This document shows, in pieces, positions 1 through 64,000 of a stretch of 64,000 bases of DNA. Below the pieces are notes generated by a model. The model worked only from the letters and a program-made list of their open reading frames with translations. It was not told where the DNA came from and did no database searches. Each line of letters opens with the position of its first letter. Position 1 is the first letter of the stretch. The DNA is taken from contig NZ_JAEKEZ010000029.1 in assembly GCF_016650815.1 (NCBI RefSeq), positions 62,001-126,000 of the forward strand. The letters run 5' to 3'. The DNA comes from Pseudomonas sp. TH31 (GTDB lineage Bacteria; Pseudomonadota; Gammaproteobacteria; Pseudomonadales; Pseudomonadaceae). Position numbers and translations under genes: made by a program.

Positions 1-106
1 CGCGCCGCTCAGGACCGGATTCCAGCCAAGGCTGTCCGACTGCAGTAGTTTTTCAAGAGATGTTTTTCAGGGGCTAAATGTCCTTTTTCCTTAGGGGTGA
101 AACACC
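1..106 (+). other. Spacer upstream of minD
   Basis: This stretch lies before minD and should be the end of, or the gap after, minC, which precedes minD in Pseudomonas. One frame reads 15 codons to a TAG at 46-48, but those residues do not resemble a MinC C-terminus that I recognise. I therefore call no gene. A run of T and C around 81-92 precedes the minD ribosome-binding region. Confidence 0.3.
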
Positions 107-919
107 TTGGCCAAGATTCTCGTGGTTACATCCGGCAAGGGTGGTGTGGGTAAGACCACCACCAGCGCCGCTATCGGTACCGGCCTCGCTCTGCGCGGTC
201 ACAAAACAGTTATCGTCGACTTCGACGTCGGTTTGCGTAACCTCGACCTGATCATGGGTTGCGAGCGTCGCGTGGTGTATGACTTCGTCAATGTGGTCAA
301 TGGCGAAGCCAACCTGCAGCAAGCCCTGATCAAAGACAAACGCCTGGAAAACCTCTACGTACTGGCCGCCAGTCAGACCCGCGATAAAGACGCGCTGACC
401 GTCGAAGGCGTGGAAAAGGTTCTGATGGCGTTGAAAGAAGACTTCGAGTTCGTGGTCTGCGACTCCCCGGCCGGCATCGAAAAAGGTGCTCACCTGGCCA
501 TGTACTTCGCTGATGAGGCGATTGTCGTGACCAACCCGGAAGTGTCCTCGGTACGTGACTCGGACCGCATGCTGGGCCTGCTGGCCAGCAAATCGCGCCG
601 CGCCGAGAACGGCGAAGAGCCGATCAAGGAACACCTGCTGCTGACCCGCTACAACCCGCAACGCGTCAGCGACGGCGAAATGCTTGGCGTCGAAGACGTT
701 AAAGAGATTCTGGCCGTGACCCTGCTGGGTGTCATTCCGGAATCCCAAGCGGTACTGAAGGCTTCCAACTCGGGCGTGCCCGTGATTCTCGACGACCAGA
801 GCGACGCCGGTCAGGCGTACAGCGATGCGGTCGATCGTCTGCTGGGCAAAACCGTGGAGCATCGTTTCCTCGATGTTACGAAGAAGGGCTTCTTCGAGCG
901 CCTGTTTGGAGGTAGATAA
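107..919 (+). CDS. minD: Septum site-determining ATPase MinD
   Basis: MinD is the membrane-bound ATPase that recruits MinC and oscillates with MinE to keep the division ring at mid-cell. The 270-residue protein opens with [18 protein letters not shown], which contains the deviant Walker A box with its signature lysine (K11). It ends with an amphipathic membrane-targeting helix (FFERLFGG). The start codon is TTG, preceded by AGGGGTGA; this start is accepted because the conserved MAKI N-terminus begins there. The stop TAA overlaps the ATG of minE (TAATG), so the two are translationally coupled. Identification is firm from length, motif and neighbour. Confidence 0.97.
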
Positions 920-1173
920 TGAATCTTTTTGACTTCTTTCGTGCCAGCAAAAAGGTCAGTACCGCGTCGGTAGCGAAAGAGCGTCTACAGATCATCGTGG
1001 CGCATGAACGCGGCCAGCGCAGTACGCCGGACTACCTGCCAGCCTTGCAGAAGGAACTGGTGGAAGTGATCCGCAAGTACGTCAATATCGGGTCCGATGA
1101 CGTGCACGTCGCCTTGGAAAACCAGGGTAGCTGCTCGATTCTGGAACTCAATATCACCCTGCCGGATCGCTAG
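919..1173 (+). CDS. minE: Cell division topological specificity factor MinE
   Basis: This 84-residue protein is the normal length for MinE. It starts MNLFDFF, the amphipathic membrane-binding N-terminus, followed by the anti-MinCD region around residues 13-31 and the dimerising topological-specificity domain ending [10 protein letters not shown]. MinE stimulates MinD ATPase and drives MinCD off the membrane at mid-cell. Its ATG overlaps the minD stop and its SD (GGAGGT) lies within the last minD codons, as expected in the minCDE operon. A nested palindrome with a repeat element lies immediately downstream and probably ends the transcript. Confidence 0.97.
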
Positions 1174-1191
1174 TCGGTCAGACAGGAGCCA

Positions 1192-1329
1192 CGGCGGCTC
1201 AGGGCCCTTCGGGCCTTTGTAGGAGCTGCCGAAGGCTGCGATCCTTTGATCTTGTTTTTCCAAAGCAAAATCAAAGGATCGCAGCCTTCGGCAGCTCCTA
1301 CATTGGACATTGGGGGTTCTGAGCCGCCG
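1192..1329. repeat. Class A palindromic repeat inside a larger hairpin after minE
   Basis: A near-perfect inverted repeat (1219-1302) has arms beginning TGTAGGAGCTGCCGAAGG and ending with the reverse complement. It sits between two 11-bp arms, CGGCGGCTCAG (1192-1202) and CTGAGCCGCCG (1319-1329), which also pair with each other. A second small hairpin, GGGCCCTTCGGGCC, lies at about 1202-1215. The inner element is the commonest repeat class in this window (also near 3502, 6057, 8323, 12552, 39557 and 59051). The outer arms may be the original minE terminator stem. Confidence 0.8.
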
Positions 1330-1355
1330 TTGGCGTTTGTTACGAGGCTGTTTTA

Positions 1356-1991
1356 ATGCCGTTGTCCAACGTTCACATCATCCATCAAGACGACGCTGTC
1401 CTGGTGGTGAACAAACCGACCCTGTTGCTTTCCGTGCCTGGCCGGGCCGATGACAACAAGGACTGTCTGATTACCCGTCTGCAAGAAAACGGCTACCCGG
1501 AAGCGCGAATCGTCCATCGGCTGGACTGGGAAACCTCGGGCATCATCCTGTTGGCCCGTGACCCGGACACCCATCGCGAATTGTCTCGGCAGTTTCACGA
1601 TCGCGAAACCGAAAAGGCCTACACAGCCCTGTGCTGGGGTCAGCCGGAACTGGACAGTGGCAGCATCGATTTGCCCCTGCGCTACGACCCGCCGACCAAG
1701 CCTCGGCACGTGGTGGATCACGAGTTCGGCAAGAATGCCCTGACCTTCTGGCGTGTGTTGGAGCGTTGCGGCGACTGGTGCCGCGTCGAGCTGACACCGA
1801 TCACTGGCCGTTCTCACCAACTGCGCGTGCACATGTTGTCCATCGGTCATCCGCTGCTGGGTGACGGGCTCTACGCTCACGAACAGGCTTTGGCTGCCTG
1901 GCCGCGTCTTTGCCTTCACGCGAGCATGCTCAGCTTCACCCACCCGCAAAGTGGTGAGCGTTTGCGCTTTGAGTGCCCGGCGCCGTTCTGA
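1356..1991 (+). CDS. rluA: RluA-family rRNA/tRNA pseudouridine synthase
   Basis: The 211-residue protein has the RluA-family catalytic signature HRLDWETSG with the catalytic aspartate at residue 57. It also has the distal GRSHQLRVHM and GDGLY segments of the same fold, and no S4 domain. The length matches RluA (about 219 residues), which modifies 23S rRNA U746 and tRNA U32. The exact target is inferred from size and resemblance. The ATG follows TTACGAGGCTGTTTTA, with a weak GAGG ribosome-binding site. It is a single gene bracketed by palindromic repeats on both sides. Confidence 0.85.
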   Translation: MPLSNVHIIHQDDAVLVVNKPTLLLSVPGRADDNKDCLITRLQENGYPEARIVHRLDWETSGIILLARDPDTHRELSRQFHDRETEKAYTALCWGQPELDSGSIDLPLRYDPPTKPRHVVDHEFGKNALTFWRVLERCGDWCRVELTPITGRSHQLRVHMLSIGHPLLGDGLYAHEQALAAWPRLCLHASMLSFTHPQSGERLRFECPAPF

Positions 1992-2008
1992 AGGGCAGTG
2001 CGATAAAA

Positions 2009-2100
2009 CTGTGGGAGCGGGCTTGCTCGCGAAGAGGGAGTACCAGTCGACATCCCTGTTGCCTGACACACCGCTTTCGCGAGCAAGCCCGCTCCCACAG
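2009..2100. repeat. Class B palindromic repeat (GTGGGAGCGGGCTTGC type)
   Basis: Inverted repeat with arms CTGTGGGAGCGGGCTTGCTC and its complement CGAGCAAGCCCGCTCCCACAG, separated by about 40 bases of non-conserved loop. The same arm sequence recurs near 28829, 30369, 50538 and 54615. The paired opposite orientation is the REPIN arrangement known from fluorescent pseudomonads. Confidence 0.88.
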
Positions 2101-2205
2101 GGGATTTGCTCCAGGCGCAAATTCGGGAGTGACCACAACAGCAGTCCACCGCCAATTCTGCGTCCAATACGTTAAACTCCCGCCCATTGCTGTCTGGAGT
2201 TTCTT

Positions 2206-3495
2206 ATGCGCGAAGAGTTGAACCAAGGCCTGATCGACTTCCTCAAGGCCTCCCCTACCCCGTTCCATGCCACTGCCAGCCTTGTTCAGCGCCTGGAAGC
2301 GGCGGGTTTTTCGCGTCTTGACGAGCGTGAGCCCTGGACCATCGAAAACAACGGTCGTTACTACGTCACCCGTAATGACTCCTCGATCGTCGCCTTCAAG
2401 ATGGGCCGCCATTCGCCATTGCACGGCGGCATCCGCCTGGTCGGTGCTCATACCGACAGCCCGTGCCTGCGAGTCAAGCCGCAACCCGAGCTGCAACGCC
2501 AGGGCTTCTGGCAACTGGGCGTCGAAGTCTACGGTGGTGCGCTGCTGGCACCGTGGTTTGACCGTGACTTGTCCCTGGCCGGCCGCGTGACCTTCCGCCG
2601 TGACGGCAAGGTCGAGAGCCAGTTGATCGACTTCAAGGCGCCGATTGCGACCATCCCGAACCTGGCCATTCACCTCAACCGTGAAGCCAACATGGGTTGG
2701 GCAATCAACGCCCAGACCGAACTGCCGCCGATTCTCGCGCAATTTGCCGGTGACGAGCGCGTGGACTTCCGCGCCGTGCTCACCGACCAACTCGCCCGCG
2801 AACACGGCCTCAACGCCGATGTGGTGCTCGACTACGAGCTGAGCTTCTACGACACCCAAAGCGCCGCGATCATCGGCCTGCATGGCGACTTCATCGCCGG
2901 CGCACGCCTGGACAACCTGCTGTCGTGCTACGCCGGCCTGCAAGCGTTGCTGACCACCGAAACCGACGAAACCTGCGTGTTTGTGGCCAACGACCACGAA
3001 GAAGTCGGTTCCTGCTCGGCCTGCGGCGCTGACGGCCCGATGCTCGAGCAGACTTTGCGTCGCGTGCTGCCCGAAGGTGATGAGTTCGTACGCACAATTC
3101 AGAAATCCCTGCTGGTCTCGGCTGACAACGCCCACGGCGTTCACCCCAACTATGCAGAGAAACACGACGCCAATCACGGCCCTAAACTCAACGCCGGCCC
3201 GGTGATCAAGGTCAACAGCAACCAGCGCTACGCCACCAACAGCGAAACCGCCGGGTTCTTCCGCCATCTGTGCATGGCCGAAGAAGTGCCCGTGCAGAGC
3301 TTCGTGGTCCGCAGCGACATGGGCTGTGGCTCGACCATCGGCCCGATCACCGCCAGTCATTTGGGCGTGCGCACCGTGGACATCGGCCTGCCGACCTTCG
3401 CCATGCACTCGATCCGCGAACTGTGCGGCAGCCACGACCTGGCTCACCTGGTCAAAGTACTGAGCGCGTTCTACGCCTGCCGCGAGCTGCCGTAG
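2206..3495 (+). CDS. apeB: M18-family aminopeptidase
   Basis: The 429-residue protein matches the M18 (aspartyl aminopeptidase-like) metallopeptidases, which remove N-terminal acidic or other residues in the cytoplasm. Visible signatures are the [14 protein letters not shown] block with the first zinc-ligand histidine, [16 protein letters not shown] with the bridging aspartate, the catalytic NDHEEVGS and the C-terminal [12 protein letters not shown]. It starts at the ATG after TGGAGTTTCTT, a good SD. It stands alone between class B and class A repeats. Identification is strong; the preferred substrate is not visible from sequence. Confidence 0.95.
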
Positions 3496-3501
3496 CCCCC
3501 C

Positions 3502-3589
3502 TGTAGGAGCTGCCGAAGGCTGCGATCTTTTGATCTTGTTTTTAACAAACAAGCAACATCAAAAGATCGCAGCCTTCGGCAGCTCCTAC
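3502..3589. repeat. Class A palindromic repeat
   Basis: Inverted repeat TGTAGGAGCTGCCGAAGGCT with the complement at 3570-3589; inner arms GCGATCTTTTGATC and GATC-AAAAGATCGC. It lies seven bases after the apeB stop and may act as its 3' transcript structure. Confidence 0.88.
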
Positions 3590-3640
3590 GATTCGAAATC
3601 GACCTAAACTTTAAATATCCCCTCCGACAAGGCTGTCGCC

Positions 3641-3817
3641 ATGATCTCGATGTCTTCGTTCCACGCCATGCTGATCCCCATCCTCGCCGGGATGATCATG
3701 CTGGCCGTCGGCTTCAATTTCCGCGACAAGAATGCCGGTGTCCTGGCCATGTGGCTCGGCATGCTGCTGATCCTCGCCACCGTGGTCTACAAGATCCTGG
3801 CCAAGCTCAACGAATAA
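3641..3817 (+). CDS. Small hydrophobic membrane protein, 58 residues
   Basis: An open frame of 58 codons starts MISMSSFHAMLIPILAG and ends ILAKLNE. It contains two hydrophobic segments, about residues 8-24 and 35-52, separated by a charged turn (FRDKN), which gives a two-helix hairpin membrane protein. Either ATG (3641 or 3650) could be used; neither has a strong SD. Coding is supported by strong third-position G/C bias and the clean two-helix pattern. It lies 78 bases before the MscS-type channel gene on the same strand. I do not recognise a named family, and the function is unknown. Confidence 0.6.
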   Translation: MISMSSFHAMLIPILAGMIMLAVGFNFRDKNAGVLAMWLGMLLILATVVYKILAKLNE

Positions 3818-3895
3818 ATCCGTGCGCCTGGCTCGCATTGATTTTGTCGGGCTCGTACACTCGGCCGATCCGCTCTTCCTAAGGTTGACCGCCTA

Positions 3896-6061
3896 GTGCT
3901 CGCTCGTCTTTTCGCCCTGCCGTGTTTCCTCCTGATCTGCCTGATGACGCTGCTGCCGATGGCGCCTGCCCAGGCGGTCAGTTTGCCGGGACTGCTCAAT
4001 AACTCGGCGAAAACCCAGCCCGAAGCCCAGGAACCCTTGGGGCAATCCCTGGACGAAGTCATCAAGTCATTGGAAAACGATCAGCAGCGGACCAAACTGC
4101 TGGCGGACCTGAAGAAGCTGCGCGACGTCACCAAAAAAGCCCAGCCGGCCACTGAAATCGGTGTTCTCGGACTGATCGGCGGGACCCTGAGCAGTTTCGA
4201 AAAGCAATTTTCCGGCGCCGACAGCCCACTCACCCGCTGGTCTGAAGAGTTCGGCCTGGCCAAGGATGAGCTCTCGGCCCTGATGATGCCGGCCAATGAG
4301 TGGCTGCCGATCATCTTTGCCTTCGCCATGATCCTGATGGTCTGGAGCCTGCTGGCCGCCGCCCTGATCTGGCTTGGCCACCGGGTGCGCATGCGCTTCG
4401 GCCTGACCGAAGAACTGCCGCAACACCCCAAGGCTCTCGACATGTTGCGCTTTGCCCTGCGCAAACTCGGGCCGTGGCTGATTGCGTTGGTGATGACGGT
4501 TTATATGACCTACGCGCTGCCTTCGTCATTGGGCAAAAGCCTGGCGATGGTGCTGGCATACGCGTTGGTAGTCGGCACCTGTTTTTCGGCAATCTGCGTG
4601 ATTGCCTTCTCCGTGCTCGACGGCCCGCACCGACATCGCGCCTTGTACATCCTGCGTCATCAGGCTTTCCGGCCGCTGTGGCTGATCGGCAGCTTCGCCG
4701 CGTTTGGCGAAGCCCTGAGCGACCCACGCCTGGTCGCCAGTCTTGGCGTGCACCTGGCACACACTGCCGCCACCATCGCCAACGTACTGGCGGCGCTGTC
4801 CACCGGACTGTTCATCCTGCGTTTCCGCCGGCCGATTGCCCACCTGATCCGCAACCAGCCATTGTCCCGGCGCCTGACCCGCCGTGCCCTGAGCGACACC
4901 ATCGATATCCTCGGCACCTTCTGGTACGTGCCGGCGCTGGTGCTGGTGTGCATTTCGCTGTTTGCCACGTTCATTTCAGCGGGCGACACCAGCACCGCGT
5001 TGCGCCAGTCGCTGATCTGCACCGTGCTGCTGGTGTTGTGCATGGTCATCAACGGGCTGGTGCGCCGGCACTCGCTCAAACCGCAACGAACCGTAAAACG
5101 CCACGCGCTGTATTCCGAGCGGTTGAAAAGCTTCTGCTACACCCTCGCCCATCTGTTTGTGTGGCTGGTATTCATCGAGCTCGGCCTGCGCGTCTGGGGC
5201 ATGTCACTGATCGCCTTCACCGAAGGCGAAGGTCATGACGTCAGCGTCAAACTGTTCAGCCTTGCCTTTACGCTGATTTTCGCCTGGCTGATCTGGATCC
5301 TCAGCGACACTGCGGTGCATCACGCCCTCACCCGCTCACGCAAAGGCCTGGCGAATGCCCGGGCGCAGACCATGATGCCGCTGATCCGCAACGTGCTGTT
5401 CGTGGCGATCTTCATCATTGCGCTGATCGTCGCGCTGGCGAACATGGGCATGAACGTCACACCACTGCTGGCCGGTGCCGGTGTGATCGGTCTGGCCATC
5501 GGTTTCGGTGCGCAATCACTGGTGGCGGACTTGATCACCGGGCTGTTTATTATTATCGAGGACTCGCTGGCCATCGACGACTATGTGGATGTCGGCGGGC
5601 ACCTCGGCACCGTCGAAGGCCTGACCATTCGCACCGTGCGCCTGCGGGACATCGACGGGATCGTGCACACGATCCCATTCAGCGAAATCAAAAGCATCAA
5701 GAACTACTCCCGGGAATTCGGCTACGCGATCTTCCGGGTGGCGGTGCCCTACAACATGGAAATCGACGACGCGATCAAACTGATGCGCGAAGTCGGGCAG
5801 AAGATGCGCACCGATCCACTGCAACGCCGCAACATCTGGTCGCCGCTGGAGATTCAGGGTGTGGAAAGCTTCGAGTCCGGCAGTGCGATTCTTCGCGCCC
5901 GGTTCAAGACTGCGCCGATCAAGCAGTGGGAAGTTTCAAGGGCGTTTAACTTGTCGCTCAAGCGGCATCTGGATGAGGCGGGGCTGGATTTGGCGACGCC
6001 GCGGATGAGTGTTCAGGTGGTTACGGCCGGTGGCGGCCCGCAAAAGGAACCGCCTTTGTAG
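3896..6061 (+). CDS. Large MscS-family mechanosensitive channel
   Basis: This 721-residue protein starts at GTG with a signal peptide (MLARLFALPCFLLICLMTLLPMAPAQA). A periplasmic stretch of about 110 residues and many membrane helices follow. The conserved MscS pore helix and beta domain lie around residues 510-620 (AGAGVIGLAIGFGAQSLV, then FIIIEDSLAIDDYVDVGG). The length and architecture are those of YbiO/YnaI-like large MscS homologues, which open under membrane tension to release solutes. The stop TAG (6059-6061) lies inside a class A palindromic repeat, so the repeat sets the C-terminus PQKEPPL. Confidence 0.9.
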   Translation: MLARLFALPCFLLICLMTLLPMAPAQAVSLPGLLNNSAKTQPEAQEPLGQSLDEVIKSLENDQQRTKLLADLKKLRDVTKKAQPATEIGVLGLIGGTLSSFEKQFSGADSPLTRWSEEFGLAKDELSALMMPANEWLPIIFAFAMILMVWSLLAAALIWLGHRVRMRFGLTEELPQHPKALDMLRFALRKLGPWLIALVMTVYMTYALPSSLGKSLAMVLAYALVVGTCFSAICVIAFSVLDGPHRHRALYILRHQAFRPLWLIGSFAAFGEALSDPRLVASLGVHLAHTAATIANVLAALSTGLFILRFRRPIAHLIRNQPLSRRLTRRALSDTIDILGTFWYVPALVLVCISLFATFISAGDTSTALRQSLICTVLLVLCMVINGLVRRHSLKPQRTVKRHALYSERLKSFCYTLAHLFVWLVFIELGLRVWGMSLIAFTEGEGHDVSVKLFSLAFTLIFAWLIWILSDTAVHHALTRSRKGLANARAQTMMPLIRNVLFVAIFIIALIVALANMGMNVTPLLAGAGVIGLAIGFGAQSLVADLITGLFIIIEDSLAIDDYVDVGGHLGTVEGLTIRTVRLRDIDGIVHTIPFSEIKSIKNYSREFGYAIFRVAVPYNMEIDDAIKLMREVGQKMRTDPLQRRNIWSPLEIQGVESFESGSAILRARFKTAPIKQWEVSRAFNLSLKRHLDEAGLDLATPRMSVQVVTAGGGPQKEPPL

Positions 6062-6152
6062 GAGCTGCCGAAGGCTGCGATCTTCTGATCTTGATCTTTC
6101 CGGGATCGCAGAAAAACAAGATCAAAAGATCGCAGCCTGCGGCAGCTCCTAC
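6057..6152. repeat. Class A palindromic repeat overlapping the channel stop codon
   Basis: Left arm TTGTAGGAGCTGCCGAAGG begins within the final codons of the channel gene and provides its TAG stop; the right arm ends GGCAGCTCCTAC at about 6152. The right half reads CCTGCGG rather than CCTTCGG, so the arms have diverged slightly. Confidence 0.85.
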
Positions 6153-6234
6153 GAGGTGAGTCGGGTTGCTATCTAGACCACATCCACCCCGACATGAATC
6201 GCATCATGTCGCCAAAATTCCAGGTCACAGTCGA

Positions 6235-6885
6235 TCAGCCGTTCATGCTGATCATAATTGACCCGGCAATTCGCAACCCCGGGCTGCCCACCGACACCCG
6301 TAGCGCCGCCGCGGCATCCACCGACAACGACGTCGGCACAATCTCGAAACGCACCCGCCCGTAGTGCAAATCGTAGTGCCGCGCGTACAGCTCGGTAATC
6401 GACTGATTCAAATCAAACTCGAGAATCCCCGGGAAAAACTGTGGATTCAAATAGTGCTCCACATACAACACCAGCCGCCCATCGATGCGCCGTGAACGGC
6501 ATATCTGAATCACGCTCGACAACGCCGGCAACTGCAACCAGGCGCACACCGCCGCTGACGCCGGTTGCAAACGCGCCGATATCACTTCGGTGGACGGCAC
6601 TCGCCCCTGGGCACTGACCATCGCGTGGAAGTGGCTGCGTTGCATCAGGTTGTAGGCCAGGCGCGGCGGCGAGACAAACCAGCCACGGCGCTCCTCGCGA
6701 TAAATCTGCCCCTGCGCTTCCAACTGTAACAACGCCTCACGCACGGTAATCCGTGTGGTGCCGAACAACTCACTGAGCTTGCGCTCGGCCGGCAATTTAC
6801 TGCCAGCCGCCAACAGGCCGTGGTCGAGCTGCTCCTGGAGGACCTGGCCAATGGCTGTCACCGCTTTTGTTGCCTCATCGCGCAT
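6235..6885 (-). CDS. GntR/HutC-type transcriptional regulator with C-terminal frameshift
   Basis: An N-terminal winged helix-turn-helix of GntR type (LPAERKLSELFGTTRITVREAL, residues about 31-52) is followed by a UTRA ligand-binding domain, the HutC subgroup layout. The frame closes at 6235 after GSPGLRIAGSIMISMNG. The normal UTRA ending continues in the next frame (RVNYDQHERLIDCDLEFWRH) down to a stop at 6173. Adding one G/C to the CCCGG run at 6262-6266 joins the two into a 237-residue protein. The ATG at 6885 is preferred over the TTG one codon upstream. It is divergent from the ABC/phosphatase operon and probably controls it. Confidence 0.85.
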   Translation of the reverse strand: MRDEATKAVTAIGQVLQEQLDHGLLAAGSKLPAERKLSELFGTTRITVREALLQLEAQGQIYREERRGWFVSPPRLAYNLMQRSHFHAMVSAQGRVPSTEVISARLQPASAAVCAWLQLPALSSVIQICRSRRIDGRLVLYVEHYLNPQFFPGILEFDLNQSITELYARHYDLHYGRVRFEIVPTSLSVDAAAALRVSVGSPGLRIAGSIMISMNG

Positions 6886-6898
6886 CAACGTTACCTAT

Positions 6899-6912
6899 CT
6901 GGACTAGACCAG
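6899..6912. promoter_or_regulatory. Probable GntR operator
   Basis: CTGGACTAGACCAG is a 14-base palindrome with one mismatched pair, starting about 13 bases upstream of the regulator ATG. HutC-subfamily regulators typically bind GT-N-TA-N-AC palindromes, and this fits that shape loosely. A related CTAGACCA half occurs at 7193-7200 before the operon. Regulation is inferred. Confidence 0.5.
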
Positions 6913-7245
6913 CACTGTTTCGGGGCAGAACCGCACGGCAAAACCGGCTCATCGAACATTCTGCAAGCCTAGGCAGTGCAGATGACTGAGAGATGACAGC
7001 TGCCCAACGGTCATCTCTCAATTCTCTTCAAACCCTGCAATACCTCGGCCAAGTCCCTTGCGTAGCGGGCCTTTGCCCATGGTCTACGCTTACCGGGCAC
7101 CCGCCAATTGCGGGCAAATAAAAGCCCTGTGGGGCGACGAGCGACATGAAAGTGTCATGCAGTCCCCTTAAATTGGCTCAGGTATTGCTGACCTAGACCA
7201 ACACAACCGCAATCGCAGCGTTGAAAACGCCCAAAGGAGCTTCGG
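6913..7245. promoter_or_regulatory. Divergent control region of the ABC/phosphatase operon
   Basis: This gap between the GntR-type gene and the binding-protein gene contains no convincing gene. A hairpin-like pair of AGATGACAG...TCATCTCTC segments lies at about 6990-7020. A second operator-like sequence TGACCTAGACCA lies at 7189-7200, about 45 bases before the binding-protein ATG, sharing CTAGACCA with the site at 6899-6912. An SD (AAAGGAGC) at about 7232-7239 serves the binding-protein gene. A promoter is expected here, but no standard -35/-10 pair is clear. Confidence 0.45.
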
Positions 7246-8313
7246 ATGAAACAGCTTTTCCTGGCATCACTGTTAGGCTCGACCATTGCCATGTGCACCG
7301 CCGCCATGGCTGCTGATACGGATTTGAAAACTTTGGAAGCCGCTGCGAAAGCGGAAGGCGCCGTCAATAGCGTCGGCATGCCCGATGACTGGGCCAACTG
7401 GAAAGGCACTTGGGAAGACCTGGCCAAGACCTACGGCCTGAAGCACATCGACACCGACATGAGCTCAGCCCAGGAAGTGGCCAAGTTCGCCGCTGAAAAA
7501 GACAACGCCAGTGCCGACATTGGTGACGTAGGCGCCGCTTTCGGCCCGATCGCCGTCAAGCAAGGCGTGACCCAGCCGTACAAGCCAACCACCTGGGCAC
7601 AAGTCCCGGACTGGGCGAAAGACAAGGATGGCAACTGGGCTTTGGCCTACACCGGCACCATCGCCTTCATTGTTAACAAAAAACTGCTGCACGGTTCCGA
7701 AGCCCCGAAAAGCTGGGCTGACCTGAAGACCGGCAAATACAAAGTCTCGATCGGTGACGTGAGCACTGCCGCTCAAGCTGCCAACGGCGTCCTGGCCGCA
7801 GCACTGGCCAACGGCGGCGATGAAAAGAACATTCAGCCGGCATTGCTGATGTTTGCCGAGATCGCCAAGCAAGGTCGCCTGTCGCTGGCTAACCCGACCA
7901 TCGCCACCATGGAAAAAGGTGAAGTGGAAGTGGGCGTGGTCTGGGACTTCAACGGCCTGAGCTACAAAGCCAAGATGGCCAATCCGGATGACTACGTGGT
8001 GCTGATCCCGTCTGATGGCTCGGTGATTTCCGGCTACACCACCATCATCAACAAATACGCCAAGCACCCGAACGCCGCCAAGCTGACCCGCGAGTACATC
8101 TTCAGCGACGCCGGCCAGACCAACCTGGCGCGCGGCAACGCCCGACCGATCCGCGCCGAGCACCTGACCCTGCCGGAAGACGTGAAAGCCAAGCTGCTGC
8201 CGAACGAGCAGTACAAAGGCGTGACGCCGATCAAGGACGCGGATGCGTGGGAAAAGACCTCCAAGGCCCTGCCGCAGAAGTGGAACGAAGAAGTCATCGT
8301 CGAAATGAAGTAA
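7246..8313 (+). CDS. ABC transporter periplasmic substrate-binding protein
   Basis: The 355-residue protein has a signal peptide (MKQLFLASLLGSTIAMCTAAMAADT) and the layout of the extracellular solute-binding family related to AfuA/PotD-type proteins (DIGDVGAAFGPIAVKQG, YTGTIAFIVNKKLL, VGVVWDFNGLSY). It should deliver its ligand to the two permeases and ATPase encoded downstream. Neighbouring phosphodiesterase and phosphatase genes point to an organophosphorus ligand such as a phosphonate or phosphodiester, but the sequence does not reveal which. Strong SD AAAGGAGC. A class A repeat separates it from the next gene. Confidence 0.9.
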   Translation: MKQLFLASLLGSTIAMCTAAMAADTDLKTLEAAAKAEGAVNSVGMPDDWANWKGTWEDLAKTYGLKHIDTDMSSAQEVAKFAAEKDNASADIGDVGAAFGPIAVKQGVTQPYKPTTWAQVPDWAKDKDGNWALAYTGTIAFIVNKKLLHGSEAPKSWADLKTGKYKVSIGDVSTAAQAANGVLAAALANGGDEKNIQPALLMFAEIAKQGRLSLANPTIATMEKGEVEVGVVWDFNGLSYKAKMANPDDYVVLIPSDGSVISGYTTIINKYAKHPNAAKLTREYIFSDAGQTNLARGNARPIRAEHLTLPEDVKAKLLPNEQYKGVTPIKDADAWEKTSKALPQKWNEEVIVEMK

Positions 8314-8322
8314 TGCTTCATC

Positions 8323-8406
8323 CGTAGGAGCTGCCGCAGGCTGCGATCTTTTGATCTGTTTTTTTAAATCAAGATCAAAAGATCGCAGCCTGCGGCAGCT
8401 CCTACA
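8323..8406. repeat. Class A palindromic repeat within the ABC operon
   Basis: Arms CGTAGGAGCTGCCGCAGGCT and complement, with inner GCGATCTTTTGATC. It lies between the binding-protein gene and the rest of the operon. In that position it could stabilise the upstream mRNA segment and allow higher expression of the binding protein; that role is inference. Confidence 0.85.
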
Positions 8407-8439
8407 CCGTTCAGTTTTGATTTCGGAGTCATCGCCCCT

Positions 8440-9246
8440 ATGAAGCACAACGTCATCCTTGTCGTGCTCGACGGCCTCAATTACGAGGTCGCGCGCCACG
8501 CCATGGGGCACTTGCAGGCTTACGTCGGCGCAGGACGCGCAGCGCTCTACAAACTGGAGTGCGAACTGCCGGCCCTGTCCCGACCGCTGTATGAATGCAT
8601 CCTGACCGGCGTTACGCCGATCGACAGCGGCATCGTCCACAACAACGTCTCGCGCCTGTCCAACCAGCGCAGCATCTACCACTACGCCAGCGACGCCGGC
8701 CTGACCACCGCGGCTGCGGCCTATCACTGGGTCAGCGAGCTGTATAACCGTTCGCCGTTCGTGGTCGCCCGGGATCGTCACACCCACAACCCGGAACTGC
8801 CGATCCAGCACGGGCATTTCTACTGGAGCGATCACTACCCCGACTCGCACCTGTTCGCCGACGCGGAAAACCTGCGCCTGCGTCATGCACCGAACTTTCT
8901 GCTGATCCACCCCATGAACATCGACGACGCCGGGCACAAGCACGGCCTCGACACCCCGCAATACCGCAACAGCGCCCGCTCGGCCGACATCATCCTCGCC
9001 GACTACCTGCAAGGCTGGCTCGACGCCGGTTACCAGGTGCTGGTGACTGCCGACCACGGCATGAACAACGACCGCTCCCACAATGGCCTGCTGCCAGAGG
9101 AGCGCGAAGTACCGCTGTTCGTCCTCGGCGACGCCTTCAGTTTCAACGCCGGCGCCGCACCGAAACAAACCGAAATCTGCGGCACCGTCTGCGAATTGCT
9201 GGGCGTGGCCCACGACAAACCAGTGTGTCGGGAGCTGCTCAAGTGA
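8440..9246 (+). CDS. Type I phosphodiesterase / alkaline-phosphatase-superfamily hydrolase
   Basis: The 268-residue protein has the metal-site motifs of the nucleotide pyrophosphatase/phosphodiesterase branch of the alkaline phosphatase superfamily: VVLDGL near the N-terminus, the nucleophile region LSRPLYECILTG, DDAGHKHG and TADHGMNND with the metal-binding DHG. Such enzymes cleave phosphodiesters, phosphonoacetate or phosphomonoesters. No signal peptide is visible, so it probably acts in the cytoplasm on what the transporter imports. Its TGA overlaps the GTG start of the first permease (GTGA). The substrate is unknown. Confidence 0.85.
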   Translation: MKHNVILVVLDGLNYEVARHAMGHLQAYVGAGRAALYKLECELPALSRPLYECILTGVTPIDSGIVHNNVSRLSNQRSIYHYASDAGLTTAAAAYHWVSELYNRSPFVVARDRHTHNPELPIQHGHFYWSDHYPDSHLFADAENLRLRHAPNFLLIHPMNIDDAGHKHGLDTPQYRNSARSADIILADYLQGWLDAGYQVLVTADHGMNNDRSHNGLLPEEREVPLFVLGDAFSFNAGAAPKQTEICGTVCELLGVAHDKPVCRELLK

Positions 9247-10088
9247 ACGCCATGACCCGTAGTAAATGGCTGGCAGCCTTATGCCTGGTGCCCTTTGCAC
9301 TGTTCTTTATCGTATTCGAGATCGCCCCGCTGTGCTGGGTGATGATCAACAGCGTGCAATCGGAAGAATTCGGTTGGGGTATCGAAAACTTCACCAAGAT
9401 CTTCAATTCGAAGTTCTACTTGCAGGCGATCCAGTACAGCCTCGAGATCAGCTTCTGGTCCAGCGTGTTCGGGATTATCATCGCGGTGCTCGGCGCCTAC
9501 TCGCTACGCCGGGTCGACTCGAAACTGCGCAACTTCGTCAACGCCTTCGCCAACATGACCAGCAACTTTGCCGGCGTGCCGTTGGCCTTCGCCTTCATCA
9601 TTCTGCTGGGCTTCAACGGCAGCTTCACGATCATGCTCAAGCAGGCCGGGATCATTCAGGATTTCAACCTGTACTCGAAAACCGGGCTGATCATTCTCTA
9701 CACCTACTTCCAGATTCCCCTGGGCGTGCTGCTGCTCTACCCGGCCTTCGACGCCCTGCGCGAAGACTGGCGCGAGTCCGCCGAACTGCTCGGCGCCAGT
9801 GGCTGGCAGTTCTGGCGCCATATCGGTTTGCCGGTGCTGACCCCGGCGCTGCTGGGCACCTTCGTGATCCTGCTGGCCAACGCCCTCGGCGCCTACGCCA
9901 CGGTGTATGCCCTGACCACCGGCAACTTCAACGTGTTGCCGATTCGTATCGCGGCAATGGTCTCCGGTGATATTTCCCTGGACCCGAACATGGCCAGTGC
10001 CCTGGCCGTGGTGCTGGTGGCGTTGATGACCCTGGTGACCATCGTGCATCAGTTGCTGTTGAAGAGGAGCTACCATGTCTCGCGCTGA
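9243..10088 (+). CDS. ABC transporter permease (first)
   Basis: An integral membrane protein of 281 residues with six predicted helices and the EAA-type loop (ESAELLGASGWQFWRHIGLPVLTPALL) that docks the ATPase. The GTG at 9243 is chosen because it overlaps the preceding stop as GTGA and has GGGAG eight bases upstream; a GTG at 9225 and an ATG at 9252 are alternatives. It pairs with the next permease, which overlaps its last codons, to form the membrane channel of the importer. Confidence 0.9.
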   Translation: MNAMTRSKWLAALCLVPFALFFIVFEIAPLCWVMINSVQSEEFGWGIENFTKIFNSKFYLQAIQYSLEISFWSSVFGIIIAVLGAYSLRRVDSKLRNFVNAFANMTSNFAGVPLAFAFIILLGFNGSFTIMLKQAGIIQDFNLYSKTGLIILYTYFQIPLGVLLLYPAFDALREDWRESAELLGASGWQFWRHIGLPVLTPALLGTFVILLANALGAYATVYALTTGNFNVLPIRIAAMVSGDISLDPNMASALAVVLVALMTLVTIVHQLLLKRSYHVSR

Positions 10089-10875
10089 ATTGGGCCCCGT
10101 CGGTGTCTATCACCGGGTCGTGGTGTATTTGCTGTTTGCCATTCTGTTGCTGCCGCTGGCCGGCACGTTGATCTACTCGATTGCCAGCAGTTGGTCGGCG
10201 ACTATTTTGCCCAGCGGCTTCACCTTCAAGTGGTACATCCAGTTGTGGGGCGATCCGCGGTTTCTCGACGCGTTTGGCCAGTCACTGCTGGTCTGTGTCG
10301 GCTCGCTGATCCTGTCGGTGGTGCTGATTCTGCCGCTGCTGTTTGTGGTGCATTACCACTTCCCCAAACTTGATGCGCTGATGAACATCCTGATCCTGCT
10401 GCCCTTCGCGGTGCCGCCGGTGGTGTCGTCGGTGGGATTGCTGCAGCTCTATGGTTCCGGGCCGTTTGCGATGGTCGGTACGCCGTGGATTCTGATCGGT
10501 TGCTACTTCACCGTGGCGCTGCCGTTCATGTACCGGGCGATCACCAACAACCTGCAAGCGATCAACCTGCGCGACCTGATGGACGCCGCCCAATTGCTCG
10601 GTGCCAGCACCTGGCAAGCGGCGTTCCTGGTGGTGCTGCCGAACCTGCGCAAGGGGTTGATGGTGGCATTACTGCTGTCGTTCTCATTCCTGTTCGGTGA
10701 GTTCGTGTTTGCCAACATCCTCGTCGGCACCCGCTACGAAACCCTGCAGGTCTACCTCAACAACATGCGCAACAGCAGCGGCCACTTCACCAGTGCGCTG
10801 GTGATTTCCTACTTCTTCTTCGTGCTGGTTCTGACCTGGGCGGCCAATATCTTGAACAAGGACAAAAGCGAATGA
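10075..10875 (+). CDS. ABC transporter permease (second)
   Basis: The 266-residue membrane protein has an EAA loop (DLMDAAQLLGASTWQAAFLVVLPNLRKG) and a binding-protein-dependent permease fold of the CysTW/PotC type. The ATG at 10075 follows GAGGAGC in the end of the first permease, and its stop overlaps the ATPase start (ATGA). It completes a heterodimeric channel for the importer whose binding protein is encoded at 7246. Confidence 0.9.
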   Translation: MSRAELGPVGVYHRVVVYLLFAILLLPLAGTLIYSIASSWSATILPSGFTFKWYIQLWGDPRFLDAFGQSLLVCVGSLILSVVLILPLLFVVHYHFPKLDALMNILILLPFAVPPVVSSVGLLQLYGSGPFAMVGTPWILIGCYFTVALPFMYRAITNNLQAINLRDLMDAAQLLGASTWQAAFLVVLPNLRKGLMVALLLSFSFLFGEFVFANILVGTRYETLQVYLNNMRNSSGHFTSALVISYFFFVLVLTWAANILNKDKSE

Positions 10876-11777
10876 GCTATGTCAGCGTCCAACACCTGCA
10901 AAAAAACTACGCTGGGACGACCGTTTTCAGCGACATCAACACTGAAATCCAGAAGGGCGAATTCGTCACCCTCCTCGGCCCTTCCGGTTGCGGCAAGTCC
11001 ACGCTGCTGCGGTGCATCGCCGGGCTGACCTCGGTGGATGGCGGCAAGATCCTGCTCGATGGCGTCGACATCGTGCCATTGAGCCCGCAGAAACGCGGGA
11101 TCGGCATGGTGTTCCAGAGCTACGCACTGTTCCCGAACATGACCGTGGAACAGAATGTCGCCTTCGGTTTGCGCATGCAGAAGGTCAACGCCGACGACAG
11201 CCACAAGCGCGTCACTGAAGTGCTGAAACTGGTGGAACTGAACGACTTCGCCGCCCGCTATCCGCATCAACTGTCTGGCGGCCAATGTCAGCGTGTGGCG
11301 CTGGCTCGTTCGCTGGTTACTCGGCCGCGGCTGTTGCTGCTGGATGAACCGTTGTCAGCCCTGGATGCGCGGATTCGCAAGCACCTGCGCGAACAGATCC
11401 GTCAGATCCAGCGCGAACTCGGCCTGACCACGATCTTCGTCACACACGATCAGGAAGAAGCCCTGACCATGTCTGACCGGATTTTCCTGATGAATCAGGG
11501 AAAGATCGTACAAAGCGGCGATGCCGAAACCCTTTACACCGCACCCGTGGATGTATTCGCCGCCGGTTTCATCGGCAACTACAACCTGCTGGATGCCGAC
11601 AGCGCGACGAAACTGCTGCAACGGCCGATCAGCGGGCGCATTGCGATTCGCCCGGAAGCCATCGAACTGAGCCTCAACGGCGAGCTCGATGCGCAGGTCC
11701 GCAGCCACAGCCTGTTGGGCAACGTGATTCGCTACCGGGTCGAAGCCCGGGTGTGGAATTGGTGGTGGATGTGCTGA
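10872..11777 (+). CDS. ABC transporter ATP-binding protein, frameshifted near the C-terminus
   Basis: The nucleotide-binding domain is complete: Walker A GPSGCGKST at about residues 36-44, signature LSGGQCQRVALARSL, Walker B LLLLDEPLSALD and the H-loop THDQEEALTM. A TOBE-type extension follows. The frame ends abnormally with RVWNWWWMC. In the next frame the expected continuation VELVVDVLNRSAADLHPDGQ runs to a TGA at 11858-11860. One extra G in the GGG at 11749-11751 restores a 329-residue protein. Only the regulatory tail is affected, so the called product might still work if the shift is real. Confidence 0.88.
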   Translation: MSYVSVQHLQKNYAGTTVFSDINTEIQKGEFVTLLGPSGCGKSTLLRCIAGLTSVDGGKILLDGVDIVPLSPQKRGIGMVFQSYALFPNMTVEQNVAFGLRMQKVNADDSHKRVTEVLKLVELNDFAARYPHQLSGGQCQRVALARSLVTRPRLLLLDEPLSALDARIRKHLREQIRQIQRELGLTTIFVTHDQEEALTMSDRIFLMNQGKIVQSGDAETLYTAPVDVFAAGFIGNYNLLDADSATKLLQRPISGRIAIRPEAIELSLNGELDAQVRSHSLLGNVIRYRVEARVWNWWWMC

Positions 11778-11894
11778 ACCGTTCGGCGGCCGATCTGCAT
11801 CCCGATGGTCAGCGCCTGGCGCTTTCCATCGATCCGACGGCCCTGTGTGAGGTAGCCTGATGACTTTGCTGATGTTGAAGAGAGAACTGCACTG

Positions 11895-12548
11895 ATGGCC
11901 CTGGCAATTTTTGATCTGGACGAAACCCTGATCCACGGCGACTGCGCCACCCTCTGGAGCGAACAGATGGGCCGGCTGGGCTGGGTCGACCCTGAATCGT
12001 TCATGCGGCAGAACAACGAACTGATGGATGCCTACAGCCACGGCAAGCTGCGGATGGAGGACTACATGACCTTCAGCCTGGAGCCGATGATCGGCCGCAC
12101 GCCGGAAGAGGTCGACCACTTGGTCGGCCCGTGGGTGGAAGACTTCATCGAGCCAATTATCTTCAGCGATGCGACCAAAACCATCGCCGCCCATCGCAAG
12201 GCTGGCGACCGGATTCTGGTGATCTCGGCCTCGGGCACACACCTGGTCCGGCCGATTGCCGATCGCCTGGGGATCGACGAGATTCTCGGCATCGAACTGG
12301 AAGTGACGCATGGCGTTTATAGCGGCAACACGGTCGGCACCCTGACCTACCGCGAAGGCAAGATCGCCCGGTTGCTGGAATGGCTTGATGCTGAAGAGGA
12401 GAACCTGGAAGGCGCGAGTTTTTACTCAGACTCACGCAATGACTTGCCATTGCTGCTGAAGGTGGATTTCCCGCACGTGGTCAACCCGGATCCGGTGTTG
12501 CTGGAGCACGCCGAAAAGGCTGGCTGGCCAATTCACACCTGGAAGTAA
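11895..12548 (+). CDS. HAD-superfamily phosphatase (phosphoserine-phosphatase-like)
   Basis: The 217-residue protein has HAD motif I FDLDETLIHGD, motif II VISASGTH, and motifs III/IV (FYSDSRNDLPLL), with an alpha-helical cap after motif I. This is the HAD-IB pattern of SerB-like phosphatases. It follows the ABC ATPase by 34 bases in the corrected frame and is likely the last gene of the operon. It may remove phosphate from the product of the phosphodiesterase at 8440. The substrate is inferred only from context. Confidence 0.85.
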   Translation: MALAIFDLDETLIHGDCATLWSEQMGRLGWVDPESFMRQNNELMDAYSHGKLRMEDYMTFSLEPMIGRTPEEVDHLVGPWVEDFIEPIIFSDATKTIAAHRKAGDRILVISASGTHLVRPIADRLGIDEILGIELEVTHGVYSGNTVGTLTYREGKIARLLEWLDAEEENLEGASFYSDSRNDLPLLLKVDFPHVVNPDPVLLEHAEKAGWPIHTWK

Positions 12549-12551
12549 AAG

Positions 12552-12630
12552 CAAAAGATCGCAGCCTTCGGCAGCTCCTACAGGGTGTACACCATCCCAA
12601 TGCAGGAGTTGCCGAAGGCTGCGATCTTTT
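12552..12630. repeat. Class A repeat pair, inverted outward orientation
   Basis: Here the class A arms point the other way (GATCGCAGCCTTCGGCAGC first, complement second) around a short GGGTGTACACC palindromic core. The same form occurs at 39557 and 59051. It lies between the convergent HAD phosphatase and quinone oxidoreductase genes. Confidence 0.8.
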
Positions 12631-12646
12631 CAAAGCAAACCCGATT

Positions 12647-13608
12647 TCAGGTCAGGCTTTCGTCGATCAACAGCACCAACTTGCCCGACACCTTATTACT
12701 CGCCAACTGCGCAAATGCCGCTTCGGCATCCTTGATCGGGAAGGCCTTGGCCAGCTGCGGGCTCAACCGCCCTTCAGCAAACAGCGGCCACACGTGCTGG
12801 CTCAGATCACTGAACAAATCCGCCTTGAACTGGTCATCACGGCTGCGCAACGTCGACCCCAACAACTGCACGCGTTTGCCTAACACCTGCGCCAGATCCA
12901 GTTTCGCCTCGCGCCCCCCATCAAACCGATCAGCACCCATCGACCATCGAGCGCCGTCAGCTTGAGATTCAGCGCCGCATAATTGCCGCCCACCGGATCC
13001 AGGATCACATCGAACGGCCCCAGATCATTCAGGCTGTCCAGATCCCCGGTGCGCACAACGCCACCCTGCGCCCCCAGCGCTTCGCAATAAGCCAAACGCT
13101 CGTTAGAACCGACGCTAACCCAGCACGGGTTGCCAAAGGCCTTGCACAACTGAATGGCAGCTGAACCAATTCCACTTGCTCCGGCGTGCAGCAGCACTTT
13201 CTCACCCGGCTTGAGCCCGGCAAGATGAAACAAATTTAACCAAACGGTGGCGTACACCTCTGGCAGCGCCGCGGCCTCAGCCAACGACAAACCTTCGGGC
13301 ACCGGCAGCACATGCCGTCCGTCGACTACCACCTCTTCGGCCATCCCACCCCCGGCCAGCAAGGCGCAGACCCGGTCTCCCACCTGCCAGGACGAGCCCG
13401 CACCGACCTCGCTGATCACCCCGGAACACTCAAGACCGAGCACCTGGCTGGCGCCAGGCGGTGGCGGATAAAGGCCAGCTTTTTGTAATAAATCGGCGCG
13501 ATTGAGACCCGCTGCCGCCACCCGAATACGAACTTGTCCTACATCACAGCCAGGACTCGGCTCTTCAAGCCACTCCACTCGACCTTCAACGCCTTGCAAT
13601 GCTTTCAC
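12647..13608 (-). pseudogene. NAD(P)H-quinone oxidoreductase (PIG3/zeta-crystallin type), frameshifted
   Basis: A medium-chain dehydrogenase/reductase without structural zinc: NRADLLQKAGLYPPPPGAS, the coenzyme site LLHAGASGIGSAAIQLCKAFG, and DVILDPVGGNY. The first reading frame breaks at GLMGGARRNWIW. The remainder (GGREAKLDLAQVLGKRVQLLGSTL to SGKLVLLIDESLT) continues in another frame. A run of six C at 12914-12919 needs seven to give an intact 320-residue protein. The GTG at 13608 has GGAGG five bases upstream and is preferred to the upstream ATG. Such enzymes reduce quinones with NADPH in the cytoplasm. Confidence 0.85.
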
Positions 13609-13747
13609 AGTGCCTCCATAGTGAGTCTGGACTGAGCCCGTTGCTGTAGCGCCGGGCTTTCTTGCATTATGCGACCGGCTCTTCACGGACCGGCGACTTC
13701 AAAGACGGCCTAATATGCGTGATCAATTGTCCCCGCGTCGAATCAGC

Positions 13748-15829
13748 ATGAAGCATCTGTTCCCCAGCACCGCCCTCGCTCTATTTATTGGTATCGGCCT
13801 TTTGCCGATGTCGAGCAATACGTTTGCAGCCAATAGCTGGGACAACCTTCAGCCTGATCGTGACGAAGTAATCGCCAGTCTGAACGTCGTCGAGTTGCTC
13901 AAGCGCAATCACTACAGCAAGCCGCCGCTCGACGATGCGCGCTCGGTGATCATCTACGACAGCTACCTCAAGCTGCTGGATCCGTCGCGCAGCTACTTCA
14001 TGGCCAGCGACATTGCCGAATTCGACAAGTGGAAAACCCAGTTTGACGACTTCCTCAAAAGCGGCGACCTGAACGCCGGATTCACCATCTACAAGCGCTA
14101 CCTGGACCGGGTCAAATCGCGTCTGGACTTCGCCCTTGCAGAGCTGAACAAAGGCGTCGACAAGATCGACTTCACTACCAAGGAAACCTTGCTGATTGAT
14201 CGCAAGGATGCCCCTTGGCTCAAGTCCACCGCAGAGCTGGATGACCTGTGGCGCAAACGCGTCAAGGATGAAGTCCTGCGGATGAAGATCGCCGGCAAGG
14301 ATTCCAAGCAAATCCAGGAAACCCTGACCAAGCGCTACAAGAACCAACTATCGCGCCTGGACCAGACCCGCCCGGAAGACATCTTCCAGGCGTACATCAA
14401 CACTTTCGCCATGTCCTACGACCCGCACACCAACTATCTGTCGCCGGATAACGCGGAGAACTTCGACATCAACATGAGCCTGTCCCTCGAGGGCATCGGT
14501 GCCGTGTTGCAGAGTGATAACGACCAGGTGAAAGTCGTGCGCCTGGTGCCAGCAGGCCCGGCGGACAAGACCAAGCAGGTCGCACCGGCCGACAAGATCA
14601 TCGGTGTGGCCCAGGCCAACAAAGAGATGGTCGACGTGGTCGGCTGGCGCCTGGACGAAGTGGTCAAGCTGATCCGCGGGCCAAAAGGCACCGTGGTGCG
14701 CCTGGAAGTGATTCCGGCCAGCAATGCACCGAACGACCAGACCAGCAAGATCGTTTCGATCACTCGCGAAGCCGTGAAGCTTGAAGATCAGGCCGTTAAA
14801 AAATCGATCCTCAACCTGAAACAGGACGGCAAGGACTACAAGCTCGGCGTCATCGAGATTCCCGCCTTCTACCTGGACTTCAAGGCGTTCCGCGCTGGCG
14901 ATCCGGACTACAAGAGCACCACTCGCGACGTCAAGAAACTGCTGACCGAGTTGCAGAAAGAAAAAGTTGACGGCGTGGTCATTGACCTTCGCAACAACGG
15001 CGGCGGCTCCTTGCAGGAAGCCACCGAGCTGACCAGCCTGTTCATCGACAAGGGCCCGACCGTACTCGTGCGTAACGCCGAGGGCCGGGTCGATGTGCTG
15101 GAAGATGAGAACCCGGGTGCGTTCTACAAAGGCCCGATGGCATTGCTGGTCAACCGCCTGTCGGCCTCGGCTTCGGAGATTTTCGCCGGCGCCATGCAGG
15201 ACTACCACCGCGCGTTGATCATCGGTGGCCAGACCTTCGGCAAAGGCACCGTGCAGACCATTCAGCCGCTGAACCATGGCGAACTGAAACTGACCCTGGC
15301 CAAGTTCTACCGGGTTTCCGGCCAGAGCACCCAGCATCAGGGCGTACTGCCGGATGTCGATTTCCCGTCGATCATCGACACCAAGGAAATCGGCGAAAGC
15401 GCGCTGCCGGAAGCCATGCCGTGGGACACCATCAAGGCTGCCATCAAGCCTGCGGTCGACCCGTTCAAGCCTTACATTGCCGAGCTTAAATCCGAGCACG
15501 ACGTACGTTCGGCAAAAGACGCGGAGTTCGTGTTTATCCGCGACAAGCTGGCCCTGGCCCAGAAACTGATGGAAGAAAAAACCGTCAGCCTCAACGAAGC
15601 CGATCGTCGTGCGCAACACGTCGACATCGAAGCCAAACAGCTGGTCATGGAGAATATCCGTCGCAAGGCCAAGGGCGAAGAACCGCTCAAAGAGCTGAAG
15701 AAAGAAGACGAAGATGCCATCGCGGCCGAGCCGGACAAGATCAAACCGGAAGACGATGCCTACCTGAGCGAAACCGGGCGAGTGCTTCTGGATTACTTGA
15801 AACTGAGCAACCAGGTGGCCAAGCACTAA
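13748..15829 (+). CDS. prc: Tail-specific (C-terminal processing) periplasmic protease
   Basis: An S41-family protease of 693 residues from the ATG at 13748 (MKHLFPSTALALFIGIG, a signal peptide). An in-frame ATG 33 bases upstream is possible but would weaken the signal sequence. A DUF3340-type N-terminal helical region is followed by a PDZ domain (about residues 230-315) and the catalytic domain with Ser near 472 (RLSASASEIFAGAMQDY) and Lys near 498 (TFGKGTVQT). The C-terminal DUF3340 region follows. It degrades periplasmic proteins with nonpolar C-termini; in P. aeruginosa the homologue AlgO influences alginate regulation. Confidence 0.94.
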   Translation: MKHLFPSTALALFIGIGLLPMSSNTFAANSWDNLQPDRDEVIASLNVVELLKRNHYSKPPLDDARSVIIYDSYLKLLDPSRSYFMASDIAEFDKWKTQFDDFLKSGDLNAGFTIYKRYLDRVKSRLDFALAELNKGVDKIDFTTKETLLIDRKDAPWLKSTAELDDLWRKRVKDEVLRMKIAGKDSKQIQETLTKRYKNQLSRLDQTRPEDIFQAYINTFAMSYDPHTNYLSPDNAENFDINMSLSLEGIGAVLQSDNDQVKVVRLVPAGPADKTKQVAPADKIIGVAQANKEMVDVVGWRLDEVVKLIRGPKGTVVRLEVIPASNAPNDQTSKIVSITREAVKLEDQAVKKSILNLKQDGKDYKLGVIEIPAFYLDFKAFRAGDPDYKSTTRDVKKLLTELQKEKVDGVVIDLRNNGGGSLQEATELTSLFIDKGPTVLVRNAEGRVDVLEDENPGAFYKGPMALLVNRLSASASEIFAGAMQDYHRALIIGGQTFGKGTVQTIQPLNHGELKLTLAKFYRVSGQSTQHQGVLPDVDFPSIIDTKEIGESALPEAMPWDTIKAAIKPAVDPFKPYIAELKSEHDVRSAKDAEFVFIRDKLALAQKLMEEKTVSLNEADRRAQHVDIEAKQLVMENIRRKAKGEEPLKELKKEDEDAIAAEPDKIKPEDDAYLSETGRVLLDYLKLSNQVAKH

Positions 15830-15898
15830 GATGATGGCAATTTAATGCTGACGCTCCCCGGAGCGTCATCAAACAGTCATCACTCTGTCGTGAAATAC

Positions 15899-15944
15899 AG
15901 GACTGGGCGCCCTCTTTAACCAAGAGCGCGCCCAGTCCTTTTTT
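15899..15944 (+). terminator. Rho-independent terminator after prc
   Basis: Stem AGGACTGGGCGC / GCGCCCAGTCCT with a loop CCTCTTTAACCAAGAGC that itself pairs partly, followed by TTTTTT. A second small hairpin TGACGCTCC/GGAGCGTCA lies just upstream at about 15849-15868. Confidence 0.9.
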
Positions 15945-15960
15945 ATCGCCAGAGAACGCC

Positions 15961-17751
15961 ATGACCACGACCGAACAGCTGAGTGCCTTGAGTTCAATTC
16001 TGGCTCAAAGCGGTTTGCACAGTCTGTTCCAGCCGATCATCTCCCTCTCCGAACGACGCATCGTCGGCTATGAAGCCCTTAGCCGCGGCCCCTCCAACAG
16101 TCCGCTGCACTCCCCCATCGCACTGTTTGCCGTGGCCCGTCAGGGCGGGCGACTCAATGAACTGGAAATTGCTTGCCGGGAAAGCGCTTGTCGGCGATTC
16201 AACGAGCAGCAACTGCCGGGCAAACTGTTTCTCAACGTCTCCCCCGAGTCCCTGCTCGAAGCCGCTCACCAACCCGGTCGTACCCTGCAACTGCTGCAGG
16301 ATTTCGGTATACCGCCGAGTCAGGTGGTAATTGAACTTACCGAACAGACCCCGACCGATGATTTCCAACTGCTGCAAACCGCCTTGCACCACTACCGGGC
16401 GATGGGGTTTTCCATCGCGCTGGATGATCTCGGCGCCGGGTATTCAAGTCTGCGTTTGTGGTCGGAACTGCGGCCAGACTACGTAAAGATCGATCGGCAC
16501 TTCATCGACGGCATCCACCAGGACGCGCTCAAGCGTGAGTTTGTCGGCTCGATTCTGCAAATCGCCAAGGCCTCCCGCGCACAAGTGATCGCCGAAGGTA
16601 TCGAGCTGCCGGAAGAACTCGCGGTGCTGACCGAAATGGGTGTGGACCTGGTGCAGGGCTATCTGCTTTGCCGCCCGCAGGAACATCCGCCACGGGACGC
16701 CCGCACACTAATGCCCAAGCATGACGGCACGACCGTGGCGCTGAACGACGAAGGCAGCGACCTCAGCGCCCTGCTCAACGACCAACCGGCCGTGGCCCGC
16801 GACACACCGACGGCGACGGTGCTGGAAGCCTTCCGCCGCCAAGCCAACCTGAACTCCCTGGCGGTGCTCGACGAACAAGGCCAGCCGTGCGGTATCGTCC
16901 ACCGGCATTCGCTCTCGGACGCGCTGCTCAAGCCCTTTGCCACCGACCTGTTCGCCCGCAAACCGATCAGCCGCTTGATGAACGACGACTTCCTCGCGGT
17001 CGAGATGAGCCAGTCGCTGCAACAGGTCAGCCGCCTGATCACCAGCCGCGCCCGGCAGCGCATCGAAGAAGACTTCATCATCACCCTCAACGGCGGTTAT
17101 CTGGGATTGGGCAGGGTTATCGACGTGCTCAAGCTGATTACCGAACTGAAAATCCAGCAAGCCCGCTACGCCAACCCACTGACCCTGCTGCCCGGCAACG
17201 TGCCGATCCAGCAATGCCTGACACGGCTGCTGCAACAGGCGCGGGAATCTGTGATCTGCTACGTGGACATCGACAGCTTCAAACCCTTCAACGACATCTA
17301 CGGCTACGGCCGCGGGGATGAAGTCCTGCTGTGTTTGGCGCAATGCCTGAACGACCGCGTCGACCCGTCCCGCGACTTCGTGGGACATATCGGCGGCGAC
17401 GATTTCTTGATGGTGCTGGGCCCGGAAGACTGGCGCAAACGCCTGAACCAACTGCTTGACGACTTCCAAAGCCAATGCCGACGCTTCTACCGCAGCGAAC
17501 ATCTGGAGGCTGGCTGCTTCATCGCCCCCAACCGGCAAGGCGTGCGACAGGAGTTTGCGCTGCTGTCGCTGTCCATCGGCGTCGTGCATTTGCACCCCGA
17601 AGCCTGCGCCGGGCTTGATGCAAGCCTGCTGGCGGAGATGGCATCACAAGCCAAGCACCACGCGAAGAATGTGCCGGGGTATAGCGTGCATGTGATTGAT
17701 AGCCTGGCAGTGCCGGGGCGAGAGGATGAGTTGCTGATGGGGCAGCGGTGA
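15961..17751 (+). CDS. EAL-CBS-GGDEF cyclic-di-GMP protein with variant GGDDF
   Basis: This 596-residue protein lacks a signal peptide or membrane helices. The EAL domain (about residues 15-245) keeps YEAL (E38), NVSPE, ELTEQ, DDLGAGYSSL, KIDRHFI and AEGIE, the metal and base residues of active phosphodiesterases. Paired CBS modules (about 270-390) and a GGDEF domain follow, where the signature reads GGDDF (about 478-482) and no RxxD inhibitory site is seen five residues upstream. The likely role is c-di-GMP hydrolysis tuned by a nucleotide-binding CBS pair; the cyclase half may be weak or sensory. Confidence 0.92.
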   Translation: MTTTEQLSALSSILAQSGLHSLFQPIISLSERRIVGYEALSRGPSNSPLHSPIALFAVARQGGRLNELEIACRESACRRFNEQQLPGKLFLNVSPESLLEAAHQPGRTLQLLQDFGIPPSQVVIELTEQTPTDDFQLLQTALHHYRAMGFSIALDDLGAGYSSLRLWSELRPDYVKIDRHFIDGIHQDALKREFVGSILQIAKASRAQVIAEGIELPEELAVLTEMGVDLVQGYLLCRPQEHPPRDARTLMPKHDGTTVALNDEGSDLSALLNDQPAVARDTPTATVLEAFRRQANLNSLAVLDEQGQPCGIVHRHSLSDALLKPFATDLFARKPISRLMNDDFLAVEMSQSLQQVSRLITSRARQRIEEDFIITLNGGYLGLGRVIDVLKLITELKIQQARYANPLTLLPGNVPIQQCLTRLLQQARESVICYVDIDSFKPFNDIYGYGRGDEVLLCLAQCLNDRVDPSRDFVGHIGGDDFLMVLGPEDWRKRLNQLLDDFQSQCRRFYRSEHLEAGCFIAPNRQGVRQEFALLSLSIGVVHLHPEACAGLDASLLAEMASQAKHHAKNVPGYSVHVIDSLAVPGREDELLMGQR

Positions 17752-17759
17752 TTGGACGG

Positions 17760-17863
17760 GCGCCTTCGCGGGCAAGCCTTGCTCCTACAGGGTTTTATGT
17801 CGCCCGTGTTTTTTGCGAACGACACAAAACCCTGTAGGAGCAAGGCTTGCCCGCGAAGGCGCC
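17760..17863. repeat. Class C palindromic repeat (GTAGGAGCAAGGCTTGCCCGCG type)
   Basis: Near-perfect inverted repeat: left arm GCGCCTTCGCGGGCAAGCCT, right arm AGGCTTGCCCGCGAAGGCGC, with CTCCTACAGGGTTTT / AAAACCCTGTAGGAG inside. A related element in the opposite arm order is at 47531. Confidence 0.88.
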
Positions 17864-17896
17864 AGATCAGACACCTAAAATCTGAATAGCTGCTGG

Positions 17897-18086
17897 CTAC
17901 GCCCGCAACCGTCGCCCAATCACATCCAGCACGTCACAGCCATCGCGCAGTGCAATGGCAGCAAATGTGGTGAAAGGTATCTCTGCAACGTGTTTTGATT
18001 TTTCCATTAGCCGGCTAGCCGCTTTCGCCTCTGGACTCAATCGGTCGATGCAACAGATTGGCTAAATCGTTCAGCGGGCGTTTCAT
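17897..18086 (-). pseudogene. Small frameshifted reading frame of unknown function
   Basis: On the minus strand MKRPLNDLANLLHR stops soon after 18040. The frame shifted by one reads RLSPEAKAASRLMEKSKHVAEIPFTTFAAIALRDGCDVLDVIGRRLRA to a stop at 17897. Removing one base from the GG at 18043-18044 makes a single 62-codon gene. The fragments have coding-like composition. I recognise no family. A second short frame ending CFQLASCALEKH stops four bases before this ATG, which suggests two small overlapping or adjacent genes. Confidence 0.4.
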
Positions 18087-18428
18087 GGCTTAGTGTTTTT
18101 CGAGGGCGCAGGACGCGAGCTGGAAGCAAGGCTCGCAGGTTTGCGTGTCCAGCGCTTTGCCCAGGTACATGCCGCCCAAAGCACTGTCAAATGACGGTCC
18201 TGTCACTTCGTTTTTTCCATAGCGCCTTTTTTATCAGCAGGTCAATGCGACCTAGATCTCAAGATCGCGTAACCGAACTGTCATCTGTGAGGCCCCTAAT
18301 ACGTTTCAAGATATTGCAGCGACTCTAATGCTTGGCATCAGCGCTGCAAAACTGCCGATGCGTGGGTAACGGATTGCCGTGGATGAACCAGTCCGTCGGC
18401 AGGGTGAATTACCCTGTGAACGAGATCC
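18087..18428. other. Gap upstream of the OprD-type porin
   Basis: The left half (to about 18215) contains a minus-strand open frame of about 40 codons (TGPSFDSALGGMYLGKALDTQ to CALEKH) that may be a small gene or remnant. The right half (about 18230-18428) is the porin leader with a CGAGATC ribosome-binding region; no clear operator was identified. Confidence 0.3.
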
Positions 18429-19784
18429 ATGATGATCAAGAAACTAGCCGCATCCCTCGTTGGCGCTTTGCTGGGGGGCGCGATGCTGCCTGCCCATGCG
18501 GACTTCATCGACGACAGCCATGCCGACTTGACCCTGCTCAACCGCTACCTCAATCAACAAGGCCGTGACGTGGTGGGCAGCACCGCCAAGGCCAAGAGTT
18601 ACCGTGACTGGGGACAGGGTTTCCAGTTCAATTTCCGCTCCGGTTATACCGACGGTCCTGTGGGTTTCGGCCTCGACCTTGAGGCGTTTTACGGCCTCAA
18701 GCTCGACTCTGGTGGTGACCTGAATAACCAGGATCACCAGAGTCGTTATCCCGGCAGCATGTTCCCGCTGGATGACGGAAAATCCGCCAACGACTTTAGT
18801 GTCTTGAGCCCGACCTTCAAGATGCGCTTCCTCAAGGATGAGTTGCGCGTTGGTATGCTCAACCAAAATAACCCGATGCTGGCCAACACCGATGGGCGTC
18901 TGTACCACCAGACCAACACCGGTGTGCAACTGGTGTCGAAAGACCTGTCCGATTTCACCTTCACGGGTGGCGACATTGTCCGGACGAAAATTCGCAATGA
19001 AAGCAACGACAGTGACATGACCACTGGTGGCGGTGCGAAACTCAGCGACCGCTTCTTCTATGGCGGTGCTGACTATACAGGCCTGGCCGACACCACCTTA
19101 AGCCTGTGGTACTCCAATCTTCAGGACTACTACCAACAAGCCTTCATCGGCGCCAAGCACACCACCGCGCTGCCGGTCGGCAGCCTCCTCAGTGATTTTC
19201 GCGCCTACCGCAGCCTGGGCGTAGGCGGCAACGCGGATGGCGACAGCGATTTTGCCACAGCAGGTTCTTACGCTGGCGGCCTGACCAAGGGACGTATTAA
19301 CCAATCCACTATCAGCCTGATGGAAAGCTACAGCCTGGCGGGCCACACCATTGGCCTGGGGGCCCAGAAAAACACCGGCGACAGTGACTTTCCCTACCTG
19401 GACTCCGGGCTGAACAGTGGCGATGCCCGACAAGGCCCTGGCTCCGGCGCTGATACACCGGCACTGACCAACCTGCAACTGAATAAATTCCAGCATGCTG
19501 GCGAAGAAACCTGGATGGCTCAATACAAATACGACTTCGGTCAGTTGGGCATCAAAGGCCTTGGCTTTATGGCCGCCTACGCGCACGGCGATAAGATCAA
19601 GGTGGCTAAAGGCGGCGACAGCGAATGGGAGCGCGACTTGGCGCTGAGCTACCAGGTGCCTGATGGCAAGTTGAAGGGACTGGGGGTGACCTGGAAAAAC
19701 GCGCAGGCCAACCCGAGCCTGACGGGCCAGACCAAGCAGGATGAAAACCGGTTCTACGTGAGTTATGTCGTACCGCTTTGGTAA
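18429..19784 (+). CDS. OprD-family outer membrane porin
   Basis: A 451-residue outer membrane beta-barrel with signal peptide MIKKLAASLVGALLGGAMLPAHA and the OprD-family N-terminal features FIDDSHADLTLLNRYLNQ and RDWGQGFQFNFRSGYTDGPVGFGLDLEAFYGLKLD. The C-terminus ends in the aromatic YVVPLW expected for barrel assembly. OprD-family members take up basic amino acids, carboxylates or aromatic acids; the substrate cannot be read here. It is a single gene with its own terminator. Confidence 0.93.
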   Translation: MMIKKLAASLVGALLGGAMLPAHADFIDDSHADLTLLNRYLNQQGRDVVGSTAKAKSYRDWGQGFQFNFRSGYTDGPVGFGLDLEAFYGLKLDSGGDLNNQDHQSRYPGSMFPLDDGKSANDFSVLSPTFKMRFLKDELRVGMLNQNNPMLANTDGRLYHQTNTGVQLVSKDLSDFTFTGGDIVRTKIRNESNDSDMTTGGGAKLSDRFFYGGADYTGLADTTLSLWYSNLQDYYQQAFIGAKHTTALPVGSLLSDFRAYRSLGVGGNADGDSDFATAGSYAGGLTKGRINQSTISLMESYSLAGHTIGLGAQKNTGDSDFPYLDSGLNSGDARQGPGSGADTPALTNLQLNKFQHAGEETWMAQYKYDFGQLGIKGLGFMAAYAHGDKIKVAKGGDSEWERDLALSYQVPDGKLKGLGVTWKNAQANPSLTGQTKQDENRFYVSYVVPLW

Positions 19785-19797
19785 GCACTGATAGTGC

Positions 19798-19826
19798 AAA
19801 AAAGCCCGCAAATGCGGGCTTTTTTA
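19798..19826 (+). terminator. Terminator after the OprD-type porin
   Basis: AAAAAAGCCCGC-AAAT-GCGGGCTTTTTT: GC-rich stem flanked by A and T runs, usable in both directions and so possibly shared with the convergent hydrolase gene. Confidence 0.92.
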
Positions 19827-19869
19827 TATTGTTATCCCCAGACAGCAAAGGGGGACAGATTTATTTTGT

Positions 19870-20904
19870 TCAACGTGCCCCCGCCAAAAACTCCGCAATC
19901 AACGAAGTAACCTGCTGCTGAATCGCCTCACGCGGCCTCGCATCCTCCCCATCCCCGCAAATAATCCCATCACCCGGCACTGCTTCTTCAAGCAACGCCA
20001 CCGCCCCAGGTTTGCACACCGACATAAAGCTGAAGTGGCTGGCGTCGTTAATCTCGACATAGCGCGTCGACACTTGGGGCAGGCGTTTGGCCAAGTCGGC
20101 GGATTCCAACTGAGCGGGAAGCTCTTCAGACGGCGAGCCCGCGGAGATCACCAGCGTCGGCACCGGCAGCGCCGCAAGGCTTTCATCGGTCATCCCGCGT
20201 GACAGGCCCAGGTCCAGTGAAACAACGGCGGTGACACGCTTATCGCTCAAATCGGCGGCCAGCCTGGCCTTCGATGCCGGGGTGCTTGCGGGGTTCATCT
20301 GTTGGTAAACGGTGCAACTGGTCAGCTTCGGGTGGGCGGTGCAGTCCAGGGCAAAGCGATCGGGGTCGAAACGTGCACCGGCGATTTCCATGACAGTCCA
20401 GCCGCCGAGTGAATGGCCCACGGCTGCAATTCGATGCTTCGCGACAACGCCAAATTGTTCTGGTTGGGCCATGACCGCATCGATGGTCCGGCTGAGGTCG
20501 GCGGGGCGCTGCCATAACTGTGCTGCGGCTTGAGGACTACGGTCTCGGCTGGTGGTGCCGGGGTGGTTGACCGCCGCCACGATGTAACCCTTGCGGGCCA
20601 GTGCGCTGGCCAGCCATGTCTGGTTGATCCAATTGCCCCCAAGACCGTGGGAGAGCACCACCAATGGATGCTCGCCGGCAGCCGGTGGGGCGTTGCGCAC
20701 GGCAAGGGCACCGACAAGCACTGGATTGTCGCCGATCAATTGCGCGGTGGCGGTGGTTGTACCGGGGTACCAGACGACCATTTCCAGCGGACGGTCGTTT
20801 TGCGCGGCGGGCAACGCAGAGGCCTGGAAGCCGATAGGGTTATCGTCAGCGAATGCGCTTGTGGTCAGGCAGATCAGAAACAGGGCGCCGAAAGCTGTTT
20901 TCAA
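19870..20904 (-). CDS. Exported alpha/beta hydrolase (dienelactone-hydrolase/lipase-like)
   Basis: An alpha/beta hydrolase with the oxyanion segment VVLSHGLGGN, nucleophile elbow GHSLGGW and a late histidine (DASHFSFM). A signal peptide (LKTAFGALFLICLTTSAFADD) places it in the periplasm or outside. I choose a TTG at 20904, because AAGGAAG lies just upstream and it opens the signal peptide; an ATG at 20949 without an SD is the alternative. Resembles predicted dienelactone hydrolase or platelet-activating-factor acetylhydrolase-like proteins. The substrate is unknown. Confidence 0.83.
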   Translation of the reverse strand: MKTAFGALFLICLTTSAFADDNPIGFQASALPAAQNDRPLEMVVWYPGTTTATAQLIGDNPVLVGALAVRNAPPAAGEHPLVVLSHGLGGNWINQTWLASALARKGYIVAAVNHPGTTSRDRSPQAAAQLWQRPADLSRTIDAVMAQPEQFGVVAKHRIAAVGHSLGGWTVMEIAGARFDPDRFALDCTAHPKLTSCTVYQQMNPASTPASKARLAADLSDKRVTAVVSLDLGLSRGMTDESLAALPVPTLVISAGSPSEELPAQLESADLAKRLPQVSTRYVEINDASHFSFMSVCKPGAVALLEEAVPGDGIICGDGEDARPREAIQQQVTSLIAEFLAGAR

Positions 20905-20968
20905 TGTTTTATCTTCCTTGATTGGATTCAACTTATTAACACCTGACATCCGCTGTCAGGTGCATCAA

Positions 20969-21376
20969 TTACTGCGCAGTATCGCCACTCACCAACCCTT
21001 TCAGCTTGATCTCAGCCAACGGATGCCCAGCCTGCACCGCAATGCGCCAAAACCGCGCGGCCTCCACCGGATCCGGCGCTTTGCTCGGCGTCCCCGCCAA
21101 ACTGATCACGCCCACCTGATACGCCGCTTTGCCATCCCCCGCCAACGCCGCCAGACGCAGCAATCGCACGCCTTCCTCACGAGCACCAAGACCGACGCCG
21201 CGAAAGGTCAGGATGTGGCCATAGAAGCTTTGCGCGCCGACATTGCCGAGGTTGGCCATGCGGGCGAATTGGCCCTCGAGCCATTTCCAGCCTCGGGGTT
21301 GACGCACAAACCACGACCAATGAAACAACCTGCGGGCCAACCAGTAGGAGGCCCGCGCCTTAAGGCGTAAAAACAC
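20969..21376 (-). CDS. Sel1-like repeat protein
   Basis: The 135-residue protein carries two to three Sel1/TPR-like helical repeats (LGNVGAQSFYGHILTFRGVG, DGKAAYQVGVISLAG, PVEAARFWRIAVQAGHPLAEIKL). Such repeats mediate protein contacts. No signal peptide is evident; the N-terminus is basic and aromatic (MFLRLKARASYWLARRLFHWSW). The start lies immediately beyond the stop of the gene at 21377, so it is probably the last gene of a three-gene minus-strand operon. Function unknown. Confidence 0.75.
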   Translation of the reverse strand: MFLRLKARASYWLARRLFHWSWFVRQPRGWKWLEGQFARMANLGNVGAQSFYGHILTFRGVGLGAREEGVRLLRLAALAGDGKAAYQVGVISLAGTPSKAPDPVEAARFWRIAVQAGHPLAEIKLKGLVSGDTAQ

Positions 21377-21748
21377 TCAGGCCTCCGCGGATTCTGGGTA
21401 CTCGTATTCGAACACACGCACCACTTCCGACGCATGCCAGGACGCGGCGGCGACGCCGTCGGACGGCCCGGAGAAACGCCCCAGGCGCTCAACGCATTCG
21501 AAGAAGCCAGTGCGCGGCAGGCGGCTGGCGCCCTGGCTGATCACCAGCGAACTGCGCAGTGGTTGCTCTGCCTTGGCGTCCAGTGCGGCGAGGTGTTCAA
21601 GGGCGGCGGTCAGGGTTTGCATCGCCGGCGTCGGCAATTGCAATCGCTCGAGCAACGCTCGGTAGGTCAGCAGATGGCGCTGGCGACGCGCCTGATCCAG
21701 TTCACCCAGCAACCCGTCCCAATGTTGACGACTGATGCGTACGCTCAC
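21377..21748 (-). CDS. Conserved protein of unknown function in a regulator operon
   Basis: I choose the GTG at 21748 (MSVRISRQHWDGLLGELDQARRQ) because GGAGGGA precedes it by seven bases and it overlaps the upstream TGA as GTGA; this gives 123 residues. The protein is rich in helices and shows no recognisable catalytic motif. The tight overlap with the HTH gene suggests the two products work together, possibly as a regulator-partner or toxin-antitoxin-like pair, but nothing in the sequence proves that. Confidence 0.6.
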   Translation of the reverse strand: MSVRISRQHWDGLLGELDQARRQRHLLTYRALLERLQLPTPAMQTLTAALEHLAALDAKAEQPLRSSLVISQGASRLPRTGFFECVERLGRFSGPSDGVAAASWHASEVVRVFEYEYPESAEA

Positions 21749-22086
21749 GATTCGTCCCTCCACCCTGGCACCGTCAATTCCCAGGCCAGGCTGCGGCGAA
21801 TCGCAGCGTCGGGTTGACGCTCGCCACTTTCGATCAAGGCCAGATAAGACGGGCTGATGCCTACCGTGCGGGCGAGCGCCTCAATGGCGATGCCCTTCCC
21901 TTCGCGCAAACTGCGGAGTTGATCCAGACCCGGAAGGATCTGCCCTGCAACCACCGCCGGACGCTCTACGGCGGCCCTTGGCGGTTGTTGCTCGATGCCT
22001 GCTGCTTTCAGTAAAGCCTGGTACTGAGCCCACGGTAGAACCGCATATTCGGGCTCGCCTTCGCGTGTGATTATCTGAATATCCAT
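21745..22086 (-). CDS. XRE-type helix-turn-helix protein with Phd-like N-terminus
   Basis: 113 residues from the ATG at 22086 (MDIQIITREGEPEYAVLPW; SD GGGGAA). Residues 1-35 resemble the Phd/YefM-type antitoxin strand-helix segment (EPEYAVLPWAQYQALLKAAG). The C-terminal half is a Cro/CI helix-turn-helix (SLREGKGIAIEALARTVGISPSYLALIESGERQPD). This mix is typical of small autoregulatory DNA-binding proteins and some antitoxins. It leads an operon with the two genes at lower coordinates. Confidence 0.75.
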   Translation of the reverse strand: MDIQIITREGEPEYAVLPWAQYQALLKAAGIEQQPPRAAVERPAVVAGQILPGLDQLRSLREGKGIAIEALARTVGISPSYLALIESGERQPDAAIRRSLAWELTVPGWRDES

Positions 22087-22199
22087 GACTTCCCCGTAGG
22101 ACAACGACACTTAGCGAGTCGGCACTTTTCCCTTGAAGTGTAATCCTAACAGCGGCCAAGGTCGCGGGGGCATGAAACTATGGATGAAACTGAAACACC

Positions 22200-22655
22200 T
22201 CAGTCATCTTTGGGACCCTGAAGCTGAAGTTGCTCCGGGGTATCGGGCAGTCGCTCGACCGCCGCCAGCTTCTGCGGCAGCTGACGATTGCGCCAGGCAC
22301 GGAAGGCATTGAGTTCGTCGTCGAGGGTTTTCATGACCCAGGCGAGCACGGCGATATCGTCGAGCATGCCGAAAACCGGGATGAAATCCGGAATCGCGTC
22401 CAAAGGACTGAGGAAGTACATCAGGCCAGCCACGACGATCAGAATCGACTTGCGGCTGATGGCCCGGTACTCGCCACGCCAGTAGGCCAGGCACAAGGCC
22501 TGCAGCAGGCGCAGGTCATCCTTGAGCTTACCCAGGCGGCCGCCCTCACTCGCGCTTTTGCTGGCCACGGCAAACAACAGGGTCGGCAATCGACCTTTAG
22601 CCAACAAGCGACCGGCCAGTGGCAGGAATCGAGCGAAATTCCAGGGTGCTTTCAT
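22200..22655 (-). CDS. YkvA-like DUF1232 membrane-associated protein
   Basis: 151 residues from the ATG at 22655, which has an excellent SD (GGGAGGAAAAG); earlier in-frame starts lack one. The DUF1232 core LSPLDAIPDFIPVFGMLDDIAVLAWVMK occupies residues about 87-115, preceded by one hydrophobic segment. The biochemical function of this family is not established. Only 21 bases upstream lies an inverted pair of DnaA-box-like sequences belonging to a repeated element described separately. Confidence 0.85.
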   Translation of the reverse strand: MKAPWNFARFLPLAGRLLAKGRLPTLLFAVASKSASEGGRLGKLKDDLRLLQALCLAYWRGEYRAISRKSILIVVAGLMYFLSPLDAIPDFIPVFGMLDDIAVLAWVMKTLDDELNAFRAWRNRQLPQKLAAVERLPDTPEQLQLQGPKDD

Positions 22656-22671
22656 CTTTTCCTCCCGCTGA

Positions 22672-22806
22672 AATGTTATCCACACAAATTGTGGATAACC
22701 TTGTGAACAGAGCTGCATTTCACGGCTGGAAGCCCCGTTTTATAAGGGCTGAACTCAGATCGGGCGTTTTTTACTCACATAAAAAAACCCAAGATTTCAT
22801 TGACTT
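22672..22806. other. Repeated ~130-bp element with paired DnaA-box-like sequences (copy 1)
   Basis: Contains TTATCCACA-CAAAT-TGTGGATAA (22676-22698), then GTGAACA. A short hairpin AGCCCC...GGGCT (about 22729-22750) follows, then TTTTTT-AAAAAAA, then TTTCATTGACTT ending at 22806. The same blocks in the same order and nearly the same spacing occur at 41604-41734. The function is unknown; it may be a structured leader, promoter-associated element or DnaA-binding site. Confidence 0.55.
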
Positions 22807-22903
22807 GGCTGTGCAGTACGTCTAGCGCAGGCATCTTCACTGGCTAAGACTCCAGCCTACAGCATCCGTTCGCTTTGTTTGTACTTTGCCAAACCCCGGA
22901 TAC

Positions 22904-22936
22904 AACAACGCCCCACATAATGCGGGGCGTTGTTTT
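22904..22936. terminator. Hairpin terminator downstream of the FKBP gene
   Basis: CAACGCCCC-ACATAATG-CGGGGCGTTG followed by TTTTT on the plus strand; the minus strand has a weaker T stretch. It lies 16 bases beyond the FKBP stop and probably ends that transcript. Confidence 0.75.
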
Positions 22937-22951
22937 TGCATCAGACGACGA

Positions 22952-23665
22952 TTACTTCGCGGCGTCTTGTTTCGCTGGATCTTTGATCGCCAACAGCTCC
23001 AGGTCGAACACCAGCACCGAGTTGGCCGGGATTGCCGGGCTTGGGCTTTGCGCGCCGTAAGCCAGGTCGCTAGGGATGTACAGCTTGTACTTCTCGCCAA
23101 CGTGCATCAATTGCAGGCCTTCAACCCAACCAGGGATCACACCGCTGACAGGCAGATCGATCGGGCTACCGCGATCAACCGAACTGTCAAAGGTAGTGCC
23201 GTTGGTCAGCTTGCCGGTGTAGTGAACAGTCACCACATCGGTCGGTTTAGGCTGAGGACCATCAGCTTTCTTCACGACTTCATACTGCAGACCGGAAGCA
23301 GTGGTCACTACACCCGCTTTCTTGGCGTTTTCCTCGAGGAATTTCTTGCCGGCGGCTGCCGACTCTTCGCTCATCTTCGCCATGCGCTCTTCAGCACGCT
23401 TCTGCAGTGCTGCGAAGGCTTCGACCAGTTCGTCGTCCTTCAGCTTCTGTTCTTTCTTGCCGACGGCATCTTCGATGCCTTGGGCTACGGCCTTGGAATC
23501 GAGATCATCCATGCCTTCCTGAGCCAGGCTCTTGCCCATGTTCAGGCCAATCCCGTAGGAAGCTTTTTGCGCCGGGGTTTTCAGCTCTACGCTGGTCTGC
23601 GAGTCACAACCCGCAAGTACCAGGCTTACCAGGGCCACCGCCGCCGCCAACCGATGCTGTTTCAT
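22952..23665 (-). CDS. FKBP-type peptidyl-prolyl isomerase lipoprotein
   Basis: The 237-residue protein has a lipoprotein signal peptide (MKQHRLAAAVALVSLVLAGC; lipobox LAGC). A helical dimerisation domain of the Mip/FkpA type covers about residues 25-120. The C-terminal FKBP domain includes DVVTVHYTGKLTNGTTFDSS, VIPGWVEGLQLM and YIPSDLAYG. It catalyses prolyl cis-trans isomerisation and probably acts as a periplasmic chaperone tethered to a membrane. Confidence 0.93.
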   Translation of the reverse strand: MKQHRLAAAVALVSLVLAGCDSQTSVELKTPAQKASYGIGLNMGKSLAQEGMDDLDSKAVAQGIEDAVGKKEQKLKDDELVEAFAALQKRAEERMAKMSEESAAAGKKFLEENAKKAGVVTTASGLQYEVVKKADGPQPKPTDVVTVHYTGKLTNGTTFDSSVDRGSPIDLPVSGVIPGWVEGLQLMHVGEKYKLYIPSDLAYGAQSPSPAIPANSVLVFDLELLAIKDPAKQDAAK

Positions 23666-23936
23666 GCTATTTCCTTGTTCATGCGCCTAAAGGGCAATCG
23701 AATAAAGCCGCGAGCTTATCAGGCGGCCACGACCAATGGCTACCGGCATGAGAGCAGGAAACTTCTGATAAGTTCAGGTCTTTTAAAGCATTTCGGGAAT
23801 GGGCTGGATGAAGTTTCTGTCATCTTGCCCCTACAAAGGCCGATGCCGGATCCTACAACACTTGGCGTAATGGCCACTTGCCGCCACCGCGGAAGCTGAG
23901 GCATAAAGGAGATACAAATCGACAAGGACGTTTATC

Positions 23937-25745
23937 TTGCACCTCTTACTCCGTCTGCTGGGTCTGATCGCCGTACTGCTGGGGTTAGGCCTGGCCGTGG
24001 CTCTGTACTACATCGCCAACCCTAAACTGCCCGTTTATACCCCCGCGCAACAGGTGCATTACCTGGAGCAGTGGAGCGCCGCCGACCGTCAGACTTACTA
24101 CTTCACTCCTCAAGGCACCCAGGTCAAAGGCTTGCGCTATGACTGGTTCACGGCGCTGGAACTGCCCTTTTCCCAAGAGCGCTTCGCCGCCCCCGAATAC
24201 ATGGCGCGCTTCGGTTTTCTGATCGATCCCGCGCAGAACGCCACCGCGAATAACCCCGGCAACTTGCCCGTAGGTTTCGCCCGGCATCAAAACCCCGGCA
24301 GCCAGGATCAATTCCTCGACATCACGTGCGCCGCCTGCCACACCGGCGAACTGCGTTTTAACGGCCAGGCCGTGCGTATCGATGGCGGCTCGGCACAGCA
24401 TGTTCTGCCTTCAAGCGTACCGACCTTGCGCGGCGGCAGTTTTGGCCAGGCACTGGTGGCCAGTCTTGCCTCGACTTACTACAACCCTTGGAAGTTCGAA
24501 CGTTTCGCACGCAACCTATTAGGTTCGGACTACGACGCCCGGCATCAAACCCTGCGCGAGGACTTCAAAAGCTCGCTTGATACCTTCCTGAAAGTCGCCT
24601 GGAATGACACTCACCGCGGGCTCTATCCGACCGAAGAAGGCCCCGGCCGTACCGACGCGTTCGGCCGCATCGCCAATGCCAGCTTCGCAGATGCGATTTC
24701 GCCGGACAACTATCGCGTAGCCAACGCCCCTGTGGACTATCCACAACTATGGGACATGTGGACCTTCGACTGGGTGCAGTGGACCGGTTCGGCGCAGCAA
24801 CCGATGGCGCGCAATATCGGCGAAGCGCTGGGTGTTGGCGCCACGCTGAATTTCTTCGACGCCAACGGCCAGCCGCTCAAAGGTGATGCGCGCTATCCCT
24901 CCAGTGTCCGGGTTCGCGACTTGCGCCTGATCGAAGAAACCCTGAAACGCCTGAAGCCGCCCGCCTGGCCGGAAGAACTGCTGGGCAGTGTCGACAAAAC
25001 CCTGGCCACCAAAGGTCGTGCACTGTTCGCCGAGAACTGCGCCAGTTGCCACGTGCCGCGGGTGAAACAGGTCGATGGACGCGCGGTACAACAACTCAAC
25101 CTGCTGCCGGTCGCCGCCATCGGAACCGACCCCACCGCCGCCAACAACATTGCCGACCACCGTTTCGATCTAACGGCCCTGCAATGGGACCCGGCGGAAC
25201 TGGCGAAACTCGACGTTCAGTTGCACCCCAAACCCACCGAGCCGCTGGACCTGAGCAAGCTCTCGGTGGCCAAGGGGCTCGCGTACGTCACCGCGTTCGT
25301 TGAGCACCATGCTTACCGCTCGGCCAACGTCACGCCGGCCGAGCGCCCAGACATGGATGGTTTTGGCCTGCCGATCGGTGTCCAGGAATTGCGTGCCTAC
25401 AAGGCCCGGCCACTGGCCGGCGTGTGGGCCACGGCGCCCTTCCTGCACAACGGCTCGGTGCCGAGTATTTATCAATTGCTCTCGCCCCAGGACGAACGCC
25501 CGACCACGTTCTATAAAGGCACCTTCGAGTACGACCCCAAACACCTGGGCTATCGCACCGAAGCCTTTGGCAACGGCTTTGTATTCGACACTCGCATCAC
25601 CGGCAATCACAACAGCGGACATGAATTTCGCGCCGGCGAGCGCGGCAATGGCGTCATCGGGCGTCTGCTGCAGCCGGAGGAACGCTGGGCGCTGCTCGAA
25701 TACCTGAAAGTGCTGGGCGGCCCACTGGAGGCGCAGTTGCCATGA
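23937..25745 (+). CDS. Membrane-anchored di-haem c-type cytochrome (peroxidase/RoxA-like)
   Basis: The 602-residue protein starts at a TTG with AAGGAC upstream and opens with a single N-terminal hydrophobic helix (LLRLLGLIAVLLGLGLAVALYY). Two haem-attachment motifs are visible: CAACH at residues 131-135 and CASCH at 368-372. The spacing and segments such as APFLHNGSVPSIYQLL are typical of the di-haem peroxidase/MauG superfamily, and the size is closest to the larger RoxA-like members. It is followed after 28 bases by a catalase-family gene, suggesting a peroxide- or oxygen-linked periplasmic redox pair. Confidence 0.85.
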   Translation: MHLLLRLLGLIAVLLGLGLAVALYYIANPKLPVYTPAQQVHYLEQWSAADRQTYYFTPQGTQVKGLRYDWFTALELPFSQERFAAPEYMARFGFLIDPAQNATANNPGNLPVGFARHQNPGSQDQFLDITCAACHTGELRFNGQAVRIDGGSAQHVLPSSVPTLRGGSFGQALVASLASTYYNPWKFERFARNLLGSDYDARHQTLREDFKSSLDTFLKVAWNDTHRGLYPTEEGPGRTDAFGRIANASFADAISPDNYRVANAPVDYPQLWDMWTFDWVQWTGSAQQPMARNIGEALGVGATLNFFDANGQPLKGDARYPSSVRVRDLRLIEETLKRLKPPAWPEELLGSVDKTLATKGRALFAENCASCHVPRVKQVDGRAVQQLNLLPVAAIGTDPTAANNIADHRFDLTALQWDPAELAKLDVQLHPKPTEPLDLSKLSVAKGLAYVTAFVEHHAYRSANVTPAERPDMDGFGLPIGVQELRAYKARPLAGVWATAPFLHNGSVPSIYQLLSPQDERPTTFYKGTFEYDPKHLGYRTEAFGNGFVFDTRITGNHNSGHEFRAGERGNGVIGRLLQPEERWALLEYLKVLGGPLEAQLP

Positions 25746-25773
25746 CCGCCTCCTCAGTCAAAAGGACTTACCC

Positions 25774-26909
25774 ATGCTGATCACTCTCTGGCTGCGCCTC
25801 GGCGCGTTCCTCGCCAAGACCCTGCTCTGGTTGCTCGGCCTGGGGTTGCTGGGCTGGGCGCTGGCCATCGCGTGGTTTGCCTGGCAGCACAGCGGCCCGG
25901 TTTCCGCGCAGGAGTTGATCCCGGACGGTGAATCCGCAATGACCCAGGACATCATCCAGACTGCCGTGCGCATCGTCGACCAGCACCGTGAAAGCACTCG
26001 CTACCTGCGCGACGCCCACGCCAAGGCCCATGGCTGCGTGAAGGCCGAGGTTCAGGTATTGCCGGATCTGGCGGTAGAACTGCGTCAAGGAGTGTTCAGC
26101 GAACCCGGCAAAACCTGGCAAGCGAGCATTCGACTGTCCAACGGCAACGCCTACCCGCAGTTCGACAGCATTCGCGACGCCCGAGGCATGGCCATCAAAT
26201 TGCTCGATGTGTCCGGCAAACAATTACTGGCCAACCAATCGGCTCGCAATGAGCAGGATTTCGTGATGTTCAGCCATCCGAACTTCTTCGTCAGCGATGT
26301 CGCCGAGTATCGTCAGAATGTGGCTGCCCAAGCTGACGGCAAAAAGGTCATGGCGTTCTTCCCGGCTGGGACCCGCGCAGTTGGCAGGTTCGTCATCTGT
26401 TTATCGCGCTGGCGACACTCTCCCCGGCCCCCGAAAGCCCGACCCGGACGACCTACTTTTCGGTTTCACCCTACAAATTTGGCGACACCAATGCCAAATT
26501 TCGCGTCATGCCAGACCCCGAGAACTGCCCAGCCTACGTGCTGCCCAAGCAAAATCAGAATCTGCCGAACTTCCTGCGTAATGCGCTGAACCAGCAACTG
26601 TCGACGGACCGGGTACCGGCGTGTTTTGTCTTGCAGATCCAGCGCCAGGATGCCAACAAATACATGCCGATCGAAGACACCAGCGTTGAATGGCGCGAAA
26701 GCGATACACCCTTTGAAACCGTGGCGCGGATCAACGTCCCCGCCCAGGATTTCGACACCCCGGCGCTGAATCTGCAATGCGACAATCAGTCGTTCAATCC
26801 GTGGTTTGGTTTGGAGGCGCACCGTCCGATTGGCGGGATCAATCGCCTGCGCAAAGCGGTGTATGAAGCGGTCAGCGACTATCGGCACAGCCGTAACGCC
26901 GAACAGTAG
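25774..26909 (+). pseudogene. Catalase-family haem protein (SrpA-like), frameshifted
   Basis: A membrane-anchored catalase-like protein: N-terminal helix (LGAFLAKTLLWLLGLGLLGWALA), then KAHGCVKAEVQVLP, RLSNGNAYPQFDSIRDARGMAIKLL and DFVMFSHPNFFVSD, all features of the small catalase-related family. The frame fails at FFPAGTRAVG. The expected FFPGWDPRSWQVRHLFIALA continues in another frame through to a stop at 26909. One G missing from CCCGG at 26361-26365 accounts for this, and restoration gives 378 residues. It probably detoxifies peroxides together with the upstream di-haem cytochrome. Confidence 0.82.
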
Positions 26910-26928
26910 TAGACAGAACGCGCGCTCT

Positions 26929-27086
26929 GTAGCAGCGCGAAGCCTGCGTTCGGTTCGGGCCGCGTTCGGACGCAGCAGTCGTGAAATCAGGCACCGCGCT
27001 GTGTCAGGCAGAACTCGCACTCAGGTTTTACGACTGCTGCGTCCGAACGCGGCCCGAACCGAACGCAGGCTTCGCCAGCTGCTACA
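26929..27086. repeat. Class D long palindrome (TGTAGCAGC...GAAGCCTGCG type)
   Basis: Arms of nearly 60 bases: left begins TGTAGCAGCGCGAAGCCTGC, right ends CAGGCTTCGCCAGCTGCTACA, matching except for a two-base gap. The inner parts contain direct repeats of the CGTTCGG motif. A second, sequence-related copy is at 41909. It could form a large cruciform or RNA hairpin. Confidence 0.88.
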
Positions 27087-27117
27087 GGTCACCGTACAGC
27101 TTGCCAAACTCCAGACG

Positions 27118-27144
27118 ACAAAAAGCCCGCATTAAGCGGGCTTT
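27118..27144 (-). terminator. Terminator of the first tRNA pair
   Basis: On the minus strand AAAGCCCGC-TTAAT-GCGGGCTTTTTG: a typical intrinsic terminator downstream of tRNA-Asp copy 1. Confidence 0.88.
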
Positions 27145-27186
27145 CTGTGTGGTGACCTGGCGTTCAGCATTCCAGGTTACCGAATA

Positions 27187-27263
27187 TGGCGCAGCGGACG
27201 GGACTCGAACCCGCGACCCCCGGCGTGACAGGCCGGTATTCTAACCGACTGAACTACCGCTGC
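27187..27263 (-). tRNA. tRNA-Asp (anticodon GTC), copy 1
   Basis: The minus strand reads a 77-base cloverleaf beginning GCAGCGGTAGTTCAGTCGG, with anticodon loop CCTGTCACG (GTC), T-loop GGTTCGAGTCC and encoded CCA at the 3' end. It follows tRNA-Val in a two-gene transcript, with a terminator beyond. Confidence 0.96.
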
Positions 27264-27281
27264 GCGTAGCATTGAAAGTAA

Positions 27282-27357
27282 TGGTGGGTGATGACGGGAT
27301 CGAACCGCCGACATTCTGCTTGTAAGGCAGACGCTCTCCCAGCTGAGCTAATCACCC
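27282..27357 (-). tRNA. tRNA-Val (anticodon TAC), copy 1
   Basis: The minus strand gives a 76-base cloverleaf starting GGGTGATTAGCTCAGCTGG, anticodon loop CTTACAA (TAC), T-loop GGTTCGATCCC and encoded CCA. It is separated from tRNA-Asp by 18 bases. Confidence 0.96.
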
Positions 27358-27479
27358 AGCACCTTCGTTACGGGGCGCATTATGCCACAGATTTTCGTAA
27401 AGGATTGATTTAATTGAATATTTTTTCAAATAAATCCGAAAACCGATGAAATGACACATCCCGCAGGAACAATAGACAG

Positions 27480-27504
27480 AAAAAACCCGCGTTAGCGGGC
27501 TTTT
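27480..27504 (-). terminator. Terminator of the second tRNA pair
   Basis: Minus strand AAAAGCCCGC-TAAC-GCGGGTTTTTT, closely similar to the terminator at 27118, as expected from a duplicated unit. Confidence 0.88.
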
Positions 27505-27544
27505 CCGTGGTGACCTGGCGTTCAGCATTCCAGATTACCGAATA

Positions 27545-27621
27545 TGGCGCAGCGGACGGGACTCGAACCCGCGACCCCCGGCGTGACAGGCCGGTATTCT
27601 AACCGACTGAACTACCGCTGC
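27545..27621 (-). tRNA. tRNA-Asp (anticodon GTC), copy 2
   Basis: Identical over 77 bases to the copy at 27187-27263 as far as I can read, with the same flanking GGCGTTCAGCATTCCAG segment on its 3' side. Confidence 0.96.
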
Positions 27622-27639
27622 GCGTAACACTTGAACGAA

Positions 27640-27715
27640 TGGTGGGTGATGACGGGATCGAACCGCCGACATTCTGCTTGTAAGGCAGACGCTCTCCCAG
27701 CTGAGCTAATCACCC
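27640..27715 (-). tRNA. tRNA-Val (anticodon TAC), copy 2
   Basis: Identical over 76 bases to the copy at 27282-27357 as far as I can read. It heads the second Val-Asp unit; the sequence upstream (after 27715) differs from that of copy 1. Confidence 0.96.
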
Positions 27716-27874
27716 TTCGCTTCGGTGTGGCGCGCATTCTACGGAGCGACCCAACCTCTGGCAAGCACTTTTTAAAATAATTTTCCGAGGCCTTCCAAAG
27801 GCTTAGAGAAGGGTTGGCCTATGGCGCCGTGAAGAGAATAATGCCCCCCTTTGTATAAAGGAGAGACTCGCCCC

Positions 27875-28795
27875 ATGTGGTTCAAAAACCTGCTTATCTA
27901 TCGCCTGACCCAAGATCTGCCTTTTGATGCCGAGGCGTTGGAAACTGCACTGGCGACCAAACTGGCGCGTCCATGTGCAAGCCAGGAGTTGACCACCTAC
28001 GGTTTCGTCGCGCCGTTCGGCAAGGGCGAAGATGCACCGCTGGCGCACGTCAGCGGCGACTTCCTGCTGATCGCCGCCCGTAAAGAAGAACGCATTCTGC
28101 CGGGCAGCGTCGTGCGTGACGCGGTGAAGGAAAAGGTCGAAGAGATCGAAGCCACCCAAATGCGCAAGGTCTATAAGAAGGAACGCGATCAAATCAAGGA
28201 TGAAATCATCCTGGCGTTCCTGCCTCGTGCCTTTATTCGTCGTTCGTCGACCTTCGCCGCCATCGCGCCGAAACAAGGCCTGATCCTGGTCAACTCGGCC
28301 AGCCCGAAACGCGCCGAAGACCTGCTATCGACCCTGCGTGAAGTGATCGGCTCGCTGCCGGTACGTCCGCTGACCGTGAAAATGGCGCCGACCGCGACCA
28401 TGACCGACTGGGTCAAAACCCAGAAAGCTGCGGACGACTTCTTTGTACTGGACGAGTGCGAACTGCGCGACACCCACGAAGACGGCGGCATCGTGCGTTG
28501 CAAGCGTCAGGACCTGACCAGCGACGAAATCCAGCTGCACCTGAGCACCGGCAAAGTGGTCACTCAGCTGTCGTTGGCCTGGCAGGACAAGTTGTCGTTC
28601 ATGCTCGACGACAAGATGACCGTCAAGCGCCTGAAGTTCGAAGACTTGCTGCAGGATCAGGCGGAGCAGGACGGCGGCGACGAAGCCCTGGGCCAACTGG
28701 ACGCCAGCTTCACCCTGATGATGCTGACCTTCGGCGACTTCCTGCCGGCACTGGTTGAAGCGTTGGGTGGTGAAGAGACTCCACAAGGGATCTAA
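27875..28795 (+). CDS. rdgC: Recombination-associated protein RdgC
   Basis: The 306-residue protein begins [20 protein letters not shown] and contains [20 protein letters not shown] and [19 protein letters not shown], matching RdgC. It forms a DNA-binding ring that can restrain RecA. The ATG at 27875 is chosen because the conserved MWFKN start follows AAGGAGAG by 9 bases; an upstream in-frame start would add eight non-conserved residues. A single gene transcribed away from the divergent tRNAs. Confidence 0.95.
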
Positions 28796-28828
28796 CAACA
28801 ACCGGTTCCCGCTGAGGAAACCGGATCA

Positions 28829-28923
28829 ACTGTGGGAGCGGGCTTGCTCGCGAAAGCGTCATAACATTCAACATCAATGTTGACTGTCAGTCCGTCTTCG
28901 CGAGCAAGCCCGCTCCCACAGTG
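28829..28923. repeat. Class B palindromic repeat
   Basis: Arms CTGTGGGAGCGGGCTTGCTC and complement around a loop of about 45 bases that itself contains a CAACATCAATGTTG palindrome. It lies between rdgC and the symporter gene. Confidence 0.88.
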
Positions 28924-28959
28924 GTTTTTGTGGTGCTACTTAATAATAAGGATCAGGCC

Positions 28960-29925
28960 ATGCGCGCCCTCGCCGCTTTAAGCCGCTTTGTCGGCAACAC
29001 CTTCGCTTACTGGGTGCTGGTTTTCGCCGTTCTGGCGTTCCTGCAACCCACCTGGTTCATTGGCCTGAAAGGCGCCATCGTGCCATTGCTGGGGCTGGTG
29101 ATGTTCGGCATGGGCCTGACCCTCAAACTCGAAGACTTCGCCGAAGTCGCTCGCCATCCGTGGCGCGTGGCGCTGGGCGTGGTCGCACATTTCGTGATCA
29201 TGCCCGGTATGGCGTGGTTGCTTTGCCAGGCGTTTCACCTGCCACCGGAAATCGCCGTCGGCGTGATCCTGGTCGGCTGCTGCCCGAGTGGCACCTCGTC
29301 CAACGTGATGACCTGGCTGGCTCGCGGGGATTTGGCGCTGTCGGTGGCCATAGCCGCCGTCACCACCCTCCTCGCCCCGCTGCTGACCCCGGCGCTGATC
29401 TGGCTGCTGGCTTCGGCGTGGTTACCGGTCTCGTTCATGGAGTTGTTCTGGTCGATCCTGCAGGTCGTACTGCTGCCGATCGTGCTTGGCGTGGTTGCGC
29501 AACGGGTACTCGGCAACAAGGTTCGCCACGCAGTGGAAGTGTTGCCGCTGGTGTCGGTGGTGAGCATCGTGATCATCGTCGCCGCGGTGGTCGCAGCCAG
29601 TCAGGCGAAGATCGCCGAATCCGGCTTGCTGATCATGGCCGTGGTGATGCTGCACAACAGCTTCGGCTACTTGCTGGGTTACTTCACCGGGCGCCTGTTC
29701 AAGCTGCCGCTGCCCCAGCGCAAGTCTCTGGCGCTGGAAGTCGGCATGCAGAATTCCGGCTTGGGGGCCGCGCTGGCCAGTGCGCATTTCTCGCCGCTGG
29801 CAGCGGTGCCAAGTGCGTTGTTCAGTGTGTGGCACAACATTTCCGGGGCGCTGCTCTCGACCTACTTCCGCCGGATGAGCGAGAAAGAAGATCGGGAAGA
29901 AGCCGCTCGGCAGGCGACTGAATAA
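28960..29925 (+). CDS. Bile acid:sodium symporter family (BASS) transporter
   Basis: From the ATG at 28960 (MRALAALSRFVGNTFAYWVL; AAGGATC upstream) this is 321 residues with about ten membrane helices. BASS-family signatures are VGCCPSGTSSNVMTWLARGD and the second conserved block LEVGMQNSGLGAALA. Members cotransport sodium with organic anions such as bile acids, pantoate, pyruvate or 2-keto acids. The substrate cannot be assigned. Confidence 0.9.
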   Translation: MRALAALSRFVGNTFAYWVLVFAVLAFLQPTWFIGLKGAIVPLLGLVMFGMGLTLKLEDFAEVARHPWRVALGVVAHFVIMPGMAWLLCQAFHLPPEIAVGVILVGCCPSGTSSNVMTWLARGDLALSVAIAAVTTLLAPLLTPALIWLLASAWLPVSFMELFWSILQVVLLPIVLGVVAQRVLGNKVRHAVEVLPLVSVVSIVIIVAAVVAASQAKIAESGLLIMAVVMLHNSFGYLLGYFTGRLFKLPLPQRKSLALEVGMQNSGLGAALASAHFSPLAAVPSALFSVWHNISGALLSTYFRRMSEKEDREEAARQATE

Positions 29926-29972
29926 GCGTAAAACTTGATCCCCGGGTTAACGCCGGGCACTCTATTGCGCAA

Positions 29973-30024
29973 CGCGGGGACGACCTCGCGGCTCGATCGA
30001 GTCATTAATCTGGGGACGACCCCG
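29973..30024 (+). promoter_or_regulatory. Guanidine-II (mini-ykkC) riboswitch before sugE
   Basis: Two tandem hairpins each carry an ACGA tetraloop: CGCGGGG-ACGA-CCTCGCG (29973-29990) and GGGG-ACGA-CCCC (30012-30023). This is the hallmark of the guanidine-II riboswitch, which exposes the ribosome-binding site when guanidine binds. An SD GGAGG follows at about 30033 and the gene downstream is a SugE/Gdx-type exporter, exactly the family this riboswitch controls. Confidence 0.92.
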
Positions 30025-30044
30025 TCAATCGATGGAGGTCTTTC

Positions 30045-30359
30045 ATGTCCTGGATCATTCTGTTTTTCGCCGGTCTATTCGAAGTCGGCTGGGCCGTCGG
30101 CCTGAAATACACTGACGGTTTCAGCCGTCCGCTCCCCACTGCATTGACCGTCGCCGCCATGGCTATCAGCCTTGGTTTACTGGGCCTTGCCATGAAGGAA
30201 TTGCCGCTGGGCACGGCCTATGCGATCTGGACCGGCGTGGGAGCCGTGGGCACGGTGATCGCCGGGATCATTCTGTTTGGAGAATCCATGGCGTTGTTTA
30301 GATTGGCCAGTGTGGCGTTGATCATTGCCGGGTTGGTTGGGCTCAAAGTTAGCGCTTAG
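30045..30359 (+). CDS. sugE: Guanidinium exporter of the SMR family (SugE/Gdx)
   Basis: A 104-residue four-helix small multidrug resistance protein with the central glutamate E13 ([26 protein letters not shown]) and the [15 protein letters not shown] block of the SugE/Gdx subtype, as opposed to EmrE. Gdx proteins exchange guanidinium for two protons. The guanidine-II riboswitch directly upstream confirms the physiological class. Confidence 0.96.
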
Positions 30360-30368
30360 GCGACTACC

Positions 30369-30468
30369 GCCTTCGCGAGCAAGCCCGCTCCCACAGTGGA
30401 TTGATGGTGTGCCTACTATTTGCGGCACGCCACATACCCAATGTGGGAGCGGGCTTGCTCGCGAAGAG
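30369..30468. repeat. Class B repeat pair, outward orientation
   Basis: CTTCGCGAGCAAGCCCGCTC first and GAGCGGGCTTGCTCGCGAAG last, the reverse arrangement of the element at 2009. It separates convergent sugE and the MFS-acyltransferase gene. Confidence 0.85.
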
Positions 30469-30485
30469 GCCCGCAATCACAACAA

Positions 30486-32360
30486 CTATCTAACAGTGCC
30501 GCGCAACTCCCCGACCATCGCCTGCAGCTTCGCCGGCTCTGCCACTTCAACCGCCACCGCCGGCCCCGCCACCAACGTCACCCGCGACCACAACCGGCGA
30601 AACAGCCCTTTGCCCGGATCACGGCTGAAGAAACTCCCCCACAACCCTTGCAACGCCAGCGGAATCACCGGCACCGGTGTCTCTTCGAGAATCCGCGTCA
30701 GCCCACCCTTGAACTCATTGATCTCACCGTCAGCGGTCAGTTTTCCTTCGGGGAAGATGCATACCAACTCACCGTCCTTCAGATACTGGGCAATCCGCTT
30801 GAAGGCTTTTTCGTAAATCTGAATGTCTTCCTGACGCCCGGCGATAGGAATTGTCCCGGCGGTGCGGAAGATAAAGTTCAGTACCGGCAGGTTGTAGATT
30901 TTGTAGTACATCACAAAGCGAATCGGCCGACGCACCGCGCCGCCAATCAGCAAGGCATCGACGAACGACACATGGTTGCACACCAGCAACGCCGCGCCTT
31001 CATCGGGAATCAGGTCCAGGTTGCGGTGCTCCACGCGGTACATGGAATGGCTGAGGAGCCAGATCATGAAACGCATGCTGAACTCGGGAACGATGCTGAA
31101 GATGTAGGCGTTGACGCCGATGTTCAGCAGCGACACCACCAGGAACAGCTCCGGGATCGACAGTTTCACCACGCTCAACAGCACGATCGAGACAATCGCC
31201 GAGACCACCATAAACAGCGCGTTGAGAATGTTGTTGGCGGCAATCACCCGTGCCCGCTCGTTCTCGGCGGTGCGCGACTGAATCAGCGCATACAGCGGCA
31301 CGATATAGAAACCACCGAAAACCCCAAGCCCGAGGATGTCGATCAACACCAGCCAGGTATGCCCAAAACCCAGCACCTCGATCCAGCCATGGCCGGTGAC
31401 GCTGTCCGGAATCCCACCGGAGTGCCACCACAGCAACAAGCCAAAGACCGTCAGACCAAACGAGCCGAACGGCACCAGACCGATCTCGACTTTGCGCCCG
31501 GAGAGTTTCTCGCAGAGCATCGAACCGAGGGCGATACCGACCGAGAACACGGTCAGGATCAGCGTCACCACGGTCTCGTCGCCGTGCATCCATTCCTTGG
31601 CGTAGGCCGGGATCTGCGTCAGGTAAATCGCCCCGACAAACCAGAACCACGAATTGCCGACAATCGAGCGCGACACAGCCGGGGTTTGCCCCAGGCCCAG
31701 TTTCAAGGTTGCCCAGGACTGGGTGAAAATGTTCCAGTTCAGGCGCATCTCCGGCGACGCGGCTGCGGCGCGAGGAATGCTGCGACTGGCCAGGTAGCCG
31801 AGCACCGCGACACCGATGATCGCCGTGGAGACGAGGGGCGCGTAGTGACCGGACGACATCATGATCCCGGCGCCAATGGTCCCGGCGAGGATCGCCAAAA
31901 AGGTGCCCATCTCCACCAGGCCGTTGCCTCCGACCAATTCGTCCTCGTGCAAGGCCTGGGGCAGGATCGAATACTTCACCGGCCCGAATAGTGCCGAGTG
32001 AGTGCCCATGGCGAACAACGCCACCAGCATCAGCGACAGGTGATCGAACAGGAAACCGACCGCGCCCACCGACATGATGGCGATTTCGCCAAGCTTGATC
32101 AGACGGATCAGCGCGTCCTTGGCGAATTTCTCCCCGAACTGCCCGGCAAGCGCCGAGAACAGGAAAAACGGCAGGATGAACAACAGTGCGCACAAGTTGA
32201 CCCAGATCGAGCGGTCACCGTCGATGGTCAATTTGTACAAAATGGCGAGGATCAACGACTGCTTGAAGATGTTGTCGTTGAAGGCCCCGAGGGACTGTGT
32301 CACGAAAAACGGCAGAAAACGCCGGGTGCGAAGCAAGGTGAACTGTGAGGGGTGACTCAT
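30486..32360 (-). CDS. MFS lysophospholipid transporter fused to acyltransferase
   Basis: From MSHPSQFTLLRTRRFLPFF (ATG at 32360) the protein is 624 residues. The first two thirds form an LplT-like MFS transporter with the LGAFNDNIFKQSL motif. The C-terminal third is a PlsC-type acyltransferase with NHVSFVDALL and FPEGKLT. This matches the fused LplT-acyltransferase arrangement that recycles lysophospholipids flipped across the inner membrane, without the AMP-ligase domain of some Aas fusions. An upstream ATG would add 26 non-conserved residues. Confidence 0.9.
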   Translation of the reverse strand: MSHPSQFTLLRTRRFLPFFVTQSLGAFNDNIFKQSLILAILYKLTIDGDRSIWVNLCALLFILPFFLFSALAGQFGEKFAKDALIRLIKLGEIAIMSVGAVGFLFDHLSLMLVALFAMGTHSALFGPVKYSILPQALHEDELVGGNGLVEMGTFLAILAGTIGAGIMMSSGHYAPLVSTAIIGVAVLGYLASRSIPRAAAASPEMRLNWNIFTQSWATLKLGLGQTPAVSRSIVGNSWFWFVGAIYLTQIPAYAKEWMHGDETVVTLILTVFSVGIALGSMLCEKLSGRKVEIGLVPFGSFGLTVFGLLLWWHSGGIPDSVTGHGWIEVLGFGHTWLVLIDILGLGVFGGFYIVPLYALIQSRTAENERARVIAANNILNALFMVVSAIVSIVLLSVVKLSIPELFLVVSLLNIGVNAYIFSIVPEFSMRFMIWLLSHSMYRVEHRNLDLIPDEGAALLVCNHVSFVDALLIGGAVRRPIRFVMYYKIYNLPVLNFIFRTAGTIPIAGRQEDIQIYEKAFKRIAQYLKDGELVCIFPEGKLTADGEINEFKGGLTRILEETPVPVIPLALQGLWGSFFSRDPGKGLFRRLWSRVTLVAGPAVAVEVAEPAKLQAMVGELRGTVR

Positions 32361-32457
32361 CTTCCGTGTGTCCCTGATTGGCGTTGAGAGTGGCTTGGAT
32401 ACTGTTATTGGAATGTCGAACGTCGATCCAGGCCACACATTACCTAATCTTTGCGGG

Positions 32458-33609
32458 TTATTTCTTTAATCCTGCAATACATGGCGAGACAAACAGCTCG
32501 CCGCGCCAGGCGCCTTGCACTGTCCGTTTGCCAACGATCAGCCACATCACAGTCAACAACGCCACCAACACGCCGCCAAACACACTGAAAAACATCAGGT
32601 TCAAGGTGCTGGCCAGCTTCAGCGTAGCCAGGGAGTAAACACCCAGCGGGAAGGTAAAGCCCCACCAGCCAAGGTTGAACGGAATGCCGGCCCGCAGGTA
32701 ACGCACGGTGATCAGCACCGCGATCAGCATCCACCAGAGCCCGAAACCCCACAGCGTAATCCCGGCCACCAGCCCTAGCCCCGCGGCGATTTCACCGATG
32801 CCCGGCAAGCCGTTGGCGGCGAAGATCGCTGGTGCATCGGCGCCCAGCAGCAACATGCCCAGCGCCCCGGTACCAATCGGCCCAAGCGCCAACCAACTCG
32901 ATGCGGCCATGTTCTCGTGAGGCAATTTATGCAGCGCCATGCGCAGCAACAGGATGGTCAGAATGCTGAACGCCACCGGCAGGGAAAATGCCCACAGCAC
33001 GTAGCTGGTGACCAGCACCACCAGTTGTGAATGGGCCTCGGCCAGGTGCGGCGCCAACAGACCACCGCTGGCGGCCGCCACTTCTGCGGCCACCACCGGC
33101 AACAGCCAGACGGCGGTCATCTGGTCAATGCTGTGTTCCTGGCGGGTAAACATCATGTACGGGATCAACACGCCGCAGGCCAGAGACATCGCCACATCCA
33201 GCCACCACAGCACTTCGGCGATATGAATCACCCCGTCGCCCCAGCGCGGCAGACCAAACAGCAAAAAGCCGTTGATGATGGTCGCCAGCCCCATGGGAAT
33301 GGTGCCGAAAAACATCGACACCGTGGAGTGACCGAAAATCCGCCGCGCCTCATCGAAGAACAACACCCAGCGAGCGGCGTACAACCCGGTGAACACTACA
33401 AACAGAAAGATGTTGAACAGCCACAGGGCTTCGGCAACCGCGTGCACACCGGGAATCGCGACGGGCAATTGCGCCAGCGCCAGGGCGAGCACACCGGTGC
33501 CCATGGTGGCGGCGAACCAGTTCGGGGTGAACTGGCGAATCGCTTCCAAGGGGCGCGGGAGCTGACTGAAAGGTTTAAAACCGGGCTTGGCAGTGTTGGG
33601 GCATGTCAT
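32458..33609 (-). CDS. TDT-family (TehA/SLAC1-like) anion transporter
   Basis: The 383-residue protein has about ten membrane helices and the opening FTPNWFAATMGTGVLALAL, which contains the conserved N-terminal helix of the tellurite-resistance/dicarboxylate transporter family (sulfite exporters, C4-dicarboxylate carriers, SLAC1 channels). FLLFGLPRWGD and PIGTGALGMLLLG are further conserved stretches. The substrate is not visible. SD GGAG is 6 bases before the ATG. Confidence 0.88.
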   Translation of the reverse strand: MTCPNTAKPGFKPFSQLPRPLEAIRQFTPNWFAATMGTGVLALALAQLPVAIPGVHAVAEALWLFNIFLFVVFTGLYAARWVLFFDEARRIFGHSTVSMFFGTIPMGLATIINGFLLFGLPRWGDGVIHIAEVLWWLDVAMSLACGVLIPYMMFTRQEHSIDQMTAVWLLPVVAAEVAAASGGLLAPHLAEAHSQLVVLVTSYVLWAFSLPVAFSILTILLLRMALHKLPHENMAASSWLALGPIGTGALGMLLLGADAPAIFAANGLPGIGEIAAGLGLVAGITLWGFGLWWMLIAVLITVRYLRAGIPFNLGWWGFTFPLGVYSLATLKLASTLNLMFFSVFGGVLVALLTVMWLIVGKRTVQGAWRGELFVSPCIAGLKK

Positions 33610-33714
33610 GGCGAACTCCTGTCCTCTGGTGAGGTGGAGCTCATGGTAGATCTGAATCGAATATCTATATAACGGGTAATATCTCTAACTGTTATCTGTT
33701 TTGCAGATATAGCC

Positions 33715-34080
33715 TTAGACGCTACCTTCTGATTCGATCACTAAAATCCTCGCCGCGCCGACGGGATGCGCCACATGCTCGGTGCCTACCGAGGCATAAA
33801 AGATATCGCCGACGTCGAGTAAAGCCTGTTGTTCAACGTCCGCCTCCCGATAGTGCATCTGCACCTGTCCATCGAGTACTACAAACACTTCCTGACCGTC
33901 GTTGACGTGCCATTTGTACGGCTGATCCGTCCAGTGCAAACGGGTGGTGATGCCGTTCATGTTGGCGATGTCCAACGCGCCCCAGGCACGTTCGGCGGTG
34001 AAGGATTTGCTGCGGATGATTTTCATCGTACGGTCCGTCGAAAATGAAAAGTGGATGGCGGCGCCAAGGCTATCGGTCAT
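33715..34080 (-). CDS. Cupin-domain protein
   Basis: A 121-residue single-cupin protein with the barrel motif region WHVNDGQEVFVVLDGQVQMHY and a second motif AHPVGAARILVIE. The ATG at 34080 overlaps the stop of the MFS gene (ATGA) and follows GGAGG, so coupling supports this start. A shorter start (MKIIRSKSF at 34026) is possible. Likely a small metal-binding cupin, sensor or isomerase; the reaction is unknown. Confidence 0.85.
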   Translation of the reverse strand: MTDSLGAAIHFSFSTDRTMKIIRSKSFTAERAWGALDIANMNGITTRLHWTDQPYKWHVNDGQEVFVVLDGQVQMHYREADVEQQALLDVGDIFYASVGTEHVAHPVGAARILVIESEGSV

Positions 34081-35269
34081 CCAACCTCCGCGCTACAGAC
34101 TTTCACAGACCGCTGACGCACCAGACCCGGCAATGCCCCCACCGCCAGGACGATCAGCACTGCGCCATAACCATCGGTGGTCGCGATCAGCCCAAAACTG
34201 CGGGTCAAACTGCCGGCCAGCAACGCTGGCAAACAAAATGCCAGGTAACTGAGCGCATAAAACGCCGACATCAACCCGGCCCGCTCATGCGGTAACGCCA
34301 ACGGCACGAGGCTGCGCACGGCACCGAGGAAACCGGCACCGAAGCCGCAACCGGCCACCAGCGTGCCGAGAAAAAACAACGGCAGACTGGCGATGTGAAC
34401 AGCGACCAGAATCAGCACGACGCCGGCCGGCAGCAGACTGGCGCCCAAGCACAAGACCTTGTCCGCCGCACGATTGCGCAAGGTGTAGATCATCAGCGCG
34501 CCGGTCACCGTCAACGCCGCGACCGTTGCGCCGCCAATCAAGTTGGAGGTCGAACCGGTAGCCGTGCGAACCAGCGACGGCGCTAAAGAGGCGAAAAAAC
34601 CGCCCAACGCCCACACCGCGGTGTTGATCGGCAGTACCGACCACAAGGCCCGTCGTGCCTGGACCGGCACATGCAAGGTCGGGCGCAGCGAAGCCCAGGC
34701 ACCCGGCTGCCGGCTGACACTTTCCGGCAGGCGCCAGACATACAGTGCCTGCAGCACAAACAGCCCGAACAATACCCAAAAGTCAGTTGCAACGGCAGCG
34801 GCGCAAACTCGGCCAGCAAACCGCAGCCCATCGCCCCCGCCGCCATGCCCAGCAACGGAGCAACACTGTTGACCAATGGTCCTTGCTGGCGGTCGGTATC
34901 CAGCAGCGCAGCACTCAATACGGCGGTGGCCATGCCTGTTGCAAAACCCTGAAGCACCCGCGCACTGATCAGCCAGGCAACGCTGTCGGCGTTGATAAAC
35001 AGCAACATCGCAAGCATGTTCAGCAACACGGCGGTGAAAATCACCGGTTTGCGTCCCAGGAAATCCGAGAGCGAGCCGACCGTCAGCAACGCCGCGAGCA
35101 AGCTGAGGGCGTACACGCCGAAAATCAGGGTCAGGGTCGCTGCCGAGAAATGGAGGTATTCCTGATACAGGTGATACAACGGCGTCGGCGCTGTGGAGGC
35201 GGCGAGAAAACTGAGTAAAGTGATCGCCAGAAACCACAGGCTGGAATGGTTTGAAGGTGGATGAGACAT
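34077..35269 (-). pseudogene. MFS efflux transporter, frameshifted
   Basis: A drug-efflux-like MFS protein. The first frame (MSHPPSNHSSLWFLAITLLSF, LSDFLGRKPVIF, motif C-like ATGMATAVLSAALL) breaks after PLPLQLTFGYC. The continuation FWVLFGLFVLQALYVWRLPESVS to RSVKVCSAEVG runs in another frame to 34077. Four A at 34778-34781 should be five for a 397-residue protein. The ATG at 35269 has GGAG eight bases upstream, within a large palindrome. Divergent from a TetR regulator and coupled to a cupin gene. Confidence 0.85.
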
Positions 35270-35270
35270 G

Positions 35271-35315
35271 AGCACACTCCGCAAAAGCTAAGTTTTTGCT
35301 TTTGCGGAGTGTGCT
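35271..35315. promoter_or_regulatory. 45-bp perfect palindrome between TetR and MFS genes
   Basis: Arms AGCACACTCCGCAAAAGC and GCTTTTGCGGAGTGTGCT (18 bp, perfect) around TAAGTTTTT. It touches the MFS start and its arm contains that gene's SD. It may be the TetR operator, or an RNA hairpin hiding the SD, or both. Confidence 0.65.
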
Positions 35316-35360
35316 ACTCGCTAGCGCTTAAAGCAAATTCTTTGTGTTAAGGTCCGCCAC

Positions 35361-35900
35361 ATGGCAATTAAAGAAGGTTTACGCCCCGGAGGCAGAAGCG
35401 CCAGGGTGCAAGAGTCGATTCACTCGGCGGTCCGCGATCTCCTCGAAGAGCAGGATCGATCTACCGTGACCGTGCCGCAAATCGCGGTGCGTGCGGGGGT
35501 TACGCCGTCGACGATCTATCGGCGTTGGGGCGATTTGTCGGTGCTGCTGGCGGACGTAGCCCTCGCCCGCCTGCGCCCCGACAGCGAGCCGGCCAACACC
35601 GGCAGTTTGCGCGGTGATGTGCGGGCCTGGGCCGAGCAATATCTGGACGAAATGAGCTCCGAGCCTGGTCGTAACATCATGCGCGACGTGCAGTCCAGCG
35701 CTACGCCGGGTTATTGCGTGACCATCATTGGCGCGCAATTGCAGACGATTCTGGATCGTTATCCGGACCAGCCTAAACCGAGCGTTGACCGGCTGATCAA
35801 CCTGGTAGTGGCGCCGACGGTGTTTCGCATCCTGTTCTCGGCGGCAGCGCTGGAGGTTGAGGAATTGCATCGGTTGATCGAGATTGCGCTGGGTGAGTGA
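35361..35900 (+). CDS. TetR/AcrR-family transcriptional regulator
   Basis: The 179-residue protein has an N-terminal TetR-type helix-turn-helix (VTVPQIAVRAGVTPSTIYRRWGDLSVLLADVA, about residues 36-67) and a TetR_C-type ligand-binding half. It is divergently transcribed from the MFS-cupin pair and separated by a strong palindrome, the standard layout for a local repressor of an efflux pump. The inducer is unknown. Confidence 0.9.
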   Translation: MAIKEGLRPGGRSARVQESIHSAVRDLLEEQDRSTVTVPQIAVRAGVTPSTIYRRWGDLSVLLADVALARLRPDSEPANTGSLRGDVRAWAEQYLDEMSSEPGRNIMRDVQSSATPGYCVTIIGAQLQTILDRYPDQPKPSVDRLINLVVAPTVFRILFSAAALEVEELHRLIEIALGE

Positions 35901-36077
35901 CACCGCCTTCGCGAGCAAGCTCGCGATGAGGCCCGCCCAAACGCTGAAAACCTAACCGATTACCACCCTGCGACACCCCGCCACGCCACGACCTTGGTCG
36001 ACACTGACGAACCCCGGCCATCGTGCGAGACTGTCTGACCGGGCAGGAGTCCCGGATGTCCTTTGTCTGGAGTTTCC

Positions 36078-39000
36078 ATGTCGCTGTCCAGCGGGCTGAT
36101 CGCCGCCGTTGCCCTGGCCTATATGGCCATCATGTTCGCCATCGCCTTCTACGGTGACCGTCGCAGCGCGCCGTTGCCGCCGCGTGTGCGTGCCTGGGTC
36201 TACAGCCTGTCGCTGGCCGTGTATTGCACCAGCTGGACGTTCTTTGGCGCCGTGGGCCAGGCCGCCGAACAGCTCTGGTCATTCCTGCCGATCTACCTCG
36301 GGCCGATCCTGCTGCTGGTGTGCGCGCCGTGGGTCCTGCAAAAAATGGTGATGATCAGCAAGCAGGAGAACATCACCTCCATCGCCGACTTTATCGCCGC
36401 GCGCTATGGCAAGTCGCAGTCATTGGCGGTGGTGGTGGCGCTGATCTGCCTGGTCGGCGTGCTGCCCTACATCGCCTTGCAGCTCAAGGGCATCGTGCTC
36501 GGGGTGAACCTGCTGATCGGAGCCGGCGCTGACGCCATGGGCACCCGCGCCCAGGACACGGCACTGATCGTCTCGCTGGTGTTGGCACTGTTCACCATCG
36601 TATTTGGTACGCGCAACCTCGACGCCACCGAACACCACCGCGGCATGGTGCTGGCGATTGCGTTTGAATCGCTGGTCAAGCTGTTCGCTTTTCTGGCGGT
36701 CGGCGCGTTCGTGACCTACGGCCTGTACGACGGTTTCGACGACCTGTTCGACCAAGCCATGCTCGCCCCGCGCCTGGAAGAGTATTGGAAGGAAACCATC
36801 AACTGGCCGTCGATGGTGGTGCAAACCGGCGTCGCCATGATGGCGATTATCTGCCTGCCACGGCAGTTCCACGTCACGGTGGTGGAGAACATCGAACCTC
36901 AGGATTTGCGCCTGGCCAAGTGGGTGTTTCCGGCTTACCTGGCATTGGCGGCGTTGTTTGTAGTCCCGATCGCGCTGGCCGGTCAGATGTTGCTTCCGAG
37001 TTCTGTGCTACCGGACTCTTTCGTCATCAGCCTGCCCCTCGCCCAGGCCCACCCGGCACTCGCATTGCTGGCGTTTATCGGCGGTGCCTCCGCGGCCACC
37101 GGCATGGTGATCGTGGCCAGCGTGGCGCTGTCGACCATGGTCTCCAACGACATGCTGCTGCCGTGGTTGCTGCGCCGCAACAACGCCGAGCGACCGTTCG
37201 AAGTGTTCCGCCAGTGGATGCTCTCGGTGCGCCGGGTCAGCATCGTGGTGATTTTGCTGCTGGCCTACGTCAGCTATCGCCTGCTCGGCTCTACTGCCAG
37301 CCTGGCGACCATCGGCCAGATCGCCTTCGCCGCCGTGACTCAATTGGCCCCGGCCATGCTCGGCGCGCTGTACTGGAAACAGGCCAATCGTCGCGGGGTA
37401 TTTGCCGGCCTCGCCGCCGGGACGTTCCTCTGGTTCTACACGTTGATTGTGCCAATTACCGCCCTCAGCCTGGGTTGGTCGCTAAGCAGTTTCCCCGGAC
37501 TGGCCTGGCTGCACAGCAACCCACTGCACTTGCCTATCACCCCACTGACCCAAGGCGTGGTGCTGTCGCTGGCGGGCAACTTCACGCTGTTCGCCTGGGT
37601 CTCGGTGCTGTCACGCACACGCGTTTCCGAGCACTGGCAGGCCGGCCGGTTCATTGGTCAGGAAATCAGCGCCCGGCCCAGCGCTCGCTCGATGCTTTCG
37701 GTGCAAATCGACGATCTGCTGCAACTGGCCGCACGTTTTGTCGGTGAAGAACGCGCCCGCCAAAGCTTTATCCGCTTCGCCTACCGCCAGGGCAAAGGCT
37801 TCAACCCGAACCAGAACGCCGACGGCGAATGGATCGCCCATACCGAACGCTTGCTGGCCGGTGTCCTCGGCGCTTCTTCGACGCGAGCTGTAGTAAAAGC
37901 CGCCATCGAAGGTCGGGAAATGCAGCTTGAGGACGTTGTCCGTATCGCCGACGAAGCGTCGGAAGTTTTGCAATTCAACCGAGCCCTGTTGCAAGGGGCG
38001 ATCGAGAACATCACCCAGGGCATCAGCGTGGTCGACCAGTCACTGAAACTGGTGGCCTGGAACCGGCGTTACCTGGAGTTGTTCAACTACCCGGACGGCT
38101 TGATCAGCGTCGGTCGGCCGATTGCCGACATCATTCGCTACAACGCCGAGCGCGGCCTGTGTGGCCCCGGCGAAGCGGAAGTCCACGTCGCCCGCCGCCT
38201 GCACTGGATGCGTCAGGGTCGTGCCCACACCTCTGAACGACTGTTCCCCAATGGCCGCGTGATCGAGCTGATCGGCAACCCGATGCCCGGCGGCGGTTTC
38301 GTCATGAGTTTCACCGACATCACCGCGTTCCGCGAGGCCGAGCAGGCGTTGACCGAAGCTAACGAAGGCCTGGAGCAACGGGTGACCGCGCGTACCCACG
38401 AGCTCTCGCAACTCAACGTCGCCCTGACCGAAGCCAAAGGCACCGCCGAGTCGGCCAACCAGTCGAAAACCCGTTTTCTGGCGGCGGTCAGCCATGACTT
38501 GATGCAGCCGCTGAATGCCGCACGGTTGTTCTCTGCCGCACTGACCCATCAGGACGACGGCCTATCCAGTGAGGCGCAGAAACTGATCCAGCATCTGGAT
38601 ACTTCACTGCGTTCCGCCGAGGACTTGATCAGCGACTTGCTAGACATTTCCCGCCTGGAAAACGGCAAGATCAACCCGGATCCCAAGCCGTTCGTGCTCA
38701 ATGAACTGTTCGACATCCTCGGCGCCGAGTTCAAGGCACTGGCGCAGGAACAAGGCCTGAAATTCCGCCTGCGCGGCAGCACGTTGCGGGTCGACAGCGA
38801 CATCAAGTTGCTGCGACGGATCCTGCAGAACTTCCTGACCAACGCGTTCCGTTATGCCAAAGGCCCGGTGCTGCTGGGGGTTCGGCGGCGAAACGGCGAA
38901 CTGTGCCTGGAAGTCTGGGACCGTGGCCCGGGAATTCCGGAAGATAAACAGAAAGTGATTTTCGAAGAGTTCAAACGCCTCGACAGTCACCAGACCCGCG

Positions 39001-39551
39001 CCGAGAAAGGCCTGGGGCTGGGCTTGGCGATTGCCGATGGGTTGTGTCGGGTGCTGGGCCATACCTTGCGCGTGCGCTCCTGGCCGGGGCATGGCAGCGT
39101 GTTCAGCGTCAGCGTGCCGCTGGCTCGGGCGCAGACTGTAGCGGCGCCGCATAACGTCACCGTACTGAACGGTAAATTGCCGACGGGCGCGCAGGTGCTG
39201 TGCATCGATAACGAGGACAGCATCCTGATTGGCATGAACAGCCTGCTGACACGTTGGGGCTGCCAGGTCTGGACCGCGCGCAACCGTGAAGAGTGTGCCG
39301 CATTGCTCGGCGATGGTGTACGGCCGCAGTTGGCGCTGGTGGATTATCACCTGGACGACGGTGAAACCGGAACCGAGTTGATGGCGTGGTTGCGCACCCG
39401 TTTAGGCGAACCGGTGCCGGGTGTGGTGATCAGTGCCGATGGGCGCCCCGAGACGGTAGCCCAAGTGCATGCAGCGGGACTGGATTATTTGGCCAAACCG
39501 GTGAAGCCGGCGGCGTTGCGGGCGTTGTTGAATCGGCATTTGCCTTTATAA
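36078..39551 (+). CDS. Hybrid histidine kinase with N-terminal Na+/solute symporter domain
   Basis: 1157 residues from the ATG at 36078 (TCTGGAG upstream). The first about 520 residues form a sodium:solute symporter-like membrane domain. A PAS-like region (ENITQGISVVDQSLKLVAWN), a HisKA domain (AAVSHDLMQPLNAARLFS, His near 806), an HATPase domain (NFLTNAFRY, KGLGLGLAIADGL) and a C-terminal receiver domain (LALVDYHLDD, Asp near 1090) follow. It resembles the CbrA-like SSS-kinases. No response regulator gene lies nearby. Confidence 0.92.
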   Translation: MSLSSGLIAAVALAYMAIMFAIAFYGDRRSAPLPPRVRAWVYSLSLAVYCTSWTFFGAVGQAAEQLWSFLPIYLGPILLLVCAPWVLQKMVMISKQENITSIADFIAARYGKSQSLAVVVALICLVGVLPYIALQLKGIVLGVNLLIGAGADAMGTRAQDTALIVSLVLALFTIVFGTRNLDATEHHRGMVLAIAFESLVKLFAFLAVGAFVTYGLYDGFDDLFDQAMLAPRLEEYWKETINWPSMVVQTGVAMMAIICLPRQFHVTVVENIEPQDLRLAKWVFPAYLALAALFVVPIALAGQMLLPSSVLPDSFVISLPLAQAHPALALLAFIGGASAATGMVIVASVALSTMVSNDMLLPWLLRRNNAERPFEVFRQWMLSVRRVSIVVILLLAYVSYRLLGSTASLATIGQIAFAAVTQLAPAMLGALYWKQANRRGVFAGLAAGTFLWFYTLIVPITALSLGWSLSSFPGLAWLHSNPLHLPITPLTQGVVLSLAGNFTLFAWVSVLSRTRVSEHWQAGRFIGQEISARPSARSMLSVQIDDLLQLAARFVGEERARQSFIRFAYRQGKGFNPNQNADGEWIAHTERLLAGVLGASSTRAVVKAAIEGREMQLEDVVRIADEASEVLQFNRALLQGAIENITQGISVVDQSLKLVAWNRRYLELFNYPDGLISVGRPIADIIRYNAERGLCGPGEAEVHVARRLHWMRQGRAHTSERLFPNGRVIELIGNPMPGGGFVMSFTDITAFREAEQALTEANEGLEQRVTARTHELSQLNVALTEAKGTAESANQSKTRFLAAVSHDLMQPLNAARLFSAALTHQDDGLSSEAQKLIQHLDTSLRSAEDLISDLLDISRLENGKINPDPKPFVLNELFDILGAEFKALAQEQGLKFRLRGSTLRVDSDIKLLRRILQNFLTNAFRYAKGPVLLGVRRRNGELCLEVWDRGPGIPEDKQKVIFEEFKRLDSHQTRAEKGLGLGLAIADGLCRVLGHTLRVRSWPGHGSVFSVSVPLARAQTVAAPHNVTVLNGKLPTGAQVLCIDNEDSILIGMNSLLTRWGCQVWTARNREECAALLGDGVRPQLALVDYHLDDGETGTELMAWLRTRLGEPVPGVVISADGRPETVAQVHAAGLDYLAKPVKPAALRALLNRHLPL

Positions 39552-39556
39552 AGTCA

Positions 39557-39625
39557 AAATCAAAAGATCGCAGCCTTCGGCAGCTCCTACAGGTGTACAC
39601 AAAACCTTGTAGGAGCTTTGATCTT
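39557..39625. repeat. Class A repeat, outward form, right arm degenerate
   Basis: Left half AAAAGATCGCAGCCTTCGGC, core AGGTGTACAC, then CTTGTAGGAGCTTTGATC where the middle of the right arm is missing. A partly deleted version of the elements at 12552 and 59051. Confidence 0.75.
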
Positions 39626-39633
39626 TGTAACCG

Positions 39634-41112
39634 CTACTCCGGCAACTCAGCCAAGCCATCCACATCAGTCATCGCCCGCTCCAGCAAATCCGCGGGCAAG
39701 CTCTTGCTCGCCCGTGCGCCGAGCAACTTCAACTGCTCGCTGCGACTGACCAGATTACCGCGCCCTTCTGTCAGCTTGTTGCGCGCTGAACTGTAGGCTT
39801 TATCCAACTGTTGCAAGCGATTGCCCACCTCGTCCAGATCCTGGATGAACAGCACAAACTTGTCGTACAACCATCCGGCCCGTTCGGCGATTTCCCGGGC
39901 GTTCTGGGTCTGGCGTTCTTGCTTCCACAAGCTGTCGATGACCCGCAACGTGGCGAGCAACGTCGTCGGGCTGACGATCACGATGTTGCGGTCGAAGGCC
40001 TCCTGAAACAGCGTCGGCTCGGCTTGCAATGCCGCTGAAAATGCGGCTTCGATAGGCACGAAAAGCAGAACGAAATCCAGGCTATGCAAGCCATCCAGTC
40101 GCTTGTAGTCCTTGCCGGACAGCCCTTTGACATGATTACGCAGCGACAGCACGTGCTGCTTGATGGCGACCTGGCCGATGGCATCGTCTTCGGCCGCCAC
40201 GTATTGCTGATAAGCCGTGAGACTGACCTTGGAGTCGACCACCACCTGCTTGTCGCCGGGCAAATAAATGATGACGTCCGGCTGGAAACGCTCGCCGTCC
40301 GGGCCTTTGAGGGTGACCTGAGTCTGGTACTCACGGCCTTTCTCCAGGCCTGCGTGCTCAAGCACTCGCTCAAGAATCAGCTCACCCCAGTTGCCTTGGG
40401 TTTTCTGGCCTTTCAAGGCCCGGGTCAGGTTGGTGGCTTCGTCGCTCAGGCGCAGGTTCAACTGTTGCAGGCGCTCCAGCTCCTTGGCCAGGGAAAAGCG
40501 CTCCCGCGCCTCGGCCTGGTAACTTTCTTCGACACGTTTTTCGAAGGACTGGATGCGTTCCTTCAACGGATCGAGCAACTGCCCCAAGCGCTGCTGACTG
40601 GTTTCAGCGAAACGCTGCTCGCGCTCGTCGAAGATTTTCCCCGCCAGCTCGGCGAACTGCGCCCGCAGCTCGTCGCGCGAACCCTGGAGGTCGTTGAGAC
40701 GCTGCTGATGGCTTTCCTGTTGCTCACGCAACTCGGCATTGAGGGAGGCGGCCTGCGCGTCAAGGCGACGCAGCTCAGTCTCTTTGCCGGCGCGCTCGAT
40801 ATTCCAGGCGTGGGACGCGTCGCGGGCATCGTCACGTTCGATTTGCAGCAGCTCGACTTCACGACGGACAGCCGCCAAGTCGGCTTGCTTGGCGGAATTG
40901 GCCTGACTCAGGTCACCGATCTCGTCGCGACAGGCATCGAGCTGGGCATTCAAACCGTCCTGGGCCAATTGGGCCATGGCCAGCCGTTCTTCCAGCAACG
41001 CCACGTCGGCCTGCCCGGCACTCACCCGGCGCTGGATTTGCCAGGCCAGTGCCAACAATGGCAGTGCAGCGCCCGCCAGACCAAGCAATATGCTGGTCAA
41101 GTCCATAGCCAT
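39634..41112 (-). CDS. rmuC: DNA recombination protein RmuC
   Basis: A membrane-anchored coiled-coil protein: one N-terminal hydrophobic helix (ILLGLAGAALPLLALAWQI), a long coiled coil to about residue 190, then the conserved RmuC nuclease-like core (TQGNWGELILERVLEHAGL, FQPDVIIYLPGDKQVVVDSKV, FVPIEAAFSAAL). RmuC limits inversions at short repeats. The ATG at 41112 has AGGAG five bases upstream; other in-frame starts two codons either way are possible. Total 492 residues. Confidence 0.93.
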   Translation of the reverse strand: MAMDLTSILLGLAGAALPLLALAWQIQRRVSAGQADVALLEERLAMAQLAQDGLNAQLDACRDEIGDLSQANSAKQADLAAVRREVELLQIERDDARDASHAWNIERAGKETELRRLDAQAASLNAELREQQESHQQRLNDLQGSRDELRAQFAELAGKIFDEREQRFAETSQQRLGQLLDPLKERIQSFEKRVEESYQAEARERFSLAKELERLQQLNLRLSDEATNLTRALKGQKTQGNWGELILERVLEHAGLEKGREYQTQVTLKGPDGERFQPDVIIYLPGDKQVVVDSKVSLTAYQQYVAAEDDAIGQVAIKQHVLSLRNHVKGLSGKDYKRLDGLHSLDFVLLFVPIEAAFSAALQAEPTLFQEAFDRNIVIVSPTTLLATLRVIDSLWKQERQTQNAREIAERAGWLYDKFVLFIQDLDEVGNRLQQLDKAYSSARNKLTEGRGNLVSRSEQLKLLGARASKSLPADLLERAMTDVDGLAELPE

Positions 41113-41173
41113 AGCCACTCCTGCCGATGAGATAAAGCTTGAAGGTTAACCAAGGCGTCAGGTCTTGGACAGC

Positions 41174-41497
41174 TCAGTCTTCGATCAACCCCAGTTCCTG
41201 CTGAGCGCGCCGGTCACCGGCACGGGCGGCCTGACGCAGCAAGTCGTGACCGATGCGCCGATCCCGTGCGTTGCCGCACTCGCGGCACATCAACTGCCCC
41301 AGACGACTTTGGGCAGCCACCACACCTTCCCGGGCCGGTTGCTTGAGCAAACGTCCGGCAAAGTGTTTGACGTTCGGGTTATCGCCCAGGCGCGGACTGT
41401 CCAGTAGCCACTCGGCCACACGCATGGAAAAGCGCTTGGGTGGGGTAACAGTAGGGGGGATATCGGTAACAGAGGTTGATACTGAGCGAAACTTCAT
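41174..41497 (-). CDS. Small Sel1-like repeat protein
   Basis: 107 residues from the ATG at 41497 (MKFRSVSTSVTDIPPTV), with no strong SD. The body RVAEWLLDSPRLGDNPNVKHFAGRLLKQPAREG is followed by Sel1-type helices (VVAAQSRLGQLMCRECGNARDRRIGHDLLRQAARAGDRRAQQELG). A later ATG (MRVAEWLL) is an alternative start. Function unknown; the repeats suggest protein binding. A repeated element with a DnaA-box-like pair lies about 110 bases upstream. Confidence 0.7.
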   Translation of the reverse strand: MKFRSVSTSVTDIPPTVTPPKRFSMRVAEWLLDSPRLGDNPNVKHFAGRLLKQPAREGVVAAQSRLGQLMCRECGNARDRRIGHDLLRQAARAGDRRAQQELGLIED

Positions 41498-41603
41498 AAA
41501 GCACTGTGGGGCAGATCGGAAGGCGCGCCACTCTACTCTTTTTTTCCTACAGGTAAAGTCGAAAAAAACCCGGCACGCCCGTCCTAGAGCAAGCGCTCGG
41601 GAC

Positions 41604-41734
41604 AATCCACAGAAGCTGTGGATAACTCAGTGGACAACCGCCCTTGAACTCTCGCAAAGCCCTGTGGAATGGGGCTCGCAGTCAAACTGACGATTTTTTC
41701 ACCAGTTAAAAAAAGCGATGTTTTTCATTGACTT
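41604..41734. other. Repeated ~130-bp element with paired DnaA-box-like sequences (copy 2)
   Basis: AATCCACA-GAAGC-TGTGGATAA (about 41604-41625) is followed by GTGGACA, a hairpin AAGCCCTGTGGAATGGGGCT, TTTTTT...TAAAAAAA and TTTTTCATTGACTT ending at 41734. Block order and spacing match the copy at 22672: TGTGGATAA to TTCATTGACTT is 106 bases there and 107 here. Confidence 0.55.
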
Positions 41735-41908
41735 AAATTTTCATTACAGGCACCCACTGCGTTTGAAGCCAAGGTGACAGTGGCGTGACAAGCTGCGCAA
41801 CTAATGTGCACAAGTACCTTTGCGGTGGTTATATCAATGCGCTTTTTCGGCGCGTTTTGCAGACCAGGCCTGGGGATAAGCCTTGGCGACGAAGGCAATG
41901 AGGCCATT

Positions 41909-42051
41909 TGTAGCAGCTGGCGAAGCCTGCGTTCGGCTGCGCAGCAGTCGTAAAACCTGAGCCCGAGGTCTTTCTGAAACACCGCATGCACTGATCTCAC
42001 GACTGCTGCGCAGCCGAACGCAGCCGAACGCAGGCTTCGCCAGCTGCTACA
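41909..42051. repeat. Class D long palindrome
   Basis: Left arm TGTAGCAGCTGGCGAAGCCT, continuing CTGCGCAGCAGTCGT; the right arm is its complement with an extra CAGCCGAACG direct repeat. Related to the element at 26929 but with a different inner segment. Confidence 0.85.
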
Positions 42052-42562
42052 AAATTCGTGTTTCACATTGGGTCGGACAGTCTGCGCTCCAATCTTTTTT
42101 TGCTAACACACTTCCTTTCTAAAATTCAATCAGTTAGTATCCGCAGCGTTAGTACCAAGCTGAAAGTCAATTCTGGTCGAACAAATCCCCACGGTCAGCC
42201 TTCCCTGAGAAGCCTCCACCGACAAAGCGGGATCGGCCACCTCGATGGTTTCCAGGTAAACCTTGCGTCAACACTGCCTTTGAAATGAAAGCAAAGGGTG
42301 TTGCGAAGCTCACTTACTCTGACCGAACCAACCTGCAAATTGATCAGGATCTTCACCCCGGGCCCAGAACCTTTGCCCTTGATGTGCTGCCTGCCCTCCT
42401 AAGTACCTACCTGCCAGCCCAAGCGCGCCAATTATCAGCGCTTCAAACTGGCTGCTTTGTTCCAGTCGGGTTCTTCGTTCGACCAATGGTGGTCGTCGTC
42501 ACTGGAACGTTTTAATTTTGCACGGCTCTTATCCGTGTCGCTTGTAGGAACACCTAATAACT
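42052..42562. other. Unexplained 510-bp gap before a small gene
   Basis: Two weak open frames of 76 codons exist here (42058 and 42285) but neither has a good SD, coding-like composition or any motif I recognise. The stretch is less GC-biased than its neighbours. It could be a long leader of the small gene at 42563, a small RNA locus, or decayed coding sequence. Confidence 0.3.
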
Positions 42563-42787
42563 ATGTCTACTCAAATCCACACTCAGGATGCCATTCGCAC
42601 CCTAACTAACGCTTTTGCACCAATGAACTGCCTGATCATGGCCGCTCGCAAAGGCTGCTTCAGTTTCACTCTGGTCAACGAACACGGCATCGCCCGTCAC
42701 AGCGAACGCCTGTACCCCGATCAATACTCCAGCGCTGAACCGCTGCAGGCCGTGATCGATCGTACTCGCCAGGCACTGGTTGCCTGA
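42563..42787 (+). CDS. Small conserved-looking protein, 74 residues
   Basis: The 74-residue soluble protein starts MSTQIHTQDAIRTLTNAF and ends DRTRQALVA. It is probably alpha/beta, with a central CLIMAARKGCFSFTLVNEHGIARHS segment. TAGGAACACC upstream could serve as a distant SD. It is followed after 24 bases by a clear intrinsic terminator, which supports it as a real single-gene unit. I do not recognise the family, though its style is like small Pseudomonas-restricted DUF proteins. Confidence 0.7.
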   Translation: MSTQIHTQDAIRTLTNAFAPMNCLIMAARKGCFSFTLVNEHGIARHSERLYPDQYSSAEPLQAVIDRTRQALVA

Positions 42788-42811
42788 GACGCCAGAAAGA
42801 CTGAAAACCTC

Positions 42812-42842
42812 AAAAGCCCTGCTCAAAAAGCAGGGCTTTTTA
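42812..42842 (+). terminator. Terminator of the 74-residue gene
   Basis: AAAAGCCCTGCT-CAAAA-AGCAGGGCTTTTT: strong stem with a T run. Confidence 0.93.
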
Positions 42843-43064
42843 TTGCCTGATATTTCTCTTTTTATTTTCAAGGCTTAAGAACTAACCGATATAACGGTTA
42901 TAACTGCCTGCCGGAAATATTTTAAAAACAGTCCTTTACAGCGCTAATATGACACTACACTTCAACTCAAGCGGCTTGATCCGCTTCCGGCGAGCCTGAG
43001 TCGATTCATTGCTGCCAAACCCCCTCTTCAGGTGTCGCCGCCCATTTCATGTTTCGAGGGCTTT

Positions 43065-43546
43065 ATGGGTATCGCTGCCAGCGAACTGTGCCGTTATGTG
43101 ATCCGCCCGACATTGATTTATCTCGGGCGCCATAGCGCAACTGCCGAATCCCTGCTGCTGGGCATTGCCGCCAGCCAGTCAGCCCTTGGCTCCGCCCTGC
43201 ATGACCGCCGTGGACACGGCCTGTACCGAATCGCCGAGCCCCGTCACCGGGCACTCTGGGATGACTACCTGGCACTGGACCCGGAGCGGGCAAGCCTGGT
43301 TCGTGGCCTGGCCAGCCAACACGCCTTTTAAGCAGTCCACACCTGGAATTAACCGTCAACCTGCGTTACGCCACAGCCATCGCCTGGCTGTTGGTAGAAG
43401 AACAAAACACTCCCCTCCCCGACCCCGATGATGTGCTGGGAATGGCCCGGATATGGCGCCAGACCTTTCAGCCGCAAGGACGCCTTCGCGACTTTACCTG
43501 CGCCTGGCAAACCTGTGTTTCACCACTGAATCAAGTCGCTTGCTGA
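43065..43546 (+). pseudogene. Conserved hypothetical protein upstream of fadL, frameshifted
   Basis: From the ATG at 43065 (MGIAASELCRYVIRPTLIYL; GAGGG upstream) the frame stops at QHAF after 88 codons. In the next frame LSSPHLELTVNLRYATAIAWLLVEE continues to VACW-free end CVSPLNQVAC and a TGA at 43544-43546. The TTTT run at 43326-43329 needs one more T, giving a 160-residue protein. It looks like a phage-structural-protein-like or P5-like hypothetical of unknown role, placed just before fadL. Confidence 0.7.
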
Positions 43547-43692
43547 GCGGCGCGTTTCACAAGATCTTGCAACAGGTCGCGAATCTGGTCTGATTGTCCT
43601 ACAAAAGCGCTCTAACTCAACCCATACAGGCTATAGCGCTGGGACGAAAATGTTGGTAATTTTCGCCCCGGTGATCATCAGGAGTTCTAATA

Positions 43693-44964
43693 ATGAAAAA
43701 AGTAATGCTCAAAACCACCCTTAGCCTCGCCGTGACCTTGGCATCCACCCAGCTCTTCGCAAGTGGCTTTGCCATCAACGAACAAAGTATCAGCGGGATG
43801 GGTACAGGTTTTGCCGGGCGATCTTCCTCTGCCGATGACGCAAGCACAATTTATGGCAACCCTGCCGGCATGTCCCGCATCAAGCGTGAACAAGTTACCG
43901 GCGGCGCGGCAATGCTCGATGCACACACCGATATCAGCAAAGCCAACTCCAGCCCTAACGGCGGCAGCAACAACGGCGACATGGTGCCGTTCATTGCTGT
44001 TCCGATGGCCTATTACGTCAAGCCAATCGACGATCATTGGGCATTCGGTATCGGCATGTATGCCCCGTTCGGTCTGGTAACCGACTACGAAAGCGGCTTT
44101 GCCGGTCGCTACTTCGGCAGCAAGAGCGACGTTAAAGTCGTGACCCTGCAACCGACAGTCAGCTACGCCTTCAACGACAAGGTGTCCATCGGTTTCGGCC
44201 CGACCATCAACCGCATCGACGGCACCCTGGAATCGAACCTGTCGATTACCCAGGCCGCGCCCGATGGCAAGGTCAAGATCAAGGGTGATGACACCGCACT
44301 GGGCTATAACGTTGGTATCCTGGTCCAGGCCACCGACAGCACCCGCGTCGGCCTGACGTATCACTCGAAAGTGAAGTACAAGCTCGAAGGCAGCACCAAG
44401 GTCGACTACAGCGTCCTGGCGGCCGTGGGCCAGAACCCAAGCCAGAAGTACGACGCCTCGCTGAACCTGACCACCCCTGAATCGGTGGACTTCTCGGTCA
44501 CTCACCAGATCGACGACAAGTGGACCGTTTACGCGGGCAGCACCTGGACTCGCTGGAGCCAACTGAAGAACATCACCGTCGAAAACAGCGGTGTGCCAAC
44601 CATCCTGAACGGTCAGTTCAGTACCATCACCGAAGAGCAGAACTGGCACGACACCTGGGCTCACGCCATCGGTGCTTCGTACCAGTTGAACAAGGAATGG
44701 GTACTGCGTACCGGTCTGTCCGTCGACCAAGCGCCGACCAACAATGTCGACCGCTCCCCACGCATTCCGACTGGCGATCGCAAGATCTTCAGCCTGGGCG
44801 CAGGCTGGAGCCCGACCGACGACCTGACCATCGACGTGGCGTACTCGTACCTGCGTGAAGAGTCGGTCAAGGTCAACAACAGCAACGACCGCGGCCAGAC
44901 CTACGACGCCAAGTATCAAAACTGGGCGAACGGTTTCGGTGTTGGCGCAACCTACCGCTTCTGA
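43693..44964 (+). CDS. fadL: FadL/OmpP1-family outer membrane fatty acid transporter
   Basis: A 423-residue outer membrane barrel with signal peptide (MKKVMLKTTLSLAVTLASTQLFA) followed by SGFAINEQSISGMGTGFAGRSSSADDASTIYGNPAG. That is the N-terminal hatch signature (NPAG) of FadL proteins, which carry long-chain fatty acids and other hydrophobic compounds inward. The C-terminus ends GVGATYRF, the barrel-assembly signal. SD AGGAG at about 43679. A terminator follows. Confidence 0.95.
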   Translation: MKKVMLKTTLSLAVTLASTQLFASGFAINEQSISGMGTGFAGRSSSADDASTIYGNPAGMSRIKREQVTGGAAMLDAHTDISKANSSPNGGSNNGDMVPFIAVPMAYYVKPIDDHWAFGIGMYAPFGLVTDYESGFAGRYFGSKSDVKVVTLQPTVSYAFNDKVSIGFGPTINRIDGTLESNLSITQAAPDGKVKIKGDDTALGYNVGILVQATDSTRVGLTYHSKVKYKLEGSTKVDYSVLAAVGQNPSQKYDASLNLTTPESVDFSVTHQIDDKWTVYAGSTWTRWSQLKNITVENSGVPTILNGQFSTITEEQNWHDTWAHAIGASYQLNKEWVLRTGLSVDQAPTNNVDRSPRIPTGDRKIFSLGAGWSPTDDLTIDVAYSYLREESVKVNNSNDRGQTYDAKYQNWANGFGVGATYRF

Positions 44965-45002
44965 TGATTCACGGAGAACCTGAACAGTTCGCCGCCTGAA
45001 TC

Positions 45003-45042
45003 AAAAAAGCCCCGCTCTCTTGCACAGAGGCGGGGCTTTTTA
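45003..45042. terminator. Terminator between fadL and the glutathione peroxidase gene
   Basis: AAAAAAGCCCCGC-TCTCTTGCACAGAG-GCGGGGCTTTTT; A and T runs on both sides allow use by the two convergent genes. Confidence 0.92.
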
Positions 45043-45053
45043 GTGGCCGTCTA

Positions 45054-45605
45054 TCAGGGCTTCGAGGCGATGGCTTGCTCTACGGTCTCGATGAATTCCG
45101 GGTTGTCAGGCTTGGTCAGGCTGGAGAAATTGGCAATTACTTTGCCTTGGCGATCGATGACGTATTTGTAGAAATTCCACTTCGGTGCACTGCTCTGCTC
45201 GGCGAGAACCTTGAACAGGTGAGTCGCCTCGTCGCCACGGACTTTCTGCGGTTCGGTCATGGTAAAGGTCACGCCATAGTTGACGTAGCACACCTTGGCC
45301 GTCTCAGCGCCGTCCCTGGCCTCTTGTTTGAAGTCATTGGACGGAACGCCGAGCACCTCCAGCCCTTGGTCCTTGTAACGCTGATACAGCGCCTCAAGGC
45401 CTTTGAGCTGCGGGGCGAAGCCGCAGAAGCTGGCGGTATTGACCACCACCAGCGGCTTGCCCGCATAACGCTGGCACAGATCGATCGATTCCTTGGCCCG
45501 CAACTTGGGCAGCGAGCCCTGCAACAGCTCCGGACACCCGGCCGCTTGCGCCAAACCGGTAAATGCCATCAGCAACGCGGGGACTGCGAGCCAGCGCATC
45601 AGCAT
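45054..45605 (-). CDS. Exported glutathione peroxidase-family protein
   Basis: The 183-residue protein has a signal peptide ([21 protein letters not shown]) and the thiol peroxidase core [21 protein letters not shown] with the peroxidatic cysteine C61. [11 protein letters not shown] and [17 protein letters not shown] carry the other conserved residues. It probably reduces peroxides in the periplasm, more likely with thioredoxin-like donors than glutathione. It sits last in a minus-strand group with a MarR regulator, an MFS carrier and a 40-residue peptide. Confidence 0.9.
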
Positions 45606-45661
45606 GTCGGGTGCATCCTTGAGAAATCGTCAAAAATGAACTTACTCGTCCTCACATCCTG

Positions 45662-45784
45662 CTAGCAAGCGCCCATGCCCAGCTGCATCAGCGCCAACCC
45701 GCCCTGATGCCAGCCCCACCATGCCAGGGCCAGCAGCAAGGCGCCGACACCGGCGACAACTATTCGCGGCCAGAGACTGTTCAT
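45662..45784 (-). CDS. 40-residue membrane micropeptide coupled to the MFS gene
   Basis: The reading frame MNSLWPRIVVAGVGALLLAL...QLGMGAC encodes one transmembrane helix (about residues 8-25) and a Trp-rich middle (AWWGWHQGG). Its ATG overlaps the stop of the MFS gene (ATGA), so it is translationally coupled and very likely expressed. It may be a small partner subunit of the transporter. No known family is recognised. Confidence 0.7.
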   Translation of the reverse strand: MNSLWPRIVVAGVGALLLALAWWGWHQGGLALMQLGMGAC

Positions 45785-46989
45785 ATTGCGCTCATCCGGG
45801 TTTGTAGCCGCGCCACCGGCCGTTCACGCACCGGCCAGTTCAGGGCTGCCGCCAACAGACTCAAGAGAATCGCCACCTGCCAGATCAAGTCGTAGCTCCC
45901 GGTGCGGTCATACACCACCCCGCCCAACCAGCCACCGAGGAACGAGCCGAGCTGGTGGAACAGGAAAACAATCCCACCGAGCATGGACAGGTTTCGCACA
46001 CCGAACAAGGTTGCCACGGTGCCATTGGTCAACGGCACCGTGGACAACCAAAGAAAGCCCATAGCCATGCCGAACAGATAAGCGCTGGTCGTCGTCACCG
46101 GCGCCCACAGGAACAGCCCGATCACCACCGCTCGCAACAGGTACAAACCCGTGAGCAAGCGCGGCTTGGACATCCGGCCGCCGAGCCAGCCTGCCGTGTA
46201 AGTACCGAAGATATTGAACAGCCCGATCAGCGCCAACACCGTAGTGCCAACAGTGGCCGGCAGGTGTTGATCCACCAGATAGGCCGGTAGGTGCACGCCG
46301 ATGAATACCACTTGAAACCCGCAGACAAAAAAGCCGAACGCCAGCAGCCAGAACCCGGAATGGGAGCAGGCTTCACGCAGGGCTTCGGATAAGGTTTGCT
46401 CGTGACCCAGCACCGGTAGCGGCCTGTCCTTGAGCATGCTCACCAACGGCACAATCAGCGCCACCAGCAAGCCCAGCACCAACAAGGCGGCGGACCAGCC
46501 GAGCCAGCCGATCAGCCCCAGCGTACCGGGCAACATCGCGAACTGGCCGAAAGAACCGGCAGCGCTGGCAATACCCATGCCCATGCTGCGTTTCTCCGGC
46601 GGCACCGCGCGCCCGACCACGCCAAGGATCACGGAGAACGAGGTGCCCGACAGGCCGATGCCGATCAACAGGCCGGCACTCAGGGACAAGGTCACCGCCG
46701 AGTCGGACAACCCCATGCAGACCAGGCCCACCGCGTACAACACACCACCGACCAACACCACTTTTGCGGCACCGAAGCGGTCGGCCAGGGCGCCGGTGAA
46801 CGGCTGCGCCAGGCCCCAGATCAGGTTCTGCAAGGCGATGGCAAACGCAAAGGTCTCACGCCCCCAGCCGAACTCAGCGCTCATCGGCGCCAGAAACAGC
46901 CCGAAGCCATGCCGCACGCCCAGAGACAACGCCAGAATCAGCGCACTCCCCACCAACACCCAACCGCACGTACGCCACATCGATGTCAT
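45781..46989 (-). CDS. MFS transporter
   Basis: 402 residues from the ATG at 46989 (GGAGA seven bases upstream), with 12 predicted helices. It starts SMWRTCGWVLVGSALILALSLGVRHGFGLFLAPMSAEFGW and has the MFS motif ALADRFGAAKVVL. This resembles the MFS carriers often annotated as oxalate/formate or MCT-like antiporters. It lies downstream of a MarR regulator with an operator palindrome in the gap, and upstream of a micropeptide and a peroxidase gene. The substrate is unknown. Confidence 0.9.
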   Translation of the reverse strand: MTSMWRTCGWVLVGSALILALSLGVRHGFGLFLAPMSAEFGWGRETFAFAIALQNLIWGLAQPFTGALADRFGAAKVVLVGGVLYAVGLVCMGLSDSAVTLSLSAGLLIGIGLSGTSFSVILGVVGRAVPPEKRSMGMGIASAAGSFGQFAMLPGTLGLIGWLGWSAALLVLGLLVALIVPLVSMLKDRPLPVLGHEQTLSEALREACSHSGFWLLAFGFFVCGFQVVFIGVHLPAYLVDQHLPATVGTTVLALIGLFNIFGTYTAGWLGGRMSKPRLLTGLYLLRAVVIGLFLWAPVTTTSAYLFGMAMGFLWLSTVPLTNGTVATLFGVRNLSMLGGIVFLFHQLGSFLGGWLGGVVYDRTGSYDLIWQVAILLSLLAAALNWPVRERPVARLQTRMSAI

Positions 46990-47004
46990 TCTTATTCTCC
47001 GGTA

Positions 47005-47020
47005 GCGGGTATATACCCGC
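47005..47020. promoter_or_regulatory. Operator palindrome before the MFS gene
   Basis: GCGGGTATATACCCGC, a perfect 16-bp palindrome in the 52-bp gap between marR and the MFS gene. A near-identical copy lies at 47450-47465. Inferred MarR binding site. Confidence 0.8.
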
Positions 47021-47041
47021 TTAAGATCGAACAAACCGGCA

Positions 47042-47446
47042 TCAAGCCAGTTCGTCCAGCAACTTCAGCAAGGTTTCACGTTTTTCGGCGCCCAGACGAT
47101 CAATCAGCCGCTGCTGCGCCGCTTCCCAGGCCGGTAACGCCGCGGCCAGGCGCTCAGCGCCAGCCTCGGTGAGCCTGACGATGCGATTGCGCATGTCCTC
47201 GCCCTCGTTCAGCGCCACCAGCCCCTCGCCTTCCAGCACCCGCAGATTGCGCCCCAGGGTGCTGCGGTCCAGGCCCATGGCTTCGGCCAGGGTGGAAATA
47301 CTCGGTTGATCCAGGCGTTGCAGATTGCACAGCAAAGAATACTGGGCAACGTTGATCCCGAAGCCATCGAGAGCGCCGTCGTAATGCCTGCTGACGCCAC
47401 GAGCGGCGCGACGCAGGTTGATACATAAACATTGGGAATCGAGCAT
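47042..47446 (-). CDS. MarR-family regulator with N-terminal cysteines (OhrR-like)
   Basis: The 134-residue winged-helix regulator reads SISTLAEAMGLDRSTLGRNLRVLEGEGLV for the DNA-binding region and NEGEDMRNRIVRLTEAG for the wing. The N-terminus MLDSQCLCINLRRA places cysteines at 6 and 8 in the same region as the reactive cysteine of OhrR, so thiol-based peroxide sensing is plausible, in keeping with the peroxidase gene in the group. It likely represses itself and the MFS operon through two matching palindromes. Confidence 0.88.
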   Translation of the reverse strand: MLDSQCLCINLRRAARGVSRHYDGALDGFGINVAQYSLLCNLQRLDQPSISTLAEAMGLDRSTLGRNLRVLEGEGLVALNEGEDMRNRIVRLTEAGAERLAAALPAWEAAQQRLIDRLGAEKRETLLKLLDELA

Positions 47447-47449
47447 CGT

Positions 47450-47465
47450 GCGTGTATATACCCGC
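47450..47465. promoter_or_regulatory. Operator palindrome before marR
   Basis: GCGTGTATATACCCGC, matching 15 of 16 bases of the perfect palindrome at 47005-47020, immediately upstream of the marR ATG. Supports autoregulation. Confidence 0.75.
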
Positions 47466-47530
47466 GGTTGAATGAAAGCAAATTATTGATGCATAACCGT
47501 TGCCCACAGGGTCGCGCGCGCTGCCGAACC

Positions 47531-47625
47531 CCCTGTAGGAGCGAGGCTTGCCCGCGAAGAACGATAACGCGATATATCTGCGATACCGAGGTGCGTTCTT
47601 CGCGGGCAAGCCTCGCTCCTACGGG
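47531..47625. repeat. Class C palindromic repeat overlapping the cobS stop
   Basis: CCCTGTAGGAGCGAGGCTTG / CAAGCCTCGCTCCTACGGG with inner GCCCGCGAAGAACG / CGTTCTTCGCGGGC. On the minus strand its edge CCCGTAGGAGC supplies the cobS TAG stop (47619-47621). Confidence 0.87.
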
Positions 47626-48353
47626 ACTAATACAAGACCTACGAGCACGGACATTTCCAACAACTCCAGCAACGCCCCTGCCGTATCGCCGGTCGTGCCA
47701 CCCAATCGCCGCTGCATAACTTGCCGCAACCAGACAAACACCAACGCCGCGAGCGCGAGAGCGAACACGCCGCTCAGCCCAGCAATCAAACCACACGCCA
47801 GCGCACTGACCGCCAACACCTGCCAACCGGCCTTGCGCGGCAAGTGATCGGCCAACGCCTGCCCCAACCCACCGGCACGCACATACGGCGTGGTCAGGAA
47901 TAACCCCAACAGCGCCGCGCGGCCAATCAACGGAACGACGATCAACAATAGACTGTGTCCCTGCTCGATCAGCGCCAGCAACGCCGCAAATTTAAGCAGC
48001 AACACCAACACCAAGGTCACCACCGCAATCGGCCCGCTGCGCGGGTCTTTCATGATGGTCAATGTGCGCTCACGGTCGCCAAAACCACCGAGCCACGCAT
48101 CAGCACTATCGGCCAGGCCATCCAGGTGCAGTGCGCCGCTGAGCAACACCCAAACGGTCAACAGCAGCGCAGCGTGAAGCAGCAACGGCGCGCCTGACAA
48201 CAATCCGCTCAGCCCCCATAACAGCCCGCCAAACAGCAGCCCGACCAGCGGATAAAACAGCAGCGAGCACCCCAATTCCTGAGGCGCTGGCATGCCCGGC
48301 AGACGAATCGGCAGGCTGCTCAAAAATTGCAGGGCGATCCAGAACGGCAACAT
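47619..48353 (-). CDS. cobS: Adenosylcobinamide-GDP ribazoletransferase (cobalamin synthase)
   Basis: CobS joins adenosylcobinamide-GDP with alpha-ribazole (phosphate) in the inner membrane, the last assembly step of cobalamin. The 244-residue polytopic protein has the conserved ALHLDGLADSADAWLGG motif of acidic metal ligands near residue 75-90. It starts two bases after the cobC stop. The C-terminus (VLVP) is set by a repeat element. Confidence 0.95.
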   Translation of the reverse strand: MLPFWIALQFLSSLPIRLPGMPAPQELGCSLLFYPLVGLLFGGLLWGLSGLLSGAPLLLHAALLLTVWVLLSGALHLDGLADSADAWLGGFGDRERTLTIMKDPRSGPIAVVTLVLVLLLKFAALLALIEQGHSLLLIVVPLIGRAALLGLFLTTPYVRAGGLGQALADHLPRKAGWQVLAVSALACGLIAGLSGVFALALAALVFVWLRQVMQRRLGGTTGDTAGALLELLEMSVLVGLVLVP

Positions 48354-48355
48354 GA

Positions 48356-48931
48356 TCAGAGTGCTTCCCGCAGCAGTACGCCAGAACCCACCGACAGCGA
48401 ATACAACGAAGCATGGGCGACTTCAACGTTGAGCAACTGTTCACGCGGCAAGCCTCGGGCCTGGGCCAGCAGCAACTTCATGACCCCGCCATGGGTGATC
48501 AACAACACCCGCTCGCCCGCACAGGTCGCGTGCAACCGCTCGACTGCCGCCAGCACCCGCGCCGAAAAGTCCACCACCGGCTCACCCTCGGGCGGCGTAA
48601 ATGAATAAGGATCGGTCCAGAACAGCCCCAACGCTTCGGCGCTGGTTTTCATCAGCTCTGCGGTGTTCTGCCCTTCCCATGCGCCGAAATGCAGTTCCTG
48701 CAGGTCTTTTTCCAACTGAACCGGCAAACCGAGCTGCCCGCCCAGTTCATCTGCGAACCGCGCGCAACGCTGCAACGGCGAGCTGACCAGTCGATCCCAT
48801 GGCCCCTGCTCGATCACCGCCGCACGCATCTGCGCCCAGCCCTTGTCGGTGAGTGCGTCGTCGAGACTGCCACGCAAGCCGCCACCGAGTTCGGTCTCGC
48901 CGTGGCGCAACACGTCCAGGCGCAAAATCAT
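48356..48931 (-). CDS. cobC: Alpha-ribazole phosphatase-type histidine phosphatase
   Basis: The 191-residue phosphoglycerate-mutase-fold protein has the phosphohistidine motif LRHGETE near residue 9 and the second catalytic histidine in [12 protein letters not shown]. CobC removes phosphate from alpha-ribazole phosphate or adenosylcobalamin phosphate. Its start overlaps the end of cobT (ATGA-type), fixing it in the nucleotide-loop assembly part of the operon. Confidence 0.93.
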
Positions 48932-49983
48932 GCCGGGCGATCCGCCACGGCCGCTTCGGCAAAGGTCGCCATCTGCCCGTGAAGGTCACACGCCAGGCGC
49001 AACAACGGCACCGCCAACGCGGCACCACTGCCCTCGCCCAGACGCAAACCGAGGTCCAGCAACGGCTCGGCGCTCAGGGTTTCCAGCACATGGCGATGGC
49101 CCGGCTCGGCACCGCGGTGGCCAAACAGCAACCACTGGCGGCATTGCGGGTTCAAGCGCACGGCCACCAACGCGGCGACGCTGCAAATAAAGCCGTCCAC
49201 CAGCACCGCGACACCTTCCTGGGCACAGGCCAGATAGGCACCGACCAACGCCGCGATTTCAAAACCGCCGAGGTTGAACAGGGTTTGCCGCGCATCGCCC
49301 CGCTGAGCGCCGTGTAACACCAGCGCCCGCTCAATCACTTGCGCTTTATGGCTGACACCCGCAGCGTTCAACCCAGTGCCCGGTCCGGCCAGATGCCCCA
49401 CCGGGCAATCCAGCAACGCACAGGCCAAGGCGCTGGCCGCCGTGGTGTTGCCGATGCCCATTTCGCCACCGATGAACAACTGCGCCCCCGTCGCGATGGC
49501 ACGCAATACGCTGTCGCGGCCAGCCTGCAAGGCCAGCTCACCTTGAGCGACGGTCATGGCTGGGCCGTTCACAAAGTTGGCCGTGCCCGGGCCGACATTC
49601 AGATGCCGCACGCCCGGCAGGTTCAAGGACGGTGTAACCGTGCCAAGGTCGACCACTTCAAGTGAAGCGCCCAACTGCCGCGCCAACACGCTGATCGCCG
49701 CGCCGCCGGTGACGAAGTTGTGCAGCATCTGCCCGGTGACTTCCTGGGGAAATGCCGATACGCCTTCAGCCACCACGCCATGATCACCGGCAAAAATCGC
49801 GATCCACAGTTGATCGAGGCTCGGTTTGACCTGCCCCTGCAATCCGGCCAGTTGCACGGCGACCGATTCCAGCCTACCGAGGGAGCCGGCCGGTTTGGTC
49901 AGTTGCTGTTGACGGGCTTCGGCCTGCTCAACGACTGCTGCATCGATCGGCTTGCACGGGTTGAGCCACCAGGATTGAGTCAT
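48928..49983 (-). CDS. cobT: Nicotinate-nucleotide-dimethylbenzimidazole phosphoribosyltransferase
   Basis: CobT transfers ribose phosphate from nicotinate mononucleotide to dimethylbenzimidazole to make alpha-ribazole phosphate. The 351-residue protein has the expected length and the family segments [36 protein letters not shown] and [13 protein letters not shown]. It overlaps cobU by four bases and cobC by four bases. BluB, which makes its base substrate, is encoded in the same operon. Confidence 0.97.
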
Positions 49984-50501
49984 AACGCATTACCTTTAAG
50001 AGTCAGGGGCAGGCCGGCGACGGTCAGGACGACTCGCTGACAGCGCTCAGCCAAGGCTTGATGCAGCCAACCGGCTTCATCGACATAGCGGCGAGTCAAT
50101 TCGCCCAGCGGCACGACACCCATTCCGGTCTCGTTGCTGACAAAAATAATTTCTCCCGGCAGCGATGCCAGGCAGTCCAGCAAGGCATCACGCTCGGCCG
50201 CCAGGCGCTCGGGGTTATCGAGCATCAGCAGATTGGTCAGCCACAGGGTCAGGCAATCCACCAGCAAACAACGCTCGGCACTGGCGCTTTCGCGCAGGAC
50301 ACGGGCCAGTTCCAGCGGTTCTTCGATCAGCGCCCATTCGGCGGGACGGCGGGCGCGGTGATGGGCCACCCGTTCGTTCATTTCGCCGTCCAGCGGTTGG
50401 CTGGTGGCGATGTAGGTCACCTGGAGCTGGCTGTCGGTGGCGAGTTTTTCAGCCAGGCGACTTTTACCGGAACGGGCGCCGCCGAGGATGAGTTGGAGCA
50501 T
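49980..50501 (-). CDS. cobU: Adenosylcobinamide kinase/guanylyltransferase
   Basis: The 173-residue CobU/CobP phosphorylates adenosylcobinamide and adds GMP. It has a P-loop [15 protein letters not shown] at residues 6-20, the guanylyl-accepting histidine region [26 protein letters not shown], and [10 protein letters not shown]. The ATG follows GGAATAAACC. A class B repeat separates it from cobQ, the only large break between coding regions in the operon. Confidence 0.96.
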
Positions 50502-50537
50502 GGTTTATTCCTTTATATGGGCGGTGAGGCGAATTAC

Positions 50538-50608
50538 GCCTTCGCGAGCAAGCCCGCTCCCACAGTTGATCGCATTCCAATGTGGGAGCGGGCTTGCTCG
50601 CGAAGGGG
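50538..50608. repeat. Class B repeat pair inside the cobalamin operon
   Basis: CTTCGCGAGCAAGCCCGCTC... then GAGCGGGCTTGCTCGCGAAG with a short loop (about 25 bases). It lies in the cobQ-cobU gap. Confidence 0.86.
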
Positions 50609-50622
50609 CCATCAAACCCACC

Positions 50623-52074
50623 CTAAAACCCACAGAGTTCACGCAACAGCGCAGTATCCAAATGCTGCTCCACCAAATCCGCCAACCGCTCGATATCGCG
50701 CTCGCGCAAGGCGTGATAATCCACCGCCTGCACATTCTGCAATCCGGCCCAACGCAACAGCGCACTGCTCGCCGCCGATGACTCGAACAACCCGTGCAGG
50801 TAGGTGCCGAAAATCTGCCCATCGAGACTTTGCGCACCGTCGCAGCGACCATCGTCCAACTGCACGGCGGCATTTTCCAACGCCGGCCCAGTGGTTACGC
50901 CCGCATGGATTTCATAGCCACTGACCTCGGCATTTTCCAACGCCAGGCGCCCGCCCACGTTGCGCAGTTGCTTCTGTTCTTCGAGCAAGGTTTCGAACGC
51001 CAGCAAGCCCAAACCGGCGCTGGAACCCGGCGCGCCTTCGAGGCCCAACGGGTCGTGAACCTGCTCGCCAAGCATTTGCAGGCCGCCGCAAATCCCCAAC
51101 ACTTTGCCGCCATAGCGCAAATGTCGGGAGATCGCCGTGTCCCAGCCGTTGGCCCGCAGGTACGCGAGGTCGCTGCGCACGCTTTTCGAGCCCGGAAGAA
51201 TGATCAGGTCAGCGGCCGGAATCGCTTGGCCGGGGCCGATGAATTGCAGGTCCACTTGCGGATGCAGGCGCAGTGGATCGAAATCGGTGTGATTGCTGAT
51301 GCGCGGCAACACCGGCACCACCACTTTGAGCACTTGCTCAGCCTTGTCGGTCTGACGCTGATCGATGCCGTCTTCAGCCTCCAGGTGCAGGTCCATGACG
51401 TATGGCAGGACGCCGATCACCGGTTTGCCGGTGCGTTCTTCGAGCCAGTCGAGGCCCGGTTGCAGCAAGGCAAGGTCACCGCGAAAACGGTTGATGATGA
51501 AACCTTTGACCCGCGCCTGCTCGCTCGCAGACAGCAGCTCAAGCGTACCGACCAGATGGGCGAAAACCCCGCCGCGATTGATGTCGGCGATCAGCACCAC
51601 CGGACAGTCCACGGCTTCGGCAAAGCCCATGTTGGCGATATCACCAGCGCGCAGATTGATCTCGGCCGGCGAGCCCGCGCCTTCGACCATCACCACCGGA
51701 TAAGCCGCGCTCAACCGTTCGTGGGAGGCCAATACCGCTTGCATCGCGATGGCTTTGTAGTCGTGATAAGCGACGGCGTTCATGGTGGTGACGGCGCGAC
51801 CATGAATGATCACTTGGGCGCCGGTGTCGCTGTTGGGTTTGAGCAGCACCGGGTTCATGTCGGTGTGCGGCTCAAGATTGGCGGCCTGAGCCTGCACCGC
51901 TTGCGCGCGGCCGATCTCGCCACCGTCAGCGGTCACGGCGCTGTTCAACGCCATGTTTTGCGGCTTGAACGGAACAACGCTGACACCGTGGCGCGTGACC
52001 CAGCGGCACAGCGCCGTTACCAAGGTACTTTTACCGGCGTCGGACGTGGTGCCTTGCACCATCAACGTTGTCAT
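50623..52074 (-). CDS. cobQ: Cobyric acid synthase
   Basis: CobQ amidates four side chains of adenosylcobyrinate diamide using glutamine and ATP. The 483-residue protein opens with the dethiobiotin-synthetase-like ATP site [21 protein letters not shown] and has the glutamine amidotransferase nucleophile [12 protein letters not shown] in the C-terminal half. It overlaps the aminotransferase-like gene upstream by four bases. Confidence 0.97.
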
Positions 52075-53063
52075 CGGATTTCCTTGGCGAAAGCTTGCAG
52101 GGCTTGTTCGAGACGAGCTTCTTCGGCGGCGTCCGCCGGTAGACCAAAACGCAGGCTGCTGTTGTGGGTGAACAACCGCAGCAAGATCCCGCGCCGCGCC
52201 ATAAATGCATGCAACGCTTCGGCGCGCTCAGTGATCAGCCATTGAAACAAGGCACAACCGCCCTGCGGCTTAAGGTCATATCGTTCCAGCAGCGCAGCCA
52301 ATCGCTGACTGGCCTCCTCGCTGCGCACCCGTTGCCGGGCGTGCCCTTCAGTGTCCTGCAAACAGGCCTGGCCCAGCACCCGAGTCGGGCCACTGACCGC
52401 CCACGGTCCGACTTGCTCGGCCAGCAATCTGAGCAACTTGCGCTCAGCCAGGACGAAGCCTAGCCGCACCCCGGCCAGGCCGAAAAACTTGCCGAAAGAG
52501 CGCAACACGATCAAGCCGACCTGATGGGTAAACGACGCCAGGCTCAGGTGCGGCGTGTTGTCCATGAATGCTTCGTCCACCACCAGCCAGCCACCGCGCT
52601 GGGCCAGCCGCGAGTGCCAGTCGAGCAGACGATTCGGGCTCAGGCTCAGGCCCGTGGGATTGTTCGGGTTGACCACTACCAACACGTCGAGGCTGTCGAG
52701 AAAAAAGTCGACTTCCTGCTCCAGCACTTCGCGCACGATGTAACCGTTACGACGCCACGCCTCGGCGTGTTCGGCATAACAGGGCGACAGCACGCCGACC
52801 TTGCCGGCCCGGCGCAGACGCGGCAGCAACTGGATCGCCATCTGCGAGCCGGCGACCGGCAGCACGTGGGCGGCGCCGTAATAATCACAAGCGGCCTGCT
52901 CCAGACCATCATCGGTTTCCGGCAACCGCGCCCAGGCTCGCAACGCAATCTGAGGAATCGGAAACGGCCAGGGCGCCAGGCCACTGGACAGGTCGAGCCA
53001 ATCGGCTTCGGCGATGCCGTATTCGAGCGCCGCCTTGCGCAACCGACCACCGTGCTCAAGCAT
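52071..53063 (-). CDS. cobD: Threonine-phosphate decarboxylase-type PLP enzyme
   Basis: A class I/II aminotransferase-fold protein of 330 residues with [21 protein letters not shown] and the PLP-lysine region [23 protein letters not shown]. In this operon it corresponds to CobD (CobC in the P. denitrificans naming), which supplies the aminopropanol-phosphate linker. It overlaps cbiB by eight bases and cobQ by four. Confidence 0.93.
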
Positions 53064-53964
53064 AAAATTCAGCCCCCAAGCAGAGAATCAGCAGCCATAA
53101 CCATACGCCGCGCTGAACCAATTGCCAGCCACGGTCGATGGAGTCGGCGTCCGCCGGAACACCTTCGCCCAGTTGTGGACGCTGATGCAATTCACCGTGA
53201 TAAATCGCCGCCCCGCCCAACTCGACACCCAGCGCACCCGCACCGGCCGCCATCACCGGCCCGGCGTTCGGGCTGTCCCAGGTCGGGCCTTGAGTACGCC
53301 AGCATTTCAGCGCAAGTCGGGTTTTGCCCAATAGTGCGTAGGTCAACGCCACCAGCCGTGCGGGAATGTAGTTAAGGACGTCGTCGATTTTCGCCGCCGC
53401 CCAGCCGAACCGCTCGAAGCGTTCATTGCGATAGCCCCACATGGCGTCAAGGGTGTTGCTCAGTCGATAGAGCACCACGCCCGGCGCACCGGCCACGGCA
53501 AACCAGAACAGTGCGGCGAACACGGCGTCACTGCCGTTTTCCAGCACCGATTCGGTGGCGGCGCGGGCGACTTCGGTTTTATCCAGTTCACTGGTCTGGC
53601 GGCTGACCAGATAACCCACGCGTTTGCGCGCTTCGTCCAGGTCATCACTGCGCAGGGCCTTGGCCACCGGCTCGACGTGTTCGCCCAGGCTGCGCATGCC
53701 GAGGGCGCAATACAGCGCCAGAATCTCGACCAGCCAACCGACATAAGGCGCCCAGGAAAATGCGGTGGCCAGCAAGGTCAGCGGTAACACCGCAATCACC
53801 CAGGCGGTGACGCCATGACTGCGCCAACCGCGACCGCCGGAGTTGAAGCGTTGCTCGATGCGCTCGGCAAAACGGCCGAACGCCACCAGCGGATGCCAGC
53901 GCCTGGGTTCACCCAGCAGCGCATCCAGCGCAACCGCGGCGACACTCAACAACGCCACACTCAT
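53056..53964 (-). CDS. cbiB: Adenosylcobinamide-phosphate synthase
   Basis: CbiB attaches the aminopropanol arm to adenosylcobyric acid in the membrane. 302 residues from the ATG at 53964 ([27 protein letters not shown]), chosen because it overlaps the bluB stop as ATGA and has GGGGAG upstream. Features are the [11 protein letters not shown] motif, several membrane helices and [17 protein letters not shown]. Confidence 0.95.
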
Positions 53965-54611
53965 TGACTCACTCCCCAATAGTTTTCATACAGCAATTCA
54001 CTGAGCGGGCGCGCCTGCGCCCAGCCTTCGAGTACCAACATCGGCGCCGGATAGAACTCCTTGACCGGGCCGAGGCAAAGCACCGCCAGCGGTTTGGCAC
54101 CGGCAGGCAAACCCAGCAGGTCCGCCAGGGCTTGCGGCTCGAACAGCGAGACCCAGCCCATGCCCAGTCCTTCGGCACGGGACGCCAGCCACAGGTTCTG
54201 GATCGCGCAGGACAGCGACGCCATGTCCATTTCCGGCAAGGTGCGACGACCGAAAATGTGGCGTTCGCGATCATCCATCAGCGCCGCCACCAAGACTTCG
54301 GCGCAGTCGTTGATGCCTTCGACCTTGAGCATCATGAACTCGTCGGTGCGCTCGCCAAGGGCTTCGGCGGTGCGGATGCGTTCTTCTTCTACTAATAACC
54401 GGATCTTGCCGCGCAGGGCTCGATCGCTGATGCGGATGAAGCGCCATGGCTGCATCAGGCCGACACTCGGCGCCTGGTGCGCGGCTTCGAGCAGGCGCCG
54501 TAGCAGCTCGGGCTCGACGGTGCCGCCACTGAAGTGGCGCATGTCGCGGCGTTCGGCGATGGCTCGATAAACTGCTTCGCGTTCGGCCTGGCTGAATGCG
54601 TTGTCTGTCAT
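53961..54611 (-). CDS. bluB: 5,6-dimethylbenzimidazole synthase
   Basis: BluB is a flavin-destroying nitroreductase-fold enzyme that converts FMNH2 to dimethylbenzimidazole, the lower ligand of cobalamin. The 216-residue protein contains the [38 protein letters not shown] segment typical of BluB, with its FMN-binding arginines. Its presence in an aerobic-type operon means the lower base is made from oxygen and FMN. The ATG overlaps the cobB stop. Confidence 0.95.
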
Positions 54612-56008
54612 GGCCTCTTCGCGAGCAAGCCCGCTCCCACATTAGATGGCGTGCTGCCTGACGAAACGCGGTCAACTGTGGGAGCGGGCTTGCTCGCGAA
54701 GGCGGCCTCAACATCAGGCGCAAACAGAGCGGCAATCGCCGATGGATTCGACGGAAAATAGAAGTGCACATAAGAGGCCGTCATCCGCCCCTCACGATAA
54801 ACAGCCTCCGCCCCGCGCCCGCCGTTCGGGCTCAGGCCCCGGGCAATCGGCTCAAGTTCAGTGCTGGTCAACGAGTGGTGATAGGTGTGCCCGCGCAACA
54901 AGCCTTCGGGCAACTCGACCGCTTGCAACGCCAATGCCGCCAGACGTTTTTGCATCACCGCATCCCCTGCCAGCAAGCCGACCAGTTCAGCGCGAGTGCC
55001 GTCGATATCGGTCAACGAATCGAGCAGATACAGCATGCCGCCACATTCGGCCAGCAACGGCTTGCCCGCCGCGTGGTGCGCGCGAATCGCGACCAGCATC
55101 GAGGTATTTTGCGAAAGCGTCACATGGTGCAGTTCGGGGTAACCACCCGGAAGGTAAAGGCTGTCAGCCTCGGGTAATTGGCTATCGCGGATCGGCGAGA
55201 AAAACACCAACTCAGCGCCCATCGCCCGCAACAAATCCAGGCTCGCGCCGTAAGTGAAGGCGAACGCTTCGTCACGGGCCACGGCGATGCGCACACCCGC
55301 CAGCAACGGCTCGGCGCTGATCACATCCGGGGCGGCAAACTCGACGGCCGGTGGCAGCGCGACCTCGCAACTGCTGGCCAACGCATCGGCGGCCGCATCA
55401 AGGCGCACATCGAGGTCATTCAGCTCACTGGCCTGGACCAACCCGAGGTGACGACTCGGCAATTCGATCCCGGTTTCCCGGGACAACGCACCGTACCAGC
55501 GCAAGCCTTCGGTCAGGCTGCCTTCGAGCAGTTGCGCGTGACGCAAGGTGCCGACGCGGTTGGCCAGGACGCCGGCAAACGGCAAGTCCGGCTGATAGCG
55601 CGCCAGGCCCAGGGCCAACGCGCCAAAGGTCTGAGCCATGGCGGTGCCGTCGATCACGCCGAGCACCGGCACACCGAAGTGCCGCGCCAGGTCAGCGCTG
55701 GACGGCGTACCGTCGAATAAGCCCATGACCCCTTCGATCAGAATCAGGTCGGCTTCACCGGCGGCTTCCCACAACAGCCGACGACTTTCCTGCTCGCCGA
55801 CCATCCACATGTCCAGTTGATAGACCGGCGCACCGCTGGCGCGCTCGAGAATCATCGGGTCGAGAAAGTCCGGGCCGCATTTGAATACGCGCACCTTGCG
55901 CCCCTGATTGCGATGCAAACGGGCCAGCGCGGCGGTGACGGTGGTCTTGCCCTGACCGGAGGCCGGTGCGGCAATCAGTACCGCCGGGCAATGACGTGGT
56001 TGATTCAC
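54608..56008 (-). CDS. cobB: Hydrogenobyrinic/cobyrinic acid a,c-diamide synthase with repeat-derived tail
   Basis: CobB amidates the a and c side chains. The 466-residue protein has the ATP site LIAAPASGQGKTTVTAALARL and the amidotransferase cysteine in PLLAECGGMLYLLDSL. The family's usual ending YVHFYFPSNPSAIAALF is followed by about 35 residues (AFASKPAPTVDRVSSG to [10 protein letters not shown]) encoded by the class B repeat at 54615-54705. The tail is therefore repeat-derived. The stop overlaps the bluB ATG. Its start overlaps cobO. Confidence 0.93.
   Translation of the reverse strand: MNQPRHCPAVLIAAPASGQGKTTVTAALARLHRNQGRKVRVFKCGPDFLDPMILERASGAPVYQLDMWMVGEQESRRLLWEAAGEADLILIEGVMGLFDGTPSSADLARHFGVPVLGVIDGTAMAQTFGALALGLARYQPDLPFAGVLANRVGTLRHAQLLEGSLTEGLRWYGALSRETGIELPSRHLGLVQASELNDLDVRLDAAADALASSCEVALPPAVEFAAPDVISAEPLLAGVRIAVARDEAFAFTYGASLDLLRAMGAELVFFSPIRDSQLPEADSLYLPGGYPELHHVTLSQNTSMLVAIRAHHAAGKPLLAECGGMLYLLDSLTDIDGTRAELVGLLAGDAVMQKRLAALALQAVELPEGLLRGHTYHHSLTSTELEPIARGLSPNGGRGAEAVYREGRMTASYVHFYFPSNPSAIAALFAPDVEAAFASKPAPTVDRVSSGSTPSNVGAGLLAKRP
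54615..54705. repeat. Class B repeat within the 3' end of cobB
   Basis: CTTCGCGAGCAAGCCCGCTC at the left and GAGCGGGCTTGCTCGCGAAG at the right. It is read through in frame by cobB on the minus strand. Normally these elements are intergenic. Confidence 0.87.
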
Positions 56009-56615
56009 AGCTCGACGCCTTTTTGCGCTTTGATCCCGGCCTGGAACGCGTGTTTGATCACGTTCATTTCGGTGACGGTGTCGGCCAGTTCGATCATTTC
56101 CGGCTTGGCGCCGCGACCGGTGACCACCACGTGCTGCATCGGTGGACGGCCTTGCAAGTCGCTGAGGACTTGATCGAGATCGAGGTAACCGTGCTTGAGC
56201 GCGATGTTCAGTTCATCGAGCACCACCAGGCCGATCGATGGATCGCGCAGCAGTTCGCGGGACACGGCCCACGCGGCTTCGGCGGCGGCGATGTCACGCT
56301 GGCGGTCCTGGGTTTCCCAGGTGAAACCCTCGCCCATCACATGAAAACGCACTTGCTCCGGGAAGCGGCGGAAGAACAACTCCTCACCGGTGCTGTTGCG
56401 CCCCTTGATGAACTGCACCACACCGCACTGCATGCCGTGGCCCATGGAGCGGGCGAGCATGCCGAAAGCCGAGCTGCTTTTGCCTTTGCCGTTGCCGGTC
56501 AGCACCAGCAGCAGGCCGCATTCGTTCGGCGAATTGGCGATGCGTTCGTCAATCACGGCTTTTTGCGCAGCATGCGCGCCAGGTGGCGTTCGTCACGATC
56601 GGGGGTATCAGTCAT
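56005..56615 (-). CDS. cobO: Cob(I)yrinic acid a,c-diamide adenosyltransferase, frameshifted near the N-terminus
   Basis: CobO/BtuR adds the adenosyl ligand to corrinoids. The ATP-binding P-loop VLTGNGKGKSSSAFGML and FIKGRNSTGEELFF are intact. The full start MTDTPDRDERHLARMLRKK at 56615 (GGAG upstream) is cut off by a stop. The body VIDERIANSPNECG lies in the next frame. One base missing at the AAAAAG run (TTTTT on the plus strand, 56560-56564) explains this; the repaired protein has 203 residues. A GTG at 56556 could still give 183 residues with the P-loop. Confidence 0.92.
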
Positions 56616-56706
56616 GGGGAGCTCTCCGTTGAGGCTGGATAACGGCGGGCAGGCACAAGAATAGATGGCAAGAAGCCTGGCATCGCCCACCGTGATGCCG
56701 CTGGAT

Positions 56707-56915
56707 GGATCAGGCCGGTCTCCGGGCTCATGAGCGGCTTACGCCTGGCTGCGCGCCTTCCCATGTCGAGTTAAGACACAGTGGCTCAAGGCGCAGCTTT
56801 CTCTCATTTACCGTTGCGGGGGCAGCGCCGGGATCGTGGTTCTTCGTCTATGGAAGAAATCACTCACCGGCTTCCCTGTTTCACTCTATCGACCGTGGCC
56901 ACAGAGCACCTGAAA
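56707..56915 (-). promoter_or_regulatory. Cobalamin (AdoCbl) riboswitch
   Basis: The minus strand contains, in order, AGGTGCTC, ACAGGGAAGCCGGTGAG, CCCCCGCAACGGTAA and the B12 box AGCCCGGAGACCGGCCT (complement of about 56712-56728). These are the conserved blocks of a cobalamin riboswitch. It lies about 90 bases upstream of cobO and should switch the operon off when adenosylcobalamin is plentiful. Confidence 0.95.
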
Positions 56916-57081
56916 CAAGCCGCGAAGGTTAGAGGGTTGGGGGTGGAGCGTCAATTAAAGCCGGGGCGCCATCCGGCGAAAAACTGCCGTCGATCAATTT
57001 ACTGACGCCAATCTTGTGCCACACTCCCGGTAGTGATATCAAAGAGCCATAATTCACAACACAATAACAAGGGTGAGCCAC

Positions 57082-57666
57082 ATGCAAGGCATGATCATCA
57101 GCAATCCGAAGCTGGAATTCCTGCGCCCGCTGCTGGAACGCTGGTTTGACTGTATCGACCGTTACAACGCCGTGCGCGGCGATAACGACACACCTTACTG
57201 GTTCGACGAAAAAGCCAACCTCGGGCTACTTTCGGCCGCCGCGTGGATGGCCGAAATGGTCACGCTGCAACAGGCGCCGAGCCGCAAACAAACCGAAGAA
57301 GGCGAACGCAATGCCCGAGCCGATTTGTTGATTGCCAGCAGCGAAGCTCGCGCATTTATTCAGGCCACCCAGCGCTGGCCACGGGTCAACAGCCTGAATC
57401 TGACGCAAGCCCTGGCCGATATCACCAGCGAGGCGAAGCGAATCAGCCACGCCAGTGACCTGAAACTCGGCTGCCTGTTCGCCGCCCCGCAAAAAGCCCA
57501 GCACAGCGCCACCCCGGAAGAACTCCAGGACATGGTCGACGACCTGCAAAAGGAACACACCTGCGCCGTGGCCTGGTATTTCCCTTACGCCTATCGCAAG
57601 TTGCGCAACGAAGCCGGCAACTATCATCCCGGCATCGCCGTACTGCTCAAAGAGGCCCGTGGCTGA
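57082..57666 (+). CDS. Conserved protein of unknown function, 194 residues
   Basis: The predicted soluble, largely helical protein reads MQGMIISNPKLEFLRPLLERWFDCIDRYNAVRGDNDTPYW. It has no signal peptide, membrane helix or catalytic motif that I recognise. The ATG at 57082 is preferred over the GTG at 57073, because AAGGG is eight bases upstream of it. It is a single gene facing away from the cobalamin riboswitch. Its G+C and codon usage look like the neighbours. Confidence 0.75.
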   Translation: MQGMIISNPKLEFLRPLLERWFDCIDRYNAVRGDNDTPYWFDEKANLGLLSAAAWMAEMVTLQQAPSRKQTEEGERNARADLLIASSEARAFIQATQRWPRVNSLNLTQALADITSEAKRISHASDLKLGCLFAAPQKAQHSATPEELQDMVDDLQKEHTCAVAWYFPYAYRKLRNEAGNYHPGIAVLLKEARG

Positions 57667-57736
57667 CGGGTTGAACCATCGCGTCCTTTCTCTTCTCTAT
57701 GATTAAGACAATGCATTCATAGGGAAGAAGATCCGC

Positions 57737-59050
57737 ATGTTCAAGCCTCAGTTCGTTCTCGTCATCGCGCTCGCCGGAGGGCTCGCCGCCTGTGGTGAAT
57801 CCTCCAGCCTGCAAGTCTCGGACGGCACCGGACCGTCGCCCAAGCTGCCAGAACCGAACAAGACCCTGATCCCGACGGTGAACATCGCTCCGGCGATCGG
57901 CTGGCCGGCCGGCGCCAAACCTACTGCGGCCGCAGGGACGCAAGTCGCGGCATTTGCCGAAAACCTCGATCACCCGCGCTGGCTCTATGTGCTGCCCAAC
58001 GGTGATGTGCTGGTGGCCGAAACCAACGCACCACCCAAACCCGATGACAGCAAAGGCATTCGCGGCTGGGTCATGAAGAAAGTCATGGGCCGCGCCGGTG
58101 CCGGCGTACCGAGCCCGAACCGCATCACGCTGCTGCGGGACAAGGACCACGACGGTGTGGCCGAAACCCGCACGGTGTTCCTGGAAAACCTCAACTCGCC
58201 GTTCGGCATGACCCTGGTCGGCAATGACCTGTACGTCGCCGACACGGATCGCTTGCTACGCTTCCACTATGAAACCGGCGATACACAGATCAAATCCCAG
58301 CCCATTAAGGTCACCGACCTGCCGGGCGGCACGATCAACCATCACTGGACCAAAAACGTCATCGCCAGCAAGGACGGCAGCAAGCTGTACGTGACGGTGG
58401 GTTCCAACAGCAACGTCGGCGAAAATGGCCTGGCCGCTGAAGAAGGTCGCGCAGCGATCTGGGAAGTGGACCGCGCCACCGGCAATCACCGGATCTTCGC
58501 CTCGGGCCTGCGCAACCCCAACGGGATGGGCTGGGAACCGGCCAGTGGCGCGCTCTGGACCGCGGTCAACGAGCGGGATGAGATCGGCAGCGATCTGGTG
58601 CCGGACTACATCACCTCGGTCAAGGACGGCGCATTCTATGGCTGGCCATTCAGTTATTACGGGCAACACATCGATGTGCGCGTCGACCCACAAAATCCGG
58701 ACCTGGTGGCCAAAGCCATCGCCCCGGATTACGCCGTCGGCCCGCATACCGCCTCACTGGGGTTCACCTTTGCCGAAGGCAGCAAACTGCCTGCACCGTT
58801 TACCAACGGCGCATTCGTCGGCCAGCACGGTTCGTGGAACCGCAAACCGCATAGCGGCTACAAGGTGATTTTCGTGCCGTTCGCGGCAGGCAAGCCGACC
58901 GGGCAGCCGGTGGATGTGCTGACCGGATTCCTCGATAAAGATGAAAATGCCTTGGGCCGGCCGGTGGGTGTGGTGATTGATCAGCAGGGAGATTTGCTGG
59001 TGGCGGATGATGTGGGGAACAAGGTGTGGCGGGTTTCGGCGGCTAAATAA
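57737..59050 (+). CDS. PQQ-type sugar (L-sorbosone-like) dehydrogenase lipoprotein
   Basis: The 437-residue protein has a lipoprotein signal ([19 protein letters not shown]; Cys19) and a six-bladed beta-propeller of the glucose/sorbosone dehydrogenase family ([59 protein letters not shown]). Such enzymes oxidise sugars or aldoses with PQQ in the periplasm. The substrate is unknown. SD AGGGAAGAAG. Confidence 0.9.
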
Positions 59051-59132
59051 AGATCAAAAGATCGCAGCCTTCGGCAGCTCCTACAGGGTGTACACCAACC
59101 ACTGCAGGAGCTGCCGAAGGCTGCGATCTTTT
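59051..59132. repeat. Class A repeat pair, outward form
   Basis: AAGATCGCAGCC-type arm, core GGGTGTACACC, then GGAGCTGCCGAAGGCTGCGATCTTTT. Same form as at 12552. Lies between the convergent dehydrogenase and methyltransferase genes. Confidence 0.85.
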
Positions 59133-59142
59133 CAAGCCGGCA

Positions 59143-59797
59143 TTACCTTTTGCGGCAAAGGGTTAAACCATCACCTATCGGCAACATCGACAGGTCCACC
59201 CGCCCATCATCCTTCAAGGCACGATTGAGCGCCTGGATAGCTCGGGTGTCTGCGCTCTCGGGATTATCCTCAAGCACTCGACCGCTCCACAGCGTGTTAT
59301 CAAACACCGCCAAACCACCGACCCGCAGCAAACGCAGGGCGTGCTCCAGATAACTCGAGTAGTTAGCCTTGTCGGCGTCGATGAAGATCAGATCAAATTG
59401 CCCTGGCTGCTCCAGCAGCGCCAGGGTTTCCAGCGCGGGCGCCAGACGCAGGTCAATGCGTGCGGCAAGCCCCGCCTCCCTGCCAGTAACGCCGCGCGGT
59501 GGCGTTGTAGTCGCCGGGGATATCGCAACAGATCAGCGAGCCGTCGTCCGGCAATGCCGCCGCCATGCACAACGCGCTGTAACCGGTGAAGGTGCCGACT
59601 TCCAGCAAACGCCGGGCGCCGATGAGCTTGACCAGCAACGCGAGGAACTGCCCCTGCTCTGGCGCGATCTGCCAGCGCGCCATGGGCAGCAGCTGGGTTT
59701 CGTCACGCAAACGCTTGAGCAGCGGCGTTTCCCTGAGGGAAACGTCGAGCAGGTAGTGGTACAGGGAATCGTCGAGATTGAGCGTGCGAGTGGTCAT
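59143..59797 (-). pseudogene. SAM-dependent O-methyltransferase, frameshifted
   Basis: A caffeoyl-CoA/catechol-type O-methyltransferase: LLEVGTFTGYSALCMAAALPDDGSLICCD (SAM site) is followed by a break at RRYWQGGGACRTH. The continuation EAGLAARIDLRLAPALE, FDLIFIDADKANYSSYLEHALRLLRVGGLAVFDNTLWSGRV is in another frame. Here there is one base too many, a CCC at 59478-59480 (GGG on the minus strand) that should be CC. The repaired protein is 217 residues. Cytoplasmic; substrate unknown. Confidence 0.85.
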
Positions 59798-59815
59798 GAC
59801 AGCAACCTCTGCAAT

Positions 59816-60352
59816 CTACGGGTTACGCGCCAGGTGCTCAGGTTGCAAGACGCGCTTGGCGCTCAGGTAGGCTTTCTGCCAATAGGCTTTGGACAAGCTG
59901 TCGAGCTTCACCGTGCCACCCGTGGCCGGGGCGTGGACGAAGCGGCCTTCACCGACGTAGATCCCGGCGTGACTGACCTGGGAGCCGCCATTGGTAGCGA
60001 AGAAGATCAGGTCGCCGGTTTGCAGGCCTTCCTTGCCGACATTGGCGGCTTGCATGCTGATCATCTCGCGAGTGGTGCGCGGTAGGGAAATGCCGGCGAC
60101 GTCACGGTAGACGTAACCGATCAGGCCACTGCAATCAAACCCCGAGTCCGGCGTATTGCCACCCCAGCGATACGGCGTGCCCACCAGGCCGAGGGCGCGA
60201 AACAACACGTCTTCTGCTTCCGGGGAGAATGCTTGGGAGGAACCGAAAATAATCGGCGCGCGAACCACCGGCGCCGAGGGCGGTGGACGGCTGGCGCAGG
60301 CGCTGAGCAGCGCTGCGAAGAACATGAGTGCGAGGCGGGCCGACATCGTCAT
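59816..60352 (-). CDS. NlpC/P60-family lipoprotein hydrolase (second of two)
   Basis: The 178-residue protein has a lipoprotein signal (MTMSARLALMFFAALLSAC) and an NlpC/P60 domain with the catalytic cysteine in DSGFDCSGLIGYVYRDV and the histidine in GSQVSHAGIYVGEGRFVHAP. These cysteine peptidases cut peptidoglycan stem peptides. It follows a paralogue at 60518 in the same direction, with a terminator between them. Confidence 0.92.
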   Translation of the reverse strand: MTMSARLALMFFAALLSACASRPPPSAPVVRAPIIFGSSQAFSPEAEDVLFRALGLVGTPYRWGGNTPDSGFDCSGLIGYVYRDVAGISLPRTTREMISMQAANVGKEGLQTGDLIFFATNGGSQVSHAGIYVGEGRFVHAPATGGTVKLDSLSKAYWQKAYLSAKRVLQPEHLARNP

Positions 60353-60400
60353 AAGCAGAACATCCTGATCTGGCTGCGGCTTTTTCTGCCGGAAAGACAG

Positions 60401-60436
60401 AAAAGAAAACCGCCTGCGCAGGACGCAGGCGGTTTG
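60401..60436 (-). terminator. Terminator between the two NlpC/P60 genes
   Basis: Minus strand AAACCGCCTGCG-TCCTG-CGCAGGCGGTTTTCTTTTCT. It shows that the paralogues are at least partly separate transcripts. Confidence 0.88.
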
Positions 60437-60517
60437 CCATCAATATTAGAACAGGATTCTAGCGGCTACGCGGCAAACTTCAAGTAAGACTTTAAGTTCG
60501 CCTTACTTTAAGTGTGC

Positions 60518-61156
60518 TTACTTGCGAGCGGTGACCACAGTCGGGGCCATTGCGAGTGCGCGCTTGGCTTCGATGAAGGTCTTGCTCCAGTAGCTGTCGC
60601 CCAGGCTATCAACCCGCACGCCACCGCTTTTGCGGCTGCTGGAGTGGATGAACTGGTCATCACCGAGGTAGATACCGGCGTGACTGACGCGACCGCGACG
60701 ACCGTTGGTCGCGAAGAACAGCAAGTCACCAGGCTTGAGCTTGTTGCGCGCTACCAACGGGGCATCCACGTTGATCATTTCGCGAGTGGAGCGCGGCAGA
60801 TTCATGCCGGCCTCTTCACGAAACAGGTAGCCGATGAAGCCGCTGCAGTCGAAACCGGCTTCAGAGGTACCGCCGAAACGGTAACGGGTACCGATCAGGG
60901 ACATGCCACGCTCGAGGATGCTGTCGGCCAGAACCGGAAGCTGGTACGACTTGCCATCGGCGAAGTCAGCCAGTTCTTTTTCGGTGGCCGTCTCTTCTTG
61001 GTTAAGAGCTTCCTGATAAAGAACGGAAGATTGCGCAGTAGCAGAGTTTTTAACCTGCTGTTGTTGCTCTTGCTGGGACACTGGAGAGTGAGCAGCGCAA
61101 CCAAACAACAGGGTGACGAGTGCGAGAGGCACGAGGGGTGCGAAGCGATTTAGCAT
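60518..61156 (-). CDS. NlpC/P60-family lipoprotein hydrolase (first of two)
   Basis: 212 residues from MLNRFAPLVPLALVTLLFGCAAHSP (ATG at 61156; lipobox FGC). A Gln-rich linker (QQEQQQQ) is followed by the NlpC/P60 domain with catalytic cysteine in EAGFDCSGFIGYLFREEAG and histidine in GRVSHAGIYLGDDQF. A murein endopeptidase of the Spr/MepS type is the likely role. A TTG further upstream would place hydrophobic residues before the signal and is less likely. Confidence 0.92.
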   Translation of the reverse strand: MLNRFAPLVPLALVTLLFGCAAHSPVSQQEQQQQVKNSATAQSSVLYQEALNQEETATEKELADFADGKSYQLPVLADSILERGMSLIGTRYRFGGTSEAGFDCSGFIGYLFREEAGMNLPRSTREMINVDAPLVARNKLKPGDLLFFATNGRRGRVSHAGIYLGDDQFIHSSSRKSGGVRVDSLGDSYWSKTFIEAKRALAMAPTVVTARK

Positions 61157-61381
61157 GGGCACGACCGTGGCTGATAGTTGTAAAGAAGCCGAGACTATGC
61201 CCGCTATCAACCTCATTTGCAAATTCAATCGATCTTTTTGTGACTTCTCGGTTTCTCGTTTACATCTAAGAGCTTAAGCCCATTTTAAACATTTGCGCAG
61301 CCTGCAACCTTGCAGGAAAGCGGATTTTCTGGCGCCTGAAATATGCCGAACCTGCTACAGGCCTTTATTTAACAGGGCCCG

Positions 61382-62086
61382 CTACCAGCCAAGGGTTTCT
61401 TTCAGGAAGGGAATTGTCAGCTTGCGCTGAGCTTGAAGGGAGGCCTGGTCGAGACGCTCAAGCAGCTCGAAAAGCGCACTCATGCTGCGGGTGCCACGGG
61501 TCAAAATAAAATGCCCGACTTCATCGGTCAGGTGCAAACCGCGACGGGATGCGCGCAATTGCAAGGCACGCAATTTGTCTTCATCGGACAGCGGACGCAT
61601 CTGGAAGATCAGCGCCAGGGTCAGGCGCGATTTGAGATCCGCCAGCTTCACCGGCAGTTCACGCGGCGAAGTCGATGCTGCAATCAGCAGACGCCGGCCA
61701 CTGTCGCGCAGACGGTTGAACAGGTGGAACAGCGCCTCTTCCCAATCCGCTCGCCCGGCAACAGCTTGCAAATCATCGAGGCAGACCAGTTCGTATTGTT
61801 CGAGGTTGTCGAGGATTTCGATGCCGCGATCGAGCAACTCGGCCAGCGGCAGGTACACCGCCGGTTCACCCATTTGCTCGAAACGCAGGCAGGCGGCCTG
61901 CAACAAGTGCGTGCGCCCTACCCCGTCCTTGCCCCAGAGGTAAATCAGGCTTTCGGTCCAGCCGGCGTCGGCTTCGCATAGCCGCTCCACATAGCCGAGT
62001 GCAGCGGCATTGGCGCCTGGGTAGTAATTGATAAAGGTAGCGTCATCACGCAGACGCACACCTAGGGGCAGCTGAATCGGTTTCAT
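61382..62086 (-). CDS. hda: DnaA regulatory inactivator Hda
   Basis: A 234-residue DnaA-like AAA+ protein lacking the DnaA DNA-binding domain. It starts MKPIQLPLGVRLRDDATFINYYPGAN, which contains the clamp-binding QLPLGV. P-loop-like GKDGVGRTHLLQAA and Walker B LVCLDDLQAV follow. Hda with the sliding clamp promotes DnaA-ATP hydrolysis after initiation. Confidence 0.95.
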   Translation of the reverse strand: MKPIQLPLGVRLRDDATFINYYPGANAAALGYVERLCEADAGWTESLIYLWGKDGVGRTHLLQAACLRFEQMGEPAVYLPLAELLDRGIEILDNLEQYELVCLDDLQAVAGRADWEEALFHLFNRLRDSGRRLLIAASTSPRELPVKLADLKSRLTLALIFQMRPLSDEDKLRALQLRASRRGLHLTDEVGHFILTRGTRSMSALFELLERLDQASLQAQRKLTIPFLKETLGW

Positions 62087-62316
62087 GCTGACTGAACAGT
62101 TCCAAAGGAACCGTTAGTGGCCTCTGTGTAAAGTTTGCGAAGTTTATACCCGTGAGGCAGCCCGCACAATGCAGCAGACCACAAGCAAAATCAAAGGTTT
62201 GCGTTAACGCACTGGTTTTATGACAGTTTCTTTGGCGGCGCATGTGACAGCCGCGAGGGAGAAGCGGGCCAACCTGGCAAGGAACCAGGCCGACCGCCAT
62301 GAGCGATCAGTCGACG

Positions 62317-63390
62317 TTAAAGCTCAGGTTCGTCGACGCCGCTGTACATATCCGAATCTTTATACAAATCATGCACATGGCGCACCAGCACCATGATCAC
62401 CGCCGCCACCGGCAACGCCAGCAGCACGCCAGTGAAACCGAACAGCTCGCCACCGGCCAGAATCGCGAAAATCACCGCCACCGGGTGCAGGCCGATCCGG
62501 TCGCCCACCAGCAACGGCGTCAACACCATGCCTTCCAGTGCCTGCCCGACCATGAACACCGCGACGATGCCGAGCATGGGGTACAAGTCGCCGTGAAACT
62601 GGAACAGGCCAGCAATCAACGCCGCGCCAATCCCGATGACAAACCCCATGTACGGCACAATCGCCGCCAGACCGGCGATCAGACCGATCAACAGCCCCAA
62701 CTCCAACCCGACCAGCATCAGGCCCGCCGCATAGATCACGCCCAGCGCCAGCATCACCAGCAATTGCCCGCGAACAAACGCCCCGAGCACTTCATGGCAT
62801 TCGCCGGCCAGTGACACCACGCGCTCTTCGCGATCACGAGGCAACAGGCTGCGGATCTTGGCCATCATCAGATCCCAATCGCGCAGCAGGTAGAAACTCA
62901 CCACCGGGATCAGCACCAGGTTGGCCAGCCAGCCGATCAGCGCCAGACTGGAAGCGGTCGCCTGGCTCAGTACCAAGCTGACAATGTCGGTGGTCTGGCC
63001 CATGTGTTCACTGATCGCAGCCTTGACCTTGTCGAACTTCCAGAAATTATCCGACAGTCCGAATTTCGATTGCGCCCACGGCAAGGCCGTGTGCTGCAAC
63101 CAATCCAGCATCTGCGGCGCCAACTCGTACAAACGGAACAACTGCTTGGCAAGCAACGGCACCAACACCAGCAGCAGCGCCGTGAAGATCAAGGTAAACA
63201 GCGCGAACACCGTCACCACGCCCCAGGTCCGAGACAGGCCAAGCTTCTCCAGCCGATCCACCAGCGGATCGAACAGATAGGCCAGCAGCAGCGCCACCAA
63301 AAATGGCGTCAGGATCGGATGCAACAGCCAGACAAACACGCAGAGCAGGACCACCCCGCCCAACCAGAACCAACGCCGCGTATCGGCCAT
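62317..63390 (-). CDS. AI-2E/PerM-family inner membrane permease
   Basis: 357 residues from the ATG at 63390 (GGGAG seven bases upstream), with eight predicted helices. Family features are WLLHPILTPFLVALLLAYLFDPLVDRLEKLG at the N-terminus and GLLIGLIAGLAAIVPYMGFVIGIGAAL plus the LVGDRIGLHPVAVIFAILAGGELFGFTG block. Members include TqsA-like and PerM-like proteins and some Na+/H+ antiporters; the substrate is not visible. It precedes hda in the same direction. Confidence 0.9.
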   Translation of the reverse strand: MADTRRWFWLGGVVLLCVFVWLLHPILTPFLVALLLAYLFDPLVDRLEKLGLSRTWGVVTVFALFTLIFTALLLVLVPLLAKQLFRLYELAPQMLDWLQHTALPWAQSKFGLSDNFWKFDKVKAAISEHMGQTTDIVSLVLSQATASSLALIGWLANLVLIPVVSFYLLRDWDLMMAKIRSLLPRDREERVVSLAGECHEVLGAFVRGQLLVMLALGVIYAAGLMLVGLELGLLIGLIAGLAAIVPYMGFVIGIGAALIAGLFQFHGDLYPMLGIVAVFMVGQALEGMVLTPLLVGDRIGLHPVAVIFAILAGGELFGFTGVLLALPVAAVIMVLVRHVHDLYKDSDMYSGVDEPEL

Positions 63391-63428
63391 GTACAACTCC
63401 CTATGCTTCTATATAAAGAAAGAAAACC

Positions 63429-64000
63429 TTACCAACGGAATCGCAACTGCGGCACCGGCGCCTGGACCGGTGCTATCGCGGGTACCGCGCCATCGGCCGC
63501 CGGCGGAACCGGGGCGACTGGCATCGGGGCTTCACCCGCCGGCACTTCCTGCAACTTGGCCAGGGACAACTGCGCCTTTAACTGCTCGGCGCTGCCGTTA
63601 ACCCGGTAGATAATGTGATCACCGTCAACACTGACCAGATGCCCACCGAAAGGCTCCAGCAAATGCCCGAGCGCCGCGTAACGTTCCAGCGTCATGCCCT
63701 GCACTTCCAGCAACTGCTCGCTTGAAACGCCCGGCTTGACGACAAATCGCGGCGCCATGCGCTCGCTGACCGCCAGCATCACCGCATCGGCCAAGGCCGG
63801 CACATCGGCGCCCTGCACACTGCCAGCCTCTTTCTGATTGCCCAGCCACAGGTGCCACTTGGCTTGCCACTGACCGCCCTCTTCACGAGCATGCACCGCC
63901 AGCAACGCGTCGGCGCCATAGCGTTCCGACGCGTTATGCAGTGGCGCGGGGTCATTGCCTTCAAGCGTTGGCGCGGTAGCGACGAGCTGTTCGCTCAGGT
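63429..64000 (-). CDS. DUF2066-domain protein, 5' end outside the window
   Basis: The frame is open to the window edge (LSEQLVATAPTLEGNDPAPLHNASERYGADALLAVHAREEGGQWQAKW) and ends at 63429 with the Pro-rich VPAGEAPMPVAPVPPAADG to QLRFRW. This is the C-terminal part of a secreted or periplasmic DUF2066 protein, commonly found next to the PerM and hda genes in Pseudomonas. The function is unknown. The start lies beyond 64000. Confidence 0.8.
   Translation of the reverse strand, partial: LSEQLVATAPTLEGNDPAPLHNASERYGADALLAVHAREEGGQWQAKWHLWLGNQKEAGSVQGADVPALADAVMLAVSERMAPRFVVKPGVSSEQLLEVQGMTLERYAALGHLLEPFGGHLVSVDGDHIIYRVNGSAEQLKAQLSLAKLQEVPAGEAPMPVAPVPPAADGAVPAIAPVQAPVPQLRFRW

Follow-up and report, generated by a model that had tools for sequence, protein, structure and literature searches.

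The marR gene carried by a 64-kb stretch of DNA from Pseudomonas sp. TH31 (the whole stretch of 64,000 nucleotides is referred to here as the window) probably encodes a dedicated thiol-switch repressor that controls its own operon, an explanation of the locus as a whole that is held with moderate confidence. The genes run in the order marR, MFS transporter, micropeptide and glutathione peroxidase (gpx), all on the minus strand, and strand and spacing suggest that the four share one transcript. Terminator-like sites in the region number 5 as against 3.2 expected by chance; the sole same-strand sites in the four-gene run fall within the MFS gene, and terminator-like hairpins, one per strand, are found at 45010..45035 between gpx and the convergent fadL. 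The least expected element of the locus is a 40-residue, Cys-tailed peptide encoded behind the transporter.

Operator Sites and Their Conservation

Matched operators before the MFS gene and before marR, differing in one base, had been proposed in the original prediction, and both were confirmed. Operator 2 (47005..47020, not assigned to a strand) reads GCGGGTATATACCCGC and is a perfect palindrome between marR and the MFS gene, while operator 1 (47450..47465, likewise without a strand) reads GCGTGTATATACCCGC, or GCGGGTATATACACGC on the marR strand, overlaps the predicted -10 element and differs from operator 2 by a single base. Searching the 7.2 Mb assembly for GCGBGTATATACVCGC with at most one mismatch gave zero matches beyond these two, that is, no extra operator targets in the organism's own assembly. 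When the 64-kb window alone was shuffled and up to three mismatches were allowed, 2 of 100 shuffles equalled the real number of matches; the weight of the operator claim therefore rests on uniqueness and conservation. Of 298 genomes of the family, 133 have a marR orthologue (E≤1e-40), and 105 of these carry CGGGTATATACMCG, as against 1 of the other 165 (genome tallies made by hand; Fisher p ~1e-52). Among the matches listed, the operator matches of each genome fall within ~480 bp of one another, and the regulon looks like a single locus. A solitary operator match occurs in G177, a genome that gave no marR match.

Conservation was followed over 139 loci, with two paralogues (L201 and L202, 40-41%) excluded from all locus counts. 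The 58 distant loci among them came from a whole-protein search and represent a subset, in which low identity was favoured, of the 133 orthologue-bearing genomes. The core TATATAC of operator 1 is kept in 138/139 loci, the single locus with a degenerate operator 1 being L188, and every distinct sequence with this core (107 in number) contains CGGGTATATAC. The core of operator 2 is exact in 80 of the 81 close loci (one altered base in L065) and the site is recognisable in just 31 of the 58 distant loci (23 of these exact); direct control of the MFS gene would therefore not be universal.

Predicted Promoter of marR

Operator 1 contains a predicted -10 element, TATACA (47453..47458, minus strand), with the ATG of marR starting 6 nt later and a predicted -35 element, TTGCTT (47476..47481, minus strand), lying 17 nt before the -10. 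The TTG of the -35 element stands at exactly 17 nt in 81/81 close loci (window included) and at 17 or 18 nt in 43/57 distant loci, being absent there in 14/57, and the gap from the -10 element to the ATG is 6-8 nt in all 138 loci with the operator 1 core. The base that makes operator 1 asymmetric preserves the -10 TATACA in every close locus (81/81), which would explain the difference between the two operators; this base is missing in 16/57 distant loci, where the -10 reads TATACC. A strict sigma-70 scan of the region returned no promoter, and the -35 element of the window itself is weak. With operator 1 over the -10 element and the ATG 6-8 nt downstream, the marR mRNA is predicted to be leaderless (start ~47446) and autoregulated, and its autoregulation is supported by conservation.

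The MarR Protein and Its Cysteine Pair

The marR product (47042..47446, minus strand, 134 aa) belongs to the MarR family, scoring 34.9 bits against PF01047 (cut-off 24.6), and has cysteines at positions 6, 8 and 40, of which Cys6-Leu-Cys8 is the sensor candidate. In the structure model (pLDDT 93), helix 1 comprises residues 4-29. Both Cys6 and Cys8 are invariant in 139/139 loci, including 58 at 56-88% identity, a count that may lean upward in the 80 close loci, for which MLDSQCLC served as search peptide; Tyr22 is likewise invariant, and Cys40 is found in 84/139 loci. No third invariant cysteine occurs among the 139 loci.

The original prediction had placed these cysteines near the sensing position of OhrR and the genes in a thiol-regulated unit. 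In the alignment, Cys8 indeed falls on the sensing cysteine of OhrR (2pfb) in helix 1, but a conserved C-terminal partner cysteine of the OhrR/OspR type is absent among the 139 loci: any cysteine past residue 60 occurs in 23 of them, in scattered positions, the commonest being residue 99 (14 loci). Membership of the two-cysteine OhrR class was rejected on this account. MosR is nearer, with its Cys10-Cys12 pair aligning with Cys6-x-Cys8 at the start of helix 1; by profile it is the closest solved protein (E 1e-25, the next being 8e-12), and in the fold comparison it is level with other MarR proteins (Z 16.5-16.9). Operators, autoregulation and a cysteine switch find support in conservation, but the two-cysteine OhrR class does not. 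The protein is likely a thiol-switch repressor that senses oxidants or reactive chemicals via its cysteine pair.

Transporter, Micropeptide and Peroxidase

The MFS transporter (45781..46989, minus strand, 402 aa, PF07690) resembles monocarboxylate and oxalate transporters, its solved relatives being the bacterial L-lactate transporter 6g9x, MCT2, the oxalate:formate antiporter and MCT1. The best NCBIfam score in the test for the curated monocarboxylate/oxalate family was 123.9 bits against a cut-off of 320, which makes the protein a relative of that family only. It is described here as monocarboxylate-transporter-like, and the "export" role originally suggested for it is unproven. A related gene of Halomonas and Paracoccus has genes for a TRAP transporter, aldehyde dehydrogenase or MaoC beside it, which is a catabolic setting.

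Behind the transporter gene, with an ATGA overlap at its stop codon, lies the gene of a predicted one-helix membrane peptide of 40 residues ending in Cys40 (45662..45784, minus strand). Translational coupling of such a peptide, as first proposed, was borne out, the -4 overlap being present in 139/139 loci, in all of which a cysteine is among the last two residues. The pN/pS values over 77 distinct close sequences (0.29 overall and 0.15 in the C-terminal half) support the peptide as a real coding gene, and it matched 0 families of Pfam and NCBIfam at E≤0.001. Its model is a single helix of residues 5-36 with a mean pLDDT of 76.5, which is lower towards the C-terminus. A gpx match is missing in 12/139 loci (of which L192 alone ends at a contig edge), all retaining the peptide, as do G042, G063, G015, G396 and G447, where marR was not found; these five form a biased sample, having been found via the peptide profile itself, and the absence of marR in G396 and G447 covers just 10 kb around the locus. 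This persistence weakens the idea of a peroxidase partner and suggests that the peptide belongs with the transporter, of which it is a candidate one-helix partner. The only invariant cysteine of the transporter, C223 in "GFFVCGFQ", is taken from MFS topology to lie within a helix, and no disulfide partner for the peptide cysteine was therefore found among the conserved transporter cysteines.

Outside the family, the peptide profile gave nothing better than E 4.5e-4 in a class survey of 369 genomes and nothing better than E 1.1e-5 in an order survey of 244 genomes. The weak matches, mostly within longer frames, were discarded as chance; those in G396 and G447, each preceded by a related MFS gene, were kept. 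A plasmid search with a single peptide found no matches, although small ORFs of like kind stand behind MFS genes on plasmids of Halomonas, Acinetobacter and Paracoccus; these distant peptides are linked by position, size, one hydrophobic stretch and a terminal cysteine, as judged by eye. A wider reading, tentative and on the whole doubtful, is that a branch of the MCT-like MFS carriers, found across Gamma- and Alphaproteobacteria, may form a two-protein unit of carrier and coupled one-helix peptide of ~35-50 residues with a cysteine at or near its C-terminus, probably facing the periplasm, whose thiol would tie transport to the redox state in the manner of the MCT-basigin pairing. Such a redox handle would match the thiol-switch repressor and the periplasmic peroxidase found around this unit in many Pseudomonas. 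Bacterial members of this carrier superfamily are usually thought to act alone; if the reading is true, the carrier would have a conserved and largely unannotated peptide with an invariant thiol as a subunit for its regulation or assembly.

The last gene encodes a protein of the glutathione peroxidase family (45054..45605, minus strand, PF00255), whose best match among solved proteins is yeast Hyr1 (3cmi). Its N-terminus appears by eye to be of the Sec type, pointing to export. Residues C61, Q94, W143 and N144, presumably the Cys, Gln, Trp and Asn of the catalytic tetrad, are conserved in 90/90 aligned sequences, the alignment comprising the 90 of 139 loci caught by a motif search. By tblastn, a gpx match is present in 127/139 loci and lies ≤250 bp past the peptide in 126/139, with that of L154 being 2.2 kb distant; the peroxidase is therefore inessential to the unit.

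Proposed Mechanism and Alternative Explanations

In the proposed mechanism, a reduced MarR dimer would bind both palindromes of the CGGGTATATAC(A/C) type, covering the -10 box and the 5' end of the leaderless marR mRNA at operator 1 and blocking either read-through into the MFS gene or a weak MFS promoter at operator 2. Modification of Cys6/Cys8, which stand where helix 1 begins, by an oxidant or electrophile would most likely yield a disulfide between the two, of the kind reported for MosR, and the modified MarR would leave the DNA, allowing marR, the transporter, the coupled peptide and the exported peroxidase to be made. The peptide would assist the transporter in assembly, stability or gating, and the periplasmic Gpx would remove peroxides.

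The palindromes might instead act as RNA hairpins (an attenuator or stability element), given that RNA copied from a perfect palindrome is able to fold and that operator 2 lies within the predicted transcript. However, operator 1 is asymmetric and precedes the predicted start, and it is the sequence of the core that is conserved and that travels with marR; on position and sequence-level conservation this reading was set aside as hardly credible. Cys-x-Cys pairs are able to bind soft metals, and an Hg-bound MarR heads the fold list, within a tie. Nevertheless, a sensor of metals or soft ligands (e.g. copper, arsenic, mercury) is very unlikely, since none of the genes in the run is assigned to metal handling by Pfam, carboxylate carriers are the nearest relatives of the transporter and a third invariant cysteine is absent.

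The signal could also be what the transporter carries, or an aromatic acid or carboxylate related to it, on whose binding MarR would be released, with Cys6 and Cys8 structural or modulating. Many MarR relatives of similar fold score bind small acids (HosA, HpaR, CouR, BpsR), which would accord with the monocarboxylate-type transporter and with the catabolic neighbours in Halomonas and Paracoccus, yet neither cysteine varies even at 56% identity, the two occupy the MosR switch position and the available text of PMC3447867 reports induction of PA1285 by a brominated furanone; the ligand-responsive reading is rather unlikely. An OhrR-type peroxide sensor with one working cysteine, acting through a Cys8 sulfenate and a mixed disulfide with a small thiol and leaving Cys6 secondary, would suit the alignment of Cys8, the invariant Tyr22 and a peroxidase in the operon, as OspR controls gpx in the available passages of PMC4999210. 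It is judged unlikely, as Cys6 is equally invariant (139/139) and the operator differs from the AATT type of those passages.

Comparison With Known Systems

The orthologous unit of P. aeruginosa, PA1285-PA1286-PA1287, has the same order, both operators and a coupled peptide of 35 aa; the peptide is absent from the PLSDB gene table of the record (the table is incomplete) and the marR start is annotated at a TTG ahead of operator 1. The Gpx of the record with both operators contains both PA1287 peptides printed in PMC13295329. In the available text of PMC3447867, a microarray study of P. aeruginosa, the bromofuranone BF8 induced 28 genes in drug-selected persister cells, PA1285 being one of them, and the section concerned does not name PA1286 or PA1287 beside it. 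In the literature as accessible, a brominated furanone in P. aeruginosa is the only inducer reported for the unit, and a search covering few subscription papers found no study of the marR-MFS-peptide-gpx unit.

OhrR/OspR-gpx of P. aeruginosa resembles the present system, which has a helix 1 cysteine, a probable MarR thiol sensor and a putative glutathione peroxidase target. According to the accessible part of PMC4999210, OspR depends on C134 as well as C24 at the gpx promoter and uses operators of the AATT type, whereas the window MarR has no C134-like cysteine and its operators, being of the CGGGTATATAC(A/C) type, do not fit AATT-N-AATT. For the transporter and its peptide, MCTs are paired with the accessory membrane proteins basigin or embigin (PMC7996999, PMC12894981, as far as available); the likeness of a related transporter with an accessory membrane protein is an analogy only, and homology of peptide and basigin is not claimed. 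MosR (Rv1049) shares the MarR fold and Cys-x-Cys in the same alignment columns and has the top sequence similarity among solved proteins, and the available text of PMC5823404 describes a Cys10-Cys12 intrachain bond and a secreted oxidoreductase as target. It comes from another phylum and has another target enzyme, while in the window a transporter and a micropeptide intervene and the disulfide is predicted. If the thiol-switch explanation is true, the Cys-x-Cys switch of MosR would extend to pseudomonads, with an apparent single-locus regulon and a leaderless promoter.

Gene organisation and operators

The gene run lies on the minus strand, with marR (47446-47042) at its 5' end downstream of the cobalamin gene cobS. 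Next come the gene of an MFS transporter (46989-45781) and a 40-codon ORF (45784-45662), the start codon of the ORF and the stop codon of the MFS gene overlapping in the sequence ATGA. The last member, gpx (45605-45054), encodes a protein of the glutathione peroxidase family, and fadL converges with it from the opposite side. The ATG at 46989 was taken as the best choice of MFS start, as the alternative longer TTG frame would run through operator 2. Between marR and cobS lies an inverted repeat (47532-47563/47594-47625; 32 nt, 97% complementary, 30 nt apart), which we take to resemble a Pseudomonas REP doublet.

The two 16-mers of the original prediction, operator 1 before marR (47450-47465; GCGGGTATATACACGC on the marR strand) and operator 2 before the MFS gene (47005-47020), do differ by one base, and their pattern has no third site in the 7.2 Mb assembly at ≤1 mismatch. 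In a survey of 298 family genomes (hand tally, association assessed by Fisher test), the 14-base core was present in 105 of 133 with a marR orthologue (E≤1e-40) as against 1 of 165 without. Close relatives (the best 80 of 277 confirmed) carry both operators at the same positions, with the operator 2 core altered by one base in a single locus (L065). Among 58 distant orthologues chosen from this survey (MarR 56-88% identical to that of the window), 57 keep the TATATAC core of operator 1 and 31 have a recognisable operator 2.

Predicted marR promoter

Within operator 1, TATACA (or TATACC) leaves a gap of 6-8 nt to the marR ATG in all 138 loci with the core. A TTG-headed hexamer stands 17 nt further upstream in 81/81 close loci; in 43/57 distant ones the spacing is 17-18 nt, and many distant loci have TTGAC at the -35-like place. 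The region thus has the look expected of a sigma-70 promoter starting on or beside the A of the marR ATG. These hexamers and the short gap predict a leaderless or almost leaderless marR mRNA, and the MarR repressor would occupy the -10 of its own promoter. The asymmetric base of operator 1, absent from a perfect palindrome, gives TATACA rather than TATACC, the preservation of which would explain the one-base difference between the operators; 16/57 distant loci carry C at this position. The window's own promoter hexamers are weak, and a strict promoter scan detected none. For operator 2, no conserved good -35 was seen among 85 loci examined, so that this site may act as a roadblock or a weak promoter.

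The MarR regulator and its cysteines

Cys6 and Cys8 of MarR are invariant in 139/139 loci, as are Arg12, Arg13, Arg16, Tyr22 and Asp23, while Cys40 occurs in 84 loci and a cysteine beyond residue 60 in only 23, at scattered positions. MosR is a better model than OhrR: it was the best match in PDB searches with the single sequence (4fx0/4fx4, E 4e-15; next 9e-8) and with a profile (E 1e-25; next 8e-12), its identity (31-32%) is the highest among the 50 structural matches listed, and its Cys-x-Cys falls in the same alignment columns as Cys6/Cys8. The predicted MarR fold (pLDDT 93) is matched within a tie by many MarR proteins. According to an excerpt of PMC5823404, MosR switches through a Cys10-Cys12 bond formed within one chain, in helix 1, and targets a secreted oxidoreductase. 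Assignment to the OspR class was rejected, since at gpx OspR, in the portion of PMC4999210 consulted, also requires another cysteine, a C-terminal one, and its operators are of the AATT type.

Two MarR paralogues (L201 and L202; 40-41% identical), located elsewhere in two of the same genomes and left out of all counts, have different upstream DNA and a single N-terminal cysteine (PQGCTNLK) apparently matching Cys8; they are possibly one-cysteine cousins. In two other families (L264 and L271), a marR 40-45% identical with a Cys-Thr-Cys N-terminus adjoins an MFS gene 40-49% identical, so this pairing of regulator and transporter may predate Pseudomonadaceae.

Counterpart in Pseudomonas aeruginosa

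PA1285-PA1287 appears to be the orthologous unit on the basis of one P. aeruginosa record (L272), whose Gpx contains both PA1287 peptides printed in the available part of PMC13295329 (compared by eye) and whose unit has both operators and the coupled peptide. This PA1285-PA1288-like region (NZ_CP131792.1, 141917-150098) lies on an 846,886-bp record labelled as a conjugative P. aeruginosa plasmid. The annotation of its marR (L272:2978-3427) places the start codon, a TTG, ahead of operator 1, and the annotated protein thereby begins with operator-encoded residues; more likely, translation starts at the conserved ATG (MLPTQCLC...). The brominated furanone BF8 is described in an excerpt of PMC3447867 as consistently inducing PA1285 more than two-fold, as one of 28 genes, in PAO1 persister cells. 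In our reading, BF8 would act here as a thiol-reactive electrophile.

Peroxidase and transporter

Cys61, Gln94, Trp143 and Asn144 of Gpx are kept in 90/90 motif-caught sequences; Cys24, Cys44 and Cys106 are likewise invariant, the first two lying outside the active-site motif. At residue 67, immediately past the catalytic motif, the window's Gpx has Leu against Phe in 89/90 aligned sequences. By eye, its N-terminus resembles a Sec signal that ends near AQA-AGC. The MFS protein is the most conserved of the set (79-95% in distant loci) and reached no curated NCBIfam cut-off. Among solved proteins, the relatives found are a bacterial L-lactate transporter (6g9x), human MCT2 and MCT1, and an oxalate:formate antiporter; the export role originally predicted is to be dropped.

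A small peptide accompanying the transporter

In 139/139 loci the peptide begins at -4 relative to the MFS stop, and a cysteine is among its last two residues (the very last one in 133). Its consensus is ...LAWWGWxxGGLALLQLGMGxC, with W25, G29 and C40 invariant (40 aligned), and pN/pS, from 77 distinct close sequences, is 0.29 overall and 0.15 over residues 21-40. The peptide is modelled as a single helix (5-36), its C-terminus at low confidence. The first twelve residues carry on average 1.35 K/R and no D/E, a weak charge bias that would place the C-terminal cysteine in the periplasm by the positive-inside rule.

The distribution of the peptide tracks that of the transporter rather than that of marR or gpx. 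All 12 of the 139 loci that gave no gpx match (one of them at a contig edge) retain the peptide. MFS plus peptide with no marR located occurs in three family genomes and two of another family, a biased sample as these were found through the peptide. Among 28 class-level MFS loci (L244-L271, 39-54% identity), two with MFS at 54% have a peptide ending W(S/A)CF, overlapping the MFS gene in L244 and adjacent in L245; none was seen in the other 26, one of them (L264) truncated. Related MFS genes stand on 28 plasmid or megaplasmid records, 11 of which were inspected. All six with an MFS identity of 51.4-84.5% (P. aeruginosa, Halomonas, two Acinetobacter, two Paracoccus) carry an overlapping small ORF whose cysteine is the last residue or lies ≤3 residues from the end; the peptide in Halomonas and that in one Paracoccus are annotated as hypothetical proteins. 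The five with 47.9-50.8% (two Cupriavidus, Sinorhizobium, Azospirillum, P. aminophilus) lack such an ORF. The sequence searches run did not connect the distant ORFs to the Pseudomonas peptide, and the link was made by eye.

An MFS tree of 55 sequences, drawn without support values, places in one cluster the 21 that come from Pseudomonadaceae, the second family, Halomonas and Acinetobacter, all of them chosen as peptide-bearing or found so. As the common ancestor of all 25 peptide-bearing MFS also includes eight without it, the peptide would have been gained early and then lost, or gained more than once.

Comparison with known systems

The operators, Cys6/Cys8, the coupled peptide and gpx were all correctly observed in the original prediction. 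Taken by itself, regulation by MarR at these two sites is highly probable; the whole chain of a thiol-regulated unit is likely, with MosR in place of OhrR. What is new is the peptide: it is conserved, has almost no annotation, consists of one predicted helix with a Cys tail and accompanies a monocarboxylate-like carrier. From coupling, distribution and selection we infer a partnership between the two. The pairing recalls MCT and basigin (PMC7996999, PMC12894981, in excerpt) as a functional analogy, with homology not claimed.
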